Assembly: GCA_016203225.1 (NCBI GenBank)
Contig: JACQNC010000009.1
Location: forward strand, 62,001-126,000
Length of the DNA: 64,000 nt
Source: Candidatus Woesearchaeota archaeon
GTDB lineage: Archaea > Nanobdellota > Nanobdellia > Woesearchaeales > ARS49
Direction of reading: 5' to 3'
The translations under genes and the position numbers were made by a program. The notes beneath the pieces are model-generated. The model was not told the origin of the DNA, searched no databases, and was given only the letters and a program-made list of their open reading frames with translations. The stretch's first letter is position 1; the number at the start of each line of letters is the position of its first letter. Shown in pieces: positions 1-64,000 of the stretch.

Positions 1-919
1 CGCCTGACTCTGTCGAACCACGGATTGCCTTCACGATCTCATTCAGGATGCGATGCGCTTCCTTGAGGTCGGCTCCTGCGAGCTTCATCTCGTCGTTGGC
101 CGCCTGGACATCCTTGTCTTCACCGTTGAAGAGTTCTTTCGAGGATTCCCAGTGCGTCTTTGCGGATGCTAGCTTGACGTCGAATTCCGCCTTCAAGTCA
201 GTGGCGACTGAGACATCGTAGCCCTTCCCTCCGAGGTGCGCGAGGATGCGATCGAGCTTCTCAGCCAGATGCTCCATGCGCTCGACGACGTTGCCGACGC
301 GCTTGTTGACTACATGGCCTGCGCCGCGCTTGAGCACGTGACGCGCGTCTTTCCACGCGTCCTGCAATTCCTTTGCCGCAGCACGCAATTCTTCGCGCGT
401 CGCGGTCTCGGGATCCAATGCTTCGACCGTTGCCTGCGCCTCGGTCATGTTCTCTATTGCGGCATCGATGTCTGCGAGGATCTCATCCTTGTCCTCGACT
501 TCGGATGCCTCGACCTTCTCCTTCAGGCCGTTCAACAGCTCGATGATCTTGTCGACAGATGCCAGGAGGAACTCCTGCTTATCGGCCAACGTCGCGCCGC
601 CGCTGTGCAGCTTGGCGCGTGCCTTCTGGAAGTCGCGCTTCGCTTCGCGGACATCCTTGCGCGCTTCCAACGCGCGCTTCTCTGCCTTGAGCAGCTTCTC
701 ACGCGCTTCCTTCATTCTGTCGCGCGGACCAGACCTATCATCAGTCCCATCAGTCCCGCCTTCAGACGCGGCGTCTACCTCGGTACCTGATTCGATTTCT
801 GTTTCATTTCCTGCATCATCGGAGCCGTCGTCCGAGCCCTCGTCCGCGAACACCGCGGGAATCGCGCTCATGACGAACAACGCCAACACCATCAGGACGC
901 TGAGTTGTTTCCAATCCAT
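1..919 (-). CDS. Secreted coiled-coil protein, C-terminus beyond window
   Basis: This gene is missing from the ORF track because it has no stop inside the window. Read from the ATG at 917-919 on the minus strand it stays open for 306 codons. Residues 1-25 form a signal peptide (MDWKQLSVLMVLALF...AVFA). An acidic Asp/Ser/Gly/Glu-rich linker of about 40 residues follows, then a long highly charged helical region (RDRMKEAREKLLKAEK and similar) typical of an extended coiled coil. A GGAGG ribosome binding site lies 7 bases before the ATG, so unlike most neighbours it has a leader. I do not recognise a family; it is probably an exported structural or surface-associated protein. Confidence 0.85.
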   Translation of the reverse strand, partial: MDWKQLSVLMVLALFVMSAIPAVFADEGSDDGSDDAGNETEIESGTEVDAASEGGTDGTDDRSGPRDRMKEAREKLLKAEKRALEARKDVREAKRDFQKARAKLHSGGATLADKQEFLLASVDKIIELLNGLKEKVEASEVEDKDEILADIDAAIENMTEAQATVEALDPETATREELRAAAKELQDAWKDARHVLKRGAGHVVNKRVGNVVERMEHLAEKLDRILAHLGGKGYDVSVATDLKAEFDVKLASAKTHWESSKELFNGEDKDVQAANDEMKLAGADLKEAHRILNEIVKAIRGSTESG

Positions 920-948
920 TTTTGTGCCTCCAGGGAGCATAAAGGCGG

Positions 949-962
949 GGGCGAAATCGCCC
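949..962 (-). other. Leader hairpin of the secreted coiled-coil gene
   Basis: The sequence GGGCGA-AA-TCGCCC is a perfect short inverted repeat between the presumed start site of transcription and the GGAGG site of the minus-strand gene starting at 919. With the TATA at 1035-1043 the leader would be about 90 bases, long for this genome. Confidence 0.35.
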
Positions 963-1034
963 ACCGCGTAGCCCTTGTTTGCGTGTGATGGCTGAGGGGG
1001 ACCTCACCATCAGGAACCTCTATGTCGATTGTTG

Positions 1035-1043
1035 CTTATAAAC
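1035..1043 (-). promoter_or_regulatory. TATA box of the secreted coiled-coil gene
   Basis: On the minus strand this reads GTTTATAAG. It is the best TATA-like site upstream of the gene starting at 919. The rest of the gap between the two divergent genes (about 1044-1181) shows only a second AT-rich stretch (CTATTTAAAG) and no gene. Confidence 0.45.
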
Positions 1044-1181
1044 AAACTTGCAGAATCCTTTCGGCTGAAGCTTTATTCATGCTCCCAATGCTTTAGAGAA
1101 CCTGAAAATTCCTATTTAAAGCAAGAAAGAGCGTTTTGCTCCTCCTTTTGTCACAAAACAAAGGGTTTCCGACGACAGTTA

Positions 1182-1189
1182 TTTATAAT
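1182..1189 (+). promoter_or_regulatory. TATA box of membrane winged-helix gene
   Basis: TTTATAAT centred about 27 bases before the ATG at 1213, the spacing seen for leaderless genes throughout this window. Confidence 0.7.
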
Positions 1190-1212
1190 ACCGAAGCGGG
1201 TTCAAAGCGGGG

Positions 1213-2010
1213 ATGGTCACCAAACATGCACTCGCAGCGTTTCTCGCATTCGTCCTGGCGAGTTCTCTCGTCCTAGGCGCGACGGTACACGGCACCATCT
1301 ACAACCTCGATCTCAACCCGGTAAAGAACGCGCGCGTGGAGATCGACACACAACCGCGCCAGGTCCTGATCGCGCCTGACGGAACATATGAATTCACGGT
1401 CCCGAAAGGGACGTACACTCTCACGGCGCGATTGATCCAGAACAAGACCATCACGGCTATCGCGAGCGAAGAGATGACTGTGCCCTCTGAAGGGACGTTC
1501 GTGCTCGACTTGATCATGTTCCCCGTGTTCGAGGAAGAGGACATACTGAATCTCACCGATGAGATCGATCCTGATGAGGCGCAATTGGCTAACGGCGATC
1601 TGACGCAAACGTACCTGCTTGGCGGAATCGGCATCCTCGTAATCCTGGGGCTAAGCTGGTATCTCTGGCACCGGAAGAAAAAGACGCATCATGCGAAAGC
1701 GACAGGGCCGGAACAAGAGTCAGCAGGAGAGACTCCGATCGAGGAACATCACGCCGAGACGCACCTCGAGGAACCTCACGCGCACGGTCCGAAAGAGAAG
1801 CCGGAGGAACTGCCTCAGACAGAGCGCGATGACGCAAAGACTGTTCTGGACATAATCCGGCAGCTTGGGGGTCGCACGACTCAGAAGGAGATCCGCAAAC
1901 TCACACCCTTGTCCGAGGCCAAGGTCTCACTCATCATCACGGAGCTCGAGCACAAAGGCCAGATCGAGAAGATCAAGAAAGGACGTGGCAACGTCATAGT
2001 TCTGAAATGA
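1213..2010 (+). CDS. Membrane-anchored winged-helix regulator with extracellular beta domain
   Basis: The 265-residue protein has a signal peptide (1-22), an extracytoplasmic domain of about 110 residues resembling carboxypeptidase-regulatory/PEGA beta-sandwich modules (GATVHGTIYNLDLNPVKNA), a transmembrane helix (about 133-152), a charged His/Glu-rich linker and a C-terminal winged helix (about 210-265) ending in a basic wing. This architecture is recurrent in archaea: the outside domain is thought to sense, the cytoplasmic wHTH to bind DNA. Its ATGA stop overlaps the acyltransferase gene, so the two are co-transcribed. The ligand and target genes cannot be read from sequence. Confidence 0.85.
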   Translation: MVTKHALAAFLAFVLASSLVLGATVHGTIYNLDLNPVKNARVEIDTQPRQVLIAPDGTYEFTVPKGTYTLTARLIQNKTITAIASEEMTVPSEGTFVLDLIMFPVFEEEDILNLTDEIDPDEAQLANGDLTQTYLLGGIGILVILGLSWYLWHRKKKTHHAKATGPEQESAGETPIEEHHAETHLEEPHAHGPKEKPEELPQTERDDAKTVLDIIRQLGGRTTQKEIRKLTPLSEAKVSLIITELEHKGQIEKIKKGRGNVIVLK

Positions 2011-2660
2011 GCACGACATACCATAGGGGACCTGGAGCGCAAGCGATCGCTCAAGATGCATCGAACGGCATGAAGCCGAGCCTATGCAAACTCATCGTCT
2101 CGCTCTTGGACTGTACCCTTGCGAAATCGATCGCGAGTTATGAAAATACCGAACGGCTGCCGTCAGGGCCGTACGTGCTGCTTCCGAAACACAGCTCCCA
2201 TCTCGACATCCTGCTGGAAGGAGCGATGTTGTACGGGAGCCAAGGCCGGCTAGGACATTACTTGATGAAACCCTCCTTGCCAAGGGCATTCCAATGGCTC
2301 GGAGGCATCTCCGTCTATCGCAGCAAGGATACGAACAGCCGACGCGCTCTGCTCGCGAACAACGAACAAGTGTTTGCCGAGGCGGGCCGGTTGCTTTCGA
2401 ACGGCGAGATCATAGTCATGCATCCTGAGGGCACACGCGTCTCAGGGGGCATGGGAGAGTTGCGCACCGGCGGGATCCGCATGCTAATCGAGATGCAGGA
2501 GACGATCGGGCCGGTCACGTTCGTTCCATTGGGCATAGAATATCGCGCATTGAGAGTCGCATTACGTGTGGGACGGCCGCGGACATACAGCCTGTTCTGG
2601 AACGACGATGCTGAGCGATTGAGGAAAGAGCTTGCTTTCCTGTCAGGGGTCGGATCCTAG
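2007..2660 (+). CDS. PlsC-type 1-acylglycerol-3-phosphate acyltransferase-like protein
   Basis: Glycerolipid acyltransferase (LPLAT/PlsC) fold of 217 residues. The catalytic HX4D motif is HSSHLD (H62, D67) and the phosphate-binding motif is PEGTR (140-144); both are intact. The family transfers acyl groups from acyl-CoA or acyl-ACP to lysophosphatidate, at the membrane. Archaeal core lipids are ether-linked isoprenoids, so the true substrate here is uncertain. It overlaps the upstream winged-helix gene by 4 bases, and its stop overlaps that of the convergent fatty-acid-hydroxylase-like gene, another lipid-modifying candidate. Confidence 0.8.
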   Translation: MSTTYHRGPGAQAIAQDASNGMKPSLCKLIVSLLDCTLAKSIASYENTERLPSGPYVLLPKHSSHLDILLEGAMLYGSQGRLGHYLMKPSLPRAFQWLGGISVYRSKDTNSRRALLANNEQVFAEAGRLLSNGEIIVMHPEGTRVSGGMGELRTGGIRMLIEMQETIGPVTFVPLGIEYRALRVALRVGRPRTYSLFWNDDAERLRKELAFLSGVGS

Positions 2661-3787
2661 GCTGCGTTCGAGCGTTTACCGATGCCGATCAATCTTAGCA
2701 AGCCCGGACGTTGCACGGCCGGCGGTATCTCGAATTTCTCGGCCTCGACTGAATTGGGGCAGAGCCAATATCCGGGGATCGCTTCGAGTTGGGCGACAGA
2801 ACTGTCCGCTTTGGTCCCCATCACGAAATCCATCAGGGGAAAGACTACGTTGAGGTTCAGGTACATTCCTATGTGGTGCAGGAAGTGATGGTTATCAAGG
2901 TACTTGAACGGCGGCAACCAACGCAGTACGCGCTCGCCGGTGCGCTTCAGCCACGAGAATGGCTTCTGGTACCAACGCAATGAAGCGCGGGATTCCCGCT
3001 CGCGTTGGAGCATCTCGGTCGTGACACTCTCCAGTAGCTCGTGTTCCGTGCCTTCCGCGATGGCGACGAGCGGTTTCCGGCTGGATGCGCGATTGATCGC
3101 GAGCTGTTCTTTGAGCCGCGCCACGACACCGTCGCTGAACGTGTAGTGCTGGTCTTTCGCGTCGATGTTCCGCTCGATGTTCGCTTGGACCTCTGCGCAG
3201 ATGTCGTCGAGCAACGGTTTTGAGAAGCGGAGTTTCTCATCAATCCTGCTGGAGTCGTCTTCGCTCATCAGACGTCGCGGCTGTCCCGGGACGTACGCGG
3301 CGCCGTATTGGATTCTGTCACCTAGCACGCGGTTGATCCCGAGGCGCTGCTTGCCGCTGACGTGCATGACGTGGTGGGCGCTTTCATAGAGTCCATAATA
3401 CAGCGCGGAGCCTGCGAGCGTCCCGAGCACGATCGCCGCATCCACGGGGCCGACACCGGACGTTCCTGCGTACGCTGCGTAGATCCGATCCAAGCCGACG
3501 CCGACCCCGATCGCGATGGCGTGGATCAGCGCGACGTCGTTTTTGGCGAAATGGAGAACGACATGTTCATTGGTCGCGTTCTGGTAATAATTCCATGGCG
3601 CGGCGTATCCTCGATGGTGGATGTCGGTATGGCCGCGTTTCGTGTTGTCGTTGACATAGGGCACGATTTCGCTCTTCTTGGGATGAAGGAGGTAGCGATG
3701 GATGAGCCATTCGACCGGCGAACCGATCGTGAGGCTTACGGCTGCTGCGCCCGTGAATAGCGTGATGAGTTCTGCGAGGTCTGTCAT
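2657..3787 (-). CDS. Fatty acid hydroxylase/sterol desaturase superfamily membrane protein
   Basis: I start this at MTDLAEL, whose ATG overlaps the stop of the upstream gene by 4 bases, giving 376 residues; the longer ORF is not needed. Histidine clusters of the di-iron membrane hydroxylase/desaturase superfamily are visible: HRYLLH (30-35), HTDIHH (53-58), a central SAHHVMH and a C-terminal NHHFLHH. Members insert oxygen or double bonds into lipid chains. A hydrophilic insert of about 150 residues lies between the two halves. It is the last gene of a three-gene operon with an NMD3-like module and a zinc-finger protein. Substrate unknown. Confidence 0.8.
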   Translation of the reverse strand: MTDLAELITLFTGAAAVSLTIGSPVEWLIHRYLLHPKKSEIVPYVNDNTKRGHTDIHHRGYAAPWNYYQNATNEHVVLHFAKNDVALIHAIAIGVGVGLDRIYAAYAGTSGVGPVDAAIVLGTLAGSALYYGLYESAHHVMHVSGKQRLGINRVLGDRIQYGAAYVPGQPRRLMSEDDSSRIDEKLRFSKPLLDDICAEVQANIERNIDAKDQHYTFSDGVVARLKEQLAINRASSRKPLVAIAEGTEHELLESVTTEMLQRERESRASLRWYQKPFSWLKRTGERVLRWLPPFKYLDNHHFLHHIGMYLNLNVVFPLMDFVMGTKADSSVAQLEAIPGYWLCPNSVEAEKFEIPPAVQRPGLLRLIGIGKRSNAA

Positions 3788-4230
3788 CTTATGAATCGGT
3801 CCAATTCGTGCAGCTTGAACATCTTCTTCTTTCCTGAATCGACATCCTGCGCGCGGATCTGGTTGCCGACGTGCAGGACTTTCCACGAGCCTTCGTCGGT
3901 CTTGATGATGTCGCCGACCTTGAACGGCAATTGCCTGAAAAGCACCGTGACGCGGTATAACAGCTTGCCGCTCATGCGATCCTGCGAATACAATCTCCTG
4001 CTCACCTCGTATTCGCCCGCGAAGCGCAGTTTTAGGCGTTTGCCGAGCGCCTGGAGATAATGTTGGTCAGTGAGATAGAGGTCATAGCCGTTCGTGACGA
4101 GCTTCTCCTTCGCGACCGTGGACTTGTTCTCGCGCTCGATCACATCATAGACCCAATCGTAGACCTCCTGCGAGACGTTGCGCAATTGCAGTATCCCCTC
4201 GAAGTATTCGGGGTGCCTGTCTTTCTTCAT
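3784..4230 (-). CDS. NMD3-like protein, C-terminal (non-zinc) module only
   Basis: The 148 residues match the part of archaeal NMD3 that follows its zinc fingers: an initial YFEGILQLRN segment, the DLYLTDQHYLQALGKRLK region, the YRVTVLFRQLPFKVGD segment and a small OB-like domain ending in KMFKLHELDRFI. NMD3 proteins act on the large ribosomal subunit. Canonical archaeal NMD3 begins with CxxC zinc motifs, which are absent here. The gene immediately upstream, overlapping by 4 bases, starts with a CxxC...CxxC finger, so the protein may be split into two chains. Family assignment is from memory of the motif pattern. Confidence 0.65.
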   Translation of the reverse strand: MKKDRHPEYFEGILQLRNVSQEVYDWVYDVIERENKSTVAKEKLVTNGYDLYLTDQHYLQALGKRLKLRFAGEYEVSRRLYSQDRMSGKLLYRVTVLFRQLPFKVGDIIKTDEGSWKVLHVGNQIRAQDVDSGKKKMFKLHELDRFIR

Positions 4231-4814
4231 CGCGCGCCGGCCAGCCGGTCCAGGACGTCCTTCAGTTCTGATGTCGTCATCAGCATTATGCGCGGGCGGC
4301 CCCGGCTTGGCCGCGTCAGTTCGTCGATGGCATGCTTGAGATGGACGTGCGTGATGGGCTGGGCCTTGAGGTCGGTTATGAGTTCAAGCAGGTCGCGGCG
4401 CTTGGACTTGGTGTCCTTGAGCAACACGTGGTCGAGTGCCTTGATGAGCTTCTCGCGCAATGACGCATCGTCCTCGGCGCCCGTCGCCCGCGAGATCTCC
4501 CCCGGCAGGTTGGTCGTCGTCCGGGGCGTCTTCTTCGGGTTCTTCAATTCCTTGACGACCTTGATGAACGCCTCTTTCTGGTTGGCGGTGAGGCTGCCGA
4601 ACCTCATGTACTGCGACTTGATGCTCCTCAGAAATTGGGATTGCTGGTAGAACTCGAGCGGGATGTCGAAGAACTTCGCCATCGTCTTGTTCGAGATAGG
4701 GCCTGAGATCTCCGCCAGCTGGCAGCTCGCGCAGATAGGGAACTGCTTCGCAGAGTACATGGGGACCATGTTTTTGCGGCATTTCACGCAACGTTGCTGA
4801 TAACGGACTGGCAT
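4227..4814 (-). CDS. Zinc-finger protein of unknown function, possible NMD3 partner
   Basis: I start this at MPVRYQQ, 26 bases from a TATA box, giving 195 residues. A four-cysteine finger (C9xxC12, C28xxC31) is followed by a mostly helical, basic region without a recognised domain. It opens a three-gene operon (zinc finger, NMD3 C-terminal module, hydroxylase-like protein), each junction overlapping by ATGA. The context suggests the finger could replace the missing N-terminus of NMD3; alternatively it is an unrelated ribosome or transcription factor. Confidence 0.7.
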   Translation of the reverse strand: MPVRYQQRCVKCRKNMVPMYSAKQFPICASCQLAEISGPISNKTMAKFFDIPLEFYQQSQFLRSIKSQYMRFGSLTANQKEAFIKVVKELKNPKKTPRTTTNLPGEISRATGAEDDASLREKLIKALDHVLLKDTKSKRRDLLELITDLKAQPITHVHLKHAIDELTRPSRGRPRIMLMTTSELKDVLDRLAGAR

Positions 4815-4836
4815 AAAGGTGATTTCCCGAAATACA

Positions 4837-4844
4837 TTTATAAA
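4837..4844. promoter_or_regulatory. Palindromic TATA shared by divergent operons
   Basis: TTTATAAA is its own reverse complement. It lies 26 bases from the minus-strand ATG at 4814 (leaderless) and about 38 bases from the plus-strand ATG at 4879 (short leader). No other TATA-like element is seen in the 64-base gap. Confidence 0.65.
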
Positions 4845-4878
4845 CCCATCGTGCGGTAATGTGCCTGAGGTGTTGGGT

Positions 4879-5718
4879 ATGGAAAAGACACAAGCTCCGA
4901 AGAAGTCCAAGAAAGGTCTGGTTATCGGCATCATCGTTCTCTTAGTGCTCGCAGGCGCGGGCTACGCGTTCTATGCTGTCACTGGTTCTTCTACAGTGAA
5001 GGCGCAAGTCCACGTCGAATCAGGCAGCGTCTCGGTCAATGGCGCTACTGCCGCAGGCACCGTGAAGCTCTCGGAAGGTGACGTGATCACGACCGGCAGC
5101 GATGGCAAAGCCACTGTCGTACTGTACGAGAGCACGCTGATCAGTCTTGAGCCCGACAGCCAAGTGACGCTTGACGAACTCACGAAGTCGCACCCGAAGG
5201 TGTCTCAGGAAGGCACCACGTGGACCATGTTCACCAAGCTCGCGGGCGCTGAGGCGTTCTCGGCCAAGGCAGGCAGCACAGTCGCTTCGGTGCGCGGCAC
5301 TGTATTCGAGCTTAGCGATGGTTTCATCATGACTGGCGAAGGCACAGTGACGTACAATATGGAGGGTCAGACATTCACCGTCAAGACCGGTCAGGTCGTC
5401 GAGGACGGCGTCGCGCGTGACGCGACACCCGAGGAGCTCGCCAGCATGACCGGCTTCATGAATCGTGCGGTCGGTGAGCTGAAGCACATGCGCCAGCTCG
5501 AGATCGACAAGCATCCCACCACTTACGCGATGGTGAAGTCGATGTACGGCGTCGACGACGCGTTCATCCAGAACAAGCTGGCAGAGGCCGACGCGGGGAT
5601 GTTCAACGTGGACGAGTTCGTGCTCAAGTCGCCGGTCCAGATGGACTCGGTCGATAAGATCGCGGACATCACGAAGACCATCCAGAAGGTCAATGAAGAC
5701 ATCGAAAGCATGCAGTAG
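4879..5718 (+). CDS. Membrane-anchored FecR-domain protein
   Basis: Starting at MEKTQAPKK gives 279 residues: a short lysine-rich N-terminus, one transmembrane helix (about 14-37) and a FecR-like domain (about 45-170), seen in the SGSVSVNG...LSEGDVITTGSDGKATVVL and VASVRGTVFEL segments. The rest is helical. FecR domains are extracytoplasmic signalling or scaffold modules, and in bacteria FecR proteins are often encoded next to CHASE2-cyclases. The stop codon directly abuts the start of the cyclase gene, so they are translated together. It is probably a regulator or partner of that cyclase. Confidence 0.85.
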   Translation: MEKTQAPKKSKKGLVIGIIVLLVLAGAGYAFYAVTGSSTVKAQVHVESGSVSVNGATAAGTVKLSEGDVITTGSDGKATVVLYESTLISLEPDSQVTLDELTKSHPKVSQEGTTWTMFTKLAGAEAFSAKAGSTVASVRGTVFELSDGFIMTGEGTVTYNMEGQTFTVKTGQVVEDGVARDATPEELASMTGFMNRAVGELKHMRQLEIDKHPTTYAMVKSMYGVDDAFIQNKLAEADAGMFNVDEFVLKSPVQMDSVDKIADITKTIQKVNEDIESMQ

Positions 5719-7581
5719 ATGGAAAAAGGCACCAAAGCCAGCGTTTTCGCTGGCGTCTTCCTTGTTTTTGCGTTGTTGATCCTCGCGGACGCGTTCGGTC
5801 ACATCCGCGGCGGGCTCTCCGATCGCCTCTATGGCGACCGGGCGCCGCTCGAGGACATCGTGATCGTCAAGATCGATGACGTGAGCATAAACAGGCTCGG
5901 CAGATGGCCCTGGGAGCGCAGCGTCCACGCACGCCTGCTCGAAAAGCTCAAGGATGCGCGGATAGTGGGCGTTGATGTCTCGTTCTTCGAGCCGAGCGCG
6001 AACGACATAGCTTTACGCACCGCCATTGAACGCATGCCGAATCTCGTGCTTGCCGCGGAGGTGCAGGAAGGCGTGCTTTACGCGCCGATCTTTGATGCGG
6101 CGTACGGCTACGTCAATCTCGTGACCGATACCGATGGGATCACGCGCAAGGTCAATCCTCGCCTCAGGGATGGCGTGGCTCCGTTCGCGTTCGAACTGTA
6201 CAAGCGCGGCTGGAACAAGGAAGCGATCCTTCCCGGAACGCAGCTCGCGATCAACTTCGTCAGCCGACCAGGGAGTTTCACCTCCTATCCTGCGCACGAC
6301 GTGCTCGCGAAGAATCTGAGTTTCAAGGACAAGTTCGTCCTGATCGGCGCTACGGCTCCTGATCTGCATGATGAGTACTTCGTCCCGACATCAGAAGGCA
6401 AGGCCATGCCCGGCGTCGAGATCCATGCCAACATCCTGCAGAACTTCATCCTGGATGAGTTTCTGACGCGCCAGGGCAAGACCGGCACGATCCTGCTTGT
6501 CGCACTTGTCGGGCTCTTGGGCATGTTCATCCTGTCTAGGATGCATGTCACGTTCGCCATCCCGACTGCGTTGGGCGCGGTAATATTGTACGGAATGATC
6601 GCGATTTTCGTGTTCAAACAGGCGCGGATCGTCCTTGACCTTTTCTACGCGCCTCTCGCGCTCGCGGTGTTCACCGGCACGGGCGTTGCGCTCAATTACT
6701 GGGAAGAGAAGAGGAGGTCCGCGTACCTCAAGGACGCGTTCGGCAAGTACGTCTCGAAGGAACTCCTGCAGGAATTGCTGACGGCAAAGCAGGAATTGAA
6801 GCTCGGTGGCGTGAAGCGCACCATCACCGTGTTCTTCTCGGACATCAGAGGGTTCACGGGCATCTCGGAATCGTTGTCTCCCGAACAGCTCACTGGCCTG
6901 CTGAATGAATACCTCACCGCGATGACCAGGATCATCCTCGCGCGCAGCGGCACGGTTGACAAGTTCATCGGCGACGCCATCATGGCGTTATGGAACGCTC
7001 CCTTGGAGCAGAGGCAGCACGCGTTGCTCGCATGCAGGGCTGCAGTCGAGCAGGTGAAGGCCTTGCGCGAACTGCAGAAACAGTGGGCCGCGCGGAAACT
7101 TCCGGTCATGACGATCGGGTGCGGCGTGCACACAGGTCCGGCGGTGATCGGCAACATGGGTTCCGAGGAACGGTTCGACTACACCGCGATCGGCGACACG
7201 GTCAACATCGCGTCACGGCTCGAGGGGCTCACGAAGGAGTACGGGACCAAGATAATCATCTCCGAGGACACGTACAAGCATGTCAAGGATGAGTTCGTAT
7301 GCAGGAAACTCGACGCCGTGCGCGTGAAAGGCCGCATGCACCCGATCATAATCTATGAATTGTGCGTCGAGCGCGATGACGATTTCCGTCTCAAGTTCGA
7401 GGCCGGGCTGCAGAAATACTTCGACCGCGATTTCGCTGAAGCAAAGAGAGAGTTCGGTGACGCGTTGAAACACCAGCCCACGAACGACTCGTGCAGGATC
7501 TTCATCGCGCGATCCGAGATGTACCTCAAGTATCCGCCCAGCGATGACTGGGATGGCGCGTTCGTTATGAATACGAAATAG
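5719..7581 (+). CDS. CHASE2-domain class III adenylate/guanylate cyclase
   Basis: The 620-residue protein has an N-terminal membrane helix, an extracellular CHASE2 sensor (about 30-255), three membrane helices (about 258-325) and a class III cyclase catalytic domain (about 365-545). All key residues are present: metal-binding D375 (FFSDIRGF) and D419 (FIGDAIMALW), K415, and the GDTVNIASR block (D493, N496, R500). The Lys/Asp pair favours ATP, making cAMP. A short TPR-like tail follows. It forms an operon with the FecR gene. Such sensors are common in bacteria and rare in archaea, so horizontal acquisition is likely. No cAMP receptor is visible in the window. Confidence 0.9.
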   Translation: MEKGTKASVFAGVFLVFALLILADAFGHIRGGLSDRLYGDRAPLEDIVIVKIDDVSINRLGRWPWERSVHARLLEKLKDARIVGVDVSFFEPSANDIALRTAIERMPNLVLAAEVQEGVLYAPIFDAAYGYVNLVTDTDGITRKVNPRLRDGVAPFAFELYKRGWNKEAILPGTQLAINFVSRPGSFTSYPAHDVLAKNLSFKDKFVLIGATAPDLHDEYFVPTSEGKAMPGVEIHANILQNFILDEFLTRQGKTGTILLVALVGLLGMFILSRMHVTFAIPTALGAVILYGMIAIFVFKQARIVLDLFYAPLALAVFTGTGVALNYWEEKRRSAYLKDAFGKYVSKELLQELLTAKQELKLGGVKRTITVFFSDIRGFTGISESLSPEQLTGLLNEYLTAMTRIILARSGTVDKFIGDAIMALWNAPLEQRQHALLACRAAVEQVKALRELQKQWAARKLPVMTIGCGVHTGPAVIGNMGSEERFDYTAIGDTVNIASRLEGLTKEYGTKIIISEDTYKHVKDEFVCRKLDAVRVKGRMHPIIIYELCVERDDDFRLKFEAGLQKYFDRDFAEAKREFGDALKHQPTNDSCRIFIARSEMYLKYPPSDDWDGAFVMNTK

Positions 7582-7666
7582 ACGTTCTACGTTCCCAAGC
7601 GTGAACTTCCCAGGCAGGTTTGTAGTGGCTTTACTGCAATCGAATCGATTGCGATGAAGCAACGTC
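7581..7666 (+). repeat. Candidate structured RNA element, copy A
   Basis: This is the first of three related intergenic elements. It contains TCCCAGGCAGGTTTG (7608-7622), identical to copy C, and TCGAATCGAT (7640-7649), identical to copy B. A hairpin forms between GCTTTA (7628-7633) and TGAAGC (7655-7660), with a perfect inner stem GCAATCG/CGATTGC. GACGTT (7581-7586) and AACGTC (7661-7666) can close it. It starts at the cyclase stop codon. Similarity may continue to about 7715. Confidence 0.5.
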
Positions 7667-7724
7667 AATCGTGACTGGGCGGAAATGCAAGGACTGCAAC
7701 GGAAGTCTGGCGGCAACAGTAAAG

Positions 7725-7732
7725 CTTTTAAG
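7725..7732 (+). promoter_or_regulatory. TATA-like element of the signal peptidase operon
   Basis: CTTTTAAG centred 26-27 bases before the ATG at 7755. This spacing supports starting the signal peptidase at 7755 rather than at the GTG at 7671. Confidence 0.5.
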
Positions 7733-7754
7733 AGCAGAGAAAGGACAAACAGGC

Positions 7755-8444
7755 ATGAACGGTCAACAGCCATCAACATCGACACAGATATCAACGCAAA
7801 CGCCTGCACGGCCGGTGCAAGCGCAGGTCCAACCGGCACAGCCAGGCAAGCCCGACATCAAGGCCAACTTCTGGCGGTGGCTTTGGTGGTTCATCTGGGA
7901 GGACAACAGCATCTGGAGCTGGATCGTGAACATCATCCTGGCGTTCGTCATAATCAAGTTCATAGTCTATCCTGGGCTAGGACTGTTGCTCGGCACCGGT
8001 TTCCCGATAGTCGCAGTCGTTTCAGGTTCTATGGAGCACGACGGCTCGTTCGACCAATGGTGGACGTCGCAGTGCGGCAGCGCATCGCAATCTGAATTGT
8101 ACGCGGAGTACGGCGTCGACAAGACGGAATTCGGGGCATTCCGGTTCAGGAACGGGTTCAACAAGGGGGATCTGATGATCCTGCGCAGCGCGAAGGAAGT
8201 CGGATTGGGGGATGTCGTCGTCTTCTCCGCTCCTGGTCTGCGTGACCCGATCATCCATCGCGCCGTGGCGATCTCTGATAGCAGCATAACCACCAAGGGC
8301 GACCACAATTGCGTCTCGGCACCGTTCGAGACCAACCTCTCCCAAGAGCGATTGCTAGGCAAGGCCTTGTTCAGGTTGCCATACTTGGGATGGATAAAGA
8401 TCGGGTTCGTTGAATTGGTCAACATCATCGCTGGAAGGAACTGA
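7755..8444 (+). CDS. Signal peptidase I, archaeal/ER (S26B) type
   Basis: Type I signal peptidase, which removes signal peptides from exported proteins at the membrane. I start it at MNGQQPS (229 residues), consistent with the promoter. A Gln/Pro-rich cytoplasmic N-terminus precedes a tryptophan-rich segment and a transmembrane helix (about 55-75). The catalytic serine lies in VVSGSMEH (S92), a histidine replaces the bacterial lysine (IIHRAVAI), and the acidic box is TKGDHN, so this is a Ser-His-Asp enzyme. A C-terminal hydrophobic segment ends the protein. It heads an operon with TFS and a DUF167 protein. Many exported proteins in this window are likely substrates. Confidence 0.88.
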   Translation: MNGQQPSTSTQISTQTPARPVQAQVQPAQPGKPDIKANFWRWLWWFIWEDNSIWSWIVNIILAFVIIKFIVYPGLGLLLGTGFPIVAVVSGSMEHDGSFDQWWTSQCGSASQSELYAEYGVDKTEFGAFRFRNGFNKGDLMILRSAKEVGLGDVVVFSAPGLRDPIIHRAVAISDSSITTKGDHNCVSAPFETNLSQERLLGKALFRLPYLGWIKIGFVELVNIIAGRN

Positions 8445-8445
8445 T

Positions 8446-8760
8446 ATGATGTTCTGCCCGAAGTGCGGAAGCATCCTGATGCCGAAGAACATCGGCGGAA
8501 AACGCGTGCTCGGCTGCTCATGCGGGTACAAGGCAGAGGGCGATGTCACGATAAAGGAAGAGGTGAAGCATGTCAAGAAGGAGGTCCACGTGCTGGAGAA
8601 CGAGAACGATCCCACGTTGCCGTTGGCGGACTACGCGTGCAAAAAATGCGGTCATCCGAAATGCTTCTTCTGGGAGCTCCAGACGCGTTCTGCCGACGAG
8701 GCCCCGACGCGGTTCTACAAGTGCGAGAAGTGCAAGCACACCTGGCGCGAGTATAAATGA
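8446..8760 (+). CDS. tfs: Transcription factor S (TFIIS/RPB9-like)
   Basis: The 104-residue protein has two zinc ribbons. The C-terminal one (CKKCGHPKCFF...FYKCEKCKHTW) carries the acidic DE pair in TRSADEAPT that reaches into the RNA polymerase active site and stimulates cleavage of backtracked transcripts. The N-terminal ribbon begins FCPKCGS; its second half reads GCSCGYK, so the last two cysteines are separated by one residue rather than the usual two. A GGAAGGA ribosome binding site spans the end of the upstream signal peptidase. Two adjacent ATGs (8446, 8449) are possible. Confidence 0.92.
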   Translation: MMFCPKCGSILMPKNIGGKRVLGCSCGYKAEGDVTIKEEVKHVKKEVHVLENENDPTLPLADYACKKCGHPKCFFWELQTRSADEAPTRFYKCEKCKHTWREYK

Positions 8761-9005
8761 TGGACTGGTCGGCACATATTCACAACCACCATATCAAAGT
8801 CCGTGCGCGACCTGGCGCCGACGAGACAAAAGTGCTTGGGTGCGATGAAGCACGACATGCGGTGAAGATCTCGGTCGCGGCTCCTGCGCAAGACAACAAA
8901 GCGAACATCTTGCTCCTGAAGTTCTTGAAGAAGCAGCTCGGCAAACAGGTGAGATTGGTCTCCGGCGCCACGTCGCGCGACAAAGTCGTAGAAATCGTTG
9001 AGTAG
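8757..9005 (+). CDS. DUF167 (YggU-like) family protein
   Basis: Small DUF167 protein of 82 residues with the hallmark run IKVRARPGADETKV, the APAQDNKAN loop and the LVSGATSRDKVVEI end. Biochemical function is unknown; structures show a small alpha/beta fold suggestive of nucleic acid or protein binding. Its ATG overlaps the TFS stop by 4 bases, so it belongs to the signal peptidase-TFS operon. A second ATG at 8760 is possible. Confidence 0.9.
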   Translation: MMDWSAHIHNHHIKVRARPGADETKVLGCDEARHAVKISVAAPAQDNKANILLLKFLKKQLGKQVRLVSGATSRDKVVEIVE

Positions 9006-9107
9006 CCGAAAGATTTCCGCATTTCTCGTGGTTCTTCCGGCGCGATGCTCTGTTCTTCCGGAAAAATTCCAGCAAGACATATGAATTGCGAAAACGCCAT
9101 TCGTCGC

Positions 9108-9329
9108 ATGTCAAACATCACGTTGATCGTCATCAAAGGAAGGAGAATCCACGTTCTACAAACGCATTGGCGTACCGTGAAGGCGCTCTTGGAACACGGT
9201 TTTGACGGCGTTCTTTGGCAGAAGCACGAGAACCGGACTGAAGACCTCGATGCTGGCTACATCCTCGTCGACCTGAACACAGGCACCGTCGTTAACGAGC
9301 AGAACGCGTTTGCCGCGGAATGTTTTTAA
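9108..9329 (+). CDS. Small conserved-looking hypothetical protein
   Basis: From MSNITLIV the ORF encodes 73 residues with a clear alternation of beta-like (ITLIVIKGRRIHV) and helical (WRTVKALLEHGF) segments, then DAGYILVDLNTGTVVNEQNAF, which reads like a real small alpha/beta protein. There is no strong TATA or ribosome binding site, and starts at 9045 or 9081 are also open. Its 3' end overlaps the TATA box of the next gene. Function unknown. Confidence 0.5.
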   Translation: MSNITLIVIKGRRIHVLQTHWRTVKALLEHGFDGVLWQKHENRTEDLDAGYILVDLNTGTVVNEQNAFAAECF

Positions 9330-9330
9330 A
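9323..9330 (+). promoter_or_regulatory. TATA box of small glycine-rich membrane protein
   Basis: TTTTTAAA centred 26 bases before the ATG at 9353; it overlaps the end of the preceding small ORF. Confidence 0.65.
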
Positions 9331-9352
9331 CACTCTTTTAGGCAGCCCAAGT

Positions 9353-9745
9353 ATGAGCCTCTTCGACGACCTCCCAGATGACCTTAAGAAGGACGCGCGG
9401 GCGATGCCGATGCCCCCGGAACAGCTGCTCCTGAGCCTCGGATCGTTCGCGGCAGGCGCGTTCCACGGCTTCATCACTGCGCAAGGAAAGGATGTTCCTT
9501 TGGAAGGACGCGCGATGCTTGTCGGCATCCCCTTGACGCTCGAGACTATCGCAGGCGGCTATGGGTTTGGGTTCGGCGGCAGGATCTGCCGCGCAGTGAT
9601 TGAACGGCTACAAAAGGAAGGCCGTCCTATCGGGTACGAGGAAGGGACGTTCATGGGCGCGGGCGCAGCTTACGGCTGCATCTTCGGGACGCTGACACAA
9701 GCCATTGGTTTTGGCGCGGGCTATGTGTGGGGAAAGCTGTTCTAG
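9353..9745 (+). CDS. Small glycine-rich membrane protein, unknown
   Basis: Starting at MSLFDDLPDD (130 residues) fits the TATA spacing. An acidic N-terminus is followed by glycine/alanine-rich hydrophobic segments (LSLGSFAAGAFHGFI, ETIAGGYGFGFGG, GAGAAYGCIFGTLTQAIGFGAGYVW) with small-residue repeats that could pack as glycine zippers in the membrane. No known domain. It converges with nucS, the stop regions overlapping by 4 bases. Confidence 0.75.
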   Translation: MSLFDDLPDDLKKDARAMPMPPEQLLLSLGSFAAGAFHGFITAQGKDVPLEGRAMLVGIPLTLETIAGGYGFGFGGRICRAVIERLQKEGRPIGYEEGTFMGAGAAYGCIFGTLTQAIGFGAGYVWGKLF

Positions 9746-10479
9746 AACCCGTCAAGCGTGCTCTGTTTCTTGTCGAACTCTTCCAGGTATTTCGGCGGCT
9801 TGACCGATTTGAACTCGAAGCCCCAGTCTTCCAGCATCTTCCTCGCGTTCTCGGTGATCTTCGGCGCCGCGAGGATGCCACGGACCTTCGTGATGCCTTT
9901 GCTGACCATCATCTTCTCTACGTATCTGCGCAGTTGCGTCACTGCCGATAGGTCTGCGCAATAGCGTTTGCACTCGACGATCGTCAACGTCCCCTCCTTA
10001 TCGGTCCCGAATACATCGATGAATCCGTACTTGGTCTGTTCCTCGCGCGAGACTGGCTTGAATCCCTCCTCGATCATCTCCGGATTGTCATAGAGCATGT
10101 TGCTCATGTCCTCTTCCGTGCCAGCAACGACTATCGTCTGGCCGTCCTCTAGCTTGTGCGAGTTGTAGAAGTGCACGCGCTCGATCGTGATGTCGAGGAA
10201 TTCCTTCAACGGCAGGTTCTTGCTGCGCAGCAGGAGCTTGCTGCCGTCCATCACCGCCGTGTGACTGGTGTCGGGCTTCATGTAGTTGATAGGCGCGTTG
10301 CCTGTTGGCTGGTGGACGAGGATGGCTTTGTCGCTTTTGATTACGATCACGCGATCGCCGCGGCCGAGATGGCTCTCTGCGCGGCCAGAATACCTTATCG
10401 AACACGTGCACGCCAGCACGATCGTCTCGTTCCGAGTCAGCGCATCGGCCAAAAGCGTCGCATAATCAGACAACTGCAT
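9742..10479 (-). CDS. nucS: Endonuclease NucS with PCNA-binding tail
   Basis: NucS/EndoMS (245 residues) cuts mismatched or flapped DNA, and is the non-MutS mismatch repair nuclease of many archaea and actinobacteria. The N-terminal half is the beta-rich DNA-binding and dimerisation domain. The C-terminal half has the RecB-like nuclease motifs (GFIDVFGTDKEGTLTIVECKR: D, E and K of the PD-(D/E)XK core, preceded by an EMIEEGF segment). The protein ends KKQSTLDGF, a PIP-box-like sequence for PCNA binding. The ATG is 26 bases from a palindromic TATA shared with the divergent thymidylate operon. Confidence 0.92.
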   Translation of the reverse strand: MQLSDYATLLADALTRNETIVLACTCSIRYSGRAESHLGRGDRVIVIKSDKAILVHQPTGNAPINYMKPDTSHTAVMDGSKLLLRSKNLPLKEFLDITIERVHFYNSHKLEDGQTIVVAGTEEDMSNMLYDNPEMIEEGFKPVSREEQTKYGFIDVFGTDKEGTLTIVECKRYCADLSAVTQLRRYVEKMMVSKGITKVRGILAAPKITENARKMLEDWGFEFKSVKPPKYLEEFDKKQSTLDGF

Positions 10480-10501
10480 GCACGAAGCGCGTCGAAACGG
10501 G

Positions 10502-10509
10502 TTATATAA
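10502..10509. promoter_or_regulatory. Palindromic TATA between nucS and the thymidylate operon
   Basis: TTATATAA lies inside the palindrome GTTATATAAC. Its centre is 26 bases from the nucS ATG (10479, minus) and 26 bases from the ATG at 10531 (plus), so both could be leaderless from one element. A second AT-rich site (ATTTATAG, 10547-10554) could serve an alternative GTG start at 10591. Confidence 0.65.
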
Positions 10510-10530
10510 CGTTTGTTGTGATTGTGCATA

Positions 10531-12384
10531 ATGGAGGATAATAATGCATTTATAGGACGGATGAAGCGGTTCATCTGTTGGGGGAATACTGTGGCATTAG
10601 ACGATCGCATCAAGGGCGCGCTGGCTTCTCAAGAGCTCCGACAGGCATTTTTCCAGGACGGCTGGACCGACTTGAAGCACACGCCTGAGCGTGAGGACCG
10701 CATCCAGCCCGCGAATTATGACCTCGCCATCCAGGACGAATGCTGGCGCGTTCCTAACGGATTCCGTCCTTCGCGCGGCGTATCCGTGCTTGAATCATTG
10801 CGGCGATTGCTCCCCCGCGAAAGGTCCCATCAGAAGATCGATCCATCCGACGGTATTGTTCTCGCTCCGGAATTCTCTTACCTCTTCCCCGCAGAAGGTT
10901 CCTGGAAGGTTCCGCGTAACTTCTTCATCCGAGCAAGCCCTAAGTCGACCGAGGGCAGGATGGGAAACTTCGACCGGTTGCTCGGTGACGGCGTCCCCCG
11001 ATACGATGAAGTGCCTGAGGGATTCCAAGGTAAGCTTTACGTCCTTGTCAAGCCACTGGTGTTCTTCAACAGGGTGTTCCCGGGGTTCTCGTTCAATCAA
11101 CTGCGCGCGTATTGCGGCAGCCAGTGCGTAGTCAGCGACGACGACCTCAGGAAACTCATCAACCAGCTCCAGCTCGTCAAAAGGAACGGGCACGCGATCC
11201 CCGCAAATGAACTCGAATTCGACAACGGGCTGCTTCTCACCGCGGACCTGGAAGGCAGGGAAAGCGACGGGCTTGTCGGATTCCGCTCACGCAGGAACCC
11301 TGAACCAATCGACCGTCGCGTGAAGCGAGCCATCGACTGGGAGCAGTATTTCGAGCCGTTGCTCGCGCCCAAGACAGGAGACGTCCAGCTCAAGCGCGGA
11401 GAGCTACTTCTGACGCAGTCCCGTGAATGGCTCAGCATGACCCCCACCCACGCAGGCGTGATGCCCGACTATCGCACCAACATCATGGAGAACCGTGCGC
11501 ACATCGCAGGGTATTTCGACGCGAACAAGTTCGAGGGCATCGCGACATTGGAGATACCTGTGCTGGACGAGATGGTGCTCCATCATGGCGACCCGTGCTG
11601 CGCGGTACAATATGAGCAGGTGCGCGTTAAGCCGGACAAAGAATATGGAGGCGCCCACATGGACCAGAAATTCGCGCTCTTGCCGAAACCGCTCAAGCTT
11701 CCCAATCCTGCGGAGATCGCGGGCAGGGTCGCCAATGAGAAAGAGCTCATCATGTATGTTGAGCGTGCGAAGCTGTTCGGCAAGGACTATTTCGAGGGAT
11801 TCTCACCGGTCGATGGCGTAGATTTCAGGGCACGCATGCTGGAACATGGTGAATTCGGGAAGCGCGGGAGCGCTGAATCAGGGGTCGGGCTTGAAGCGGA
11901 CAATTCCAAGAAGCAGCCTATCGCATATCTCGTGTTCGTGAACCCTGAAGAAAAACTCGTCTTTGGCTACTGGCGTGCCAGCGAAAAGGAGAAGTATGCC
12001 GAGACGCGTCTGCACGGCAGGTTCAGCATAGGCGTCGGCGGCCATGTGCGTCCAAGCGACAAGCAAGAGGATCCCGCAGATCCGATATTCGCATCGTTGA
12101 TGCGCGAAGTGCACAAAGAAGAGGTGAAGTGCGAAGGTCGGTACGGAGCGCCGAAGCTGATTGGTTATGTCAACGATGACACGTTCAGCCCTGTCGATTC
12201 CGTGCATGTGGGTTTGTTGTACGTGATCGAGACCACGGGCACGGTCGTGCCGAAGGATGAGGAGTTGAGAGAGGGGCGCATGATGCCGTTCTCGAACATC
12301 CACGCGCTCATGAAAGATCCACAGTGCAAGGTCGAATGCTGGACGCAACACGCATTCAAAGAGATCGAGAAGCGGTATTCATGA
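10531..12384 (+). CDS. dCTP deaminase (duplicated DCD type) fused to Nudix domain
   Basis: First gene of a dTTP-supply operon, 617 residues from the ATG at 10531; a GTG at 10591, preceded by GGGGG and starting exactly at the domain, is an alternative. The first 390 or so residues match the large duplicated dCTP deaminase family: IQPANYDL, the ASPKSTEGR substrate loop, GFQGKLYVLV, then a second copy with AHIAGYFD and GIATLEIPV. In the first copy the catalytic glutamate expected after GPLYA is leucine; the second copy keeps LE. The last 160 residues are a Nudix-like domain (GGHV...MREVHKEEV, with a longer loop and Asp for the first Glu). The fusion could convert dCTP to dUTP and on to dUMP for ThyX. 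Confidence 0.8.
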   Translation: MEDNNAFIGRMKRFICWGNTVALDDRIKGALASQELRQAFFQDGWTDLKHTPEREDRIQPANYDLAIQDECWRVPNGFRPSRGVSVLESLRRLLPRERSHQKIDPSDGIVLAPEFSYLFPAEGSWKVPRNFFIRASPKSTEGRMGNFDRLLGDGVPRYDEVPEGFQGKLYVLVKPLVFFNRVFPGFSFNQLRAYCGSQCVVSDDDLRKLINQLQLVKRNGHAIPANELEFDNGLLLTADLEGRESDGLVGFRSRRNPEPIDRRVKRAIDWEQYFEPLLAPKTGDVQLKRGELLLTQSREWLSMTPTHAGVMPDYRTNIMENRAHIAGYFDANKFEGIATLEIPVLDEMVLHHGDPCCAVQYEQVRVKPDKEYGGAHMDQKFALLPKPLKLPNPAEIAGRVANEKELIMYVERAKLFGKDYFEGFSPVDGVDFRARMLEHGEFGKRGSAESGVGLEADNSKKQPIAYLVFVNPEEKLVFGYWRASEKEKYAETRLHGRFSIGVGGHVRPSDKQEDPADPIFASLMREVHKEEVKCEGRYGAPKLIGYVNDDTFSPVDSVHVGLLYVIETTGTVVPKDEELREGRMMPFSNIHALMKDPQCKVECWTQHAFKEIEKRYS

Positions 12385-13955
12385 GCTTCACACCTCCTCT
12401 CGTTACGCTCGTCGCCAAGTTCGACCAGTCCGCGTTCGACCTATCAGTAGGCGCGGCGCGCACCTGTTATGCGTCTAAAGCGGTCGCTCCGGAGCAGGTA
12501 GCGAAACGTCCTGATCTTGCCGACAAGATCTTCGAAGCCGTGCTCGAGGCAGGCCATCATACCACCATCCAGCACCCGCATTACACGTTCCTGATGCAGG
12601 GCGTGAGCCGGCAGTTCCTATGGTCGTTCCTGCACAGCCACCCATTCTACAATTCAGAACAACAGAGCCAACGCTACGTTGAGATGAAACCGGACCGGCT
12701 CGTCATCCCTCCGCTGGAAGGCAAGTCGCGCACCATCTTCATGGCGATGGCCACAGAGATGATGCAGGCCTACTTCGAGTTGAATGACCTGATGCGCCCG
12801 TTCATCGAAAAGGAATGGTTCAAGCTCTACTCTGGAAGGAAGGCCGACTTCTTGAACAAGAACGAGCGAGGCAAGCGTTGGGACGCCGCGATCCACAAAC
12901 GCACGCTCGAGGCGGCGCGTTATGTGATACCTGTAGCGATGCAGGCCGACCTATACCACACCATCTCCGGGCTCACGCTGATGCGATACTGGCGCATGTG
13001 CGAACAGTTCGATGCACCGGGCGAGACAAAGGATATCGTGGGCCGCATGATAGGGTTGGTCCGCGAGGACGACCCGCGGTACCTCTCGCGTCTCGAAGAC
13101 CCGGTACCTCTCCAGGAGACCCCGGAATACGTGATGTTCACGTCCTTCTTCGGCACCGGGCTCAATCCGTACGCGTCCGAGTTCATAAGGGAGTTCGACG
13201 CGCGGCTGGACGGATTGCAGGCGCTGCTCATCGGGCATGACCCGAACGCGGAGGCCGCGCTCGCGAACGCCGTGCGCGGTATTTTCGGGCTGCCGAAATC
13301 CCGGATGTCAGACGATGACGCCATCGATGTCGTGTTGGATCCGAGAAAGAACTCATATCTAGGCAGCACGCTGAACGTGAACACTCTCTCGAAACTGTCG
13401 CGTGCGCTGCATGTCGTTAATTACACGTTCGAGCACCGGTTGAGCCACACTGCAGACAGTCAAAGCCAAAGGCACCGCATGATCCCGGGCACGCGACCGA
13501 TCCTGCAGGCGCATTTCGACCCGAGCGAGCCGGACTGCATCTGGCCCATCTCATATCGGCAGGTCCCTGAGGCGATGGACAAAGTCACGAAGCTCACGGC
13601 AAAGGTCTGGAAGACCATCGGAGACCTCCTGAGCGAGGGAGTTCCGTGGGACTGCGCACAGTATCTCCTTCCGAACGCGACAGCAGTGCGTTACATAGAA
13701 TCAGGAAACCTCCTGAACTATCACCATAAATGGCACACCAGGTTATGCTATCTCGCGCAGGAGGAGATCTGGCGTCAATGCCTGGAAGAGGTGCGCCAGG
13801 TCTCGGAGGTTCACCCGCGCATCGGCAAGCATATCGGGCCGCCGTGCGCTATGCGCAACGTCGCCGGCATGAAGCCCATCTGTCCAGAGAAGGACCGTTA
13901 CTGCGGCGTTCCGGTGTGGCTCAGGACCCTTGACCAGTACGAGCGCGTCATCTGA
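12381..13955 (+). CDS. thyX: Double-domain flavin-dependent thymidylate synthase (ThyX)
   Basis: Starting at MSFTPP (ATGA overlap with the upstream gene) gives 524 residues, about twice a single ThyX. ThyX makes dTMP from dUMP using FAD, NADPH and methylenetetrahydrofolate. The N-terminal half has the substrate-binding HHTTIQHPHYTF and SEQQSQRYVE segments. The C-terminal half repeats the fold with VNYTFEHRLSHTAD and SQSQRHRM, plus a C-terminal cysteine-containing tail. Long fused ThyX proteins of this type are known in Chlamydiae and some archaea. The canonical RHRxxSxNExSxRY motif is divided between the halves. It is flanked by the dCTP deaminase fusion and dTMP kinase genes. Confidence 0.88.
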   Translation: MSFTPPLVTLVAKFDQSAFDLSVGAARTCYASKAVAPEQVAKRPDLADKIFEAVLEAGHHTTIQHPHYTFLMQGVSRQFLWSFLHSHPFYNSEQQSQRYVEMKPDRLVIPPLEGKSRTIFMAMATEMMQAYFELNDLMRPFIEKEWFKLYSGRKADFLNKNERGKRWDAAIHKRTLEAARYVIPVAMQADLYHTISGLTLMRYWRMCEQFDAPGETKDIVGRMIGLVREDDPRYLSRLEDPVPLQETPEYVMFTSFFGTGLNPYASEFIREFDARLDGLQALLIGHDPNAEAALANAVRGIFGLPKSRMSDDDAIDVVLDPRKNSYLGSTLNVNTLSKLSRALHVVNYTFEHRLSHTADSQSQRHRMIPGTRPILQAHFDPSEPDCIWPISYRQVPEAMDKVTKLTAKVWKTIGDLLSEGVPWDCAQYLLPNATAVRYIESGNLLNYHHKWHTRLCYLAQEEIWRQCLEEVRQVSEVHPRIGKHIGPPCAMRNVAGMKPICPEKDRYCGVPVWLRTLDQYERVI

Positions 13956-13956
13956 A

Positions 13957-13966
13957 GTTTTTTATA
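13957..13966 (+). promoter_or_regulatory. T-run terminator and TATA for tmk
   Basis: A run of T directly after the thyX stop runs into TTTTTATAG, centred 27 bases before the GTG start of tmk. The same bases may end the upstream transcript and start the next. Confidence 0.55.
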
Positions 13967-13988
13967 GCACCGCATCTTTCCGATTTCC

Positions 13989-14567
13989 GTGAAAGGCCTC
14001 TTCATCGTTCTCGAGGGCATAGACGGTTCTGGCAAGGGCACGCAGACGAAGTTGCTCTCGGAGTATCTCAAGAAGAGAGGCAGGAGGGTGCTGCTCACCT
14101 CCGAACCGAGCCATTCGGTAGTGGGCGCTTTCGCGAGAGAGCAGTTGCAGCATCGCAAGATGAGCCAGAAATGGATGCAGTTGCTGTTCGCGGCTGACCG
14201 GCAACATCACGTCGAGAATGATATCCTGCCCGCGTTGAAGGCTGGCAAGACCGTGATTTGCGACCGTTACAGTTTGTCTTCGCTCGCGTACGGCAGCGTA
14301 TCATTACCGCTGTCGTGGCTGAAGAAGCTCAACCACACGTTCCCGCGACCTGACTTGACGATCATCCTGGACGTCCCTGCTGAAGTCGGATTGAAACGTG
14401 TCCGTGGCCAGAGGCGCAGCCTGGAACTGTATGAGCGGAAAAACCTCTTGGCAAAGGTGCGCAGGAACTATCTCGCGCTCGCGAAAGGCGACATAAAGGT
14501 CGTGGACGCCTCAGGATCGAAGAAGGAGACGTTCGCCGCGATCAAAATGATCGTGGACAAACTCTGA
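13989..14567 (+). CDS. tmk: Thymidylate kinase
   Basis: dTMP kinase of 192 residues, converting dTMP to dTDP. The P-loop GIDGSGKGT (10-18), the dTMP-binding DRYSLSSLAYG motif, and the RRSLELYERKNLL lid region are visible. The start is a GTG, placed by the TATA 27 bases upstream; no ATG fits. It follows thyX by 33 bases with its own promoter and completes a dCTP-to-dTDP route encoded by three adjacent genes. Confidence 0.9.
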   Translation: MKGLFIVLEGIDGSGKGTQTKLLSEYLKKRGRRVLLTSEPSHSVVGAFAREQLQHRKMSQKWMQLLFAADRQHHVENDILPALKAGKTVICDRYSLSSLAYGSVSLPLSWLKKLNHTFPRPDLTIILDVPAEVGLKRVRGQRRSLELYERKNLLAKVRRNYLALAKGDIKVVDASGSKKETFAAIKMIVDKL

Positions 14568-14675
14568 TCATTCTGCTACTGCCGGGACTTCGGGGGTCTT
14601 GACTTCCTCGAACATCGCCAGCGTCTTGTTGCGCTTGATCGTATTGTAACTTATGTTGCTCTTCTTGATCTCCAC
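14568..14675 (-). CDS. Possible 35-residue protein
   Basis: Too short for the ORF track. From a GTG at 14675 the minus strand encodes VEIKKSNISYNTIKRN... to ...EVPAVAE, ending directly against the tmk stop. A GAGGTG ribosome-binding-like site precedes the GTG by 6 bases, and a TATA-like CTTAAAAA lies at 14729-14736. The composition looks protein-like, but there is no independent support. The remaining gap to 14860 shows nothing else. Confidence 0.35.
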   Translation of the reverse strand: MEIKKSNISYNTIKRNKTLAMFEEVKTPEVPAVAE

Positions 14676-14860
14676 AACGACACCTCTTTTTCCCGCGCAT
14701 CGGGACGATTCGAAGTAGCGCGCGTCTCTTTTTAAGTTCATGCGAGATACAATTGGTATGTTTCAGGCAACACTTTGTTCCTCATTGCGGAGTTAAGAAC
14801 TGATTTTACGACGGAAACAACTCGATGTCACTGCAAGAAAAGTGTTTCGTGACTTGAAAA

Positions 14861-15358
14861 CTACGCCTTCTTGTCGAACTCCATCAACGTCTGGAATGAT
14901 TGCGACAGCAATTTGCCGTCCTTCGCGTCGATCTTCAGGTTCAGCGTCTTCATGCTCTGGAAGAAGTAAGTGATGTTGTATATTGCCTTCCCTTCGTTGT
15001 TCTGGATGATGAAGAACGTCTTGAGAGGGATCTCGCGCGGGTGCTGCAACACGTGCTGTTCTTTCGCGGTCTTGAGCGCGGATTCGTGGCCTATGACGAC
15101 ATCCTCGGGTTTCAATTCAAGGATCGCGTTATCGGAGCGCAGGATCTCCTGATCCGGGATGATCTCGACGTACTTCGCGGAGACTACGAACGTCGTGATT
15201 GTGTCTTCAGGATTATAGTAGCCGAGCTGCCACGTGTCCTTATTTGCCTCGTCCAGCAGCAGGAATGCGTGCGCGAGGAAACTCTTCGCGTGCTCCTTCC
15301 TCCAAGCGGAATATTCCTTGCTCTGTTCAAGCGTTCGCAGGACGTCTTTTAGCTCCAT
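14861..15358 (-). CDS. Hypothetical protein, 165 residues
   Basis: No recognised family. The N-terminus is helical (KDVLRTLEQSKEYSAWRKEHAKSFLAHAFLL), followed by a beta-rich region (WQLGYYNPEDTITTFVVSAKYVEIIP) and KTFFIIQNNEGKAIYNITYFFQSMKTLNLKID. The overall pattern resembles a small alpha+beta domain that tracks another protein; it has no signal peptide or membrane helix. The start codon is 26 bases from a clear TATA (15381-15388), so expression is well supported. Confidence 0.75.
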   Translation of the reverse strand: MELKDVLRTLEQSKEYSAWRKEHAKSFLAHAFLLLDEANKDTWQLGYYNPEDTITTFVVSAKYVEIIPDQEILRSDNAILELKPEDVVIGHESALKTAKEQHVLQHPREIPLKTFFIIQNNEGKAIYNITYFFQSMKTLNLKIDAKDGKLLSQSFQTLMEFDKKA

Positions 15359-15380
15359 GTCATGGCCGCATCTGGGAGGG

Positions 15381-15388
15381 TATAAAAG
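15381..15388 (-). promoter_or_regulatory. TATA box of the 165-residue hypothetical gene
   Basis: Reads CTTTTATA on the minus strand, centred 26 bases from the ATG at 15358. It sits in the 35-base gap after the MFS gene. Confidence 0.7.
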
Positions 15389-15393
15389 AATTG

Positions 15394-16725
15394 CTACTTG
15401 AAGACGGTCGTGAACAGCAGCGCTTTCTTCCTCATGCCACGGACTATCCCATGCCAGCGGTGCTGGATACCTCGTGAGGGATGCAGTTCGAACGCATGCC
15501 AGAGCACCTCTGCGAGCGGGTAGTCGTGCTTGACGCGATGTTCCCTGATGCCGACGAGGAACAGGGATGATAGGAGCCGCAGCACGGCGGAGACGGCGAA
15601 CACGAGCGGGATGCCCGTGAGGACAAGCGTCACGTTGTCGGCTATGAACCCTCCCAGGATCGGCGCGATGATCAACGGCACACCCGTGATTATGCTATAT
15701 GTGGCCGTCTGGATGGCACGCTTGGATGGCGTAGTGAGATCGAGGAACACGTTGAATACGGCGACATCATAACCCGCCCACACTATCCCCGAGAGCACTT
15801 GCGCGAACCACAGCAGCCAGAGCGTGTCGCGCGTCACGAACAGGAACGTCAATGGCACGAGTGCTGTGCCTATCACGCTCAACCATAGCACCGGCTTGTC
15901 GCCGAACCTGTCTGAGAGCTTACCGACGTGCCTGAACACGAGTATCTTGGTTATGTTCGTCAACGCTGTCGATAGCGCGAAGATGGTGTATGATAGTCCT
16001 AGGTCGTTCAGGATGTACGCCGTGAAGAACGGGCTGGCGAGCATGAACGCGAAGTTGAACAGGAACGCGAATGTCACGTACCTTTTGAACTCGCCTTCGA
16101 GCTGGAAGAACTCGCGCCAGCCGTGATGATCATGGTCTTGGTACGGAGGCTCCTTGACCTTTAGCGTGCATAGCGTGGTCGCGATGCCGAACCCGATGCC
16201 GACCGCGAACACCGTGAGGAAGCCGGCGAAATCGCCTGGCGCGAACAGGTCGAGATACTGACCTGCGGCGACGAGCGCGATCATTCCTCCGATGTTGATC
16301 AATCGCGTGCGGCGCGCGACGAAATCGCCGCGGATCCTGTTCGGTACCACATCTGCCACGAGCACCGTCCAGGCAGGATCAGACATGTAGTCGAAGAACC
16401 TGGCGAGGAAGAAGAACAGCACCACCCCCAGCAGTGGCGACTGCGCGAATATCGATGGCGCAAAGATGATACCGAGCCAGGAGAGACGCGCGAACGTGCT
16501 CGCGATGGCGTAGATGCGCAATCGCGTGAAGTGCTCCAGGAGTTTCGCTCCGGGGATCTCGGCGAGCATCATAGCCAAGTAAGGCAGGGCGCCGATGATC
16601 CCGATTATCGTGTTGCTGGCGCCCAACGCGAGCGCATATGCCAATAGGTATCCTGCGGTCAGCCCGTCATAGAGCGCCCACCAACCGCCGCTCTGGAGCA
16701 GGTAGCGTTGGTTCCGGTCGGTCAC
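15394..16725 (-). CDS. Major facilitator superfamily transporter
   Basis: The 443-residue membrane protein has 12 predicted helices in two halves. The short basic loop motif between helices 2 and 3 (GAKLLEHFTRLRIYAIAS) and the equivalent in the second half (GKLSDRFGDKPVLWLS) are typical MFS A-motifs. A long cytoplasmic loop around LKVKEPPYQDHDHHGWREF separates the halves. Substrate cannot be told. It is the last gene of an operon starting at 18787, overlapping the phosphoesterase gene by 4 bases. Confidence 0.85.
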   Translation of the reverse strand: MTDRNQRYLLQSGGWWALYDGLTAGYLLAYALALGASNTIIGIIGALPYLAMMLAEIPGAKLLEHFTRLRIYAIASTFARLSWLGIIFAPSIFAQSPLLGVVLFFFLARFFDYMSDPAWTVLVADVVPNRIRGDFVARRTRLINIGGMIALVAAGQYLDLFAPGDFAGFLTVFAVGIGFGIATTLCTLKVKEPPYQDHDHHGWREFFQLEGEFKRYVTFAFLFNFAFMLASPFFTAYILNDLGLSYTIFALSTALTNITKILVFRHVGKLSDRFGDKPVLWLSVIGTALVPLTFLFVTRDTLWLLWFAQVLSGIVWAGYDVAVFNVFLDLTTPSKRAIQTATYSIITGVPLIIAPILGGFIADNVTLVLTGIPLVFAVSAVLRLLSSLFLVGIREHRVKHDYPLAEVLWHAFELHPSRGIQHRWHGIVRGMRKKALLFTTVFK

Positions 16726-17315
16726 AGGTTGATCACCTTACCGAATGGCCCCGGATTCACCAGTTTGGCCTTGTTCACCGTTCCGGTCTTGCCTGCGGTC
16801 TCGTGGATGTGGCCGCTCAGCGCCAGCACGACGTTCTTGCGTTGCTTGATGAAGTCGGAATAGCTCTTGTTGCCTACGTGGTCGCCCCAGATGTGGTCGA
16901 GCACGGTGCCATATGGTGGTTGGTGCGTGAGCAAGACAACCTTCTTTGCGAGTTTGGCCGCAGGAACCGTCTTTATCCAGCGCGCAAAGTCAGGCTCCGT
17001 GAACGAGAATCCTCCACCACCATGGCCTACGAACAACACGTCACCGAACCGCACGGTTCTTTTGTGGCAGAACGTCCAGCCGTGACGCTTGGCGAGCGCA
17101 GCGACGGTCGATTCCTCTTCATGATTGCCATGTAGCACGAGCTGGCTCTTGTGCAGTTTCGCGAGGCGCTTGCACACATCCTCGATATGTTGTTCGAACA
17201 CTGTGAAATCCCCGAGATTGATCAGCAGGTCAGGATGCTCTTTCTTTATAGTCTGTTCAAGCCGCTTCATCGCGGTGAGATTCGCGTGCAGGTCGCTGAA
17301 TGCGAGAATCTTCAT
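16722..17315 (-). CDS. Calcineurin-like metallophosphoesterase
   Basis: A compact 197-residue two-metal phosphoesterase. The metal-binding blocks are in order: FSDLHAN, LINLGDF, LHGNHEE, LTHQPPYG and SGHIHE. Small proteins of this kind cleave phosphomonoesters or phosphodiesters such as nucleotides or lipid head groups. No signal peptide, so it acts in the cytoplasm. It lies 3 bases after the cysteine-rich secreted protein gene and overlaps the MFS gene, but a functional link is not obvious. Confidence 0.88.
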   Translation of the reverse strand: MKILAFSDLHANLTAMKRLEQTIKKEHPDLLINLGDFTVFEQHIEDVCKRLAKLHKSQLVLHGNHEEESTVAALAKRHGWTFCHKRTVRFGDVLFVGHGGGGFSFTEPDFARWIKTVPAAKLAKKVVLLTHQPPYGTVLDHIWGDHVGNKSYSDFIKQRKNVVLALSGHIHETAGKTGTVNKAKLVNPGPFGKVINL

Positions 17316-17318
17316 GGG

Positions 17319-18650
17319 TCATCCTTGCCGGGGCGTGACGACGCAGCAGTCCTCGATGCAGTTCACCGTGTTCGGGATGCCTGTCTGGGTTGTCAGTCCT
17401 TGGGCATAGGAGACGCACTGCTGCATCCCCTGTGATGTGAACGTGCACGGGATGCCGCTCTCGCACTGGAACGGCTGGCCGCCGGACTCGACCACGCGTT
17501 GGCACGCGCAATCCTGGCAATACTCGTTTATGTTGCATGATGGATTGGCTGGGTCCTCATTGTCGTCACATTCCTCCTGGTCGCCGAAATCGTTCGGATT
17601 GTCGACCTGGCCGTCACCGCAGTACGTTAGCTGCGCAAGCGGGGGGAGTATGCAAGTGCAGTCCGCCTGGCACGGGTCGCCTGAAGGACAGCTGTTCGCA
17701 GGCGTGCCGTATGCGGCGCCTACATCGCACTGTTCGCCGATGTCAAGTTGCGCATTTCCGCACTGCACAGGTGTGCATTGGCAGTTGGGTGTGCAGGGCG
17801 CATTGCCTGGACAGGCGTTGCCTGGCTGGCCTGGCGCGATTCCGGGGTCGCACTGCTCGGCTGCCTCTAGATTGCCGTTTCCGCAGTTCGGGTTAGGCGG
17901 CGGAGGCGAATCTTTCACGTTGACGCACGCATCAGGGCCTTCTGGGTCTGCGCAGAGCCTATAGCCCGCCTTCGTGCAATCTATATCGATATATTCGGCG
18001 GTGTCGCCGACGCAGTAGTATTCACGGATGATCTTGCTCATCTCTTGGGGGATGCCGTACTCGTCGACACAGATGTCGTCGACCGAAGCAGTGTCTGCGC
18101 TTGTGCTCGCGGCGAGCGTCGTCAGGGCGGACGACCCCGTCGGATACGTGACCGTGCCTTTCGTGCCTATGGCGACCCCATAGTCGCTGTCGGTGCATGC
18201 GCCGAGTCCTGTGCCTGAGCAACCAGGAGGCGATTTGGCCTCATATAGTCCGTCGCTCCTGCAGTCGTACGCGACGCAGCAGCCGCTGATGCAACGGTTG
18301 CACGCCGTCGCGGTCGTTCCGGCGCCTCCCGGATAATCGATGCAGCCGCTGGGCTTCACGGCGCACGTGTCCGCGATCCTGGTCCACGTGCTCCAGCCGG
18401 TGGTGCCTACGACCGTGACCAGTCTTGAGGTGGGCACGAGTGTGAAGATGCTTGACGCGAGTGCGGATGAGGATGGCCTGCCTTCCGCCAATGGGCCGCA
18501 TCCCGCGATGAAGCCTTTGCCGCACAGCCAGCTGACGAAACCCGCCTTGTGCGCGAAGCCTGTGATGGTGGGATCTGAGAGCGCGAGCGTGAGAGCTGAC
18601 ACAGAAAAGAGCAATGCCAGGAGTACAATGGGTCCGTCGTGCGGTCTCAT
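17319..18650 (-). CDS. Secreted cysteine-rich protein with CGNG...EQCD repeats
   Basis: The 443 residues begin with a signal peptide (about 1-23). The first half contains cysteine pairs (NRCISGCCVAYDC, EYYCVGDTAEYIDIDC). The second half has three related modules: CGNGNLEAAEQCDPG, CGNAQLDIGEQCDVG and CGDGQVDNPNDFGDQEECDDN, each followed by a CxCxxxC-rich tail. Such CGNGxxExGEQCDxG modules (DUF4215-like) occur in secreted and surface proteins. The many paired cysteines imply disulfide bonding outside the cell. No transmembrane anchor is visible. It is in an operon with a small membrane protein, a phosphoesterase and an MFS transporter. Confidence 0.85.
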   Translation of the reverse strand: MRPHDGPIVLLALLFSVSALTLALSDPTITGFAHKAGFVSWLCGKGFIAGCGPLAEGRPSSSALASSIFTLVPTSRLVTVVGTTGWSTWTRIADTCAVKPSGCIDYPGGAGTTATACNRCISGCCVAYDCRSDGLYEAKSPPGCSGTGLGACTDSDYGVAIGTKGTVTYPTGSSALTTLAASTSADTASVDDICVDEYGIPQEMSKIIREYYCVGDTAEYIDIDCTKAGYRLCADPEGPDACVNVKDSPPPPNPNCGNGNLEAAEQCDPGIAPGQPGNACPGNAPCTPNCQCTPVQCGNAQLDIGEQCDVGAAYGTPANSCPSGDPCQADCTCILPPLAQLTYCGDGQVDNPNDFGDQEECDDNEDPANPSCNINEYCQDCACQRVVESGGQPFQCESGIPCTFTSQGMQQCVSYAQGLTTQTGIPNTVNCIEDCCVVTPRQG

Positions 18651-18787
18651 GCTGCAGCGCGGAGGATGGCGACGACCACTATCAGCAGTATCGCCGCAAG
18701 GACCCAGAGGACGAACAAGGTCTGATGGTCTTGCTTGACGCCCGGATGTTTCGCGTGGCTGCTGGTGCGGATCACCTTCTTTTTCAT
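18647..18787 (-). CDS. 46-residue single-pass membrane protein
   Basis: Absent from the ORF track. The minus-strand ATG at 18787 encodes MKKKVIRTSSHAKHPG, then one strongly hydrophobic helix (LFVLWVLAAILLIVVVAIL) and stops at RAAA. The stop overlaps the start of the cysteine-rich secreted protein by 4 bases, and a TATA (18811-18818) is 28 bases from the ATG, so it is the leaderless first gene of that operon. The positive N-terminus predicts that the C-terminus faces outside. It may help export or anchor the secreted protein. Confidence 0.75.
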   Translation of the reverse strand: MKKKVIRTSSHAKHPGVKQDHQTLFVLWVLAAILLIVVVAILRAAA

Positions 18788-18810
18788 ATATTGAATAGAA
18801 TCAGCCGGCT

Positions 18811-18818
18811 ATTTAAAG
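18811..18818 (-). promoter_or_regulatory. TATA box of the Cys-rich protein operon
   Basis: Minus-strand CTTTAAAT, 28 bases from the ATG at 18787. Confidence 0.65.
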
Positions 18819-18840
18819 GTTGCCAAGAGGCACAGAATGA

Positions 18841-18934
18841 CGTTCCCCTGCGGGATGAGCACAAGCAGGTCGGTAGTCGCGTTATTGCGTTCGAATCGAT
18901 CGAGATAAAGCCGCCACAACCCTGCGTGGGAACG
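18841..18934 (+). repeat. Candidate structured RNA element, copy B
   Basis: Second copy of the element at 7581 and 27127. It shares the GCAGGT core (18864-18869) and TCGAATCGAT (18891-18900) with copy A. GCGTTAT (18879-18885) pairs with ATAAAGC (18905-18911) with one mismatch. The ends CGTTCCC (18841-18847) and GGGAACG (18928-18934) form a perfect closing stem. It lies between two minus-strand genes, so in this orientation it is not a simple 3' UTR. Confidence 0.5.
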
Positions 18935-18964
18935 GCAAGGCCTGGGCCGGCGGCGAAGTATCCG

Positions 18965-20158
18965 TCACGATCTTATCGCATCATATTCCTGCAGCACCAG
19001 ACGATCTATCTCGTTTAGGTTCCTGACCTGGTACAGGCGTCCGTCGCCGACCCTGACCATGTTCTGCGCGAGGGATGTTCCGTTCTTGTCCAACTGGATG
19101 CCGACGATGCTGAGCGTTATGCCTGCTGCGCGTGCCTGGCCCACGGCCGCGACGGTCTCCTCGCGCGGTTGTTCGCCGACTGTAGGCATAGCATCGGTCA
19201 AGATTATGAGGTGCTTCGTGACCGGTCCTGGCGGGAACAATTCGATGGCTTTCGTGATGAGTGCTGTGAAGTCTGTCTCGCGCGACGCGCGGATGGTTGT
19301 GAGCGTCCGTAACAGCAGTGTGAAGTCATCTGTCGGCGCGATGAAGTCCTTGACATCCGAGCCGAACACGACCAATCCGACCTTGTCCTTCTTGTTGATC
19401 GCCTGGTACGCCAGTGCGATGCCCGCTTTCTTGCATTGCTCTATCTTTGCGCCTTTCATGCTGGCACTGGCGTCGATGCCATAGATAACTGATATGGTGC
19501 CTTTCGCCTGGCGCTCCTGCGTCTTGAGATCGTTGGGAAGGATATCCTTGTGGCCGCGTCGTAGCGCGAGCTTGAGGCTCTTGCGCACGCTGACGTCCTT
19601 GTACCTGTCCCCTTTGTGGAACGATCGTGCTTCGGCGCGTTCGCCGTAGTGGCTGATCCGTTTCGCGGTCTTCTCGCCGAACACGCCTTTTGGAACGAGA
19701 TGGTCGAGCTCCTCGGTGTACAGCACCATGCTCGCGAGGTCTATGCCCTTGCTCGAGATGATGCCGTCCTTCTCTATCAGGTCGGCATCCTTGAGCCGGT
19801 CGATGTTGCGGCGGATGTTACTCAGCAGCTGCTGCCTGAACTCGGGGATCGGCAGGTTCTTCTGGATGTAGTCAGGATTGTAGCCCGAGACCAGTCGAAG
19901 TATGGTGTCGCCGAACAGTTGCCGTGCGAGAGAGTAGTTCTTCACCATCTGCGCGAACAGCATGTCCGGGGTGAAGCTTCCGACGCCGCGGTTGAACGCG
20001 TCCGCGATGAGCTTGCCATCCTCGATGGTCTGCTTGTCGTTGCGCATCACAGAATGCATCAATGCTTCGTCCTTAGAGATGGCGAGCTTGCCCTCGACTT
20101 CATCTATCTCTTCGAGACTGTCGACTTGGGTGGCGACTGAGTCAAAGGCCACCACCAC
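18965..20158 (-). CDS. VWA-domain protein paired with MoxR ATPase
   Basis: The first 200 residues are helical and without clear family. The C-terminal half is a von Willebrand A domain with an intact metal-ion-dependent adhesion site (IDASASMKG near 228, later threonine and aspartate in RETDFTAL and ILTDAMPT). MoxR-VWA pairs act like chelatase or co-chaperone systems, with the ATPase remodelling a substrate that the VWA protein presents. The gene starts at one of three consecutive GTG codons inside the end of the moxR gene (17-base overlap), preceded by GAGGAG. Confidence 0.88.
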   Translation of the reverse strand: MVVAFDSVATQVDSLEEIDEVEGKLAISKDEALMHSVMRNDKQTIEDGKLIADAFNRGVGSFTPDMLFAQMVKNYSLARQLFGDTILRLVSGYNPDYIQKNLPIPEFRQQLLSNIRRNIDRLKDADLIEKDGIISSKGIDLASMVLYTEELDHLVPKGVFGEKTAKRISHYGERAEARSFHKGDRYKDVSVRKSLKLALRRGHKDILPNDLKTQERQAKGTISVIYGIDASASMKGAKIEQCKKAGIALAYQAINKKDKVGLVVFGSDVKDFIAPTDDFTLLLRTLTTIRASRETDFTALITKAIELFPPGPVTKHLIILTDAMPTVGEQPREETVAAVGQARAAGITLSIVGIQLDKNGTSLAQNMVRVGDGRLYQVRNLNEIDRLVLQEYDAIRS

Positions 20159-21173
20159 CGTGCTCCTCGAATTCGGGATGGTCCCGGAGGAATTGCTTGA
20201 ACTGGTCCTTTACGAACTCCTCTGTCGTCTGCAGGTATTTCGCAGAGGGCTTCAGTTCGATGCGGTGGCTGATGACGCTGATCAAAGCGTCGGCCACGTC
20301 CTGCGAAGTCACCGTCTTGCGTTTCGCGAGGAACGCGTTCGCTTGGCCGCGTTCGTAGATGCCTATGCTCGCTCTCACGGATGGCTTCTTCTGCACGTCC
20401 TTGTGCAGTCGCAGCTGCCTGATGAAGAGGAGCGCGGACATCAGCAAAGGCACAGGGAACATGACATCGAGCTTCTTACCTTTCTTGGCCGTGATGGTCT
20501 GTTCTATCATCTCGCTCTCGGGATAGGTCATGTGGATGATGTCGAAACGGTCGAGGAATACATCCGACAACTTCTCGGTCGCCGCGGTCTCCTCAGGGTT
20601 CATCGTGCCGATGAATATGAAGTTGGCCGGCAGGTCTATGGCATAGCTGCCTATGGTGGCCTTGCCCTCCTCCAGAACTTGCAGGAGCGCGTTCTGCAGC
20701 TTCTCTGGAGCGCGGTTCAGCTCGTCGAAGAACAGGATGCCGTTGTTGGCCTTGAACAGCTTGCCTGGCGTGAACGCCTCGATGCTGGACGGGCCGAACT
20801 TGAGCGCCTTGACCGGGTCGATGTCGCCCAAAATATCCTCGGCAGTGAGGTCAGGGCTGCCTTGCACGCGGATGAACCTTTCATCGCCCGTGACCTTTTT
20901 CGTCCGAGGCGGCTTCATGGCGCTCTTGCACTGCGGACACAACGGATGCTTGGGATCGCAGTTGAATTCGCATGAGTTGACTTCGATGTCCGGCAGGAGC
21001 GTCGCGACGTTCTTCGCGAGGGTGGTCTTGCCGATACCAGGCGGCCCCACTATGATGACGTGGCGATCCATCAGGAGCGCGGACTTCAGCTGTTGTTTGG
21101 CGATGTCCTGTCCGAGGATGTCGTTGAATGGATCCTTCTCCCGGAAAAGCCGTGCGAATTCGTGCTGCACCAT
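20142..21173 (-). CDS. MoxR-type AAA+ ATPase with zinc-binding insert
   Basis: AAA+ ATPase of the MoxR/magnesium-chelatase-I clade, 343 residues. Walker A is GPPGIGKT (43-50) and Walker B is ILFFDELNRA, followed by sensor and arginine motifs (TMNPEE, FLDRFD). Directly after the first ATPase strand there is a short insert with four cysteines (C68, C72, C79, C82: CEFNC...CPQC) and then the RVQGSPDLTAEDILGDIDP chelatase-like loop. The insert probably binds zinc. It is the first gene of the MoxR-VWA operon. Target process unknown; such pairs assist maturation of complexes or membrane stress responses. Confidence 0.9.
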   Translation of the reverse strand: MVQHEFARLFREKDPFNDILGQDIAKQQLKSALLMDRHVIIVGPPGIGKTTLAKNVATLLPDIEVNSCEFNCDPKHPLCPQCKSAMKPPRTKKVTGDERFIRVQGSPDLTAEDILGDIDPVKALKFGPSSIEAFTPGKLFKANNGILFFDELNRAPEKLQNALLQVLEEGKATIGSYAIDLPANFIFIGTMNPEETAATEKLSDVFLDRFDIIHMTYPESEMIEQTITAKKGKKLDVMFPVPLLMSALLFIRQLRLHKDVQKKPSVRASIGIYERGQANAFLAKRKTVTSQDVADALISVISHRIELKPSAKYLQTTEEFVKDQFKQFLRDHPEFEEHGGGGL

Positions 21174-21197
21174 AAACCAAGAATAAAGCCCTGGATG

Positions 21198-21206
21198 TTT
21201 TATAAA
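21198..21206 (-). promoter_or_regulatory. TATA box of the MoxR-VWA operon
   Basis: TTTATAAAA on the minus strand, 28-29 bases from the ATG at 21173. Confidence 0.7.
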
Positions 21207-21232
21207 TGTTCGTTGCTATTGTTCAATGACTC

Positions 21233-21739
21233 TTAGAGCTTCAGACGCTCTGTCGCGGTGACGACGGTCGAAATATGCATGACGCTCCCGTTGACTTGTG
21301 TTTGGAACCGCTCCAGCGCTGCGTGGTTCTCAGGATTCAACACGTTCTCTTTCCACAGGGTCATGCGGAGGTCATCGATGAATGCTGTTAGGGCTGCTTT
21401 GAACGCATCGGATTGGCCGCGCAGCCGGGGCGCGACCGGTTCTTCGCTCGCACGTTTGGTTCCGTACTGCAGATGCTCCAATGTCGCAGTCAAGGGTCTC
21501 GCGGTGTCCAACAGCGTTCTGATGCGATCTTGCTTTTCGAGCGAGATCCGCGAAGGCAGTCTCCCTTCAACGAGCACCGAAACGCCTGTGTCGAAGCCAT
21601 GCGAGCTGATGATGGTCGAGATCTTCGCGTCACGCCTCGCGAGCGTCTGGTAGAACGATTCGATACGGACTGGGAGCTCATGGACGAATCTGCGCGCTGG
21701 ATCCACTAGCGCGTGCACACGATAGCCGTGGAGCGTCAT
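21233..21739 (-). CDS. Hypothetical protein, 168 residues
   Basis: No known domain recognised. It begins MTLHGYRVHALVDPARRFVHELPVRIESFYQTL and is mainly helical afterwards, with a basic, glycine-poor composition and no membrane segment. Its start overlaps the stop of the lysine-rich gene by 4 bases, making a two-gene operon transcribed away from topoisomerase I. The pairing with a basic, possibly DNA-binding protein is the only functional hint. Confidence 0.7.
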   Translation of the reverse strand: MTLHGYRVHALVDPARRFVHELPVRIESFYQTLARRDAKISTIISSHGFDTGVSVLVEGRLPSRISLEKQDRIRTLLDTARPLTATLEHLQYGTKRASEEPVAPRLRGQSDAFKAALTAFIDDLRMTLWKENVLNPENHAALERFQTQVNGSVMHISTVVTATERLKL

Positions 21740-22017
21740 CGTTTGATCGATTTCCTGCCGTGCTTGGCATATGCCTTGATGGCTTCGGCTGCCTTGTGCA
21801 TCTCCTTGTCGAGTTCGTCCGCCAGGAAGGCGCCGATCTTCTTGCCTTCACGCTTCGCTTCCGCAGCGAGCGTTTTGCCAACGATCTTGGCCTCTTCTTT
21901 GTTGAGTCCGTGCGTCTTGGCGACTTGCGCGAATTCCTTTACGGCGGCCTTCACGGCGTCTTTCGCGATGGCCTTGCCGACTCGCGCGAGTTTTTTGGCG
22001 TGTTTATTGATCTTCAT
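21736..22017 (-). CDS. Lysine/alanine-rich basic helical protein
   Basis: The 93 residues are almost entirely alanine, lysine and glutamate in amphipathic helix pattern (HAKKLARVGKAIAKDAVKAAVKEFAQVAKTH), ending KHGRKSIKR. The composition resembles histone H1-like tails or apolipoprotein-type helices, so nucleic acid or membrane-surface binding are both possible. A GAGAGGTG ribosome binding site precedes the ATG by a few bases, and the TATA at 22054 gives a leader of about 15 bases. It is divergent from topA. Confidence 0.75.
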   Translation of the reverse strand: MKINKHAKKLARVGKAIAKDAVKAAVKEFAQVAKTHGLNKEEAKIVGKTLAAEAKREGKKIGAFLADELDKEMHKAAEAIKAYAKHGRKSIKR

Positions 22018-22053
22018 GGAACACCTCTCTTGCGGATCTCACAGTTGAAAAGG

Positions 22054-22062
22054 TATTTAAAA
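22054..22062 (-). promoter_or_regulatory. TATA box of the lysine-rich protein operon
   Basis: Minus-strand TTTTAAATA within AAGGTATTTAAA on the plus strand. The same AAGGTATTTAAA string recurs at 22101 in the topA promoter. Confidence 0.6.
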
Positions 22063-22102
22063 GCATTCTGGTGCTTCAGGGCATATATATAGTGCAGGCA
22101 AA

Positions 22103-22116
22103 GGTATTTAAATACC
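22103..22116 (+). promoter_or_regulatory. Palindromic TATA of topA
   Basis: GGTATTTAAATACC is a perfect 14-base palindrome, centred 27 bases before the ATG at 22137. A further TATATATA run lies at 22084. Confidence 0.65.
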
Positions 22117-22136
22117 TGGTGGCGACTGGTGGGCAC

Positions 22137-24407
22137 ATGGTAGAACTTATCATCACGGAGAAGCCGAATGCGGCCAAGAAGATCGCCGATGCCTTGGCTG
22201 ATGACAAATCGCACAAGGAAGGCACCGGCGCTCCGTACTACAGGATCACGCACAACGGAAAGGAAATCATAGTCGGATGCGCAGTGGGTCATCTATACGG
22301 TCTTGCCGAGAAGCAGAAGACGAAGGGATTCCAGTATCCGGTGTTCGACATCCAGTGGGTGCCCACTTCGGACGTTTCGCGTGGCGCCGCTTTCTCGAAG
22401 AAGTATCTCGACCAGCTGAAGAAGCTCGCCAAGGATGCCGACTCGTTCACCGTCGCGACAGACTACGACGTCGAAGGCGAAGTCATCGGTCTCAACGTGG
22501 TGAGGTTCGCATGCAAACAGAAGGACGCGCACCGCATGAAATTCAGCACGCTCACCAAGGAAGACCTGGTTGAGGCGTACGCAAAGGCGTCACCTCACCT
22601 CGACTGGGGGCAGGCAGAGGCAGGCGAGACGCGCCACTTCCTCGACTACTACTACGGCATCAATCTCTCGCGCGCTTTGACTAGCGCGATCAAGACGGCC
22701 GGCTTGTTCAAGATCCTCAGCACAGGTCGCGTCCAGGGCCCTGCGTTGAAGATCGTCGTCGACAGGGAGAAGGAGATCCTCGCGTTCAAGCCTGTTCCTT
22801 TCTGGCAGATAGAGTTGGAAGGCGAACACAAGAAGCAGCCGCTTTACGCGCTGCATAAGGAGGAGAAATTCTGGCAGAGCGACAAGGCAGCATCAATCTT
22901 CAAGAAGATCGAGCACGAGAAACAGGCGATCGTAGCTTCGGTGGAGAAGAAGCGGTTCCATCAGCACGCACCCACTCCGTTCGACCTCACGAGCCTGCAG
23001 ACGGAGTCGTACCGGTGCTTCGGCATCTCTCCCCGCATCACGCTCGACATCGCGCAGGACCTGTACACCGCAGGGTTCATCTCGTATCCGCGAACGAGCA
23101 GCCAGCAACTTCCGCCAAGTATCGGCTTCCACAAGATCCTCAAGCAACTGTCGAAGCAGGACAACTACACAGAACTCGCGGGAAGCCTGCTCAAGCGCGC
23201 CTCGCTCGTGCCGCACAACGGCACCAAGACAGACCCCGCGCATCCTGCCATCTATCCGACGGGCGTCGCGCCAAAACGCCTGGACGATCGGCCTGGCAAA
23301 GTCTATGACCTGATCGTGAAGCGGTTCTTCTCCACGTTCGCCGATCCGGCGACGCGCGAGACCGTGACCGCGGAATTGAGCGTGAAGGACGAGCCTTTCA
23401 TCGCGCGTGGGACCACTACCGTCGAGAAGGGCTGGCATGTCTACTATGCTCCGTATGTTCCGTTCGGCGAGGACGAGCTTCCCGATATGGCAACCAAGGA
23501 TGTCGTCGCGATCACAAAGCTCACGCTTTCAGCGAAGGAGACCCAACCTCCGAAGCGCTACACCGAAGCGAGCATAATCAAGGAGCTCGAGAAGCGCAAT
23601 CTCGGAACCAAGGCGACGCGCGCGAACATCGTGGAGACTTTGTACGAGCGCAACTACATCAATGGCAAGGCTCTCGCCGCCACCGAGCTGGGTATGCACA
23701 TCATAGCCGTGCTCGAGAAACACGTTCCTGAGATCGTGGACGAGCAATTGACGCGGCACTTCGAGGAGCAGATGGAGTCCATCCGCGAGCACAAGGTGAA
23801 GGGCGACGCGATCTTGACCGAGGCGCGCGCCATCCTGAACAAGATCCTCGCGGGCTTCAAGTCCAAGGAGAAGGAGGTCGGAGAGGGCCTGAGGCAGACG
23901 TTCCAGGACACGCGCACTTCGTTGACGCGCGTTGGCAAATGTCCGAAATGCGCAGAGGGCCATCTCGTCATCCGCAAGGGCAAGTTCGGCAAATTCATCG
24001 CGTGCGACACGTATCCCGCGTGCCAGACTACGTTCAAGCTGCCCTCGAACGGGCTCGTGGAAGTCACCGACAAGGTATGCGACACGTGCACGTACCCGAC
24101 CGTGTTGATAATCAAGAAGGCCAAGAAACCTCAAGAGGTGTGCATCAACCCCGACTGTCCGAAGAAGGTCGTGGACCTGTCCGGCATCGTCGGGACCGCG
24201 TGTCCGAAGTGCAAGATCGGCAAACTGCTCGTCAGGAAATCGGTCTACGGCCAGTTCATCGCCTGCGACCAGTTCCCGAAGTGCAGATACATCCAGAAGG
24301 CGCAACGCCCCGAGAAACCGGGCGCGCCGAAACCAGAAACGAAGGGCGCAATGCCTGCCGATCAAAAGAACGCAGAACCCAGAAAGCCCGCGAAGAAGCA
24401 GAAGTGA
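22137..24407 (+). CDS. topA: DNA topoisomerase I (type IA)
   Basis: Starting at MVELIITEKPNA (756 residues) fits the TATA spacing; the upstream ORF extension is not needed. Type IA topoisomerases relax negatively supercoiled DNA through a covalent 5'-phosphotyrosine. The TOPRIM domain has the ITEKPNAAKKIA glutamate and TDYDVEGE acidic triad. The catalytic tyrosine is Y317 in ISYPRTSS. After the toroid, three zinc-finger modules (CPKC...CDTYPAC, CDTC...CINPDCP, CPKC...CDQFPKC) and a basic proline-rich tail follow. The divergent gene encodes a lysine-rich protein. Confidence 0.95.
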   Translation: MVELIITEKPNAAKKIADALADDKSHKEGTGAPYYRITHNGKEIIVGCAVGHLYGLAEKQKTKGFQYPVFDIQWVPTSDVSRGAAFSKKYLDQLKKLAKDADSFTVATDYDVEGEVIGLNVVRFACKQKDAHRMKFSTLTKEDLVEAYAKASPHLDWGQAEAGETRHFLDYYYGINLSRALTSAIKTAGLFKILSTGRVQGPALKIVVDREKEILAFKPVPFWQIELEGEHKKQPLYALHKEEKFWQSDKAASIFKKIEHEKQAIVASVEKKRFHQHAPTPFDLTSLQTESYRCFGISPRITLDIAQDLYTAGFISYPRTSSQQLPPSIGFHKILKQLSKQDNYTELAGSLLKRASLVPHNGTKTDPAHPAIYPTGVAPKRLDDRPGKVYDLIVKRFFSTFADPATRETVTAELSVKDEPFIARGTTTVEKGWHVYYAPYVPFGEDELPDMATKDVVAITKLTLSAKETQPPKRYTEASIIKELEKRNLGTKATRANIVETLYERNYINGKALAATELGMHIIAVLEKHVPEIVDEQLTRHFEEQMESIREHKVKGDAILTEARAILNKILAGFKSKEKEVGEGLRQTFQDTRTSLTRVGKCPKCAEGHLVIRKGKFGKFIACDTYPACQTTFKLPSNGLVEVTDKVCDTCTYPTVLIIKKAKKPQEVCINPDCPKKVVDLSGIVGTACPKCKIGKLLVRKSVYGQFIACDQFPKCRYIQKAQRPEKPGAPKPETKGAMPADQKNAEPRKPAKKQK

Positions 24408-24752
24408 TCACGCGTACGGCTTCACGCGCGACTTGAGTTCTTTGAATTCTGGCGCCAATTGGTGCACGATACGATAGAACTCCCTGCGCTCTTGCCTGCC
24501 CGCGCCGAGGAACGCGAGGTAGTCCGCGAGACGGTGCTGGTGTGGATCGATCTGGTTTGAGTTGCGCCCGTTCGCGCGGAGCGTGCTGGCGAGTTGTGTC
24601 TCGAGACGTAGAATGTAGTTGGCCGCCGAGACCGCTCCCAGATCCCATTGGCGATGTATCAAGTCGGCGACCTGCAGTCGCGATAGGCATCTGCTGTGGC
24701 GCAACCGCACTAGCTCACCCTGCGCCCGACACTCTAAATCGTACGCCCCCAT
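24408..24752 (-). CDS. Hypothetical protein, 114 residues
   Basis: Short, arginine- and leucine-rich, mostly helical protein (LVRLRHSRCLSRLQVADLIHRQ) without known family. The spacing of helices in the first 60 residues could form a helix-turn-helix, but the motif is weak. A TATA-like element (24774-24781) is 26 bases from its ATG, overlapping the stop of the upstream VRR-NUC gene, which supports real expression. It converges with topA, whose stop it abuts. Confidence 0.6.
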   Translation of the reverse strand: MGAYDLECRAQGELVRLRHSRCLSRLQVADLIHRQWDLGAVSAANYILRLETQLASTLRANGRNSNQIDPHQHRLADYLAFLGAGRQERREFYRIVHQLAPEFKELKSRVKPYA

Positions 24753-24777
24753 GAAATCAGGCTCAGGGCTGCGCTTT

Positions 24778-25317
24778 TTATCTCTTTCGGAATGCCCTGA
24801 TCGTCAATTCCTTCTCAACGACTTCCTTCTTCTTGAATATCAAGTCGACGTTCGCCTCGCGCGTCTTTGTGCAAGGCTCGACGAGTTTGTGGACTTCGGT
24901 ATCTAGGCCAAGTTGCCGCAACTTCTGTATCGTAAGGATTTGTCGCGGAGAAAGCTGTTCGTGCCCGAGTTTGCACTCGACGAACTTGAACTGCTTAGAA
25001 GCTGGATGGTAGCAGATGTAGTCAGGCATGCCGTGATGGACCGCTGAAAGATACGCGAGGGTCTCCCACGTGGGCGGCCCGAATGCTTCTTTGAGCAGAC
25101 CTTCGAGCAGCATATACCTTTTCTTGACAGACGCGTAAACATCACCAGTGAATGCATGGATGAACCCGCCGCGCCAGACCTTCCAACCTTGCTTCTCCAG
25201 CCTGCGTTTTAGCTGTACCTCTGACAATCCGTGCCGTGATTGGTAGGGATAATTCCGCATCGGCACGTAGACCGTCTTGACAGTGAACCCGAATTCTTCT
25301 ATTTTCGTCTGCCGCAC
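24778..25317 (-). CDS. VRR-NUC domain nuclease
   Basis: The C-terminal half of this 179-residue protein is a VRR-NUC (PD-(D/E)XK) nuclease: HGMPDYICYHPASKQFKFVECKLGHEQLSPRQ, with D, E and K of the catalytic core, and the following QILTIQKLRQLG helix. The N-terminal 80 residues (YQSRHGLSEVQLKRRLEKQGWKVWRGG) may hold DNA. The family includes structure-specific nucleases such as FAN1 and phage enzymes. The start is GTG, 28 bases from a TATA. It stands alone next to the Lon-like gene, so its pathway (repair or defence) is undetermined. Confidence 0.85.
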   Translation of the reverse strand: MRQTKIEEFGFTVKTVYVPMRNYPYQSRHGLSEVQLKRRLEKQGWKVWRGGFIHAFTGDVYASVKKRYMLLEGLLKEAFGPPTWETLAYLSAVHHGMPDYICYHPASKQFKFVECKLGHEQLSPRQILTIQKLRQLGLDTEVHKLVEPCTKTREANVDLIFKKKEVVEKELTIRAFRKR

Positions 25318-25340
25318 AGGCGCAGGCGCGGATGACTGTT

Positions 25341-25393
25341 AAATATAGGCTGTGCGCGGCATTGTCCAGTGACATGTGCGTAACTTTTATATA
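25341..25393. promoter_or_regulatory. Divergent promoters of the VRR-NUC and Lon-like genes
   Basis: Minus-strand CCTATATTT (25341-25349) is 28 bases from the GTG at 25317. Plus-strand CTTTTATATA (25384-25393) is 27 bases from the ATG at 25416. Each gene has its own element. Confidence 0.7.
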
Positions 25394-25415
25394 TCGTCAG
25401 GAAGGGCAGAACCGC

Positions 25416-27107
25416 ATGAGGTTGTTTAGCGCGCTATTCGTCATCGCGTTGCTTCTTGTTCCCGCGGTCTCTGCGAAACAGGGCACGATCAAGCTCCTCG
25501 CTCTGGTGGAGAACGAGGAGAACAGCACGGGCACGCTCGCAGACCTCTCGCTCGAGACCGGTCCGGGGATGGGACGCGTGTTCCTCGACACTTTTCCCCT
25601 GACCAAGATCGCGACGCAGGTCTCATTGCGGTTCGCGCAGCAGGTCGCGTGCTCGGAGCTTGACAAGGATTGTTCAGGGACGGATTTCTTCTTCGCTATC
25701 CGCGCATCCCCGGGCATCGTTGGAGGTCCTTCTGCAGGAGCAGCTGCCGCGGTGCTCGCGGCAGCGATGGTCGACGGCAGGACTCTCGACCCAGGCGTCG
25801 CCATCACGGGCACCATCAACTCAGGCGGTCTAATAGGCCCTGTCGGGGGATTGAAGTACAAGCTCGAGGCTGCCGCAAAGGGAGGTCTAAGGACAGTCCT
25901 TATTCCTTCAGGAACGTCCAATGTGAATGAGGAGAATGTTACAGTAGACCTGATCAAGTTGGGCGAAACGATGAATCTCTCGGTAATCGAGGTGGCAACG
26001 CTCGACCAGGCATTGGTGTACTTCACAGGCAGCGCTATCCATCGCGACGTCCCTGAATTCGTGATAGATCCTGCTTATGCTAGCCGGATGAAGCAGGTAG
26101 CGCAGGACCTCTGTGGCCGCACGCCGACGCTCGGCGGTGATGATGAGGACATCACGAACCTGAGCTATACCGCAGATACGTACTTCGCAGCAGGGGAGTA
26201 CTACGCAGCGGCATCATACTGCTTCCGCGCCAATCTCGCGGCGCGACGTGACGCTCTGCTCGAGGACGAGCCCGGGTTCGATGAGTTCCAGGACCGCATA
26301 GCCTCGACACTTCTAGAAGTCCTGCGCCTGGATGGCGAGACGTCGCGGAGGAACCTTACGACAGTCACTGATCTGCAGACGTTCATGCTGGTGAAGGAGA
26401 GGTTGCAGGAGGCCGCGGAAAGCCTGAACAGGCTTGCGTTGGTCGAGGAGGTCTCTGCGGGCGCGCTTTCCGAGCTCGCCTATGCCGAGGAGCGCGCGTA
26501 CTCCGCGACCACGTGGTCCGGATTTTTCGGCCTGGATGGTGCACATGTCACGATCGATAACGAGACCTTGCAGCGGTCCTGTCTGAGCAAGCTCGGGGAA
26601 GCGGAGGAGCGCTACAACTATGTGCAATCTTTCTTTCCAGGCTCGCTGAAGGACACGCGGAAGAAGCTGGACCGTGCACAGCGGGACGCAAGGAATGGAC
26701 TCTTCGTGACATGCCTGCACCAGGCCGCGCAGTCGAAGGCCGAGGCCGATATCGTGCTCTCAGTGACCGGTGTCGATGAGTCGCGCGTGCAGGACATAAT
26801 CGGAGTGAAGCTTGACGCGACTGCGCGATCGTTGGCCCGTGCGCAGAGCAAGGACATCTTCCCGCTTATCGGGTATTCCTATTACGAGTACGCGAAGGCA
26901 TTGCGCACCGAGGATGAGTATTCCTCGCTGCTGTTCGCCGAGTACGCGAACGAGATGAGCGGCCTAGATATCTATTTCCCGAAGCAGAAGAAGCGGTTCG
27001 CGATTCCCGAGATCCCCGCATCCATCGTCGCGGCTTTCGTCCTGGGGATGCTGCTAGGCGCCGCAATCATCTCCCTGGGCCGCAGAAGGTCCAGCAAGCG
27101 CAGATAA
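25416..27107 (+). CDS. Exported, membrane-anchored Lon-like (S16) serine protease
   Basis: Starting at MRLFSALFVIALL gives 563 residues. A signal peptide (1-20) leads into a Lon-type proteolytic domain (about 25-200) with no AAA+ module. The catalytic dyad is visible: S106 in VGGPSAGAAA and K149 in GGLKYKLEAA. A large helical region follows, then a C-terminal transmembrane helix (SIVAAFVLGMLLGAAIISL) with a basic tail, so the protease faces outside. Without an ATPase it likely acts on unfolded or surface proteins. A TATA 27 bases upstream places the start. The 3' side carries structured element C. Confidence 0.88.
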   Translation: MRLFSALFVIALLLVPAVSAKQGTIKLLALVENEENSTGTLADLSLETGPGMGRVFLDTFPLTKIATQVSLRFAQQVACSELDKDCSGTDFFFAIRASPGIVGGPSAGAAAAVLAAAMVDGRTLDPGVAITGTINSGGLIGPVGGLKYKLEAAAKGGLRTVLIPSGTSNVNEENVTVDLIKLGETMNLSVIEVATLDQALVYFTGSAIHRDVPEFVIDPAYASRMKQVAQDLCGRTPTLGGDDEDITNLSYTADTYFAAGEYYAAASYCFRANLAARRDALLEDEPGFDEFQDRIASTLLEVLRLDGETSRRNLTTVTDLQTFMLVKERLQEAAESLNRLALVEEVSAGALSELAYAEERAYSATTWSGFFGLDGAHVTIDNETLQRSCLSKLGEAEERYNYVQSFFPGSLKDTRKKLDRAQRDARNGLFVTCLHQAAQSKAEADIVLSVTGVDESRVQDIIGVKLDATARSLARAQSKDIFPLIGYSYYEYAKALRTEDEYSSLLFAEYANEMSGLDIYFPKQKKRFAIPEIPASIVAAFVLGMLLGAAIISLGRRRSSKRR

Positions 27108-27126
27108 GCGTTCTCAGGGGGATTCT

Positions 27127-27238
27127 CTCGTCCCTAGCTAAGCGCTCCCAGGCAGGTTTGGGTCGCTTTTGGCGTTGGATTCGATAGCACTAAAGCCACG
27201 TCCATCATGCTTTGGGCTGCAACGGATGCGGGGACGAG
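27127..27238 (+). repeat. Candidate structured RNA element, copy C
   Basis: Third copy. TCCCAGGCAGGTTTG (27146-27160) is identical to copy A. GCTTT (27165-27169) pairs with AAAGC (27192-27196). The closing stem CTCGTCCC (27127-27134) with GGGACGAG (27231-27238) is perfect over 8 bases and differs in sequence from copy B while keeping pairing. It follows the Lon-like gene by 19 bases. Confidence 0.5.
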
Positions 27239-27289
27239 CGCGCAGGACGGCCTATGTTTTAGACTGTCGTCAAGAGGCGTTGAAACCCT

Positions 27290-27369
27290 CGCGTACGCCC
27301 TTGCGGACGTACGCGCGGGAAAAAGAGGTGATTGTGTTACTACTCTAAAGGGCGCACCTTATATATAAA
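27290..27369. other. Inverted repeat and orphan TATA in a 350-base gap
   Basis: CGCGTACG (27290-27297) and CGTACGCG (27308-27315) form an 8-base stem with a 10-base loop. TTATATATAAA (27359-27369) is a strong, near-symmetric TATA with no ORF at leaderless spacing on either side. It could drive a non-coding transcript through the repeat and element C on the minus strand, or a plus-strand one into the next gene. Confidence 0.35.
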
Positions 27370-27426
27370 GCTTTCGTATCTTGAGCACTTAAAAGTAGTA
27401 TCATTTAGCATGGATTGACGGAAGGG

Positions 27427-27434
27427 TTTATAAA
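27427..27434 (+). promoter_or_regulatory. TATA box of 128-residue hypothetical gene
   Basis: TTTATAAA centred 26-27 bases before the ATG at 27457. Confidence 0.7.
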
Positions 27435-27456
27435 TGGGGTGGCTCAAAGACGAGTC

Positions 27457-27843
27457 ATGGGCAGCGGAGATACGGAAATCATACAGCTCGAGGCAGTAAT
27501 CTATCAAGCGAAGCTCACCGTCGACCGCGAGTCCCGTAAGCCTTCGCTCGAAGTCACGGCGAGCGAGCCGCAATCGCTAAACGACATCACGAACAAGTTC
27601 ATCCGCACTGCTAAGAAGGTGCAGAGAGGCACGTGGTATGCGAGACATCTCGGCACGAACGCGGTCGTTTTCCTGGACGGCCATGGATCATTCCTTATTC
27701 GCCCAAAAGAAGAACCAACTAAAAGCTACGCGATCGATGCGAATGATGCCGATGCCGGACAGTATGATGTTCTCGCCGCGTACCAGACCGAGCTTGAGAC
27801 CGGCATGCAGATCTCGAGGAACTCGCTGCCATACCGAGAGTAG
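27457..27843 (+). CDS. Hypothetical protein, 128 residues
   Basis: Starting at MGSGDTEIIQLEA fits the promoter. Soluble, no recognised family. The pattern is beta-rich at the N-terminus (IIQLEAVIYQAKLTVDRESRKPSLEV), then a helix (LNDITNKFIRTAKKVQ), then strands (TWYARHLGTNAVVFLDGHGSFLIR). It may be a small ligand- or RNA-binding fold. It stands alone between element C and a lipoprotein gene. Confidence 0.7.
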   Translation: MGSGDTEIIQLEAVIYQAKLTVDRESRKPSLEVTASEPQSLNDITNKFIRTAKKVQRGTWYARHLGTNAVVFLDGHGSFLIRPKEEPTKSYAIDANDADAGQYDVLAAYQTELETGMQISRNSLPYRE

Positions 27844-27850
27844 CGCAATT

Positions 27851-27858
27851 CTTTTATA
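27851..27858 (+). promoter_or_regulatory. TATA box of ComEC-like lipoprotein gene
   Basis: CTTTTATA centred 26 bases before the ATG at 27881. Confidence 0.7.
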
Positions 27859-27880
27859 GTCCGGTCCTGTCGGTGCGTGC

Positions 27881-28792
27881 ATGAAAATCTGGTGGTTGGC
27901 GATCCTGGTCGTTCTTTTGCTGGGCTGTCAAACCGCTCTCGAACGTCCGCAGGAACGACCTCTGGCGCCATCCCAGGAAGCTCCTACACCTGTCGCGCCG
28001 CAACCTCCTGCGATCGGCACGCTTCGGGTCATCTTCGCCGATGTGGGCCAGGGCGGCGCGGTCATCATCCAGACGCCTGATGACAAGACGATAATCTATG
28101 ATTGCGGGCAGTACAAGGACAGAATCTACGATGACCTCCGGGCGTTCGGCGTCGGAGATGTCGATCTGCTCATCGCATCGCACGCTGACGCTGACCACAT
28201 CGGCGCGTGCAAGTACATCCTCCAGGACCACAACGTGACGCGCGTGGTCGACAACAACGAATACAAGGAGACCAACACGTACATCGAATACGAGACGTAT
28301 CGCAGGCAATACGCAAAGGAGTTCTTCCAATTGCTCGGCGATGGCCTGGATCCGGTCTTCCCGTTCATAGAATATCATGTCGCGTACGATGATTGGGGCA
28401 ATTTCTCGAAGGACGCGAACGACAATTCGGTCGTGGTGCGGCTGGTCTGGGGGGATACGAGTTTCCTTCTCACCGGCGACTGCGAGGCCGGATGCGAGAA
28501 GACGCTCACGGACACGACTGACATCGACGCTGACGTATTGGATGCAGGCCACCATGGTAGCAGGGGTTCAAGCACGGACTACGCGCTGAAGGAGATCACG
28601 CCCCGCATCGTGATCATCTCTGCCGGCAAGGACAACAGATACGGCCATCCGCACGAGGAGGCGCTTGACCGCATCCGAGGATACACGGACAACATCCTAC
28701 GCACCGATCAGAAAGGGACGATTGTGGTCGAGACCGACGGCAAGACTCTCAAAGTCACGAATAAGGATGGGCTCATTCTCTGGCAAGAGTGA
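27881..28792 (+). CDS. ComEC/Rec2-like metallo-beta-lactamase-fold lipoprotein
   Basis: The signal peptide ends in a lipobox (VLLLGCQ, C16), so the mature protein is likely lipid-anchored outside the cell, followed by a proline-rich spacer. The domain (about 45-303) has the metallo-beta-lactamase motifs of the ComEC competence family: FADVGQGGAVII, SHADADHIGA (HxDxDH), LLTGDCEAGCE and DAGHHGSRGSSTDY. Such stand-alone domains are thought to be phosphodiesterases or nucleases acting on extracellular nucleic acid or nucleotides. Two extra cysteines near GDCEAGCE may form a disulfide. The C-terminus overlaps the convergent Nudix gene by 20 bases. Confidence 0.85.
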   Translation: MKIWWLAILVVLLLGCQTALERPQERPLAPSQEAPTPVAPQPPAIGTLRVIFADVGQGGAVIIQTPDDKTIIYDCGQYKDRIYDDLRAFGVGDVDLLIASHADADHIGACKYILQDHNVTRVVDNNEYKETNTYIEYETYRRQYAKEFFQLLGDGLDPVFPFIEYHVAYDDWGNFSKDANDNSVVVRLVWGDTSFLLTGDCEAGCEKTLTDTTDIDADVLDAGHHGSRGSSTDYALKEITPRIVIISAGKDNRYGHPHEEALDRIRGYTDNILRTDQKGTIVVETDGKTLKVTNKDGLILWQE

Positions 28793-29222
28793 TCGTTCCT
28801 TTCGGCGCTTTCTTGGCGGCGACATCCTCGAGCATGCGCTTGTCATCCCAAAACATATTCAGTTGACTTATTTCATCGATCGTGAACAGTCCAAGTTCCG
28901 CGCCTTCCCGCTGATGACTGCGCAGTGTCTCAAGATTCCAGGTGAGCGACGCCGTGAATAGGAACAGTTCTCGTGACGGGCCGTCTTCAGGCCGGGGAAT
29001 CGCATAATGACCAAAAAAAGTTGGCTTTAGGTCTATCTGAAGCTCTTCGCGCGCTTCGCGGATCACGGCTTGCTCAGGAGTCTCGCCGGACTCGATCCCA
29101 CCTCCGAAAAAACCCCACATGTTCGGGCGGTAGCGCGGTTTGCTGTCGCGCAGTTGGCAGAGCATCCTACCGCGGTCGTCGATGAGCGTGAAGATTGCGA
29201 CGCGACGGCCGAACTGCATCAT
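28773..29222 (-). CDS. Nudix hydrolase
   Basis: I start this at the ATG at 29222, which overlaps the upstream stop by 4 bases (149 residues). The Nudix box is complete: GGGIESGETPEQAVIREA followed by REELQI, fitting GX5EX7REUXEEXGU. The preceding RDSKPRYRPNMWGFF segment is typical of (d)NTP-cleaning Nudix enzymes. Substrate unknown. It is the last gene of an operon with a Kazal lipoprotein and a hypothetical protein; no functional link is apparent. Confidence 0.88.
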   Translation of the reverse strand: MMQFGRRVAIFTLIDDRGRMLCQLRDSKPRYRPNMWGFFGGGIESGETPEQAVIREAREELQIDLKPTFFGHYAIPRPEDGPSRELFLFTASLTWNLETLRSHQREGAELGLFTIDEISQLNMFWDDKRMLEDVAAKKAPKGTITLARE

Positions 29223-29443
29223 TTGCTTGAAGTAACGCACTCACCCGGTTCGTACGCCACGCCAGCGCAATTGGCATAGCAGTTGTTGCTGTACGTTCTC
29301 CCGTCATCGCCGCACACGGGGTCGTAGAGAGCGATGCAGATGCATCCAGGCGATTGCTGGCCTCCGCCAGCGCCGGTGCCCCCGTCCTTTGGAGCGCAGG
29401 CAGCCAGGAAGAGCAACGCCAATATCGCGGGAAGGAGCCTCAT
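29219..29443 (-). CDS. Kazal-type protease inhibitor lipoprotein
   Basis: The 74-residue precursor has a lipobox signal (ALLFLAAC, C16), a glycine-rich spacer and one Kazal-like domain with six cysteines (C34, C36, C44, C55, C59, C69) and the hallmark DPVCGDDGRTYSNNC. Kazal domains inhibit serine proteases by canonical binding; here it would sit on the outer face of the membrane. The same window encodes an exported Lon-like serine protease, a possible but untested partner. The gene overlaps both neighbours by 4 bases. Confidence 0.9.
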   Translation of the reverse strand: MRLLPAILALLFLAACAPKDGGTGAGGGQQSPGCICIALYDPVCGDDGRTYSNNCYANCAGVAYEPGECVTSSK

Positions 29444-29874
29444 CGTATGAGCTTATGTTTGCGCAGGATGTCCTTGAACTTCTCGTAATCAGGGGTCGCC
29501 TTGAACTCACGCACGGCCTCGCCCGGCATCTGCTTCATCACGCCGAGGCTGATGCGGGCGATCTCCTTGAGGTCGTTGATCGTCTCTTCGTGGCTAGGGG
29601 CCATCTGTGACTGGGCCTCCGACTGCGGCACGTCCTCGGAAGGTTGTTCCTCGCCGAAGAGTTTGTTCATGAATCCTGAGAACCATCCTTTCTTGGACTG
29701 CTCGTACTCGGTCTCGACAGGAGCTTGCATGGGTTCCTCCTTTTTGTAGGGCTGAACAGTGGGATGCAACGCGGGCTGGGCCTGTTTCTTGAACATGCTC
29801 CATCCTTCGCTCTTGCGCCGTTGCGAGATGTACGTATCCATCTCCCTACGCAGCTGCTTCCTACGTTCGTCCAT
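29440..29874 (-). CDS. Hypothetical protein, 144 residues
   Basis: First gene of the Kazal-Nudix operon. The N-terminus is charged and helical (MDERRKQLRREMDTYISQRRKSEGW), the middle is a proline/glutamine-rich linker with a short amphipathic piece (KKGWFSGFMNKLFGEE), and the C-terminal 50 residues are helical (NDLKEIARISLGVMKQMPGEAVREF). No known domain, signal peptide or membrane helix. It has a good TATA 28 bases before the ATG. Confidence 0.75.
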   Translation of the reverse strand: MDERRKQLRREMDTYISQRRKSEGWSMFKKQAQPALHPTVQPYKKEEPMQAPVETEYEQSKKGWFSGFMNKLFGEEQPSEDVPQSEAQSQMAPSHEETINDLKEIARISLGVMKQMPGEAVREFKATPDYEKFKDILRKHKLIR

Positions 29875-29898
29875 AGTACTCCTCCCGAGGGGCGAGTG

Positions 29899-29906
29899 TT
29901 TTTAAG
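29899..29906 (-). promoter_or_regulatory. TATA box of the Kazal-Nudix operon
   Basis: Minus-strand CTTAAAAA, 28 bases from the ATG at 29874. Confidence 0.65.
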
Positions 29907-29949
29907 GATTATGGTGGTCGAAGATAGAGAAAAAGGGCGGCAGGCGCGA

Positions 29950-30177
29950 TCAATCGACTCCTGATTCTATTGCATCACCCATTATCGGGCTGCCGCACAC
30001 CGTGCAGAACATCTGGTCGGCGGTGACTCCCGCGCCGCACTTGTCGCACGTATCCACGACCTCCTGTCCTTCTTCCACGATCTCAGAATATCGCTGTCCT
30101 TGCTGGAGCTGGAAGCCGCACTTGCTGCAGAACTGGTCGTTCGGTCCGGTCATGGCGCCGCATTTGTCGCAAGGCAT
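29950..30177 (-). CDS. Double zinc-ribbon protein
   Basis: Starting at MPCDKCGAMTG (75 residues) fits a TATA 27 bases upstream; the longer ORF into the HAD gene is not needed. Two zinc ribbons of the form CxxCGA-x(n)-CxxCG are seen (CDKCGAMTGPNDQFCSKCG and CDKCGAGVTADQMFCTVCG), joined by an acidic linker. Such double ribbons are common small archaeal proteins that mediate nucleic acid or protein contacts. Function unknown. Confidence 0.85.
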   Translation of the reverse strand: MPCDKCGAMTGPNDQFCSKCGFQLQQGQRYSEIVEEGQEVVDTCDKCGAGVTADQMFCTVCGSPIMGDAIESGVD

Positions 30178-30200
30178 TTCCGATTCACTGTGACCGGCGC

Positions 30201-30208
30201 ATTTAAGC
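30201..30208 (-). promoter_or_regulatory. TATA box of the double zinc-ribbon gene
   Basis: Minus-strand GCTTAAAT, 27 bases from the ATG at 30177; it includes the TAA stop of the upstream HAD gene. Confidence 0.6.
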
Positions 30209-30886
30209 TTTTCCAACAAGCCTGAGGATATCGATCGGCTTATCGATGACGAAATCGGCTCCATGCGTGCGTGGCTTGGGTTTTGCAGGATCCCACCCAT
30301 ACCGTGCCCAGGCCGCCCTGATTCCAAGCTTTTTCGCGCCGATGACATCGCGCTCTGGCCAATCACCGACATGGATGACTTCCACGGGCCTCACATTCAG
30401 CTGGTCCAAAGCTTTCGCGAACGGAAGCGTCGACGGTTTACGTTCGCCGGTGTCGTCGTACGCCACTACTGCGTCGAACATGTCCTGCAAGCCCAATTCA
30501 GTCAGTCTCATCCAGGCCTTCAACCTAGGCGCGTCGGAGACTATCGCCAGTTTCAGCCCGCGTGTCTTCAACTGGTGCAACACGGATGTCATGCCCGGGT
30601 AAGGTCGCAGGAACGCTGTCTGCGCTTTCCGATACGCTACTATTCCCGCCGCGACGATCCGGTCATCGACATGATGGTTCACGTTCTTCAGGAACTCCTG
30701 GAAGATCTGCGGGTGCTCGATCCCCACGCGCCAGTAGACCTTGAACAACCGCAGCGTCGCGACGCGTTTGCTCATCCGCAAGCCTGCATTGATCATGGCC
30801 TCGACAGCGGCTTCGACAGAAGCTCGCTTCATGCGCATGAAATCGACCAGGGTGTTATCGAGATCGAACAGCACTGCTTTGATCAT
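30203..30886 (-). CDS. HAD-superfamily hydrolase
   Basis: A 227-residue haloacid dehalogenase-like phosphatase. Motif I is DLDNT at the N-terminus (nucleophile and acid/base aspartates), motif II is VSDAP, motif III is the lysine in GERKPSTLPF, and motif IV is GDWPERD. A helical cap lies between motifs I and II, as in phosphoglycolate phosphatase-like enzymes. Specific substrate unknown. It shares a symmetric TATA with the divergent JAMM-PolX operon. Confidence 0.88.
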   Translation of the reverse strand: MIKAVLFDLDNTLVDFMRMKRASVEAAVEAMINAGLRMSKRVATLRLFKVYWRVGIEHPQIFQEFLKNVNHHVDDRIVAAGIVAYRKAQTAFLRPYPGMTSVLHQLKTRGLKLAIVSDAPRLKAWMRLTELGLQDMFDAVVAYDDTGERKPSTLPFAKALDQLNVRPVEVIHVGDWPERDVIGAKKLGIRAAWARYGWDPAKPKPRTHGADFVIDKPIDILRLVGKA

Positions 30887-30908
30887 ACGGTTCCGTGAAC
30901 AACAAATC

Positions 30909-30916
30909 TATTTAAA
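30909..30916. promoter_or_regulatory. Shared TATA between HAD and JAMM-PolX genes
   Basis: TATTTAAA. Its centre is about 27 bases from both the HAD ATG (30886, minus) and the JAMM ATG (30940, plus), the only TATA-like element in the 53-base gap. Confidence 0.65.
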
Positions 30917-30939
30917 CCTGTGCGGTGAACGACACCATC

Positions 30940-31425
30940 ATGTGGAAGCGGGTGGCGCGTTGGTTGCTCAAGCGCTCGGGCGTGCAGGAGTTCGACTATC
31001 ACAGTGTCTTCATCGAACGGGAGGTCATCCATAACGTCATCGAGTTCGCGAAGAAGGCCCATCCGAACGAATTCTCGGCATACCTGCAAGGCAACGTCAC
31101 GAACAAGGTGTTGTACATCAAAGGCATCATCTATGAGCACTACTCGGCAACAGAGTCGCAGGCGATCATCAGCGCGGATCTTCCCATATTACACGAGGTC
31201 GTCGGCACGGTGCACAGCCATCCGAGCTTCAACAACCTGCCATCATCCGCAGACAAGCGAGGCCTGTTCACGATGGGGCTCGCCAACTTCATCATCTGCC
31301 AGCCATACACGTTCCACCGCGTGGCCGCGTACAACATCTTGGGAAAGCCTATCGATTTCACGGTGATCGAACGGGTCAAGGCCGACAAAAGCTTAAAAAC
31401 TGAGCCTTCTCAGAAGCCGGCATGA
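30940..31425 (+). CDS. JAMM/MPN metalloprotease-like protein
   Basis: Start chosen at ATG 30940, 27 bases from the TATA (161 residues); the GTG at 30925 is less likely. The JAB1/MPN+ metal site is complete: E44 in HPNEFSAYL, H92 and H94 in VHSHPS, S102 and D105 in PSSAD. Archaeal JAMM proteins remove ubiquitin-like SAMP modifiers or process small sulfur carriers. No ubiquitin-like gene is visible nearby. It overlaps the PolX gene by 4 bases, so the two are translated together. Confidence 0.85.
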   Translation: MWKRVARWLLKRSGVQEFDYHSVFIEREVIHNVIEFAKKAHPNEFSAYLQGNVTNKVLYIKGIIYEHYSATESQAIISADLPILHEVVGTVHSHPSFNNLPSSADKRGLFTMGLANFIICQPYTFHRVAAYNILGKPIDFTVIERVKADKSLKTEPSQKPA

Positions 31426-33143
31426 AAAACCAGGAGGTGGCCGGCATCCTCTATGAGATGGCGGACATCCTCGACATTCTAGGCGTGCAGTGGAAGCCGA
31501 ACGCCTACCGCCGCGCGGCAAGGACCATCGAGACATACAGCGACGCCATCGAGGACATCTACCAAAAAGGGGGCGTTAAGGGCCTGATGGACGTTCCGGG
31601 CGTAGGAGAGAACATCGCGAAGAAGATCGAGGAATATCTTAGGACGGGGAAGATCAAGGAGCTCCAACAGTTGGAGAAGAAAATCCCGAAAGGCGTCGAT
31701 GAGATGATGCACCTGCAGGGCCTCGGCCCAAAGAAGGCATGGCGTCTTTACAAGGAACTGCGGATCAAGAATCTCAATGACCTCAAGAAGGCCATCAAAG
31801 CCCAGAAAGTCAGGAAGCTCGCCGGTTTCGGGGAGAAGTCCGAGAGCGACATCCTCCAGTCTCTCGGCATGCACGAAGTCGGCGAAAAGCGGAAACTGCT
31901 TCTCACCGGTCTCGATGTCGCGCGCGAACTTGAAACGCGCCTCCGCGCTTTGCCTTGGGTCAAGAAAGCAGAGGTCGCGGGCTCAGTCAGACGCAGGAAA
32001 GAGACGATCGCCGATATCGACATCCTCGTCATCAGCAAAGAAGCGGATAAAGTCATGAAGTATTTCACCAGCATGGCCGATGTCAGACGGATCCTCGCGA
32101 AAGGGGAGACGAAGTCCGCGGTAGTCCTCACGAACGGGCTTCAGGCGGACGTGCGCGTCCTCGATGACAAGAGCTTCGGCGCGGCGATGCAGTACTTCAC
32201 GGGCAGCAAGGACCACAACGTGAAGCTCCGTGGCATAGCGATCAAGAAAGGTTTCAAGCTCAGCGAATACGGGCTGTTCAAGCGGAAGGGCGAAGCGTAC
32301 GTCGCGGGGCGCACCGAGGAGGACGTTTACAGGAAGCTTGGATTGCCTTACATCGAGCCCGAGCTTAGAGAGAACACTGGCGAGATCGAGGCCGCGATGA
32401 AGCGCAAACTCCCTGCGCTCATCGGATATGATGACATCCGCGGCGACTGCCACACGCACACGACGTGGAGCGACGGCGCGAACACGACCGAGGAGATGGT
32501 GCAGGCAGCCATCAAACGTGGCTATGAATACATCGCGATAACGGACCATAGCAAGAGCACGATCATCGCTAACGGCCTCGATGATAAGCGTCTCCTGAAG
32601 CACCTGGATGAGATCGAAAGGCTACAGCGCAGATACCGCGATATCACCATCCTGAAGGGCAGCGAATGCGATATCCTCAAGAGCGGCGAGCTCGATTATC
32701 GGCCCGAGATTCTCAAGAAGTTGGATGTCGTAGTCGCGTCGGTGCATGCGAGTTTCAAGATGGGCAAGGAGGATATGACCAAGCGCTACCTGAAGGCGAT
32801 CACGTCAGGTCATGTTACCGCGATCGGCCACCCGACCGCGCGTTTGATCAACACCCGTCCCGGATTCGAGTTTGACTTGGAGAAGGTCGCGCAAGCATGC
32901 AAGGACGCGGGCGTCGCGTTCGAGATAAACGGCAATCCGAGCCGGCTGGATTTGCGGGACAGCCACATCAAGGCCGCGAACGAATTAGGCGCGTCGTTCC
33001 TCATCAACACCGACAGCCACTCGGAGAATCATCTTCGATTCATTGAATTGGGTGTCGCGCAGGCGCGTCGTGGCTGGGTGTCAGCACGCAGCGTTCTAAA
33101 CTCCCAGTCCGCCTCTCGATTTCTGAAATCTCTTCGGCGCTGA
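31422..33143 (+). CDS. polX: Family X DNA polymerase with PHP domain
   Basis: The 573-residue enzyme has an N-terminal helix-hairpin-helix region ([17 protein letters not shown] and [16 protein letters not shown]), the nucleotidyltransferase core ([16 protein letters not shown] with metal-binding D198 and D200, then the [12 protein letters not shown] third acid) and a C-terminal PHP phosphoesterase ([41 protein letters not shown]). Such bifunctional enzymes fill short gaps and trim 3' ends in base excision repair. It overlaps the JAMM gene upstream. Its last 104 bases overlap the convergent small gene at 33040. Confidence 0.95.
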
Positions 33144-33381
33144 GTTCGCGGAACGTGTTGTGCAGGATCTTATCACGCATTCCGCTGATGATTGTGATGT
33201 CCTTACGGTTTACGTTGACGTCGAAGCTAGGCGTCGCGAGAAGAGCTGCGTGGGGAAGCGTCGCCATGAGTTGTCCGAGAGAATACAGTCCGGCGACTCC
33301 CCACGTGCTTGAGCCATAGCTCGCGACGAACCCTCCATTATCGCCCGCGCGGATTGATACGTACTGGACGTCAACTTGCAT
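33040..33381 (-). CDS. Hypothetical protein overlapping the polX 3' end
   Basis: The 113-residue protein begins MQVDVQYVSIRAGDNGGFVASYGSS, a beta-rich start, then a helical segment. No known domain. A TATA 26 bases from its ATG supports transcription. Its last 34 codons run antisense through the end of polX, an unusually long convergent overlap here. The part outside the overlap (about 80 residues) is the better supported portion. Confidence 0.55.
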   Translation of the reverse strand: MQVDVQYVSIRAGDNGGFVASYGSSTWGVAGLYSLGQLMATLPHAALLATPSFDVNVNRKDITIISGMRDKILHNTFRELSAEEISEIERRTGSLERCVLTPSHDAPARHPIQ

Positions 33382-33402
33382 AGCCGAGGGGGTGCGCTCT
33401 GG

Positions 33403-33411
33403 GTTTAAAAA
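33403..33411 (-). promoter_or_regulatory. TATA box of the gene overlapping polX
   Basis: Minus-strand TTTTTAAAC, 26 bases from the ATG at 33381. Confidence 0.6.
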
Positions 33412-33423
33412 CGTCGCGACACA

Positions 33424-34002
33424 TCAGAACTCCTCTCGTGCGAACGCACCGAACAGGACCAGTTCGACGACCGTCTTCCCCAGGACGTCCTTGTGCGTGA
33501 ACTGCGTCTTGAGCTCCGCCTTCGGGAAGCGCTTGCGGAACATATCGACAAGGAGAGCTTTGTCGTCGGCAGACACTGTGCTCATGACATGCACCAATCC
33601 GAACCGCGCGATGTCGGGATTGACGTCGCTGAGGTTCGCCTGCAGGACCTCCTTCGTCTTCGTCCCGTCGAGCGTGCAGTAGTTCTCTTTCTTGAACGTG
33701 TCGACGACGCGTGTGTTGTCCAGGCAGATCTTGCGGTACAGCGTCCCTTGCTCCGCCCGCGAGGCTTGCCTGATGAACTCCATCGCCTGTGGCGTGGAAC
33801 GCAATTCCTCCGAGAACATCCAGCCCTGACCCCAATCGGCGTCGATCTGTATCTGGTCGTCCTGCCGTGCTGAGAGCGCGTCGATTATCCTGCGCACCTC
33901 GCGGAGCGTCGAGGAGGAATCAGTGGCGTTGATGTCGAGTGAGACTCCGGGCACGTTGATACGCGCGCGGATCCTGCCTCTCGTCACCAGCACTTTTTTC
34001 AC
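33424..34002 (-). CDS. Hypothetical protein, 192 residues
   Basis: The long ORF is trimmed to a GTG at 34002, 28 bases from a TATA. The product starts MKKVLVTRGRIRARINVPGVSLDI and alternates strands and helices: a region resembling a ferredoxin-like fold, then LREVRRIIDALSARQDDQ and a C-terminal part with TVSADDKALLVDMFRKRFPKAELKTQF. Two halves each end in a helix plus strand, but I recognise no family. Soluble and without signal peptide. Confidence 0.7.
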   Translation of the reverse strand: MKKVLVTRGRIRARINVPGVSLDINATDSSSTLREVRRIIDALSARQDDQIQIDADWGQGWMFSEELRSTPQAMEFIRQASRAEQGTLYRKICLDNTRVVDTFKKENYCTLDGTKTKEVLQANLSDVNPDIARFGLVHVMSTVSADDKALLVDMFRKRFPKAELKTQFTHKDVLGKTVVELVLFGAFAREEF

Positions 34003-34026
34003 GCTGATAAATCTATTGTATGTCTC

Positions 34027-34068
34027 TTTAAATAATTTTAGGTTGTGGAATCCATAGCAACTTTTATA
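34027..34068. promoter_or_regulatory. Divergent TATA boxes, 34002 and 34093 genes
   Basis: TTTAAATA (34027-34034) is 28 bases from the minus-strand GTG at 34002. CTTTTATA (34061-34068) is 28 bases from the plus-strand ATG at 34093. Confidence 0.7.
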
Positions 34069-34092
34069 AGAACTGAAACAAACTCTACTCGC

Positions 34093-34362
34093 ATGCCGTT
34101 CAAAGATGATATAAAGAGAAAGGTGCCGCTCCGTTACCAGAACACGCCGGAGTTCACGACGTTCCTCGCGATAGTCGCCAAGAGGAATTTCGCGAACAGC
34201 CGTGCGTTGAGGATGTTCCTCGACATCGAGATGGCGACATGTCAGGCATGGCTGAACGCGAACAAGAACACGTCGTCCGGCAACCGCCAACGCTCGAGAT
34301 GCGCGAAACATCTCGCGTTCTTCAGGACAGTCAAGGAGAAACTCCTACCCTATTTGGTATGA
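34093..34362 (+). CDS. Small basic hypothetical protein, 89 residues
   Basis: Starting at MPFKDDIKRKV fits the TATA. The protein is basic and helical (FTTFLAIVAKRNFANSRALRMFLDIEM...LAFFRTVKEKLLPYL), with no zinc ligands or membrane segment. It overlaps the DUF192 gene by 4 bases. Unknown function; the charge pattern would suit nucleic acid binding. Confidence 0.65.
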   Translation: MPFKDDIKRKVPLRYQNTPEFTTFLAIVAKRNFANSRALRMFLDIEMATCQAWLNANKNTSSGNRQRSRCAKHLAFFRTVKEKLLPYLV

Positions 34363-34685
34363 AGCATCCTTTGGAAGGGGCGATCCTCTGTCGCTCCGGT
34401 TGGAGCAAGTTCCGCGGCTTGATGCTATCGCGCAGGCGCACGCTCGTGTTCGCGTTTGATCGGGACGAGCACGTTCCGTTGCACATGCTGTTCGTCTTCT
34501 TCCCGATAGATGTGCTTTATCTAGATGGGGAGAAGAGGGTCGTTGAGGTCAAGAGGAATTTCCGACCGTTCACTTTCTACTCGCCTAAGAACAAAGCAAG
34601 ATATGTCGTCGAGATCCCGGAACGGACCGACATCAAGGTGGGCGACAGTATTTCATGGGGACGCAGGGATTTGAACCCCGATTAA
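34359..34685 (+). CDS. DUF192 family protein
   Basis: Starting at MKHPLEGA (ATGA overlap) gives 108 residues. The DUF192 pattern is clear: SRRRTLVFAFDRDEHVPLHMLFVFFPIDVLYLD, then GEKRVVEVKRNFRPFTFY and ARYVVEIPERT...KVGDSISW. Function of DUF192 is unknown. The last nine residues (GRRDLNPD) are encoded by the antisense of the tRNA gene, so the coding region runs into the tRNA before meeting a stop; the native stop may have been lost. Confidence 0.8.
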   Translation: MKHPLEGAILCRSGWSKFRGLMLSRRRTLVFAFDRDEHVPLHMLFVFFPIDVLYLDGEKRVVEVKRNFRPFTFYSPKNKARYVVEIPERTDIKVGDSISWGRRDLNPD

Positions 34686-34729
34686 CCGCTCTGGAGGCGG
34701 CCGTCCTAGCCAGGTTGGACGACGTCCCC
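34656..34729 (-). tRNA. tRNA-Trp (anticodon CCA), intronless
   Basis: The minus strand folds into a full cloverleaf of 74 bases: acceptor GGGGACG/CGTCCCC with discriminator A, D-arm GTCC/GGAC, anticodon stem GCCGC/GCGGT with loop CTCCAGA (anticodon CCA), 4-base variable loop, and T-arm CGGGG-TTCAAAT-CCCTG. The 3' CCA is not encoded. Unlike many archaeal tRNA-Trp genes it has no intron. A TATA lies upstream. Confidence 0.95.
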
Positions 34730-34754
34730 TCAAGTAAAGAAATCCGGTTGGGGC

Positions 34755-34764
34755 TTATTTAAAG
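34755..34764 (-). promoter_or_regulatory. TATA box of tRNA-Trp
   Basis: Minus-strand CTTTAAATAA, about 30 bases before the mature 5' end at 34729, within the 44-base gap after msrB. Confidence 0.65.
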
Positions 34765-34773
34765 CTTGCGCGA

Positions 34774-35160
34774 TTACTTCTTCTTGAATCCCAATGCGCA
34801 TGCATTGATGCAGAATCGTTTGCCCGTCGCGGTCGGTCCGTCGTCGAAGACGTGCCCGAGGTGGCCGCCGCATTGCGCACAGATGGCTTCGACGCGCTTC
34901 ATCCCATAGGAAGTGTCATCTTTGAGCTTGACCGCGCCAGGTAGGGCTTTGTCGAAACTCGGCCAGCCCGTGCCTGATTCGAACTTGGCATCTGAAGGGA
35001 ACAGGTCTGCGCCGCAGCCGGAACATTGATACGTCCCCTTTTCCTTGTTGTAGAGCAGCTTGCCCGTGAACGCCGGCTCGGTGCCTTTCTCGCGCAGCAC
35101 GCGGTATTGCTCAGGGGTCAGTTTCTTCTTCCACTCGTCTTCGGATTTAGGCATCTTCAT
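34774..35160 (-). CDS. msrB: Peptide methionine-R-sulfoxide reductase
   Basis: MsrB (128 residues) reduces methionine-R-sulfoxide in oxidised proteins. Zinc is held by two CxxC pairs (C46/C49 in CSGC and C94/C97 in CAQC). The catalytic cysteine is C117 in RFCIN. The usual substrate-binding GTGWPSF and GGHLGHVFDDGP motifs are intact. No signal peptide, so it is cytoplasmic. The start is 26 bases from a TATA that lies within the end of the upstream gene. Confidence 0.95.
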   Translation of the reverse strand: MKMPKSEDEWKKKLTPEQYRVLREKGTEPAFTGKLLYNKEKGTYQCSGCGADLFPSDAKFESGTGWPSFDKALPGAVKLKDDTSYGMKRVEAICAQCGGHLGHVFDDGPTATGKRFCINACALGFKKK

Positions 35161-35162
35161 GC

Positions 35163-35894
35163 CTAGGTAGAAGCTGTAGCCCTATTTATTCCTTGCGAGA
35201 AATCGCTTGCGAGCGTTCTAAGCGGACGCAGATCCTTGACGCGCTCGTAAAGCGTGCGTCCCTGCTCGTCTTGATAGAGGTGGATCGCGCCCGCTATGGC
35301 GACAGTCGTTCCGCGAATCTTGTCACGCACGGTGCGTTCCATGAGCCTGTCGCGCTCACCTACAATTGTCGGCGCATGCGCATCGAGAAGCGCGACCCGC
35401 GCCTTGCTCCGTTTGCTCGCGTATTCGCGCGCAAAATCAATATAGCCTCGATCAACGGTTCGTTGGAATTCGGCTTCAGACGCGAAGAACTCGGGACGGA
35501 GCACAGCAGCAAGAGCGCGCGGAGGGACATCGATTATGCGCTGGCGCTCGAAGGCGATAGTTTGCTCAGCCAGGGCGCGCGGATTCGGGCTTTTCTCGAG
35601 ATGGTATGCGGAGACGCGATTCCGCTCGGCATAGGCGAATGCCACCCGCGGCTCGACAGCCTGCCGGTAACCGAATGTCCTGAATATCCCGGGAATCTCC
35701 CTCTTCGCATATCCCTTCCTGAGTAGCCGGCCCGTGAATTCTCTGAGAAGTGCGCGTCTTTTCCGTGCCTGGATCGCGATACGTTTTGCGTCCCCTTCGA
35801 CAAGGATCACATCAGGTTTCAGCGCATCAAGCGCAGTCTCAAGCCGCTGTTCTAGTTTCAAGTCGTTGTGCTGTGTCCCGATGAGGTATAACAT
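35163..35894 (-). CDS. TraB-like family protein (soluble)
   Basis: The 243-residue protein starts MLYLIGTQHNDLK and contains VILVEGDAKR, then a C-terminal RDRLMERTVRDKIRG and TVAIAGAIHLYQ. These correspond to the GTxH, E, RD...M and GxxH positions of the TraB/PrgY fold, whose members include predicted metal-dependent proteases. The C-terminal membrane helices of PrgY-type proteins are missing, so this is a short soluble form. It ends 3 bases before msrB. Family assignment is moderate. Confidence 0.6.
   Translation of the reverse strand: MLYLIGTQHNDLKLEQRLETALDALKPDVILVEGDAKRIAIQARKRRALLREFTGRLLRKGYAKREIPGIFRTFGYRQAVEPRVAFAYAERNRVSAYHLEKSPNPRALAEQTIAFERQRIIDVPPRALAAVLRPEFFASEAEFQRTVDRGYIDFAREYASKRSKARVALLDAHAPTIVGERDRLMERTVRDKIRGTTVAIAGAIHLYQDEQGRTLYERVKDLRPLRTLASDFSQGINRATAST
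35182..35190 (-). promoter_or_regulatory. TATA box of msrB
   Basis: Minus-strand AATAAATAG, 26 bases from the ATG at 35160 and inside the 3' end of the TraB-like gene. Confidence 0.6.
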
Positions 35895-35924
35895 CCTAAA
35901 TCACCATCATTTTCACTACTTTCA

Positions 35925-35947
35925 GGTAAATACATTAGTATTTAAAG
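35925..35947. promoter_or_regulatory. Divergent promoters of TraB-like and permease genes
   Basis: GTATTTAAAG (35938-35947) is 28 bases from the permease ATG at 35971. On the minus strand GTATTTACC (35925-35933) is about 35 bases from the ATG at 35894; the reverse reading of the first element is an alternative. Confidence 0.6.
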
Positions 35948-35970
35948 CTATCGCTTCCCACCGACGAGCT

Positions 35971-37104
35971 ATGGGCAAAATCCATGTCTGGGAAGCCGTC
36001 GCGACGCTCACGGGCACGATAATCGGCGCTGGTGTCCTCGGCATCCCGTACGTGATGGCACAGGCCGGCTTCTTGACGGGGATCCTGGTCCTCGCGCTAT
36101 TGGGGGGCGTCATCCTCACCGTCAACCTGTGCGTCGGCGAGATCACATTACGGACCAAGGAAAAGCACCAGCTCACAGGATACGTCGCGACCTATCTCGG
36201 TCCCGGCGGGCGTTGGACTATGACTGTCGCGATGGTGGTCGCGAATTACGGCGCTTTGATGGCGTATCTTATCGCCGAAGGGAGCTCATTGGCAGCGCTG
36301 TTCGGCGGCGATCCCTGGTTGTGGAGCGCAGGGTTCTTCATCGTGGGCAGCCTTATCATCTATCGCGGTCTCGTTGCTGTGGGTGTGTCGGAGCTTGTCC
36401 TGAGCACCGCTAAGTTCACCGCATTCTTTACTGTTGTTCTGCTCGCGTTGTTCTCGAACGTCTTCACCGCCGAACATCTGGCAGGCTTCGACATCACCAA
36501 GCTATTCGTTCCATATGGTGTGATGCTGTTCGCGTTCCTTGGCGCGATAGCCATACCTGAGATGCGTCAGGAGCTTTCGAAGCACCCGCGTGACCTGAAG
36601 AAATCGATCATCCTCGGAAGCGTCATCCCGTTGCTTGTCTACGCGGTTTTCGGTTTGGCTATAGTAGGCGTCACCGGCCTCGGCACGACAGAGATCGCGA
36701 ACGTCGGAATAGGACGCGCGCTTGGTTTGCCGGCGTTGATCGCGGCGAACCTGTTCGCGATCCTGAGCATGGCGACGGCGTTCATCGCAATCGCGCTCGG
36801 CCTCAAGCAGATGTACGAGTTAGACTATCATTTCAGGCCGATCTTCGCGTTCGGCGCGACGATGCTTCTTCCGCCGCTCCTGATCCTGGCGGGCATCCAC
36901 TCATTCATCATGATCCTCGGGGTGTCAGGCGCGGTCGCGGGTGGCTTGGAAGGGATCCTCTTGGTGATGACCTATTGGAAAGCGAGGACGCGAGGCAACC
37001 GGATGCCCGAATACAAGCTGCGATTGCCGGTTCCTGCGTTGGTCCTGCTGATCGCTGTTTTCGCGCTGGGCGCGGTCCTGACCATGAGAGGACTTCTAGT
37101 ATAA
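35971..37104 (+). CDS. Aromatic/neutral amino acid permease
   Basis: From MGKIHVWEA (377 residues) the protein has about 11 hydrophobic helices. The first helix carries the unwound GTIIGAGVLGIPY motif of the APC/hydroxy-aromatic amino acid permease superfamily. The helix 6 region (LFVPYGVMLFAFLGAIAIPEM) matches the substrate-binding break. It likely imports an amino acid, perhaps tryptophan, tyrosine or serine, with a cation. The TATA at 35938 sets the start; the longer ORF is a shadow upstream. Confidence 0.85.
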   Translation: MGKIHVWEAVATLTGTIIGAGVLGIPYVMAQAGFLTGILVLALLGGVILTVNLCVGEITLRTKEKHQLTGYVATYLGPGGRWTMTVAMVVANYGALMAYLIAEGSSLAALFGGDPWLWSAGFFIVGSLIIYRGLVAVGVSELVLSTAKFTAFFTVVLLALFSNVFTAEHLAGFDITKLFVPYGVMLFAFLGAIAIPEMRQELSKHPRDLKKSIILGSVIPLLVYAVFGLAIVGVTGLGTTEIANVGIGRALGLPALIAANLFAILSMATAFIAIALGLKQMYELDYHFRPIFAFGATMLLPPLLILAGIHSFIMILGVSGAVAGGLEGILLVMTYWKARTRGNRMPEYKLRLPVPALVLLIAVFALGAVLTMRGLLV

Positions 37105-37692
37105 CGGCTCGTTCCCTGGCTGGATGAAAGGCTCGCACAATGAGAACTGGTATGCTCGTGTCGAAGGCGTCACGGTGCCTTTCGGCGTGATTCGTCTTCC
37201 GACACTGATTTGCAGCAGTCCTATCGCGGATTGGAGTTCTACTGCATTGATGGGCAGGCCTGTGCCGGCGACATCCTGATCTTCAGTGGGAATGACCGTG
37301 AATCCGTTCTTGGCGAGCGCTTCCTGCGCGGTGATCACATACTGACGGCAGTAATCAGGCTTGTCATGAGGATGAGAGCCACAGAACGCGAACGAATGCC
37401 ATATCTTAACCGGAAGAGTTTTGCGCACGAACACGCCTAGCTCGACGGCGACGTTGCCGATCGAGGTTCTGTCGGAATAGAGGCCTCGTGTTAGGCACAG
37501 CAATCCCCCTATATGCTCCCGCGGAGCGTAGAATGCTATGCCGAACGGGACCTCTTCCGCCCGGAATGTCACAAGACTGCCTCCGAACGTGTAGGTGTTG
37601 TCAGGCACGTCGAAGAATCCCTGGTGTTTGCTCTCGAGGTATGCGCCGGAGAACACTTCTGCTGAGACCAAGCGGTCGTCGAGCATGGTCAT
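37096..37692 (-). CDS. Hypothetical protein, 198 residues
   Basis: I start this at MTMLDDRLVS (ATGA overlap with the upstream gene). The sequence is beta-rich, without signal peptide, and includes VTFRAEEVPFGIAFYAPREHIGGLLCLTRG and KIWHSFAFCGSHPHDKPDYCRQ. No family is recognised. It is the last gene of the operon of the 855-residue membrane protein and converges with the permease gene (9-base overlap). Confidence 0.7.
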   Translation of the reverse strand: MTMLDDRLVSAEVFSGAYLESKHQGFFDVPDNTYTFGGSLVTFRAEEVPFGIAFYAPREHIGGLLCLTRGLYSDRTSIGNVAVELGVFVRKTLPVKIWHSFAFCGSHPHDKPDYCRQYVITAQEALAKNGFTVIPTEDQDVAGTGLPINAVELQSAIGLLQISVGRRITPKGTVTPSTRAYQFSLCEPFIQPGNEPLY

Positions 37693-40256
37693 CCCTTGAT
37701 GAACTTCTTGCGGTGCTCGAGAACTGCGATTATCACTATGAGCAGAACGATTCCGCCAACGATATATATGCTGTAGAGCCGCAACGCAGTGAGCACGTTT
37801 GTCCAGAATGTCGGCTCGGGAACGTCGCGCACGAACAACGCGACTGCGTTCGAGCTGACCTTTCCGCCTTTGCCGTCGTTGGCGGTGAACGTGATTGTGG
37901 CATCGCCATGCCAATCCTTCTTCGGGGCCAACGTCGCCATATTTCCGGAGATCGTGACGATGATGTTATCGATTGGCGTATACGTGTACGTGAGTTTATC
38001 GCCATCAGGGTCGGTGAAGTGCTGCGCGAGATCTATCGTCAGGCGCGTGTCCTCGTCCCATGCTTGCGGCGGGATCCCCGTTGTCGTGGGCGCGACGCCT
38101 ACGACTTCTGTCCCTTGTGTGCCTGCATAGTTGAAGTACCATACGCCAGCGAGGATCGCTAGGATGACGACGACGCCGAGCATCACGTACCACCAGCCTG
38201 GCGCCATCCCATCGAGCGTCTGTTCTTCCTTGCGGCTCTTGCCCACGATCGCGAACGGCTCGAATCCGACGCATTGGGCGCTGTAGTAGACCCATTTGTC
38301 GTCGGAGCGGACTTTCTCGGTGCCGATGCCCTTCCAGCCGTCTTCTGTGGCGCGCATCAGTTTGACCGCGCCTTCCGAGATATCGCGATGCTCGAGCCAG
38401 CGCCTGCTCACGCGGAACATGAAACGCTGTTTCTCGACCCGGTCTTCAGCCAGACCTTCGGGCATGATGGTGATGTACTGGTACACATGGCCTTCAGGAG
38501 CGACGAATGACGGGTTCTTGCGTGAACCTATGACCGTAACTGTTGCATTGGGCACGAGTTCCTTGACGCGCAGCCAGAGCTGGCCAATCCCTTGACGCCA
38601 GCCCGTCTCGAGCTGGTTCTCGCGACGCGGCTTCAGTGCGATCCAGGTCTGCGTTGCCTTCTTGCGGCCTGCGAACATGGCATGTATCACTAACAGGATC
38701 ATCGTTACCGCCAGGACGATCGCGCCAAAGATGGCGTAGGCCAGGTTCGCAAGAAGATATGTTCTGAATCCGTAAGCGAGCACTCCTGCGACGAGCACTA
38801 GGATGACGAGCAGCACCCACCACCGACTCTTGGTCTGTTTGACAACGGCGTCGCCTTGTAGCTTCTCGCGCGCGATCAGGACATTGCTGGCCTTGAGCTC
38901 TGCTTGTGCTTCCTTGGCCGCAAGCGCGCGCTCTTTCGCGATACGCGCATCGATCTTTGCTTGCTCTTTCTCTTTTCGGATGGCTTCGCGCTCGGCTTCT
39001 TTGGTCTTGCGCGCCTCTTCCTTTTCTTTTTCCTTCGCGAGCCGCTCTTTCTCGGCTAGCTTGGCTTTTTCTGCATTTTCTGCCTGTTTTTGCGCGGCGA
39101 CTTCGCTCGCGATGCGGGCTTTCTCGGCCTGGGACGCCTGGTATTCTGGCGTCTGCGTGTACGCGATCCAGCGCTTGAACGCGACGATCGCGATTATGAT
39201 GAGGATCAGCGCGACGATTACGATGAGTGCGACAAGCCAGAGATGGGTCTCGATCCAAGTGGGATTCTTGAGGTTCAAAACGAAGTCCGACGCATATTCG
39301 ATGCTTTGGACCGTCGCGGTGAGCGTCAACGGATACTTCTGTTGGCCTGTCTCGGCGCTCGGAGCGCTCGTGAAAGTGAGCGTCGCTTCTGTTTCAGGCG
39401 CGAGTGTGACGCTCTTCGGTGAAACTGACACGAAGTCTGCTCCTGAGACTTCGATCGCGTATGTCGCTTTGGTCGTGCCGGTGTTCGTGATCGTCGCGTT
39501 GAACGTGTTCGTATCGGTGTTCAGGCGCAGATCGTTGATCGTGATTTCGGGGATGAATGTGTTCTCGACCGGCAGCGTCAACTCGAGCTCGGCGGTCTGC
39601 TCGGTGCTCGAAGCGAAGCCTTTCACCGTGAATGCCTTCTCGCCGGACCAACTGCAGTCCTCGGGCTTCAGAGTAAGCTGGACCGTCTTGTTCTCGCCCT
39701 TGCCGAGTACGACGTTGTCTTGGGAGAAGCTGGCGATGCCAGCGACGTTCTTGCTTACGGTGAGATCATATTCCTCGGGGAATGCGCCGGTATTCAAGAC
39801 GGTGACAGGATAAGTTGCGGTGCCGCAAGGCCTGATTGGCTTGATCGCGACGCTTTGGAGTTCTACGTTCATAGGAACGTCTACGCGCACATCTTGGTCA
39901 ACAGTGATGGTCGTGCCGAGTACTGTCGAGAACACCGTGGTGAGCCCGTATGTGCCCGTCTCTGTGTCTTGAGGGACGTCCAAGTGGATTAGAACTATCT
40001 TGGTCTGGCCTGGTTCGAGCGTGAAGCTCAATGGGCCCATTCTGGCCCAGGAGGCCGCTTCGGAAGCGACTACCGAAACTGTGTAGCCCGAGGCGACGCT
40101 GCCTGTGTTAGTGATCTTGAAATGGCTGTCTGCGGGCGTGCCCTGGTAGGTCTGCAGTACTGGCTCAGAGGAGATTGCGAAGTCTTCGACGAACTGGGAA
40201 GAGGCGAAGGATGCGAACAGGATAACGAACAGTGCGAGCAATCCTGTGGACTTCAT
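37689..40256 (-). CDS. Large exported membrane protein with beta domains and coiled coil
   Basis: Starting at MKSTGLLALF, preceded by GGGGGGTT, gives 855 residues. Order of parts: signal peptide; two or three CARDB/NEW3-like beta-sandwich repeats with TNTGSVASGYTV and NTGAFPEEYDL motifs; a transmembrane helix (about 350-372); a 100-residue Lys/Glu/Ala coiled coil; two more helices; a domain like the archaeal PGF-pre-PGF module (WLEHRDISEGAVKLMRATEDGW...SAQCVGFEPFAIVGK); another helix; a cadherin-like domain (FTDPDGDKLTYTYTPID, FTANDGKGGKVSS); and a C-terminal helix with basic tail. The topology implies domains on both faces of the membrane. Function unknown. Confidence 0.8.
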   Translation of the reverse strand: MKSTGLLALFVILFASFASSQFVEDFAISSEPVLQTYQGTPADSHFKITNTGSVASGYTVSVVASEAASWARMGPLSFTLEPGQTKIVLIHLDVPQDTETGTYGLTTVFSTVLGTTITVDQDVRVDVPMNVELQSVAIKPIRPCGTATYPVTVLNTGAFPEEYDLTVSKNVAGIASFSQDNVVLGKGENKTVQLTLKPEDCSWSGEKAFTVKGFASSTEQTAELELTLPVENTFIPEITINDLRLNTDTNTFNATITNTGTTKATYAIEVSGADFVSVSPKSVTLAPETEATLTFTSAPSAETGQQKYPLTLTATVQSIEYASDFVLNLKNPTWIETHLWLVALIVIVALILIIIAIVAFKRWIAYTQTPEYQASQAEKARIASEVAAQKQAENAEKAKLAEKERLAKEKEKEEARKTKEAEREAIRKEKEQAKIDARIAKERALAAKEAQAELKASNVLIAREKLQGDAVVKQTKSRWWVLLVILVLVAGVLAYGFRTYLLANLAYAIFGAIVLAVTMILLVIHAMFAGRKKATQTWIALKPRRENQLETGWRQGIGQLWLRVKELVPNATVTVIGSRKNPSFVAPEGHVYQYITIMPEGLAEDRVEKQRFMFRVSRRWLEHRDISEGAVKLMRATEDGWKGIGTEKVRSDDKWVYYSAQCVGFEPFAIVGKSRKEEQTLDGMAPGWWYVMLGVVVILAILAGVWYFNYAGTQGTEVVGVAPTTTGIPPQAWDEDTRLTIDLAQHFTDPDGDKLTYTYTPIDNIIVTISGNMATLAPKKDWHGDATITFTANDGKGGKVSSNAVALFVRDVPEPTFWTNVLTALRLYSIYIVGGIVLLIVIIAVLEHRKKFIKG

Positions 40257-40311
40257 ACCAACCCCCCGTTGTTTGATGGATGAAAAAAGGAAAAACAAAA
40301 ACCCAAACGAC

Positions 40312-41559
40312 TCAGTAGTACGTCTGGGGTTCGGTCGAATCTTCGTCGCCCTTCATGCGGTTGTACGCGAAGAGGACGATGAGGATTACGATCACTGCGA
40401 CGACCGCGATGCCCAAGGTCTTGGCCAACATCGTCCAGATGCTGGTCTTGGCCTTGGTCACGTTGGCCGTTAGCGCGAGCTGCTCGACCTGGCTTTCAGG
40501 CGTGCTGATCGTTGCCGTGAAGACGTGGCTGCCTTCCGCGGCGTCGGCGTTGACGCCGATGCTGAGGTAGAACTGCTTGGTCTCGCCGGACTTCACGATC
40601 TGCGTGCTGGTCGGGCTGATCTTGACTTCTGCCCAGTCGCTGGCTCCTGCGACCGTGACCGTGTAGGCCTTGTCGGTCTTGCCGGAGTTCGTGACTGCGA
40701 CAGGGAAGATGACGCTCTCGCCCTGCATGACGTTCTCGAGCGTGCTTCCGACCGTGATGGTCGTGGCAGGCTTCTGGCCGTCTTGGTAGGCTTCGTCGGC
40801 GTCGACGTGCACGACGACCGTCTGGGTGATCTCGTCGCGGCCGTCGTTGTATTCGACGGTGACGAGCATCTCGTAGTCGCCTGCTTTGGTGTCGACTGGG
40901 ACGCGCATGTACAGCTCTTCGCTGTCCTTGCGGTCCTCGTTGTCGAGTTCATCGATTATGTCCGTGGCGCTCAAGCCGAGCGCGGCCATCTCGATGTGGA
41001 CCTTGACGTCCTGTTCGTCCTTGTCGCCGTAGTTGCGGACTCGGACGGTCGTGAGGAGCGCAGAGCCGGCCGTGACGCTGTTCTCAGGGTAGAGGATGAC
41101 GTCTTGGATGGCCACGCTGTGGCGCTTCTCGTCGATCTTGAGGTTGTAGTTTTGGAAGATCTCCTGGCCGTTGCGGTCGGCGAACATGATGCGCAGCTTG
41201 TAGCTGTCCTCATCGACGTCCGCAGGCAGGCTGAGGGAGAAGGTCTTGGTGTAGGTGGTGTTGGCCTCGATGCTGAACGGCCCGACGCGGTCGGCGATAG
41301 GTTCGTCGTCCGCGTGCTCATAGCCCACGATCTCGGCGTAGCCCATGACATTGTCCGCTTCTGCGGCAGCGTCGAAGGTCACCTTGACCTTGAAGGACTG
41401 GTCGCGCTCTATGCTGAGCTTGTTTACCGCGTCCTGTTGGAGCTCTGTTCCGTCGACCTCGACTTCACTGATGCTCATCGGCAGCGCGAAAACGCTGCCA
41501 GCCAGCGCGATCGTGCACAGCACGAACGCCAGCAAACCGATCCATTGCTTCGTTGCCAT
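40312..41559 (-). CDS. Exported CARDB-like surface protein with C-terminal anchor
   Basis: 415 residues: signal peptide (1-25), three tandem beta-sandwich domains (SISEVEVDG..., YNLKIDEKRHSVAIQDVILYPENS..., TTITVGSTLENVMQGESVIFPVAVTNSG) of the CARDB/NEW3 type, then a C-terminal transmembrane helix and short acidic tail (KGDEDSTEPQTYY). It would expose its beta domains outside, like S-layer or adhesin stalks. A GGGGGAAG site precedes the ATG. It heads an operon with the 855-residue protein; the gap to that gene is 55 bases. Confidence 0.8.
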   Translation of the reverse strand: MATKQWIGLLAFVLCTIALAGSVFALPMSISEVEVDGTELQQDAVNKLSIERDQSFKVKVTFDAAAEADNVMGYAEIVGYEHADDEPIADRVGPFSIEANTTYTKTFSLSLPADVDEDSYKLRIMFADRNGQEIFQNYNLKIDEKRHSVAIQDVILYPENSVTAGSALLTTVRVRNYGDKDEQDVKVHIEMAALGLSATDIIDELDNEDRKDSEELYMRVPVDTKAGDYEMLVTVEYNDGRDEITQTVVVHVDADEAYQDGQKPATTITVGSTLENVMQGESVIFPVAVTNSGKTDKAYTVTVAGASDWAEVKISPTSTQIVKSGETKQFYLSIGVNADAAEGSHVFTATISTPESQVEQLALTANVTKAKTSIWTMLAKTLGIAVVAVIVILIVLFAYNRMKGDEDSTEPQTYY

Positions 41560-41598
41560 AGTCTCTGTCTTCCCCCAGTGGGTTTGTTCTTGTAGTGT

Positions 41599-41681
41599 TA
41601 TATAAAGTTTGTCTCAAACCCCTCTTCTGGAGTAGAGACAATCTGTTGTTACTAGTAAGTAATAATTACTAGTATATAAAG
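41599..41681 (-). promoter_or_regulatory. Two TATA boxes and two inverted repeats, surface operon promoter
   Basis: Minus-strand CTTTATATAA (41599-41608) serves the gene at 41559. Directly upstream lies TTGTCTC (41609-41615)/GAGACAA (41635-41641). Further up is a stronger repeat, TACTAGTAA (41650-41658)/TTACTAGTA (41666-41674), which abuts a second TATA, CTTTATATA (41673-41681). Both repeats could be operators; the second could also end the upstream transcript. Confidence 0.5.
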
Positions 41682-41685
41682 CTTT

Positions 41686-43443
41686 CTACCCCTCAACGAC
41701 CAGGTCGCGATACACGACCCGTTGCGTCTCGTCGCTGTGCAGCGTGATGCGCACAGGGTAGATTCCCGGCTCGATGCCGCCGTCCAGCGGCAGCCAGATC
41801 GTCTCGGTGTGCTCGTCGCCCTTGTCCAGGTCGACCGAAGCGCTCGCTCGGATGCCCAGGTCCTGGATGACGACACTTGCCTTGACACGCAGGTCTTGGT
41901 TGCCATCGTTGCTGAAGGTGATGTGCACGGGGACATCGCTGCCCGGAGCTTGGAAGTCCTCGATCCGGATGCTGCTGACACCGATGCCGAACTCCTCCTT
42001 CTTCTCAGGGGTCGTGCCTGCGCTCGGAGCCGGGATCGGGACATCCTCGCCGTCGCCCGGCGTCAAGGCCAGGAATATTACCTGGTCGACATCGGTGACG
42101 GTCGTGCTGCCTGATATCGTCAGGTAGTTAGGGTGCGTGATCACGTAACCATACGTGTCAGGCGCGAGGTCCGTGAAGGTCGCGATGCCGTTGGCGTCCG
42201 TGGCAATGTACTGGCCGTCCATGTTGATCACTGCGCCTTGCACTTTTGCGCCCGTGATGGCGTCAGAGAGCTGGAACATGACCTGGAACGTGTCCGGGTT
42301 GCGCGCGAACAACTGCAGGGTCGCGCTCTCGACCGGGTTGCTCAATCCGTTGCACAACGGGCTTGCGCCGCTGCCAGACACCGTTACGGTGTACATGCCA
42401 GCCGCCGAAGGCGTGAACGTGAACGAGTAGTCCTCGGGATCGTAGTTGTTCGCGTTCGCGTCAAGCACGCCGCTGTCCTGGAAGGAGATGCCTGCAGGAC
42501 CGTTCACGATGGCGTCGTAATCAGTGGGGATCGGGCTCAAATCATAGCCCGGATCGCCGTACGGGACGTCGTTGGCGTGGTTCGTTATCTTGTTGAAGTA
42601 GACGGTCACATCTTCGCCGATGACCGGCTGTTCCGGCAAGGCGTAGAGTCCGTTGATTATGGTGTAGCACTCGTTCTGCGGCAGGCTGTCCGCGACGGTG
42701 AAGCTCTTCTCGCTCTGACCCGGCACGCTGCCTGCGCACTGGTCGTCCACGACGACCGTCGTGATGACCGCGCGGAACTGGCCTTCCATGCCCGGGATCC
42801 AGGTGAAGCTGACCGCTTGGTAGTCGCCCGCGAACACGTTGAATTCCTGCGTCTCGGTGTAGACGAGGCTGTCTGCGCTGTTATAGATGCGCAGCGTGAC
42901 CTCGATCTCGGCGCTGTAGTATTCTTCGATGAACTGGGGCGGGATGTACTCGAGCTGGTTGTCAGTGAGGCTGAATGCACTCAACATAGTGGCATCGAGA
43001 CCGGTCTCCATGTTGATGACGATCGGCACGTTCGGGTACGCCGTGTTCGTGACCGTGAACTCGTCGATGACCGCGCGGCAGTCGTTGAGCTTGTAGAAGT
43101 TCAGGCCGTAGTCCTGGTAGTATGCGGCGCTGTCGCCGTAGCTGTGCCAGGTCGCGATGGCTTCCAATGGCACATAACCCGGGCTCACATAATAGACCGC
43201 GTAGCCGTAGTCGGTCGCGAGACTGTCCGGGAACCGGATAGTGATCTCGCCATCAGTGGTGCTATCTCCATCGAGCAGTTCGCCGCTGAACGGTCCGACT
43301 TCAGAGCCGTCGCTGTTCAGGATATCGTACGCGGCGATCTCGACGTTCTGCGCGTTGAATTGGTACGTGACGTCCACGTATGCGCTGACGCTCGTGCTGA
43401 GCAGCAATGCCATCAACAGTCCGATAATGTTGAGCTTCTTCAT
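41686..43443 (-). CDS. Secreted multidomain beta-rich protein
   Basis: 585 residues with a signal peptide (1-20) and several immunoglobulin-like beta domains. Visible parts are an N-terminal domain (YVDVTYQFNAQNVEI...), a central one with PEQPVIGEDVTVYFNKITN, a carboxypeptidase-regulatory-like module (AVINMDGQYIATDANGIATFTDLAPDTYGYVIT) and a C-terminal CARDB-like domain (VSSIRIEDFQAPGSDVPVHITFSNDGNQDLRVK). There is no C-terminal anchor, so it is secreted or held by partners. It is the third gene of the operon starting at 46677. Confidence 0.8.
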   Translation of the reverse strand: MKKLNIIGLLMALLLSTSVSAYVDVTYQFNAQNVEIAAYDILNSDGSEVGPFSGELLDGDSTTDGEITIRFPDSLATDYGYAVYYVSPGYVPLEAIATWHSYGDSAAYYQDYGLNFYKLNDCRAVIDEFTVTNTAYPNVPIVINMETGLDATMLSAFSLTDNQLEYIPPQFIEEYYSAEIEVTLRIYNSADSLVYTETQEFNVFAGDYQAVSFTWIPGMEGQFRAVITTVVVDDQCAGSVPGQSEKSFTVADSLPQNECYTIINGLYALPEQPVIGEDVTVYFNKITNHANDVPYGDPGYDLSPIPTDYDAIVNGPAGISFQDSGVLDANANNYDPEDYSFTFTPSAAGMYTVTVSGSGASPLCNGLSNPVESATLQLFARNPDTFQVMFQLSDAITGAKVQGAVINMDGQYIATDANGIATFTDLAPDTYGYVITHPNYLTISGSTTVTDVDQVIFLALTPGDGEDVPIPAPSAGTTPEKKEEFGIGVSSIRIEDFQAPGSDVPVHITFSNDGNQDLRVKASVVIQDLGIRASASVDLDKGDEHTETIWLPLDGGIEPGIYPVRITLHSDETQRVVYRDLVVEG

Positions 43444-43452
43444 TGTTTCACC

Positions 43453-44892
43453 TTACTTGATGCCGCCGGTCGTTGTCTGACCGGGGGCAGGAGTTGTACT
43501 GGTTCCGCCGCCGTTGCTGTGGCCATTGCCGCCGCTCTTGACCATAGCTGCGATCGCGGCCGCTTCGGCCAATGTGATGATCAATGCCAGCAGAGCGCGG
43601 CCGGTCGGGTTTTCGTCGCCCGCCAACCAAGACAGGTTCGTCGCGCCGAAGTAGGCCTGCAAGCTCTTGTCGAGCACTTGCGTGAGGTCGCCATCGGGGC
43701 TGTTCGGCGTGAACAGGTACGGCCAGTCGTTGACCATGCTGTGGATCATCGTCACGCCCGGCAGGAACCGGACGATGTAGTTGAGGACATCCATGGTGCT
43801 ATCGACAGGGGTCATGGACGCGTCGCACATGCGGCCATCCACGACGTACACGAGACCTTGGTGGTCGTTCGTGCTGGTCGTTCCAGGGACGTAGAGTTGC
43901 TTGAAAGCGGCGTTGACGACCGGGTCGCGGTTGTCCTGGAAGATGTCGTCCAGGAAGTTGCAGTCGCGGTCCTTGAAGTGCTTGTCGGCCTTCGCGCCCA
44001 TCGTGTTGAGCAATTCCTGGAGCACGGTCTCCTTGCCGTCATGCGTGACCTTGCGTTCGAGCACGCGCTTGCCCAAGTCGGTGAACTTGTTGTAGCCGCG
44101 CGCGAGCTGCAATCCGTCCTGCAACGCGATGTTCCTGCGTGCAGCGTCGCCCCAACCGCCCTCTGTGATGAGTAGGCTGTGGCCTGCGAGGTTGTACGCC
44201 TGCAATTCCGCGGCGTTCTGGTCGAAGGTTGATACCACCATCTTTGCCGATGCGGTCAATGCTTCGTTTTCCGTCTTGAAGCTGCCGTCGCGGACCTGCG
44301 TGAGTAGCGCTTGGTAGTGCGGCAACGTCGAGAGCTGGCTCTCGAACTTGACGCGTGCGTCGTGGAGCTTCGCCAGTCGATCGCGCTGCTCGTCGGAGAG
44401 CGCGGCGACGAATTCCTTGACGAACTTCGTCTTAGCTTCGTCGTTCATGCTGAGCGCCTTGACGACGTCATCGCGGGCGCCGTAGAGCGAGCTCGCGACT
44501 TGGTGGAACATGAGGGAATAGCCTTGGAGCATGTCTGCGACGTTGTCGTTCATGCTCTGTATCGTAACAAGACCGCCCGCGAGGTCGGCACCTTTGGGGC
44601 CGAGTTGGGCTACGTGAGACGGCCACGGCACGTTCATGCGTGCGGGCGCCGGCTTGGTCGTGAATGCCGTGACGCTCTTCTTGACAAGGCTTTCTATGCT
44701 GTCGCCGTTGAGACTGGCTTTTACGAGGTTCTGGTAGGCAGGGACTTCGCTCGGATCGAGCGCGCGGAACGCCGCGCGGCATCCGCCTAGCAGGGCTGCT
44801 CCGAATCCGTAGAGGCCGACACGCAGCGCGTCACGTCGGGTCATGCCTTGGGAATCTTCGTTTCCATCATTGGGCTTGTAATCGTTTGTCAT
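43453..44892 (-). CDS. Tat-exported lipoprotein of unknown function
   Basis: The N-terminus has a twin-arginine motif followed by a lipobox (TRRDALRVGLYGFGAALLGGC), predicting folded export through Tat and lipid anchoring. The 479-residue mature part is largely helical (KTKFVKEFVAALSDEQRDRLAKLHDARVKFESQLSTL) and ends in a Gly/Ser/Thr-rich tail after a hydrophobic stretch (ALLALIITLAEAAAIAAMV) that may be a second membrane segment. No known enzyme domain. It lies between the 593-residue membrane protein and the secreted beta protein in one operon, 3 and 9 bases apart. Confidence 0.8.
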   Translation of the reverse strand: MTNDYKPNDGNEDSQGMTRRDALRVGLYGFGAALLGGCRAAFRALDPSEVPAYQNLVKASLNGDSIESLVKKSVTAFTTKPAPARMNVPWPSHVAQLGPKGADLAGGLVTIQSMNDNVADMLQGYSLMFHQVASSLYGARDDVVKALSMNDEAKTKFVKEFVAALSDEQRDRLAKLHDARVKFESQLSTLPHYQALLTQVRDGSFKTENEALTASAKMVVSTFDQNAAELQAYNLAGHSLLITEGGWGDAARRNIALQDGLQLARGYNKFTDLGKRVLERKVTHDGKETVLQELLNTMGAKADKHFKDRDCNFLDDIFQDNRDPVVNAAFKQLYVPGTTSTNDHQGLVYVVDGRMCDASMTPVDSTMDVLNYIVRFLPGVTMIHSMVNDWPYLFTPNSPDGDLTQVLDKSLQAYFGATNLSWLAGDENPTGRALLALIITLAEAAAIAAMVKSGGNGHSNGGGTSTTPAPGQTTTGGIK

Positions 44893-44895
44893 TTT

Positions 44896-46677
44896 CTATT
44901 CCTCCAGTTTAGGAATTTGTTCGATCAGGCGTGCGAGTGCCAGTTGGCGGATCGCCTTGCGCTGTTCCTCGGTGAGTTTGTCGCGTTGCGTCATGGCCAA
45001 GAGTTCGCTCTCGAGCTTGCGGAATTCGATCTCGAACGCGACCGGGTCGACGCCTTTCTTCGTCTCGCCGACCGTGTCGTCCAGGACGTCGTAGCTTGCC
45101 TGCGCTACGTTCGGGAGCGCAGCTTCTGCGGCGTTGAATTTCGCGTCGTCGAAACTCTTGCCGTTCCAGCCGAGCCGGGCAGCGAGAGATTTGTAGGATT
45201 CGTCCGTCTGCGTGAGCTTGCTGAACTTCTCGCGCGCGGGCGCGTACTTGCCGGCGAACACGCTGTTCAGGACCTGGTCTTCGAGGCTGCCCTCATCTAC
45301 AGGGATGACGGCTCCTGCGTCAGGTTTGTGAATAGGTTTGGCTTTCTTGTCGCAGCCGTCCTTCGTCATGACATATATGCCGAGCGCAGCGGCTGCAATT
45401 AGGCCGATTCCTGCGACCATTTTGCCGCAACCAGCCTCGGAGAACCAACTGTGAGGCATCGAAGGATGTTGGGAACCTTGGTGCTGTGTCTGTGCCACAC
45501 CAGTCGAAGGCTCGACGGGGGTTCCAGGAGAAGCCGGAGCGGAATGCACGGGTTCAGCAGGTGCGTCTTTGGATTCGACCGCAGGAGTTCCAGCACCTCC
45601 TGTTTCCTGCGCAGGGGCTCCCGTGCTCAAATCGATCGGGTCACTGTCCGTTGCCGCGGTTTGAGGCATCTTAGGAGCTTCAGTCTTGGGCGTAACGTCG
45701 AGATACAGTGCGTATGCTTTCATCTCGTCGTCTGTGAGTGTGATGCCCGCGATGTTCGCGAGACCGCTGATCTTCGCGGCGGCGAAGTCGCGCGCGACGA
45801 CCGCGTCTGCTTTGTAGAAGTCCCTCATCTCAGGACTGTCGAGTAATGGCAGGACTACCTTTTCGTAGAATGGACCCTTGCGTTGCGCAGGATCCTCGTG
45901 GAATCCGGGCGCGCCCGGTTGTCCGAGAGCTTCTGCGGCTGTCGCGAGGGATTGTTCGAGTGGCTCAAGCTTTGCGCGGTATGTTACGAGCGCGTCTTTG
46001 GAATCTTCAGGTAAGATGGCATTTAAGATGTCATCGACCTGCGTCGTGGTGTTCTCGGATCCAACACGCTGCTCTAGACCTTGAGCTGCTTGTGCGACCA
46101 CTTCAGGGACCGTGACCGGTTCAGGATGAGTTATCACGCGGGCTGCGGAGATGTACGGGATGAGGTTGGTCTCGCTCTCGCCTGTTACGAATGCTTTTGC
46201 CGCCTGATAGAATGTCTGGCAGGCGGGCTGCGTGTGTGCGGGGTCCGCTTTGAGGACGCTTTTGTACTCCGGACTCTGCGCGAACTTGTCCATGAATAGC
46301 TTTTTGAGCTCTTCCTTGGCGGCTTGCGGAGCGGCGTCTGCCAGCTCGCGGATCTTCTGTAGCTCTGCGAAGTTGGTTTCACCGAATGCGCGTGCGAGTG
46401 TCGCGTCGATGCCTTCGACCATTGCATGCTCTCGGGCCTTGTCGCACTCATTTCCTTTGATGGTCATGAACGTGCTCTTGGCTAGGTTTTCGCCGAGCTT
46501 GGTGAGCATAGTTTGGTAGAATGGGCTGCGTTCGAATTCTCCGAAGATCGTCTCGAGCTGCAGTTCCATCTGCGCGCGCGGCATGCCGTAGAGGCCTTTC
46601 ACACGAGGAGCATAGGTATGATTGAATTCTGCATGGAGTGATTTGATACTGGGTTCCTGTTTCTGCGGGTCTGTCAT
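44896..46677 (-). CDS. Helical membrane protein with Pro/Ala linker, unknown
   Basis: I start this at MTDPQKQEP (593 residues), where GGAG precedes the ATG; an upstream ATG at 46743 is open but lacks a ribosome binding site. The N-terminal 350 residues are helical (RAQMELQLETIFGEFERSPFY...), followed by a Pro/Ala/Thr/Ser-rich linker, one transmembrane segment (CGKMVAGIGLIAAAALGIYVM) and a helical C-terminal domain. Short helical patterns resembling those of the next gene's product (EFERSPFYQTMLTKL, KFAQSPEYKSVLKAD) suggest internal repeats. It opens the operon with the Tat lipoprotein and the secreted beta protein. Confidence 0.7.
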   Translation of the reverse strand: MTDPQKQEPSIKSLHAEFNHTYAPRVKGLYGMPRAQMELQLETIFGEFERSPFYQTMLTKLGENLAKSTFMTIKGNECDKAREHAMVEGIDATLARAFGETNFAELQKIRELADAAPQAAKEELKKLFMDKFAQSPEYKSVLKADPAHTQPACQTFYQAAKAFVTGESETNLIPYISAARVITHPEPVTVPEVVAQAAQGLEQRVGSENTTTQVDDILNAILPEDSKDALVTYRAKLEPLEQSLATAAEALGQPGAPGFHEDPAQRKGPFYEKVVLPLLDSPEMRDFYKADAVVARDFAAAKISGLANIAGITLTDDEMKAYALYLDVTPKTEAPKMPQTAATDSDPIDLSTGAPAQETGGAGTPAVESKDAPAEPVHSAPASPGTPVEPSTGVAQTQHQGSQHPSMPHSWFSEAGCGKMVAGIGLIAAAALGIYVMTKDGCDKKAKPIHKPDAGAVIPVDEGSLEDQVLNSVFAGKYAPAREKFSKLTQTDESYKSLAARLGWNGKSFDDAKFNAAEAALPNVAQASYDVLDDTVGETKKGVDPVAFEIEFRKLESELLAMTQRDKLTEEQRKAIRQLALARLIEQIPKLEE

Positions 46678-46710
46678 GCGGGTTGCTCCGTGTTTTTGCT
46701 TATGATCCAA

Positions 46711-46822
46711 CGAGTCATTCGACTCGCCCAACCCCCTTTTCATCAGAAAGCACTGATTAGTATCAGGAGTGCGGATACCCCTATATAAAGCTTTCCTTTT
46801 TGTTGCTATCAAACAGTAGCAA
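46711..46822 (-). promoter_or_regulatory. Promoter, upstream inverted repeat and leader hairpin
   Basis: Minus-strand CTTTATATA (46782-46790) gives a leader of about 80 bases to the ATG at 46677. The leader holds CGAGTC-ATTC-GACTCG (46711-46726), a perfect hairpin. Upstream of the TATA lies TTGCTA (46803-46808)/TAGCAA (46817-46822), operator-like. The rest of the gap to 46981 shows nothing clear. Confidence 0.45.
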
Positions 46823-46981
46823 AAATGTCAAGTTCGTCACCGGGTTGGCACAGGCACCCAACGCTCGTTGCAAGACAGTCTCGTCAGACAACATTCCTTC
46901 ACCCGCCGATGCTCCACCTCAGTTGCTCCCAAGCACGATGGTCGTCCGTTCGTAGCATACGTTTATGTGAAATCCACAGCC

Positions 46982-46990
46982 TATTTATAC
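46982..46990 (+). promoter_or_regulatory. TATA box of geranylgeranyl reductase gene
   Basis: TATTTATAC centred 27 bases before the ATG at 47013. Confidence 0.7.
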
Positions 46991-47012
46991 GGGCTACAGA
47001 CGGGACAGGACC

Positions 47013-48131
47013 ATGCGGATTTCAATTATCGGCGCGGGTCCGGCAGGTAGCTATGCTGCTTCCTTGCTCGCGAAGCAGGGCCACGAGGTCCACGTCTTCG
47101 AGGACCACGATGAGATCGGCGTTCCTGTACAATGCACCGGCATCGTCACGGGCGCGTTGTGGGACTTGATCCCGAAAGAGCCGTCGATAATCCGCACGGA
47201 ATTGACGAGCGTCAAGGTGCACGGCCCGTCGCAGCACGCGGAAGTCAGACTGCACGAGTACGTCCTCGACCGCGCCGGGCTCGACAAACACATCGCGAAA
47301 CTGGCGAGGCAGGCCGGCGCGAAATTCCATCTTGGCCACAGATTTATCGGATTCGGAAAAAATACTGTCAAGGTCCGCCACAACGGCAAGGAGCGCGAAT
47401 TCCCGACGGACATCACTATCGGCGCCGATGGCCCTAACAGCGAGGTCGCGAAAGCCGCGGGCATCTGGGCACAGAGGCAGGTTTGGGGCGGCGTTCAGGC
47501 CACCATCAGAGGTGACTACGATCCGCACAGGTTCGAGGTGTTCTTCAACAGGGATTTCGACCGGTTCTTCGCGTGGGTCGTGCCCGAGAGCGCGACGATC
47601 GCTCGCATCGGAATCGCGTCCCAGAAGAAAGCCCGGGAGATGTTCGAGCGCATCACGCAGCGCTATCCGGGCAAGTTCGTCGGCTGGCAGTCCGGTCCTA
47701 TTCCTATCTATGAGAAGCGCATCCCGGTTCAGAACAAGGAACGGACCGTATTCCTTGTGGGTGACGCGGCAGGCTTGGTGAAAGCGACGACCGGCGGCGG
47801 AATCATAACGGGGATGGTGTCAAGCAGGATCCTCGCGGACTGCATCGTAAAGAAGAAGGACTACGCGAAAGCGCTCAAGCCCCTGCGCAAGGACCTCGCG
47901 CTGCACCGGCTCATCCGGCGCATGCTCAACACGTTCACCGACCGCGACTACGATCGCATGATCCGTTGCCTCGCTAATCCGCGCCTGCAGGCAGTATTAT
48001 ACAATCATCACCGCGACTTCCCGAGCAAGTTCCTCCTGAAGGCGATTCTCGTCGAGCCGCGCCTGCTCATCTTCGGGCAAAACTTTATAAAGCAACTGCG
48101 GCTGCCGGCCGATGGGGTCTCCTATGCCTGA
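47013..48131 (+). CDS. Geranylgeranyl reductase family flavoprotein
   Basis: 372-residue FAD-dependent reductase. The dinucleotide fold GAGPAGSYAA lies at residues 7-16, an FAD-binding GADGPNS in the middle, and VGDAAGLVKATTGGGI toward the end are family hallmarks. In archaea these enzymes saturate the geranylgeranyl chains of membrane lipids; some act on polyprenol carriers. The TATA places the ATG for a leaderless mRNA. It precedes aglB, and its 3' end overlaps the aglB start by 20 bases. The context fits dolichol-like carrier or lipid maturation for glycosylation. Confidence 0.88.
   Translation: MRISIIGAGPAGSYAASLLAKQGHEVHVFEDHDEIGVPVQCTGIVTGALWDLIPKEPSIIRTELTSVKVHGPSQHAEVRLHEYVLDRAGLDKHIAKLARQAGAKFHLGHRFIGFGKNTVKVRHNGKEREFPTDITIGADGPNSEVAKAAGIWAQRQVWGGVQATIRGDYDPHRFEVFFNRDFDRFFAWVVPESATIARIGIASQKKAREMFERITQRYPGKFVGWQSGPIPIYEKRIPVQNKERTVFLVGDAAGLVKATTGGGIITGMVSSRILADCIVKKKDYAKALKPLRKDLALHRLIRRMLNTFTDRDYDRMIRCLANPRLQAVLYNHHRDFPSKFLLKAILVEPRLLIFGQNFIKQLRLPADGVSYA
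48083..48092 (+). promoter_or_regulatory. TATA box of aglB inside the reductase gene
   Basis: CTTTATAAAG centred 25 bases before the ATG at 48112, within the last codons of the upstream gene. Confidence 0.6.
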
Positions 48132-51100
48132 TGATGACATCTCTTTCGATCTTCTGAAGTTCTTCAAGCGTTCGAAGAAAGAGACCGTCGAACAGCTCAA
48201 ACAGGACGACAAGCAGGTCCACCAGGAGATTAAACAAGAGCAACAGAAAGTCGCCGAGCTCAAGAAAGAGGATGTCAAGGTCGAACGAGATATCAAGGCG
48301 GAGCAGGCGAAACCTGAGGGGTCGCTAGACCTCACAAAGACCTTCGGCACGGTCAAGAGGCTTTTCACTCCGCAATCAGGCGGCGAATCCGGGATCGATC
48401 TGAAGTCTGTCGGAGCTTTCCTCTGGAAGTATCGCGTCGTCTGGCTCGTGCTCATCCCGCTCGTCCTGAGTTTCATGATCCGCGTTCAGTCATCTACCAT
48501 CCCGATCGCAGATGACTACGGCCGTGACAACGTGTTCCGCTTCATCCGAGAGGACCTCCAGCGCGCGTACGATGTCCAGTACCCGAATCTTCCGCAACAG
48601 AACAAGGAGCGTCTCGTGAACGAGGAGTTCCAGAAGGCGATACAGCAACCGACCTACACCATCAAGACAGGCGATCTGCGCGGCCAGAGTTTCGGCATCG
48701 CGCAGCAGGTCCAGCAGGCCTCTGACCAGTTCCGTTCTTTTTTCCAGTACGAAGCGAATGGCGCGAGTTATATGTACATGCCGGACATCGATCCGTACAC
48801 GTATCTAAGATACGCGCGCAACTATCTGGAGAAAGGTGACGTGGCGGACGAACGCAGGGATGGCTTCGCGGTTGACAATCATATGGTCGCTCCCTTGGGA
48901 AACAACATAGACCGCTCAATCCACCCGTACGTGCTAGCATGGATCTACAAGATAATGAGCGTCTTCAACGGCAAGATCACGCTTATGCAGGCGGCTAGCT
49001 ACTTTCCATTGATCCTGATCGCGTTGAGCGTCATCCCTGTGTTCTTCGTGGCGCGGAGGTTCGGCGGCGACACCGCCGCGTTCTTCGCGGCGTTGGTGTT
49101 CGCGGTCAACGGCACGCTGCTCGCGCGCACGAACTGGGGACATGCGGACACTGATGCGTACAATATCTTCTTCCCGCTCACCATCACCTGGTTCTATCTG
49201 GAGTCCCTCTTCGCGAAACGGGCTTGGTTGAAGGGCGTTCTGCTCTTCATCGCGGGCCTCGCGACCGGCCTGTTCGCATACGCGTGGGTAGGCTGGTGGT
49301 ACATCTTCGATTTCCTGTTGGCGTCATCTCTCGGTTATCTCGCATTCCTGATCGTGGCGCATCGCGCAGAGATAAAGCACGGATTCTCAGCATTCGTGCG
49401 CAAGCGCGAATTCATCGATCCTGCACTCGTGCTTGTCGGGTTCATCGCGGCGAGCGCCATCTTCGTGTCCTTGTTCGCCAGTTTCAGCACATTCATGAAC
49501 GCGCCTTTCGAGCCTATCGGTTTCGCGAGCATCAAGGATGCCGCGAAGGTCACGCTGTTCCCAAACGTGCTCACGACAGTCGCAGAGCTGAATTCAGCCT
49601 CGCTCGGCCAGGCGGTGCAGCAGATGGGTGTCGCGTTCGGCAAGCTTCCCTTCTTCCTCATCGCAGTCATAGGGCTCATTTTGCTCGTGCTGCCACGCGA
49701 GCGCACGTTGCGCGACCTCTGGCTGTTCCTGGCCGGGCTCGCGTGGTATATCATACTCCTGGGCCAGATAGACAGGTTCAGGCCGTTGATGATGCTCATA
49801 CTGTTCGCGATCCCTGTCTTCGCACTCATCGCCCGCGAGGCTTTGCGCAGGGGCCATTCGCAGGACATCAAGCTCGCGCTCTTCCTGACCATATGGTTCC
49901 TCGCGACGCTCTACTCCTCCACCAAAGGCATCCGGTTCGTCATGCTGCTGGTGCCCGCGTTCAGCATCGCGTTCGGCACGGGAATCGGCCGCTTGAGCCA
50001 GACGCTCTCGTCCTGGGCAGGCCGCGTGATAAACGTGAGTCCGCGCATCATCGCGGGCGTGGTGATCGCGGTCTTCGCGCTGCTGCTCTTCACGCCTGTG
50101 CAGAACGCGTTCGCGGCCGCGCGGCAGGATCTTCCGATCGTGAACGACGGATGGTACAACACGCTCACGGCCATAAAGGACGCGAGCCAGCCCACAGCGA
50201 TCATCACGAGTTGGTGGGACTTCGGCCATCACTTCAAGTATTTCTCGGACCGTCGCGTGACGTTCGACGGCGCATCGCAGAACAAGCCTATGGCGCACTG
50301 GGTCGGCAAGATCCTCCTCACGGACGATGAGGAGCTCGCTATCGGGCTCCTGCGCATGCTCGACTGCGGTTCATCCACGGCGTTCGACGCGCTCGATGCT
50401 GACGTGCAGGACGCGAGCGTCACCGCCGGTTATGTCTATGACACGGTCAAACTCGATGCCGTTGGCGCGCGGAGATATCTCGAGGAGCGCAACATCAGCG
50501 AGGCCACTGTCGACAGTTACCTGAAGCTCACGCATTGCGAACCTCCTGAGGCGTTCTTCATCGCTTCCGGTGACATGATCGGCAAGAGCGGCGTCTGGGG
50601 CCATTTCGGCAGCTGGGATTTCAACCGCGCAGACATCTGGGTGTTCGCTAGGAACATGCCGCGCGACGAGGGTATCGCTTTCATCTTAGAGAACAACAAT
50701 GTTTCGCGCGAGGAAGCGGCGCGTTTGTACGACGAGGTCACGTCGATAACGGATGAAGGTGAGGGGAATGCGTGGATTGCGCCCTGGCCTAGCTACAACG
50801 GCGACCTGTTCGGTTGTTCACGCAAGGAGAACGTTCTCGAATGCGCGAACGGCATAACGGTCGATCTCAATACTATGGATGCTACGATGAACTTCAACGG
50901 CGGGAGAACGAATCCGAAAGTCTTCGTCTATGCGACAGAGGAGGGTTACGCGAAGAAGGACTACGAGAGCAGCGCACCGTTCGGGCTGACGCTCGTGCCG
51001 GTCGACGGCGGTTTTTCTGTCCTGCTTGCGAATGAGGCGCAGAGCGCGAGTCTGTTCACCAAGATGTACTGGTTCCGCGGGCATGGCCTCTCATATCTCA

Positions 51101-51261
51101 AGCCGTTCACTGTCCAGCGTGACGCGAGCGGCCAGCTCATCTACACCTATCGGGTGGATTGGTCAGGGAATGAGACTATCATCAATCAGGACATGATCCC
51201 GAAGCTCGTGCCTGTCGAAATCTCCCTGAACGAAACCATTCCTGCTAACGAGACAGCATGA
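48112..51261 (+). CDS. aglB: AglB/STT3-type oligosaccharyltransferase
   Basis: 1049 residues. It begins with a cytosolic coiled coil of about 70 residues (KKETVEQLKQDDKQVHQEIKQEQQK), unusual for the family. A membrane part with about 13 helices follows. First-loop acidic motif is DIDPYTYLRYARN and the second is HADTDAYNIFF; both bind metal and lipid-linked glycan. The peptide-recognition WWDFG motif is at 701-705. The extracellular C-terminal domain follows. The enzyme transfers glycans from a dolichol-type carrier to asparagine in N-x-S/T sequons. Surface proteins of the preceding block carry many such sites. Confidence 0.92.
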   Translation: MGSPMPDDDISFDLLKFFKRSKKETVEQLKQDDKQVHQEIKQEQQKVAELKKEDVKVERDIKAEQAKPEGSLDLTKTFGTVKRLFTPQSGGESGIDLKSVGAFLWKYRVVWLVLIPLVLSFMIRVQSSTIPIADDYGRDNVFRFIREDLQRAYDVQYPNLPQQNKERLVNEEFQKAIQQPTYTIKTGDLRGQSFGIAQQVQQASDQFRSFFQYEANGASYMYMPDIDPYTYLRYARNYLEKGDVADERRDGFAVDNHMVAPLGNNIDRSIHPYVLAWIYKIMSVFNGKITLMQAASYFPLILIALSVIPVFFVARRFGGDTAAFFAALVFAVNGTLLARTNWGHADTDAYNIFFPLTITWFYLESLFAKRAWLKGVLLFIAGLATGLFAYAWVGWWYIFDFLLASSLGYLAFLIVAHRAEIKHGFSAFVRKREFIDPALVLVGFIAASAIFVSLFASFSTFMNAPFEPIGFASIKDAAKVTLFPNVLTTVAELNSASLGQAVQQMGVAFGKLPFFLIAVIGLILLVLPRERTLRDLWLFLAGLAWYIILLGQIDRFRPLMMLILFAIPVFALIAREALRRGHSQDIKLALFLTIWFLATLYSSTKGIRFVMLLVPAFSIAFGTGIGRLSQTLSSWAGRVINVSPRIIAGVVIAVFALLLFTPVQNAFAAARQDLPIVNDGWYNTLTAIKDASQPTAIITSWWDFGHHFKYFSDRRVTFDGASQNKPMAHWVGKILLTDDEELAIGLLRMLDCGSSTAFDALDADVQDASVTAGYVYDTVKLDAVGARRYLEERNISEATVDSYLKLTHCEPPEAFFIASGDMIGKSGVWGHFGSWDFNRADIWVFARNMPRDEGIAFILENNNVSREEAARLYDEVTSITDEGEGNAWIAPWPSYNGDLFGCSRKENVLECANGITVDLNTMDATMNFNGGRTNPKVFVYATEEGYAKKDYESSAPFGLTLVPVDGGFSVLLANEAQSASLFTKMYWFRGHGLSYLKPFTVQRDASGQLIYTYRVDWSGNETIINQDMIPKLVPVEISLNETIPANETA

Positions 51262-52187
51262 AGCCTGAACTCTCAATCATCATCCCGGCACGCAATGAGG
51301 AACAGAACGTCCCTTTGCTCTACACTGAAATAACTGAAGTCCTATCCGCGGCGAAACGCTCCTACGAGATCATATACATCGATGACGGGAGCACCGACAA
51401 GACGTTCGCGCAGATCAAGCAACTCTGCACGAAGGATAAGCGCGTGCGGGCCATCCGTTTCGCGAAGAACTTCAAGAAATCCGCTGCATACATGGCGGGT
51501 TTCGCTGCCGCACAGGGTTCCGTGATCATCACTATGGATGCGGACCTCCAGGACGATCCTGCGGAGATCCCGCGATTCCTCGAAGCTCTCAATGACTCGG
51601 ATCTGGTGATGGGGTGGAAGCATCCGCGGCTCGATCCTTGGTGGAAGACGATCCCGTCGAAGGTATTCAACCTGCTCAATCGGTGCTTGTTCAGACTCAG
51701 GCTGCACGACTACGATTGCGGGTTCAAGGCGATGCGCGCGCCTGCCGCTAAGGAGCTTAATCTTTATGGTGATCTATACAGGTACCTTCCAATCCTGGTC
51801 TCGCGGCTCGGCTATCGCGTGTCAGAGATCCCTGTCAAGCATCACCCTCGGAAGTTCGGGAGGAGCAAGTACGGGTTCAAGCGCATCTTCACCGGCGCGT
51901 TCGATCTCATAACGGTCAAGTTCCTAAGCGATTTCACCCAGCGCCCATTGCACCTGTTCGGAGGGACGGGTCTTGTCGCGCTAGGGCTCGGATTCCTGGC
52001 TGAGTTGTACGTGCTTTACTTCAGGCTCGTCGAAGGTGAGCTTTTCGTCGCCCATCTGCCGATGCTTCTGCTCGGCATCCTCCTGCTTGTTCTCGGGGTG
52101 CAGCTCTTCAGTCTCGGTCTGCTCGGCGAGCTCGTGAGCGCATCGCGGAACGTTCAGCGATACAGGATCGCCGAGACGCTCAACTGA
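51258..52187 (+). CDS. GT2 glycosyltransferase, dolichyl-phosphate sugar synthase type
   Basis: 309 residues; overlaps aglB by 4 bases. The GT-A domain has IIIPARNEE, YIDDGSTDKT and the metal-binding MDADLQDDPAEIP. Two hydrophobic C-terminal helices (HLFGGTGLVALGLGFL and MLLLGILLLVLGVQLFSLGLL) match the GtrB/polyisoprenyl-phosphate glycosyltransferase architecture. It likely charges a lipid phosphate with one sugar at the membrane for AglB or the GT-C transferases of this region. The sugar cannot be read. Confidence 0.88.
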   Translation: MKPELSIIIPARNEEQNVPLLYTEITEVLSAAKRSYEIIYIDDGSTDKTFAQIKQLCTKDKRVRAIRFAKNFKKSAAYMAGFAAAQGSVIITMDADLQDDPAEIPRFLEALNDSDLVMGWKHPRLDPWWKTIPSKVFNLLNRCLFRLRLHDYDCGFKAMRAPAAKELNLYGDLYRYLPILVSRLGYRVSEIPVKHHPRKFGRSKYGFKRIFTGAFDLITVKFLSDFTQRPLHLFGGTGLVALGLGFLAELYVLYFRLVEGELFVAHLPMLLLGILLLVLGVQLFSLGLLGELVSASRNVQRYRIAETLN

Positions 52188-52188
52188 C

Positions 52189-53523
52189 ATGGATCTCAAG
52201 ACAGCGATCACCACGCGGCGTAGCGTACGCCGATTCAAGGACAAACCGGTCTCGATGGATCTTATCCGCAAACTGGTCGAGTCTGCCACCTACGCGCCCA
52301 CTAACTGCAACCAACAACTGTGGAAGTTCGTCGCGGTCACGGATCCTGGCCTGAAGGAACGGCTGGTGAAGGAAGCGTTCTCCTCGACTATAGTGCGCCG
52401 GGCGCCAGTCGTCCTCGTCGCGTGTTACGATGGTTGGAGCTACAAGGAAGCCATCCAAGGCGCGAGCTTCGCTGCCCAGAACCTGCTTCTCGAAGCCACC
52501 GCTCTCGGCCTCGGCGTGCTCTCCATGAACTCGTTCGGCAACGAGGAAGTGATCAAGCGCATGCTCGACATCCCTGACGGTTACGTGATCAACTGTTTCA
52601 TCCTGGTGGGTTATCCGGATGAGGTCTACAAGACGACGCCTGTCGTGTCGCGCAGGCCGGTCGATGAGGTCCTTTCGATCAACAAGTTCGGAATGCGGCA
52701 CGCCACGCACCGCTCTTACGATTCCCGCAGATGGACCGTCCCTGATCTGGTAGATTTCCAGAGATATTACTGCCGTAAGACTTTCCTGGGCAAGCGCATG
52801 GACGTGATGGATGATCTCGAACGCGAGCTAGTCAAGCGAGTTCTCCAGGATCTGCAAGGTAAGGCAGTACTCGACCTGTTTTCCTATGACGGAGCATATC
52901 TCGATCTGTTCCCTAAGGCTGAGCTCACGAGCGTCAATCTTGATCCCGAGACGGAGCGTTATGTGGCTGCGGCTGCCAAGGATGCGAGCATCAAAGGCAT
53001 CGAGTTCGAGCAGTATGATGGGATTGCGGGTTCGTATGATGCTGCGACGATGATGCTCAAGGCAGAACGCCTGCCGCCAGAGTTGCGCAAGGGGAGTTTC
53101 AGTCTCGCGCACGAACACCTGAAACAAGGCGGAACGTTCGTGATCGTCTCGCGCGTGCCGAACCTGTTCTTCACGCTGTTCTATCGGCTTATCATCGGCA
53201 TGTTCGGCGACGACGTGCGACGCACGGGCATCTACGCATTCTGGGGCCCGTACAGACCTGTGCGCGCAGCCATGCTGCGCCGCGAGCTGCGGAGCGCGGG
53301 CTTCATCATCCAGTCATCGCGTAAGCACTTCATCATCCCCGCATTCTTCAACCAGGCCCTGCAGATGTTCATCCAGTTCAGGAAGTCAGGCGGCAGCAGT
53401 TACCTGCATCGCGACAAGCACGTGAACATCCTTACGCGCATCCTTGAGGGCATTATCGGGCTCCAAGGCTTGCGCGCGCTGCCTTTCGGCTCGGTCGTGG
53501 TGTTGCGCGCGAGGAAGCCGTGA
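52189..53523 (+). CDS. Nitroreductase fused to SAM-dependent methyltransferase
   Basis: 444 residues. The N-terminal 170 residues are a nitroreductase-like FMN domain: TRRSVRRFKDKPVSMDLIRKLVE, then ATYAPTNCNQQLWKFVAV and LEATALGLGVLSMNSF. The C-terminal 230 residues are a class I methyltransferase: KAVLDLFSYDGAYLDLFPKAELTSVNLDP is motif I, followed by an acidic loop. The final stretch is hydrophobic, perhaps a membrane-contacting helix. This combination of domains is not one I know. The gene lies 1 base after the GT2 gene and overlaps the next by 4, so it belongs to the glycan operon. Confidence 0.8.
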   Translation: MDLKTAITTRRSVRRFKDKPVSMDLIRKLVESATYAPTNCNQQLWKFVAVTDPGLKERLVKEAFSSTIVRRAPVVLVACYDGWSYKEAIQGASFAAQNLLLEATALGLGVLSMNSFGNEEVIKRMLDIPDGYVINCFILVGYPDEVYKTTPVVSRRPVDEVLSINKFGMRHATHRSYDSRRWTVPDLVDFQRYYCRKTFLGKRMDVMDDLERELVKRVLQDLQGKAVLDLFSYDGAYLDLFPKAELTSVNLDPETERYVAAAAKDASIKGIEFEQYDGIAGSYDAATMMLKAERLPPELRKGSFSLAHEHLKQGGTFVIVSRVPNLFFTLFYRLIIGMFGDDVRRTGIYAFWGPYRPVRAAMLRRELRSAGFIIQSSRKHFIIPAFFNQALQMFIQFRKSGGSSYLHRDKHVNILTRILEGIIGLQGLRALPFGSVVVLRARKP

Positions 53524-55136
53524 AGCATCAGGACATCCTCGCGGACTGCGTGATCAGCCAAGCGCCGCGTTTGCTGACCTCGCTCGATAGGAACATCACA
53601 TCCAATACCTATGGCTGCTTCGACAGGACTTACTGGCAGTACAAGACGGTGGACTTCCCTGGCGCTCGGTCGCAGGAAGCCGCGCTCACACTCGCGTTGC
53701 TATACACGTCGAAGACGAAGCCGAATCCATATCACGGGAACGAGCTCGTCAAAGAATGGATCCGCGCCGCGCTCGAATTCTGGTGCGCGATCCAGGAACG
53801 CGGCACGTTCAACGAGTGGTATCCGCACGAGCGCAGTTTCGTCGCTACGGCATTCACGACCTACGCCATTTCCGAGACGCTCCTGGTGCTGCCTGAACTG
53901 AGGACGCCGCGTCTGCTAGCGTGCCTCAAGGCATCTGGTGACTGGCTGCTACGTCACGACGAACGCCGCGTGTTCAATCAGGAATCCGGCTGCGTGGCTG
54001 CATTGTACAACCTGTTCCTGCTAACAGACGATACCCGTTACCGTCAGGGTGCAGAACGCAAGGTTGGATTCATCGTCGGACACCAGAACGAGGAAGGTTG
54101 GTGGTACGAGTACGAAGGTCCTGATATCGGTTATCTCTCGCTCATGATCGATTATCTCTCTAAGTATTACAAGAAATCAGGGGATGTCCGTGTCCGTGAT
54201 GCGCTGAAGCGCGCGATACGGTTCATCTCGTTCTTCGTGCATCCTGATGGCACCGCTGGAGGCGAGTATGCGAGCAGGAACACGGAATATCTCATCCCCG
54301 GGGGGTTCTTCCGCATGGCTCGGGAGTCGGAGGACGCGGCGGCTATCGCCCGAAGCATCACAGAGAACATCGCGAAAGGTCAAGGCATCTTTCCTGCTAC
54401 GCTCGATGACCGGTATCTTACCTATATCTCATACAACTGGCTCCAAGCCGCGCTCGAGCCCGCACCATCCGCTGCAGGCAGGTTGCCCTGCAACATCGGT
54501 GAGGTGAGTGCTGAATTTCCTGCAGCGGGCATCGCGGTGCGCGGCACACCCGCATTCTATCTCATCGCCAATGGGAAGAAGGGCGGTGCATTCATGCTGT
54601 TCTCTAAGAAGGCCAAGCTCAAGATGGTAGAGACGGGGATCGTTCTTCTCACAAGAAACGGTCCCTATTCAAATGGACGGATTTCCGCAGGGAATGCGCT
54701 TAGCATCGAAGGTGATACTGTCAGGGTAGATGCGAAGTTCTTCAGAGTTACGAGCCATCGCATGGATTCCAGGAAACTCCTCGCGATCAGGGCATTCCAG
54801 AACACGCTCGGCAGGAGCGAGACGCTCGCGCGACTGGTCAAATCGAAGCTCCGCGACATGCTCATCTCGAAGCGCACGGAAGGGGTTGGACAGTTGAAGC
54901 GCGAGATCACTATAGGCGACAGCGTGCGCATCGTGGATACGGTCACGCTCGTTCCGGGCACCTCTGAAGTAGTTCTCAACAGTAAGTTCGCTGAGCTATA
55001 CGTGCCGAGCTCGCAGTATTTCCAGACGCCAGAATTGCAGAACGAGCGCATCCGTATCCCGGTGACCGGCAAGGATATCACGATCGTTCGTTCGATAGGC
55101 TCAGACGGCCGCGTCACGGTCACTGATAATCGATGA
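53520..55136 (+). CDS. Predicted alpha/alpha-toroid carbohydrate-active protein
   Basis: 538 residues from a GTG that overlaps the previous stop. The first 330 residues show repeated helix pairs with aromatic loops (SFVATAFTTYAISETLLVLPEL, CVAALYNLFLLTDDTRYRQGAERKVGFIV, EGWWYEYEGPDIGYLSLMIDYLSKYYKKSGD), as in toroids of polysaccharide lyases and heparinase-like enzymes. The last 200 residues are beta-rich (AGIAVRGTPAFYLIANGKKGGAFMLF), like the beta-sandwich half of those enzymes. No signal peptide. Identity as a lyase or hydrolase is inference from fold pattern. Confidence 0.65.
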   Translation: MKHQDILADCVISQAPRLLTSLDRNITSNTYGCFDRTYWQYKTVDFPGARSQEAALTLALLYTSKTKPNPYHGNELVKEWIRAALEFWCAIQERGTFNEWYPHERSFVATAFTTYAISETLLVLPELRTPRLLACLKASGDWLLRHDERRVFNQESGCVAALYNLFLLTDDTRYRQGAERKVGFIVGHQNEEGWWYEYEGPDIGYLSLMIDYLSKYYKKSGDVRVRDALKRAIRFISFFVHPDGTAGGEYASRNTEYLIPGGFFRMARESEDAAAIARSITENIAKGQGIFPATLDDRYLTYISYNWLQAALEPAPSAAGRLPCNIGEVSAEFPAAGIAVRGTPAFYLIANGKKGGAFMLFSKKAKLKMVETGIVLLTRNGPYSNGRISAGNALSIEGDTVRVDAKFFRVTSHRMDSRKLLAIRAFQNTLGRSETLARLVKSKLRDMLISKRTEGVGQLKREITIGDSVRIVDTVTLVPGTSEVVLNSKFAELYVPSSQYFQTPELQNERIRIPVTGKDITIVRSIGSDGRVTVTDNR

Positions 55137-56778
55137 TGGCCAGTTGCACGGTTCCGCCGGTGAGTTCGTAGTTCGCGGCGCGTTGCGTGCCTTGAAGTGA
55201 CTGCAGACTTGCTTCGGTGAAGTTACCGCCTTTCTCGAGCAGCAGGTATATTGGCGTGGCTGGTTCGTTGCCGCGCGGCAGCATGGCCAACTGGGCAGGA
55301 CGATAATTCATCTGCAGATAGGTCCAGAGCTCCTGGTTCTGCACGGCGCTCGCGAGCCCCCATTGGTAGAGCAGTATCCAACGCGCGCCGTCATTCTCAA
55401 GCGTCTGGAGTTCCGCGACAGTGCCCGGATAACCTCTACCTTTCCTGTCTGCGGCCCAGTGAAGACCATAGCTCTGGTGGCCCGAGTGCAGTATGCGGTC
55501 GTCAGGCCCAGCATGCGTGCGTATGTATTCGCCAGCTTGGTCAAGACCGTAGAATTGTGTGTCGAATTGCCTGTTGGCCGCGATTCGTATCGGCGCCCAG
55601 AGCAACGCGATGACCGCTATGAGCGCGAAGTATCTGACGATCGGGATGCGCGTGAGTCCCGCGAGCGTGTCTCCGATGAGCAGTGCAAGGAACGTGATGC
55701 CTAACACCGCAAGCGGTACGAGCGGGTACTGATGGTAGCTGTGGCCGCTGAGCTTGTAACCCATTATGAATATCCAGCCGAGGCTGGTGAGCGCGAACGC
55801 CGCGATGAAACGCGCGCTGAACTGCTTGCGGAGCAACAGCACTGCCAGCGCGATCCCGATGACCGCGAGCCAGAATCCGAGCCAGGTGTAGTTATCCGCG
55901 ATGTAGCTGCGCATCGCCAGCCAGAATCCTGGATCAGAGAAGACCGCCGACTTGACTGTCTCACCGGTCAACGCCTCCTTGAGCCCGTAGCTGCCAGTAA
56001 CTGCGACAGCAGTGTACCCTATCCAGAGGGGGATCGTGATCGGGATCAATGCTGCGATGAGCCAAAGTTTCAGGTGGGCGCGCCACTCCTTGAGCCTGCG
56101 GAACGGGAACGTCAGAAGCACGGGGCCGGCGATGATGATGAATGTGTACTTCTGTAGCACTGCGAGGGTGATTAACAACGATGAAAGGATGAGATCGCGA
56201 TCAGGACGTCCGTCGCGCCAGCGGAGATAGAAATATCCCGCGAGGATCATGAAGAACAGTCCTGGGGCGTCGAGCTGGAAGTTCCTGCCGAAGAAGATCG
56301 TCAACGGCATCAACGCGAGGACCGCCGCGGCCAATAATGCTGCATCCTCTCTCTTGAATAGTTGCTTTGCGAAGAAGTACATCGCGATTATGCCCGCCAG
56401 AGAGAACAGCACGACTATCCCTCGCGCGATCGCGAGGCTTTCTCCGAAGATCCTGAACGCGAACGCGGTGATTATCTGCAGCATGGGGAACGTGTCCGGA
56501 TGTGCACCTGTTGGATCCGGCCCGAGAGGATAGTCTGTCGCGGGCACGAAGAATCCATGCTGGAAAAACCCTTCGCGCGCGAACTGGCGCGCCTCGGTGA
56601 GGTAATGGGTCTCTTTCCAGTTGTGGTAGCCGATTACGGGGTAATCTAGATGGTATGCGCGCAGCGACCATGCCGCAGTCAGGATGATCGCGAGAATGAC
56701 CCAAGGCAGGATGCGTTTCAGCTGGGTCGCGGATGGGAGTGAGAGTTCCTGTTTGGTTTCGGACGCTGGAGAGTCCAT
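55120..56778 (-). CDS. GT39-like (PMT/ArnT family) membrane glycosyltransferase
   Basis: 552 residues with about 11 transmembrane helices and a soluble C-terminal domain. The first extracytoplasmic loop begins YHLDYPVIGYHNWKETHYLTEAR, with the acidic residue and tryptophan typical of GT-C enzymes that use polyprenyl-phosphate sugars. Later, GRNFQLDAPGLFFMIL and GYKLSGHSYHQYPLV match the PMT/ArnT layout. It would add single sugars from a lipid carrier to proteins or lipids outside the cell. It is divergent from the GtrA gene and converges with the toroid gene (17-base overlap). Confidence 0.85.
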   Translation of the reverse strand: MDSPASETKQELSLPSATQLKRILPWVILAIILTAAWSLRAYHLDYPVIGYHNWKETHYLTEARQFAREGFFQHGFFVPATDYPLGPDPTGAHPDTFPMLQIITAFAFRIFGESLAIARGIVVLFSLAGIIAMYFFAKQLFKREDAALLAAAVLALMPLTIFFGRNFQLDAPGLFFMILAGYFYLRWRDGRPDRDLILSSLLITLAVLQKYTFIIIAGPVLLTFPFRRLKEWRAHLKLWLIAALIPITIPLWIGYTAVAVTGSYGLKEALTGETVKSAVFSDPGFWLAMRSYIADNYTWLGFWLAVIGIALAVLLLRKQFSARFIAAFALTSLGWIFIMGYKLSGHSYHQYPLVPLAVLGITFLALLIGDTLAGLTRIPIVRYFALIAVIALLWAPIRIAANRQFDTQFYGLDQAGEYIRTHAGPDDRILHSGHQSYGLHWAADRKGRGYPGTVAELQTLENDGARWILLYQWGLASAVQNQELWTYLQMNYRPAQLAMLPRGNEPATPIYLLLEKGGNFTEASLQSLQGTQRAANYELTGGTVQLAIIDYQ

Positions 56779-56800
56779 GCGCCTCTGCGCTCCAGAAGGG

Positions 56801-56836
56801 TATTTAATGATTATGGCGACACAACGTATTTAAATA
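56801..56836. promoter_or_regulatory. Divergent TATA boxes, GT39-like and GtrA genes
   Basis: Minus-strand CATTAAATA (56801-56809) is 27 bases from the ATG at 56778. Plus-strand TATTTAAATA (56827-56836) is 26 bases from the ATG at 56857. Confidence 0.7.
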
Positions 56837-56856
56837 GCGACTGCGGACTGTCTGCC

Positions 56857-57069
56857 ATGCAGGTTGTGAAAGACCAATTACGGAAGCATCGTCAATTCGT
56901 GAAGTATGCGGTCGTTGGCGTGATAGTCTCCATCCTGAATATCGTCGCGCTCTGGTTGCTCATCGATTGGCTCCACATACCCACTCTGATCGCGTCCACC
57001 GGCGTAGTGGTCGCGCTTTTCATCCTCAAGTTCTGGATGTATCGCGTGACAGGATTCACGCAGGCTTGA
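56857..57069 (+). CDS. GtrA-like small membrane protein
   Basis: 70 residues with the GtrA pattern: HRQFVKYAVVGVIVSILNIVALWLLI, a second helix TLIASTGVVVALFILKFWMYRV. Full GtrA proteins have four helices, so this is a half-length form. GtrA proteins help move polyprenyl-phosphate-linked sugars across the membrane. It has its own TATA and precedes a GT2 gene. Confidence 0.8.
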   Translation: MQVVKDQLRKHRQFVKYAVVGVIVSILNIVALWLLIDWLHIPTLIASTGVVVALFILKFWMYRVTGFTQA

Positions 57070-57081
57070 CCGTCCATAACC

Positions 57082-57089
57082 TTTTTATA
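57082..57089 (+). promoter_or_regulatory. TATA box of the GT2 gene at 57112
   Basis: TTTTTATA centred 26-27 bases before the ATG at 57112. Confidence 0.7.
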
Positions 57090-57111
57090 CGCTCGCGGGC
57101 GAAAACGGGTC

Positions 57112-57792
57112 ATGCCGAAGATTTTTGTTGTCATCGCTGCCTACAATGAGGAGCACGCTATCGGTAATGTCGTGAAGGGGTTACGCAAGGCAGGCTATCA
57201 CGACATCGTCGTCGTGGACGACGGCAGCGATGACCGCACATCAGAGGTCGCGACCGATGCCGGCGCGAAGGTGGTCCGGCACGTTCTCAACCGCGGCCAG
57301 GGCGCGGCGCTCCAGACCGGGATGGATTATGCGTTGCGCAACGGCGCGGACTTCATAGTGCATTTCGATGCTGACGGGCAGCATCGCGTCGAGGACCTTT
57401 CTGCGATGCTCGCGCCCGTGCTCTCGGGCGCGGCCGACGTCACGCTCGGTTCAAGGTTCATCGCGAAAGGCTCTAACGTGCCGGGCATGCGCGCGTTCTG
57501 GCTCAGAAGGGGTGCCTTGCTCTTCCGCATCCTTTACGGAATCAGGCTTACTGATTCACACAATGGTTTCCGCGTCTTTTCGAGACGCGCCGCCGAGACG
57601 ATCAGGATCACGGCTGACCGCATGGAGCACGCGAGCGAGATCGTCGACCAGATAGCGAAGCATCGGTTGCGGTACCGCGAGATCCCTGTCGTGATCAGGT
57701 ACACCGAGTATTCGAAAGCGCACAGCAGCCAGGGTCCTTTGCCTGCTTTGCGCATATTCCTGAGGACCGTCGCGCACAAGCTCTTGAGGTGA
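57112..57792 (+). CDS. GT2 glycosyltransferase (DPM1-like, soluble)
   Basis: 226 residues with only the GT-A catalytic domain: VVIAAYNEEHAIG, IVVVDDGSDDRT and the metal-binding FDADGQHRVED, then TLGSRF and TDSHNGFRVFS. It resembles dolichyl-phosphate mannose synthase-like and archaeal glucosyl transferases, which work at the inner face of the membrane. It is followed directly by a DUF2304 protein, a common pairing that suggests a membrane partner. Confidence 0.88.
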   Translation: MPKIFVVIAAYNEEHAIGNVVKGLRKAGYHDIVVVDDGSDDRTSEVATDAGAKVVRHVLNRGQGAALQTGMDYALRNGADFIVHFDADGQHRVEDLSAMLAPVLSGAADVTLGSRFIAKGSNVPGMRAFWLRRGALLFRILYGIRLTDSHNGFRVFSRRAAETIRITADRMEHASEIVDQIAKHRLRYREIPVVIRYTEYSKAHSSQGPLPALRIFLRTVAHKLLR

Positions 57793-57793
57793 A

Positions 57794-58150
57794 ATGATGA
57801 CCCCATCCGCATTGCAACTCTTCGCCACGGCGTTCGCGCTCTTCGCGCTGAGCCGCGTCTTCCTCCGGCTTAAAGAGCACCAGCTGATGATCCGCGAGGC
57901 CATGTTCTGGGGGATCATCTGGATAGGCATGATCACGATTGTTTGGGTCCCGGCCACCGCGAACCTGATCTCGCTGACGCTCGGCATCGGGACAAGTAAG
58001 CCGATCGATACCATCATTTACATAGGGATGGTCCTGTTGTTCTATCTCGTCTATCGCATGCATGCGAAGCATGAGAAGCTCCAGCACGAGTTCACGCGGC
58101 TGGTACGGCTCGTGAGCATCAAGGAATCCGAGCGGGCGAAGCGCCGATGA
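57794..58150 (+). CDS. DUF2304 family membrane protein
   Basis: 118 residues with three hydrophobic helices (LQLFATAFALFALSRVFL, AMFWGIIWIGMITIVWV, IDTIIYIGMVLLFYLVYRM) and a charged helical C-terminus (KHEKLQHEFTRLVRLVSIKE). The FWGIIWIGMI run is characteristic of DUF2304, found next to GT2 transferases in glycan loci; it may tether the transferase. It begins 1 base after the GT2 gene and overlaps the GT4 gene. Confidence 0.85.
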   Translation: MMTPSALQLFATAFALFALSRVFLRLKEHQLMIREAMFWGIIWIGMITIVWVPATANLISLTLGIGTSKPIDTIIYIGMVLLFYLVYRMHAKHEKLQHEFTRLVRLVSIKESERAKRR

Positions 58151-59295
58151 ATGTCCTGGTATTCAGCGAGTATTTCCCTTCACACAACCAGGGTATCACC
58201 GGCGGTGTCGAGTCGCGCGCGTTCCATCTGCTCCGCGAGACTGCCAAAAAACATCACGTGACCGTCATCTGCTCGTATCAAGACAGACAGCCACGCATCG
58301 ATCGCGTCGATGGCGTCACCGTTCTGCGTGTCGGCCCGAAAAGTCCTTACGCGAACACGGGCAACATCCTGCGCAGACTCGGGTATGTCTCGGCGGCATT
58401 TGCTACCGGCGTTTTGCTTCCTAAGATCGATGTCGTTGAGGGCTGGACCTATCTCAACTATCCGCTCGCATGGCTGGTCGGCCGCATCAAGGGGAAACCT
58501 GTTGTTCAAACTTATCACGAGAGTTGGACGTTCACGGAATGGTTGCGCAAGGGCTGGATCACCGGAATGTTCGGCTGGCTCTGGGCGCGGTTCAGCCTGG
58601 CAGCGCTTCCCGCGACGCGCTACATCGCGGTGAGCAACGCCACGAAGGAACGTTTGGTTGAGCAGGGTATCCGTTCGCGGAAGATCGATGTTGTGTATAA
58701 CGGAGTGGATGCAACAACGTTCCGCTCGATCAAAGTCAGACCTTTACGTCAGCCGAGCGTCAGCACGACAGCGCGCTTGATCAAGACAAAACGTGTCGAC
58801 GTCCTTATCAAGGCCATCGCACTGTTGAAGAAAGAGTATCCTGACATCATTTTGACTATCAATGGAGAGGGCGAGGAGGAGCCGCGCTTGCGACAGCTTG
58901 TTGCGCAGCTGAGGCTCGAGCGCAACGTCGTGTTCAAGGGTCGCATCGGCAGGTTCGAGGACGTGCTTAGGTTGCGCAAGCGCCACCAGGTGTTCTGCCT
59001 GCCGTCGGAAGTGGAAGGTTTCGGCATGGTTGTGGTCGAGGCCATGGCGCTCGGCGTCCCTGTCGTGTGCACGGACATCCCTGTTCTGCGCGAGGTCGCA
59101 GGCAAGAGCGCGTCGCTCTTCAAGCCCGGCGATGCCGACGATCTCGCTGAGAAGCTCGGGGCGCTCCTCGCTGATGCGCGATTGCGGCAGAGGAAGTCCA
59201 AGGAAGCGTTCAGGCATGCGCAGTCGTTTGATTGGAAGAAAATCGCTTTGCGTGCCGATGCTGTCTACCGTTCTGTCTCTTCGGCGAAGAAGTAA
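58147..59295 (+). CDS. GT4 family glycosyltransferase
   Basis: 382 residues of GT-B fold. The N-terminal domain starts MNVLVFSEYFPSHNQGITGGVESRAFHLLRE (glycine loop). The C-terminal domain has GRIGRFEDVLRLRK and the EGFGMVVVEAMALGVPVVCT motif with the EX7E retaining-transferase signature. It uses a nucleotide sugar to extend a lipid-linked glycan in the cytoplasm. It is the last gene of the GtrA-GT2-DUF2304-GT4 set, and its end overlaps the convergent small membrane gene by 31 bases. Confidence 0.9.
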   Translation: MNVLVFSEYFPSHNQGITGGVESRAFHLLRETAKKHHVTVICSYQDRQPRIDRVDGVTVLRVGPKSPYANTGNILRRLGYVSAAFATGVLLPKIDVVEGWTYLNYPLAWLVGRIKGKPVVQTYHESWTFTEWLRKGWITGMFGWLWARFSLAALPATRYIAVSNATKERLVEQGIRSRKIDVVYNGVDATTFRSIKVRPLRQPSVSTTARLIKTKRVDVLIKAIALLKKEYPDIILTINGEGEEEPRLRQLVAQLRLERNVVFKGRIGRFEDVLRLRKRHQVFCLPSEVEGFGMVVVEAMALGVPVVCTDIPVLREVAGKSASLFKPGDADDLAEKLGALLADARLRQRKSKEAFRHAQSFDWKKIALRADAVYRSVSSAKK

Positions 59296-59621
59296 TGTTT
59301 TCTCCAGTATAGGATTCCTGCGAGGGTCACGAACGCGGGCACAGCTAGGAATGTGACCTTGTTGAGCGGAATCCTGAATGCGACATCCAGTACTACATAG
59401 ATGAATCCTGATGCGAAGCCTGCGAGGTTCGCGAGCAGGAAGGTCTGGAAGAATCGCTGGCCGAGAGGATAAGTCCACGCAAGGCCAGGGAGGATGACGA
59501 GCGCAAGATACCAGAACGCTGCCGCCAGTATTGCAAAAGTATCCTTGAATGCGAATGCTAGCGCGATGAGCAGCGCGAAGCTGCAGATGGTGCTGAATCC
59601 GAATCGATGGAGGTTTTTCAT
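59265..59621 (-). CDS. Small membrane protein, 118 residues
   Basis: The ORF track shows a longer frame here, most of which is a shadow of the next gene. The real start is the ATG at 59621, overlapping that gene's stop by 4 bases. The product has about four hydrophobic helices (FSTICSFALLIALAFAF, AFWYLALVILPGLAW, VTFLAVPAFVTLAGILYW) and no recognised family. It ends the operon of the GT-C protein and may be its small subunit. Confidence 0.75.
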   Translation of the reverse strand: MKNLHRFGFSTICSFALLIALAFAFKDTFAILAAAFWYLALVILPGLAWTYPLGQRFFQTFLLANLAGFASGFIYVVLDVAFRIPLNKVTFLAVPAFVTLAGILYWRKHYFFAEETER

Positions 59622-61219
59622 TGGCGTCGTAGGATGAATATGCTCCCTTGCTGGTAGACTGCGCGATAGCTTTGGTTGAGCAGTCGTTGCGCGATGACGG
59701 CGTTGAATTGTGCGATGCCTTCGTTGAGGTTCTCGAAATAGACGTAGTCGAAGTCGTTGATGTCTACCTTCGATGGCCCTTCTGGATACGTGCTGAAGCT
59801 GAACAGTCCCGTGCGCTGGATGTGTGCATCGCGAAGTGTCGCGGCGTTCCATTCGACGGTCCAGAACTGGTCGAGCGTCTGGTTGATCGCGTAGAGCTGG
59901 GCTTTGCGCGCGAGTTCCTGGATGTCGACCTGTGCAGTGATGCGCTTGGTCATGGTGGGGTTCGCTTGGCTTGTGCCTTCGAGCATGAACAGCGTCGAGT
60001 TCATTGCGGTGTTGCTCTGTAGCCACAGGTATGAGTTCCAGCGTTCGAGCGGTAGATGTTCGCCAGACAATTGCGCGGGGAGCTCTCGGTACTGGACGTA
60101 GCCAGTGATGAGCGCGAGCACGCCGACAATGAACACTGCGATCCATCTCAGAACGTCGTGCAGTCTGAACATGCTCAGGAGAGCGACAATCGCGAACGCG
60201 GCGGCTGGCAGGATTATGTACGGGAAGAGCGCGCGCAAACGCAATAGGTAGTAAGGATCCTTGAGCACGAACGGAGTAACATACGAGATGAATAACATGG
60301 CGGCTATTCCGATAATCCACGGAAGGTTCTTTTTCCAGCGCGGCAACATGAGACAGAAACCGAATATTCCAAAGAATAGGACATACCACGGGAAGAAAGT
60401 GGGTTCGGGGAGCACAAGCCCTCCTGAATAGCCAGTGCCGAAGGCACTCTCCTGCGTAGTGTACCAGCCGGGCGCGAGGTTGCTGCTGCGGCCTCCCCAG
60501 ACCCAGATCCAGTGCGGCAACAGGACCGTGAACGCGATGGCGGATATCGAGATGAGCGCGAGAATATTCTTGATTCTTTCTGGATTTTTCCAGGCTTTCC
60601 AGGCGAGCGCGAGCCAGAGCGGGAAGACCGCGATGAGGTCCTGCGGGTGGACGAGCATGATGATGGTGATTGCGCAGTTCGCTATCCAGAGCTGCCAGCG
60701 CTGCTTGTCCTGCCAGTACGCGACCGCCATCCAGACGAATCCTATGACTGCCATGAATGAGACGACCTGTATCCAGAGCCCGATGTAGATGCCATACAGC
60801 CACGCGAATGGTCGCAACGGAAGGACGAGCGCGAAAGCCGCGAGCAACGCGACCTGATGATTGAACACGCGTTGCACGAGGAAGAACGCCATGCCGACGC
60901 CGAGCGCTGCGAAGAGGCCGACGATGAAATAAACGGTAGTCCAGGATGGCAGGCCGCTCCAGGACGAGAGCGCCGCTGCCTGCATGTAGAGCAGGGGTGG
61001 CTGGACGTTCGGGACGTTCGTTCTTCCAAACCCGACCCATGCGGGATAATAGAGCCACTGATTTGTATCTAGGATGTTCTCTGTAGCCGCAGTGTGGTAG
61101 AACGGGTCGGCCGCTTTGATGTTGCCAGGATGCGTTAATGGCAACCCGTCGAGATTGAGATAGAAGAATGCTGCAAGGACGACGAGCGCGAGCGCGATGT
61201 GCTCGGGACGGAGTTTCAT
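59618..61219 (-). CDS. GT-C (STT3/PMT-like) membrane protein
   Basis: Starting at MKLRPEHIA (ATGA overlap with the GT2 gene) gives 533 residues with about 11-12 helices and a soluble C-terminal domain. The first external loop reads NIKAADPFYHTAATENILDTN, with a DPFYH reminiscent of the STT3 acidic motif, and a HPQDLIA lies in a later loop. No WWDYG-type motif is seen, so it is probably a glycosyltransferase using a polyprenyl-phosphate sugar rather than an oligosaccharyltransferase. It follows a GT2 gene that could supply such a donor. Confidence 0.78.
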   Translation of the reverse strand: MKLRPEHIALALVVLAAFFYLNLDGLPLTHPGNIKAADPFYHTAATENILDTNQWLYYPAWVGFGRTNVPNVQPPLLYMQAAALSSWSGLPSWTTVYFIVGLFAALGVGMAFFLVQRVFNHQVALLAAFALVLPLRPFAWLYGIYIGLWIQVVSFMAVIGFVWMAVAYWQDKQRWQLWIANCAITIIMLVHPQDLIAVFPLWLALAWKAWKNPERIKNILALISISAIAFTVLLPHWIWVWGGRSSNLAPGWYTTQESAFGTGYSGGLVLPEPTFFPWYVLFFGIFGFCLMLPRWKKNLPWIIGIAAMLFISYVTPFVLKDPYYLLRLRALFPYIILPAAAFAIVALLSMFRLHDVLRWIAVFIVGVLALITGYVQYRELPAQLSGEHLPLERWNSYLWLQSNTAMNSTLFMLEGTSQANPTMTKRITAQVDIQELARKAQLYAINQTLDQFWTVEWNAATLRDAHIQRTGLFSFSTYPEGPSKVDINDFDYVYFENLNEGIAQFNAVIAQRLLNQSYRAVYQQGSIFILRRQ

Positions 61220-61923
61220 GCGTACTTCCCTGCCCACGAGTTCAAGCGGATCTTGATTACTTGACCTAGCATCCTGAATGGGTCTCTCCAGCGAACTTTT
61301 GATCCTGCCACATTGGTCCACGTCACGGGGAGCTCCTTGACCCGCAATCCGTTCTTGCGCGCCAGGAACAGGAGTTCTACATCGAACGCGAATCCATCCA
61401 GGCGTTGCAAAGTAAACAGCGTTTTCGCGGCCTTTTCCGTGAAAAGCTTGAATCCGCACTGGGTATCGATGAAAGGTATCCAGAGGATCGCGCGGACTGA
61501 AAAAGAGAATAGCCTGCCGAGCACGCGACGAGGCAACGACTGCGGCACGGCGAGCACGGCTTCGGGAATCTCGCGTGACGCGATCACGATATCTGCCTGT
61601 TTCGCGGCTTCGATGAAGCGGGGCAATTCCTCAATCGGAGTCGAGAGGTCCGCGTCGGAGAACAACCGTAACGCGCCGCTCGCGGCGAGCATGCCTTTTC
61701 TGACTGCTGCGCCTTTGCCTTTATTCGGCAGTTGGCGCACCAGTTTGACCTCAGGAAATGCATTCACGATTTCTGCGGTCTTGTCTTTGCTTCCATCGTC
61801 AACGACGATTATTTCCGACGTCCATGTTTGTTCCTTGAGGAAGGTTCGGACGTGCTGTAGCGTCGCCCCGATACGAACTTCCTCGTTATACGCTGGAATC
61901 ACAATGGAGATATCGCAACCCAT
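61216..61923 (-). CDS. GT2 dolichyl-phosphate glucosyltransferase (ALG5-like)
   Basis: Starting at MGCDISIVIPAYNEE (235 residues) fits the TATA 28 bases away. Motifs: IIVVDDGSKDKTAEIV, the FSDADLSTPIEELPRF metal-binding block characteristic of ALG5-type enzymes, DTQCGFKLFTEKAAK and a DVELLFLARKNG segment. It would make polyprenyl-phosphate glucose or a similar donor. It heads an operon with the GT-C protein and the small membrane protein. Confidence 0.9.
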   Translation of the reverse strand: MGCDISIVIPAYNEEVRIGATLQHVRTFLKEQTWTSEIIVVDDGSKDKTAEIVNAFPEVKLVRQLPNKGKGAAVRKGMLAASGALRLFSDADLSTPIEELPRFIEAAKQADIVIASREIPEAVLAVPQSLPRRVLGRLFSFSVRAILWIPFIDTQCGFKLFTEKAAKTLFTLQRLDGFAFDVELLFLARKNGLRVKELPVTWTNVAGSKVRWRDPFRMLGQVIKIRLNSWAGKYA

Positions 61924-61946
61924 CAGGCAAACAAGCTCGTGGAATG

Positions 61947-61987
61947 GTATAAAAACATTATGCCAGTCACGCACCAGATTTATAAGG
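61947..61987. promoter_or_regulatory. Divergent TATA boxes, ALG5-like and methyltransferase genes
   Basis: Minus-strand GTTTTTATACC spans 61946-61956, 28 bases from the ATG at 61923. Plus-strand ATTTATAAGG (61978-61987) is 28 bases from the ATG at 62010. Confidence 0.7.
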
Positions 61988-62009
61988 CACCCGCATCCTC
62001 CGAAAAGAT

Positions 62010-62675
62010 ATGCGAACCGAGCATTTGGTCATGCCTGAGGATCACATGGAAGAGCTCTATTCCTCGCGCAACGTGTTGGTCCGTTTCGTGCATCAAAAAA
62101 GGCTAAAGGCGCTCGCGCGGCGCATCCCGCTGCGTGGTGCTACGATCCTCGACGCAGGCTGCGGCGAAGGACAACTTATCGAATGCATGCACCGCAGGGC
62201 GCCCGAAAACAGTTATCACGGCAGCGACATCACCGCGGTTGCGCTGGAAAAAGCGCGCAAACGCTGCACGTATGCCAAGTTCCACCGGATGGATCTGGCT
62301 GCGATGAAGTTCCCCGATGCTACGTTCGATGTAATCGTTTGTACAGAGGTCATCGAACACATCTATGAATACCGGAGCGTCTTAAATGAGTTCATCCGTC
62401 TGCTCAAACCTAACGGCATCTTGCTTCTCACGTTCCCGAACGAGCCGCTCTGGACCCTTGCCAGGTTCCTGCTTGGAAGACGACCGATCAAGGTCCCCGA
62501 TCACGTCAACTCGTTCACGCCACGACGCATGCGCAGAGAGGTTCCTCTTAGATCTTCCTTCTTTGTGGGACTGCCGCTACGCCTACCATTTTTCATGTCG
62601 CTCAATGCTATGATGGAGTTCAGGAAGAGAAGCGTACCTGCACCGCAACAATCACGAACTTCTGGACATCCCTGA
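62010..62675 (+). CDS. SAM-dependent methyltransferase (class I)
   Basis: 221 residues. Motif I is ATILDAGCGEGQLIE, the acidic loop SYHGSDITAV, then FDVIVCTEVIEHIYEYR and RLLKPNGILLLTFPNE, as in Methyltransf_11/UbiE-like enzymes. The C-terminus is arginine-rich with two short hydrophobic stretches (SSFFVGLPLRLPFFMSL), perhaps for membrane contact. It lies among glycosyltransferase genes, so a glycan or glycolipid may be methylated. Confidence 0.85.
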   Translation: MRTEHLVMPEDHMEELYSSRNVLVRFVHQKRLKALARRIPLRGATILDAGCGEGQLIECMHRRAPENSYHGSDITAVALEKARKRCTYAKFHRMDLAAMKFPDATFDVIVCTEVIEHIYEYRSVLNEFIRLLKPNGILLLTFPNEPLWTLARFLLGRRPIKVPDHVNSFTPRRMRREVPLRSSFFVGLPLRLPFFMSLNAMMEFRKRSVPAPQQSRTSGHP

Positions 62676-62693
62676 AGCTTGCTCTCGCTTCGT

Positions 62694-62774
62694 CCGTGTT
62701 CGGCGAACGGGCATCAGCGGGCTCTCCGAGGGATGAACACGGCGCACTGCATAAATTTATAAATGATGCACTGC
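62694..62774 (+). promoter_or_regulatory. Inverted repeat and repeat-flanked TATA upstream of GT2 gene
   Basis: CCGTGTTC (62694-62701) and GAACACGG (62735-62742) form a perfect 8-base stem that may end the methyltransferase transcript. It is followed by AAATTTATAAA (62753-62763) flanked by identical GCACTGC repeats (62744-62750 and 62768-62774). With this TATA the leader to the ATG at 62836 would be about 50 bases. The gap to 62835 holds no ORF. Confidence 0.5.
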
Positions 62775-62835
62775 GAAGTTGACAAATCACGCCGCGATAT
62801 TGGGGTGAACGCGACGTGCTAGTAGAGGCTCGTGT

Positions 62836-63555
62836 ATGCACGCTAAACCATGTATCGATATCGTGATTCCCGTATTCAACAATAGCGATGTCCTCGAATG
62901 GAGCATCATGAAGCAGGTCGAGTTCTATCGCAAACATTTGCAAGGCTATGGTTGGCGCATTATCATCGCGGACAATGCGTCACGCGACCGCACACCCGAT
63001 ATTGGCAAGTCGCTAGCTGCGCGGTATCCGGAAGTCACGTACTCGTTTATCCAGACGCAAGGTAGAGGCATCGCGCTTCGTACGGCTTGGTCAAAGAGCT
63101 CTGCAGATTACGTCAGCTACATGGACGTTGACCTTGCGACAGACCTCGAAGCCGTCCCTAAGCTACTCGGGCACCTAGATGGGGGCGCGGATGTGGCTGT
63201 CGGATCGAAATACATAGCTGGTGCGGTGCACAAACGCCGCTTGAACCGCTACATTCTCTCGCGAGGTTACAATTGGTTGACGTCTTTCCTGCTCAAGACT
63301 AAGTTCACAGATGCACAGTGCGGGTTCAAATCGCTCACAAAGAAGGCGGCAGACAGAATCTTGCCTCTGATCAAGGATGATTTCTGGTTTTTCGACACAG
63401 AGCTTCTTTATTTTGCTGAAAAGCTGGGCATGCACACCACCGAGGTGCCGGTGCAGTGGGAAGAAGGCAGGAAGAGCGGCGTGAAGCTGTTCAAGACCAC
63501 GTCCTCGTTCCTCAAGAATCTCTTGGAACTGCGGAAACGCCCCATTCTACGGTGA
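62836..63555 (+). CDS. GT2 family glycosyltransferase
   Basis: 239 residues of GT-A fold: IVIPVFNNSDVLEW, IIIADNASRDRTPDIGK, the metal-binding MDVDLATDLEAVPKL (variant DVDL for DxD), VGSKYI, DAQCGFKSLTKKAAD and DTELLYFAEKLG. These match the ALG5/dolichyl-phosphate transferase clade. An AGAGG element lies about 11 bases before the ATG. It is followed by a coupled epimerase gene. Confidence 0.88.
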   Translation: MHAKPCIDIVIPVFNNSDVLEWSIMKQVEFYRKHLQGYGWRIIIADNASRDRTPDIGKSLAARYPEVTYSFIQTQGRGIALRTAWSKSSADYVSYMDVDLATDLEAVPKLLGHLDGGADVAVGSKYIAGAVHKRRLNRYILSRGYNWLTSFLLKTKFTDAQCGFKSLTKKAADRILPLIKDDFWFFDTELLYFAEKLGMHTTEVPVQWEEGRKSGVKLFKTTSSFLKNLLELRKRPILR

Positions 63556-64000
63556 TGCTCATGGAATCCACACAACTCACGCAATTCGGAGGGAAGCGCG
63601 TGCTGATCACCGGCGGTCTCGGCATGATCGGAAGCTCGATCGCGCAGGCGCTCGTTCCCGCGGGGGCGGATGTCATCCTTGTCGACGCGTTTCTCGAGAA
63701 GTATGGCGCGAACCGCGCCAACCTCGAGGGAATCGCTGACAAACCGAATTGCCGGGTTAACGTGGCGGACATCCGCGATGCTGCGGCGATGGCGGAGCTT
63801 GTTAAAGGCCAGGATTACATCTTCAATCTCGCAGGTCAGGTGGATCATAATTCAAGTCTAGACGATCCTCTTCTTGATTTGGACATCAATTACCGTGCGC
63901 ATGTCACCCTACTCGAAGCTTGTCTGAGGAACAACCGGGACGTCAAGATATTCCATGCGGGGAGCCGGCTTCAATATGGGAAAGTCCATTACAACCCTGT
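63555..64000 (+). CDS. NAD-dependent epimerase/dehydratase (SDR), C-terminus beyond window
   Basis: Absent from the ORF track because it is cut by the window end; 148 codons are visible. The ATG overlaps the previous stop by one base (TGATG); a second in-frame ATG is at 63561. The Rossmann motif is VLITGGLGMIGSSIAQAL, followed by VILVDAF and the IFNLAGQVDH strand typical of nucleotide-sugar extended SDR enzymes; a GSRLQYG block where the catalytic serine is expected comes just before the cut. It probably makes a nucleotide-sugar for the glycan pathway. Confidence 0.88.
   Translation, partial: MLMESTQLTQFGGKRVLITGGLGMIGSSIAQALVPAGADVILVDAFLEKYGANRANLEGIADKPNCRVNVADIRDAAAMAELVKGQDYIFNLAGQVDHNSSLDDPLLDLDINYRAHVTLLEACLRNNRDVKIFHAGSRLQYGKVHYNP

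Follow-up and report, generated by a model that had tools for sequence, protein, structure and literature searches.

What is the intergenic sequence that occurs three times in this stretch of a Candidatus Woesearchaeota genome, and is it an RNA or a piece of DNA that moves? The question arises at positions 27127–27238 of the window, by which we mean the whole 64,000-nucleotide stretch that was analysed (contig JACQNC010000009.1, positions 62,001–126,000). The original prediction saw here a structured element with covariation-like ends, possibly an RNA. We argue that the element is probably mobile DNA. The genome to which the window belongs is a 1.00 Mb draft assembly in 15 contigs, 96.5% complete; it shows archaeal traits, namely TATA-like boxes and an STT3/AglB-type oligosaccharyltransferase gene.

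The three copies, A, B and C, align with each other over a 73-nt core. Copy A as a whole palindromic unit spans about 7590–7712 (no strand) and consists of a left flank beginning CGTTCCC, a 73-bp core that is an imperfect palindrome (7608–7680, plus strand) and a right flank ending in CTGCAACGGAAGTCTGGCG. It lies between the stop of a CHASE2/guanylate-cyclase gene (7581) and TTTTAA, a TATA-like sequence of the following gene; the upstream gene (window 5719–7581) carries, according to Pfam, CHASE2 and adenylate/guanylate cyclase domains, in a genome of 1 Mb. Copy B (whole unit about 18841–18949, no strand; 73-bp core 18859–18931, plus strand) is flanked by two minus-strand genes. Copy C (27127–27238, no strand) has the ends CTCGTCCC...GGGACGAG and a core of 71 nt (27146–27216, plus strand) with a two-base gap in the 5' arm. 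Just downstream of it, at 27271–27375, is a separate conserved stretch in which a CGCGTACG...CGTACGCG hairpin is followed by a TATA-like box. This stretch is 78% identical to a segment of a sister genome from the same genus (G001, contig C27, 2532–2644), has a related piece at 61387–61437 of contig C4 in the own genome, and may be a regulatory element or an RNA.

The sequence has the three copies where they had been reported, and BLAST and a covariance model (R1, built from alignment A2 of 22 copies) exclude chance. R1 scores on the plus and minus strands are 81.7 and 73.4 bits for the core of copy A, 65.7 and 53.3 bits for B, and 58.8 and 31 bits for C. Since the palindrome scores on both strands, the common orientation that had been remarked on for the three copies means little. 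A GCTTT/AAAGC hairpin is indeed present in them, as predicted, and its extent had been underestimated: the whole 73-nt core pairs, positions 2–34 with 40–72. The core, roughly CCCAGGCAGGTTTGTAGTGGCTTTATcGc..ATcGATTCGATaGC.ATaAAGCcACgTCAAtCgTGCTTGGG in consensus, is an imperfect palindrome along its full length, with base 37 as its axis. It is bordered by about 15–40 nt that again start with CGTYCCC and end with GGGRACG, which gives a whole unit of about 105–125 bp.

How widespread is the family? BLAST with copy C against the own genome returned dozens of matches, scattered over both strands. R1 recovered 75 distinct places (E 1e-5 to 3e-21 for about 70), nearly all with a length of 69–74 nt; every one of them scored on the plus and on the minus strand. 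Ten further copies, some of them interrupted by inserts, lie in stretches fetched around the matches and bring the total to about 85; R1 scoring covered 150 of 477 first-look candidates, and this total may be an underestimate. The prediction of a repeated palindromic intergenic element is thus borne out by both BLAST and R1. Copies are on the whole diverged, with a median identity of 81% to the nearest other copy. Their density is uneven among contigs (about 2.15 per 10 kb on contig C11, 0.11 on C5 and less than 0.3 on C13; p about 2.5e-5), ranging about tenfold or more with no obvious periodicity; one C13 position (31989) entered this count in error, with hardly any effect on the bias. According to simple ORF calling, which gives rough distances, the copies lie close outside coding regions, and the genes on either side are tandem, convergent or divergent. 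Copy boundaries, like the target duplications discussed below, were read by eye. At 71520–72670 of contig C7, two copies in the same orientation, 71/73 identical and with a shared right flank, bracket a Bro-N gene (DinD-like, 277 aa, 71658–72491), a locus that resembles a cassette or a local duplication.

Outside this genome, R1 found no match in any of 56 relatives or in any of 370 other genomes of a phylum sample, and with lax filters nothing below E 0.3 appeared in 25 family members that included G001. The original prediction had made its case depend on further copies in this or related genomes; there are about 85 in the own genome and none in the relatives searched. Searching with a degenerate DNA pattern that represents one arm gave no match among viral contigs and a single match in each of seven unrelated bacterial genomes, the latter apparently by chance. 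G001 (about 70–78% identical, 74% complete) allows a direct comparison of sites. The intergenic sites orthologous to those of copies A and B are syntenic there and empty: 183 nt separate the anchors at site A, compared with 313 nt here, and 70 nt at site B, compared with 224 nt here, a difference of 154 nt. The site of another copy, C11:10075, is heavily rearranged in G001. Since the family is restricted to one lineage, the empty A and B sites favour gain here rather than loss in G001, although loss there could also account for the absence because G001 is only 74% complete and about 70–78% identical.

Does the element behave as an RNA? In ordinary structural RNAs, partner bases covary. The arms of this core behave in the opposite way, mismatching more than chance at fixed positions. 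In alignment A2, 69.0% of cells pair; shuffling gives 73.1%, and none of 500 shuffles fell below the observed value. The core thus shows no significant covariation, an outcome that the original prediction had named as counting against it. Among 53 ungapped copies, a copy's own arms match at 1115 positions, whereas random re-pairing of arms gives 1217.6 (sd 16.9), and none of 5000 re-pairings was as low as 1115. These statistics treat the copies as exchangeable, and shared ancestry of sub-families could inflate their significance; the perfect phase within blocks described below is unaffected by this. The deficit of matches is concentrated at positions 6, 16, 17, 20, 23, 28 and 31 (observed/expected 0.42–0.54) and weaker at 10, 12 and 30. 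Positions 11, 25, 27, 32 and 34 vary and match as often as expected (0.94–1.03), and position 26 covaries positively. The palindromic base pattern is conserved across copies.

A structured non-coding RNA or mRNA 3'-end family, with a selected hairpin whose internal loops are kept on purpose, would suit the 73-nt length of most copies, the fixed positions of the mismatches, the positive covariation at position 26 and the location of copies just outside coding regions. We nevertheless consider it unlikely. Covariation in the core is negative. Among tandem copies, the transcribed strand has no significant preference for G-U pairs over A-C (65 vs 58, p=0.59), and some copies separate divergent genes, a setting in which no transcript ends on either strand. 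We also saw no preference for gene orientation by simple ORF calling, and RNAalifold found no structure in the raw alignment. Rfam gave no match at the gathering score and one sub-threshold match, nothing convincing, at a relaxed threshold; together with the lack of a match to any exact known repeat family, this agrees with the earlier impression that no named archaeal RNA or transposable element fits. The restriction to one species among those searched weighs in the same direction. Finally, the ends that had looked covariation-like, CGTTCCC/GGGAACG and CGTCCC/GGGACG, exchange without covariation across copies (n=20, p=0.64), and the pairing of same versus different flank types shows a weak, non-significant deficit. 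The suggestion of an RNA with covariation is not supported, given negative core covariation, no G-U preference and absence from the relatives searched. Because there is no wobble-strand preference, covariation is negative, Rfam has no match and all gene settings are used, we favour a DNA element over an RNA.

If the arms mismatch too often, what are the mismatches? At each of the deficit positions listed here, most of them are one pair and its strand complement: G.T/A.C at position 6, G.G/C.C at 10, T.T/A.A at 12 and 16, A.G/C.T at 17, C.C/G.G at 20, and A.A/T.T at 23 and 31. The core of copy A, for example, has GG at 10, TT at 12, TT at 16 and AG at 17 in its mid block. Read as polarities, these pairs are consistent inside concentric blocks and nearly independent between them. 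All 50 informative copies are internally consistent across the mid block (positions 10–17), as are all 18 across the outer block (positions 5–6) and all 16 for position 23 with 31 in the inner block. Between blocks, the phase counts are 27:16 for outer and mid (p=0.13), 33:15 for mid and inner (p=0.011) and 25:19 for outer and inner (p=0.38). The inner region contains at least two sub-types, which blur the phase test there.

Whole-element inversion alone is rejected, as the polarities of the blocks are not tied together. The simplest account would be an ancestral imperfect palindrome whose inner segments were later flipped relative to the outer ones. Recombination or template switching could have caused the flips, acting across the palindrome, between its two arms, or between copies in either orientation; because the elements align with each other in either orientation, both inner-segment flips and mosaic copies would be expected. 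A single flip would turn A.A into T.T and preserve the mismatch, so that the excess of mismatches would need no selection. Orienting the copies segment by segment, in a crude way, raised pairwise identity from 0.707 to 0.719 only, a small gain that reflects the presence of two or more sub-types in the inner block; the case for flipping rests on phase, not on this gain. The idea that selection against perfect palindromes by itself produced the mismatches is weakened: matches are depleted at certain positions and not at others, and the mismatches are block-phased strand-complement pairs, which ancestry and flipping explain without selection. Selection for an imperfect hairpin, through palindrome stability or recognition of a bulged hairpin, could still contribute.

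The family also hosts a second element, a double hairpin of 48–55 bp with the form CRTGCAGAACG...CGTTCTGC-TGTACA-GCCGAG...CTCGGCATG. A genome-wide search located it at 11 places, and every one of these lay within a 73-bp-family element or at its edge; three further inserts come from fetched loci, which were chosen around copies of that family. Compared with uninterrupted copies, the junctions show probable 2-bp duplications, by eye: TA seven times, AG, CA and TG twice each, and CT once. Several insertion points were used more than once: core 25/26, 14/15 and the mirror position of 14/15, the vicinity of 42/43, and the edges of the core. Six inserts (C14:76540, C7:19461, C13:61969, C8:53359, C7:115062 and C9:32685 in the own genome) are 97–100% identical and occupy the same core position, though the host arms differ. 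Such identity suggests recent insertion into a preferred site and recent activity of the second element. At C11:7003–7251, C11:59735–59798 and C13:3879–3935, the arms of 73-bp-family copies are joined to, or interrupted by, a third hairpin module (CTTCAAGA...GGAGGAC...GTCCTCC).

It is tempting to combine these observations into a mobile palindrome made of concentric, independently invertible segments, whose hairpin is the specific target of a second, approximately 50-bp double-hairpin element. We offer this combination tentatively, as possible rather than probable. If true, a protein-free element would be diversifying by segment inversion and not by point mutation.

For the family itself, the best explanation is a lineage-restricted, transposase-free palindromic mobile DNA family (MITE/SMR-like) of about 105–125 bp with a 73-bp core, to which we give a probability of roughly 0.78. 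Such a family would spread at the DNA level by means of a transposase acting in trans, whose substrate would be either the palindromic ends or a hairpin in extruded or single-stranded form, and its persistence would require no benefit to the host. Its members would also offer the smaller hairpin a safe place to land, at block boundaries and core edges. Among the Y1 transposase and reverse transcriptase families searched in the own genome, we found no autonomous partner. The single Y1 transposase belongs to an IS200/605-type tnpA-tnpB pair on contig C2 (7,097 bases), a contig that has no copy of the 73-bp family and that could be binning contamination. Mobilisation by an IS605/RAYT system is rejected, as no copies flank this sole Y1 transposase. 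No RVT_1 reverse transcriptase was found in the genome, and RNA-mediated copying is therefore unlikely. At the junctions of the 73-bp elements no target-site duplication was established, and their exact ends vary. Because nearest-copy identity is low, recent transposition of the 73-bp family is directly seen in only one pair, the 71/73 copies about 1.1 kb apart, and that pair could also have arisen by tandem duplication.

Could the copies be there because the host uses them? DNA sites for nucleoid, gyrase or recombination functions, spread and kept for chromosome organisation as has been proposed for BIMEs, would account for many intergenic copies and uneven regional density, and the conserved palindromic base pattern would suggest a symmetric binding protein. 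Yet the sister species and the 25 family members searched have no such element, density varies between contigs without obvious periodicity, and the copies are diverse and often broken by the second element; we regard this explanation as very unlikely. Least probable of all is an integron-like origin, in which imperfect hairpins act as attC-type recombination sites (consensus RYYYAAC...GTTRRRY, in arrays with an IntI integrase) and carry neighbouring genes, since the same-orientation copies around the Bro-N gene are the one case of this kind, the copies are scattered across the 1-Mb genome and form no arrays, and the ends CGTTCCC...GGGAACG do not match the attC consensus, even if folded mismatched hairpins resemble attC in principle.

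Mobile DNA of the kind that we favour is widespread. Protein-free palindromic elements include REP, MITE, GC clusters and SMR, and how they move and diversify is largely unknown. What look unusual in the 73-bp family are its internal shuffling and its hosting of a second, smaller mobile hairpin. With some 85 copies, this very small archaeal genome holds a readable record of diversification, in which phased blocks that are nearly free of each other point to inversion of inner hairpin segments. Likewise, a second double hairpin that lands in palindromes with 2-bp duplications provides a natural assay of target choice. The family also carries a warning for the study of reduced archaeal genomes: what recurs there as a candidate 'structured RNA' can be mobile DNA.

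The closest parallel by description is with the transposase-free archaeal repeats SMR-A and PATEs; in size and inverted repeats, the 73-bp family fits SMR-A. As described in the part of the account drawn on here, SMR-A of Haloquadratum walsbyi is about 110 bp long, has inverted terminal repeats unrelated to known transposons and occurs in up to 54 copies; it leaves no target duplication, its mobiliser is unknown, and it inserts preferentially into palindromes of other mobile elements, namely PATEs and IS605 elements (PMC3119063). Unlike SMR-A, for which that part describes inverted repeats at the termini only, the 73-bp family is palindromic throughout. It is also the host of the insertions rather than the invader, which here is a double hairpin of about 50 bp that leaves 2-bp duplications. 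Concentric-block flipping goes without mention in the same part of the SMR-A account (PMC3119063).

Yeast mitochondrial GC clusters, such as GC42 with its 42-nt unit, are likewise short, palindromic, protein-free mobile DNA with an unknown mobiliser; they have 2–3 bp flanking direct repeats (AG, ACT), their palindromic units merge and shuffle, and the authors favour RNA-mediated spread (PMC4478555). The second family here shares the short flanking duplications and the protein-free palindromic character. In contrast to GC clusters, the elements described here are archaeal and not mitochondrial, and a search of this genome for reverse transcriptases turned up none.

REP sequences are, in the part of their description considered here, palindromes of 20–40 bp, one end of which carries GTAG or CGTC as an unpaired tag; the CGTC type has no dedicated transposase, and both are known from the bacterial phyla covered there (PMC3733652). 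Like REP and REPIN sequences so described, the 73-bp family is intergenic, palindromic, present in high copy number on both strands and presumably non-autonomous. However, its core is 73 bp rather than 20–40 bp, its CGTYCCC is paired at both ends rather than forming an unpaired tag, and the single Y1 transposase is not flanked by the repeat. Membership in REP/RAYT thus fails on size, tag and transposase association.

The remaining comparison is with MITEs and with enterobacterial RU-1 and ERIC-like repeats, which share with the family a length of about 100–170 bp, an inverted-repeat structure, intergenic location and the lack of a gene. The 73-bp family is short and non-coding, has terminal inverted repeats and is dispersed in about 85 copies, which makes it MITE-like in shape and dispersal. 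Its arms, unlike those of MITE, RU-1 and ERIC elements, mismatch at fixed positions. Because the family departs from REP in its defining features and resembles MITEs in shape and dispersal, we would place it, with good though not complete confidence, among the transposase-free palindromic mobile elements, as a variant of them.
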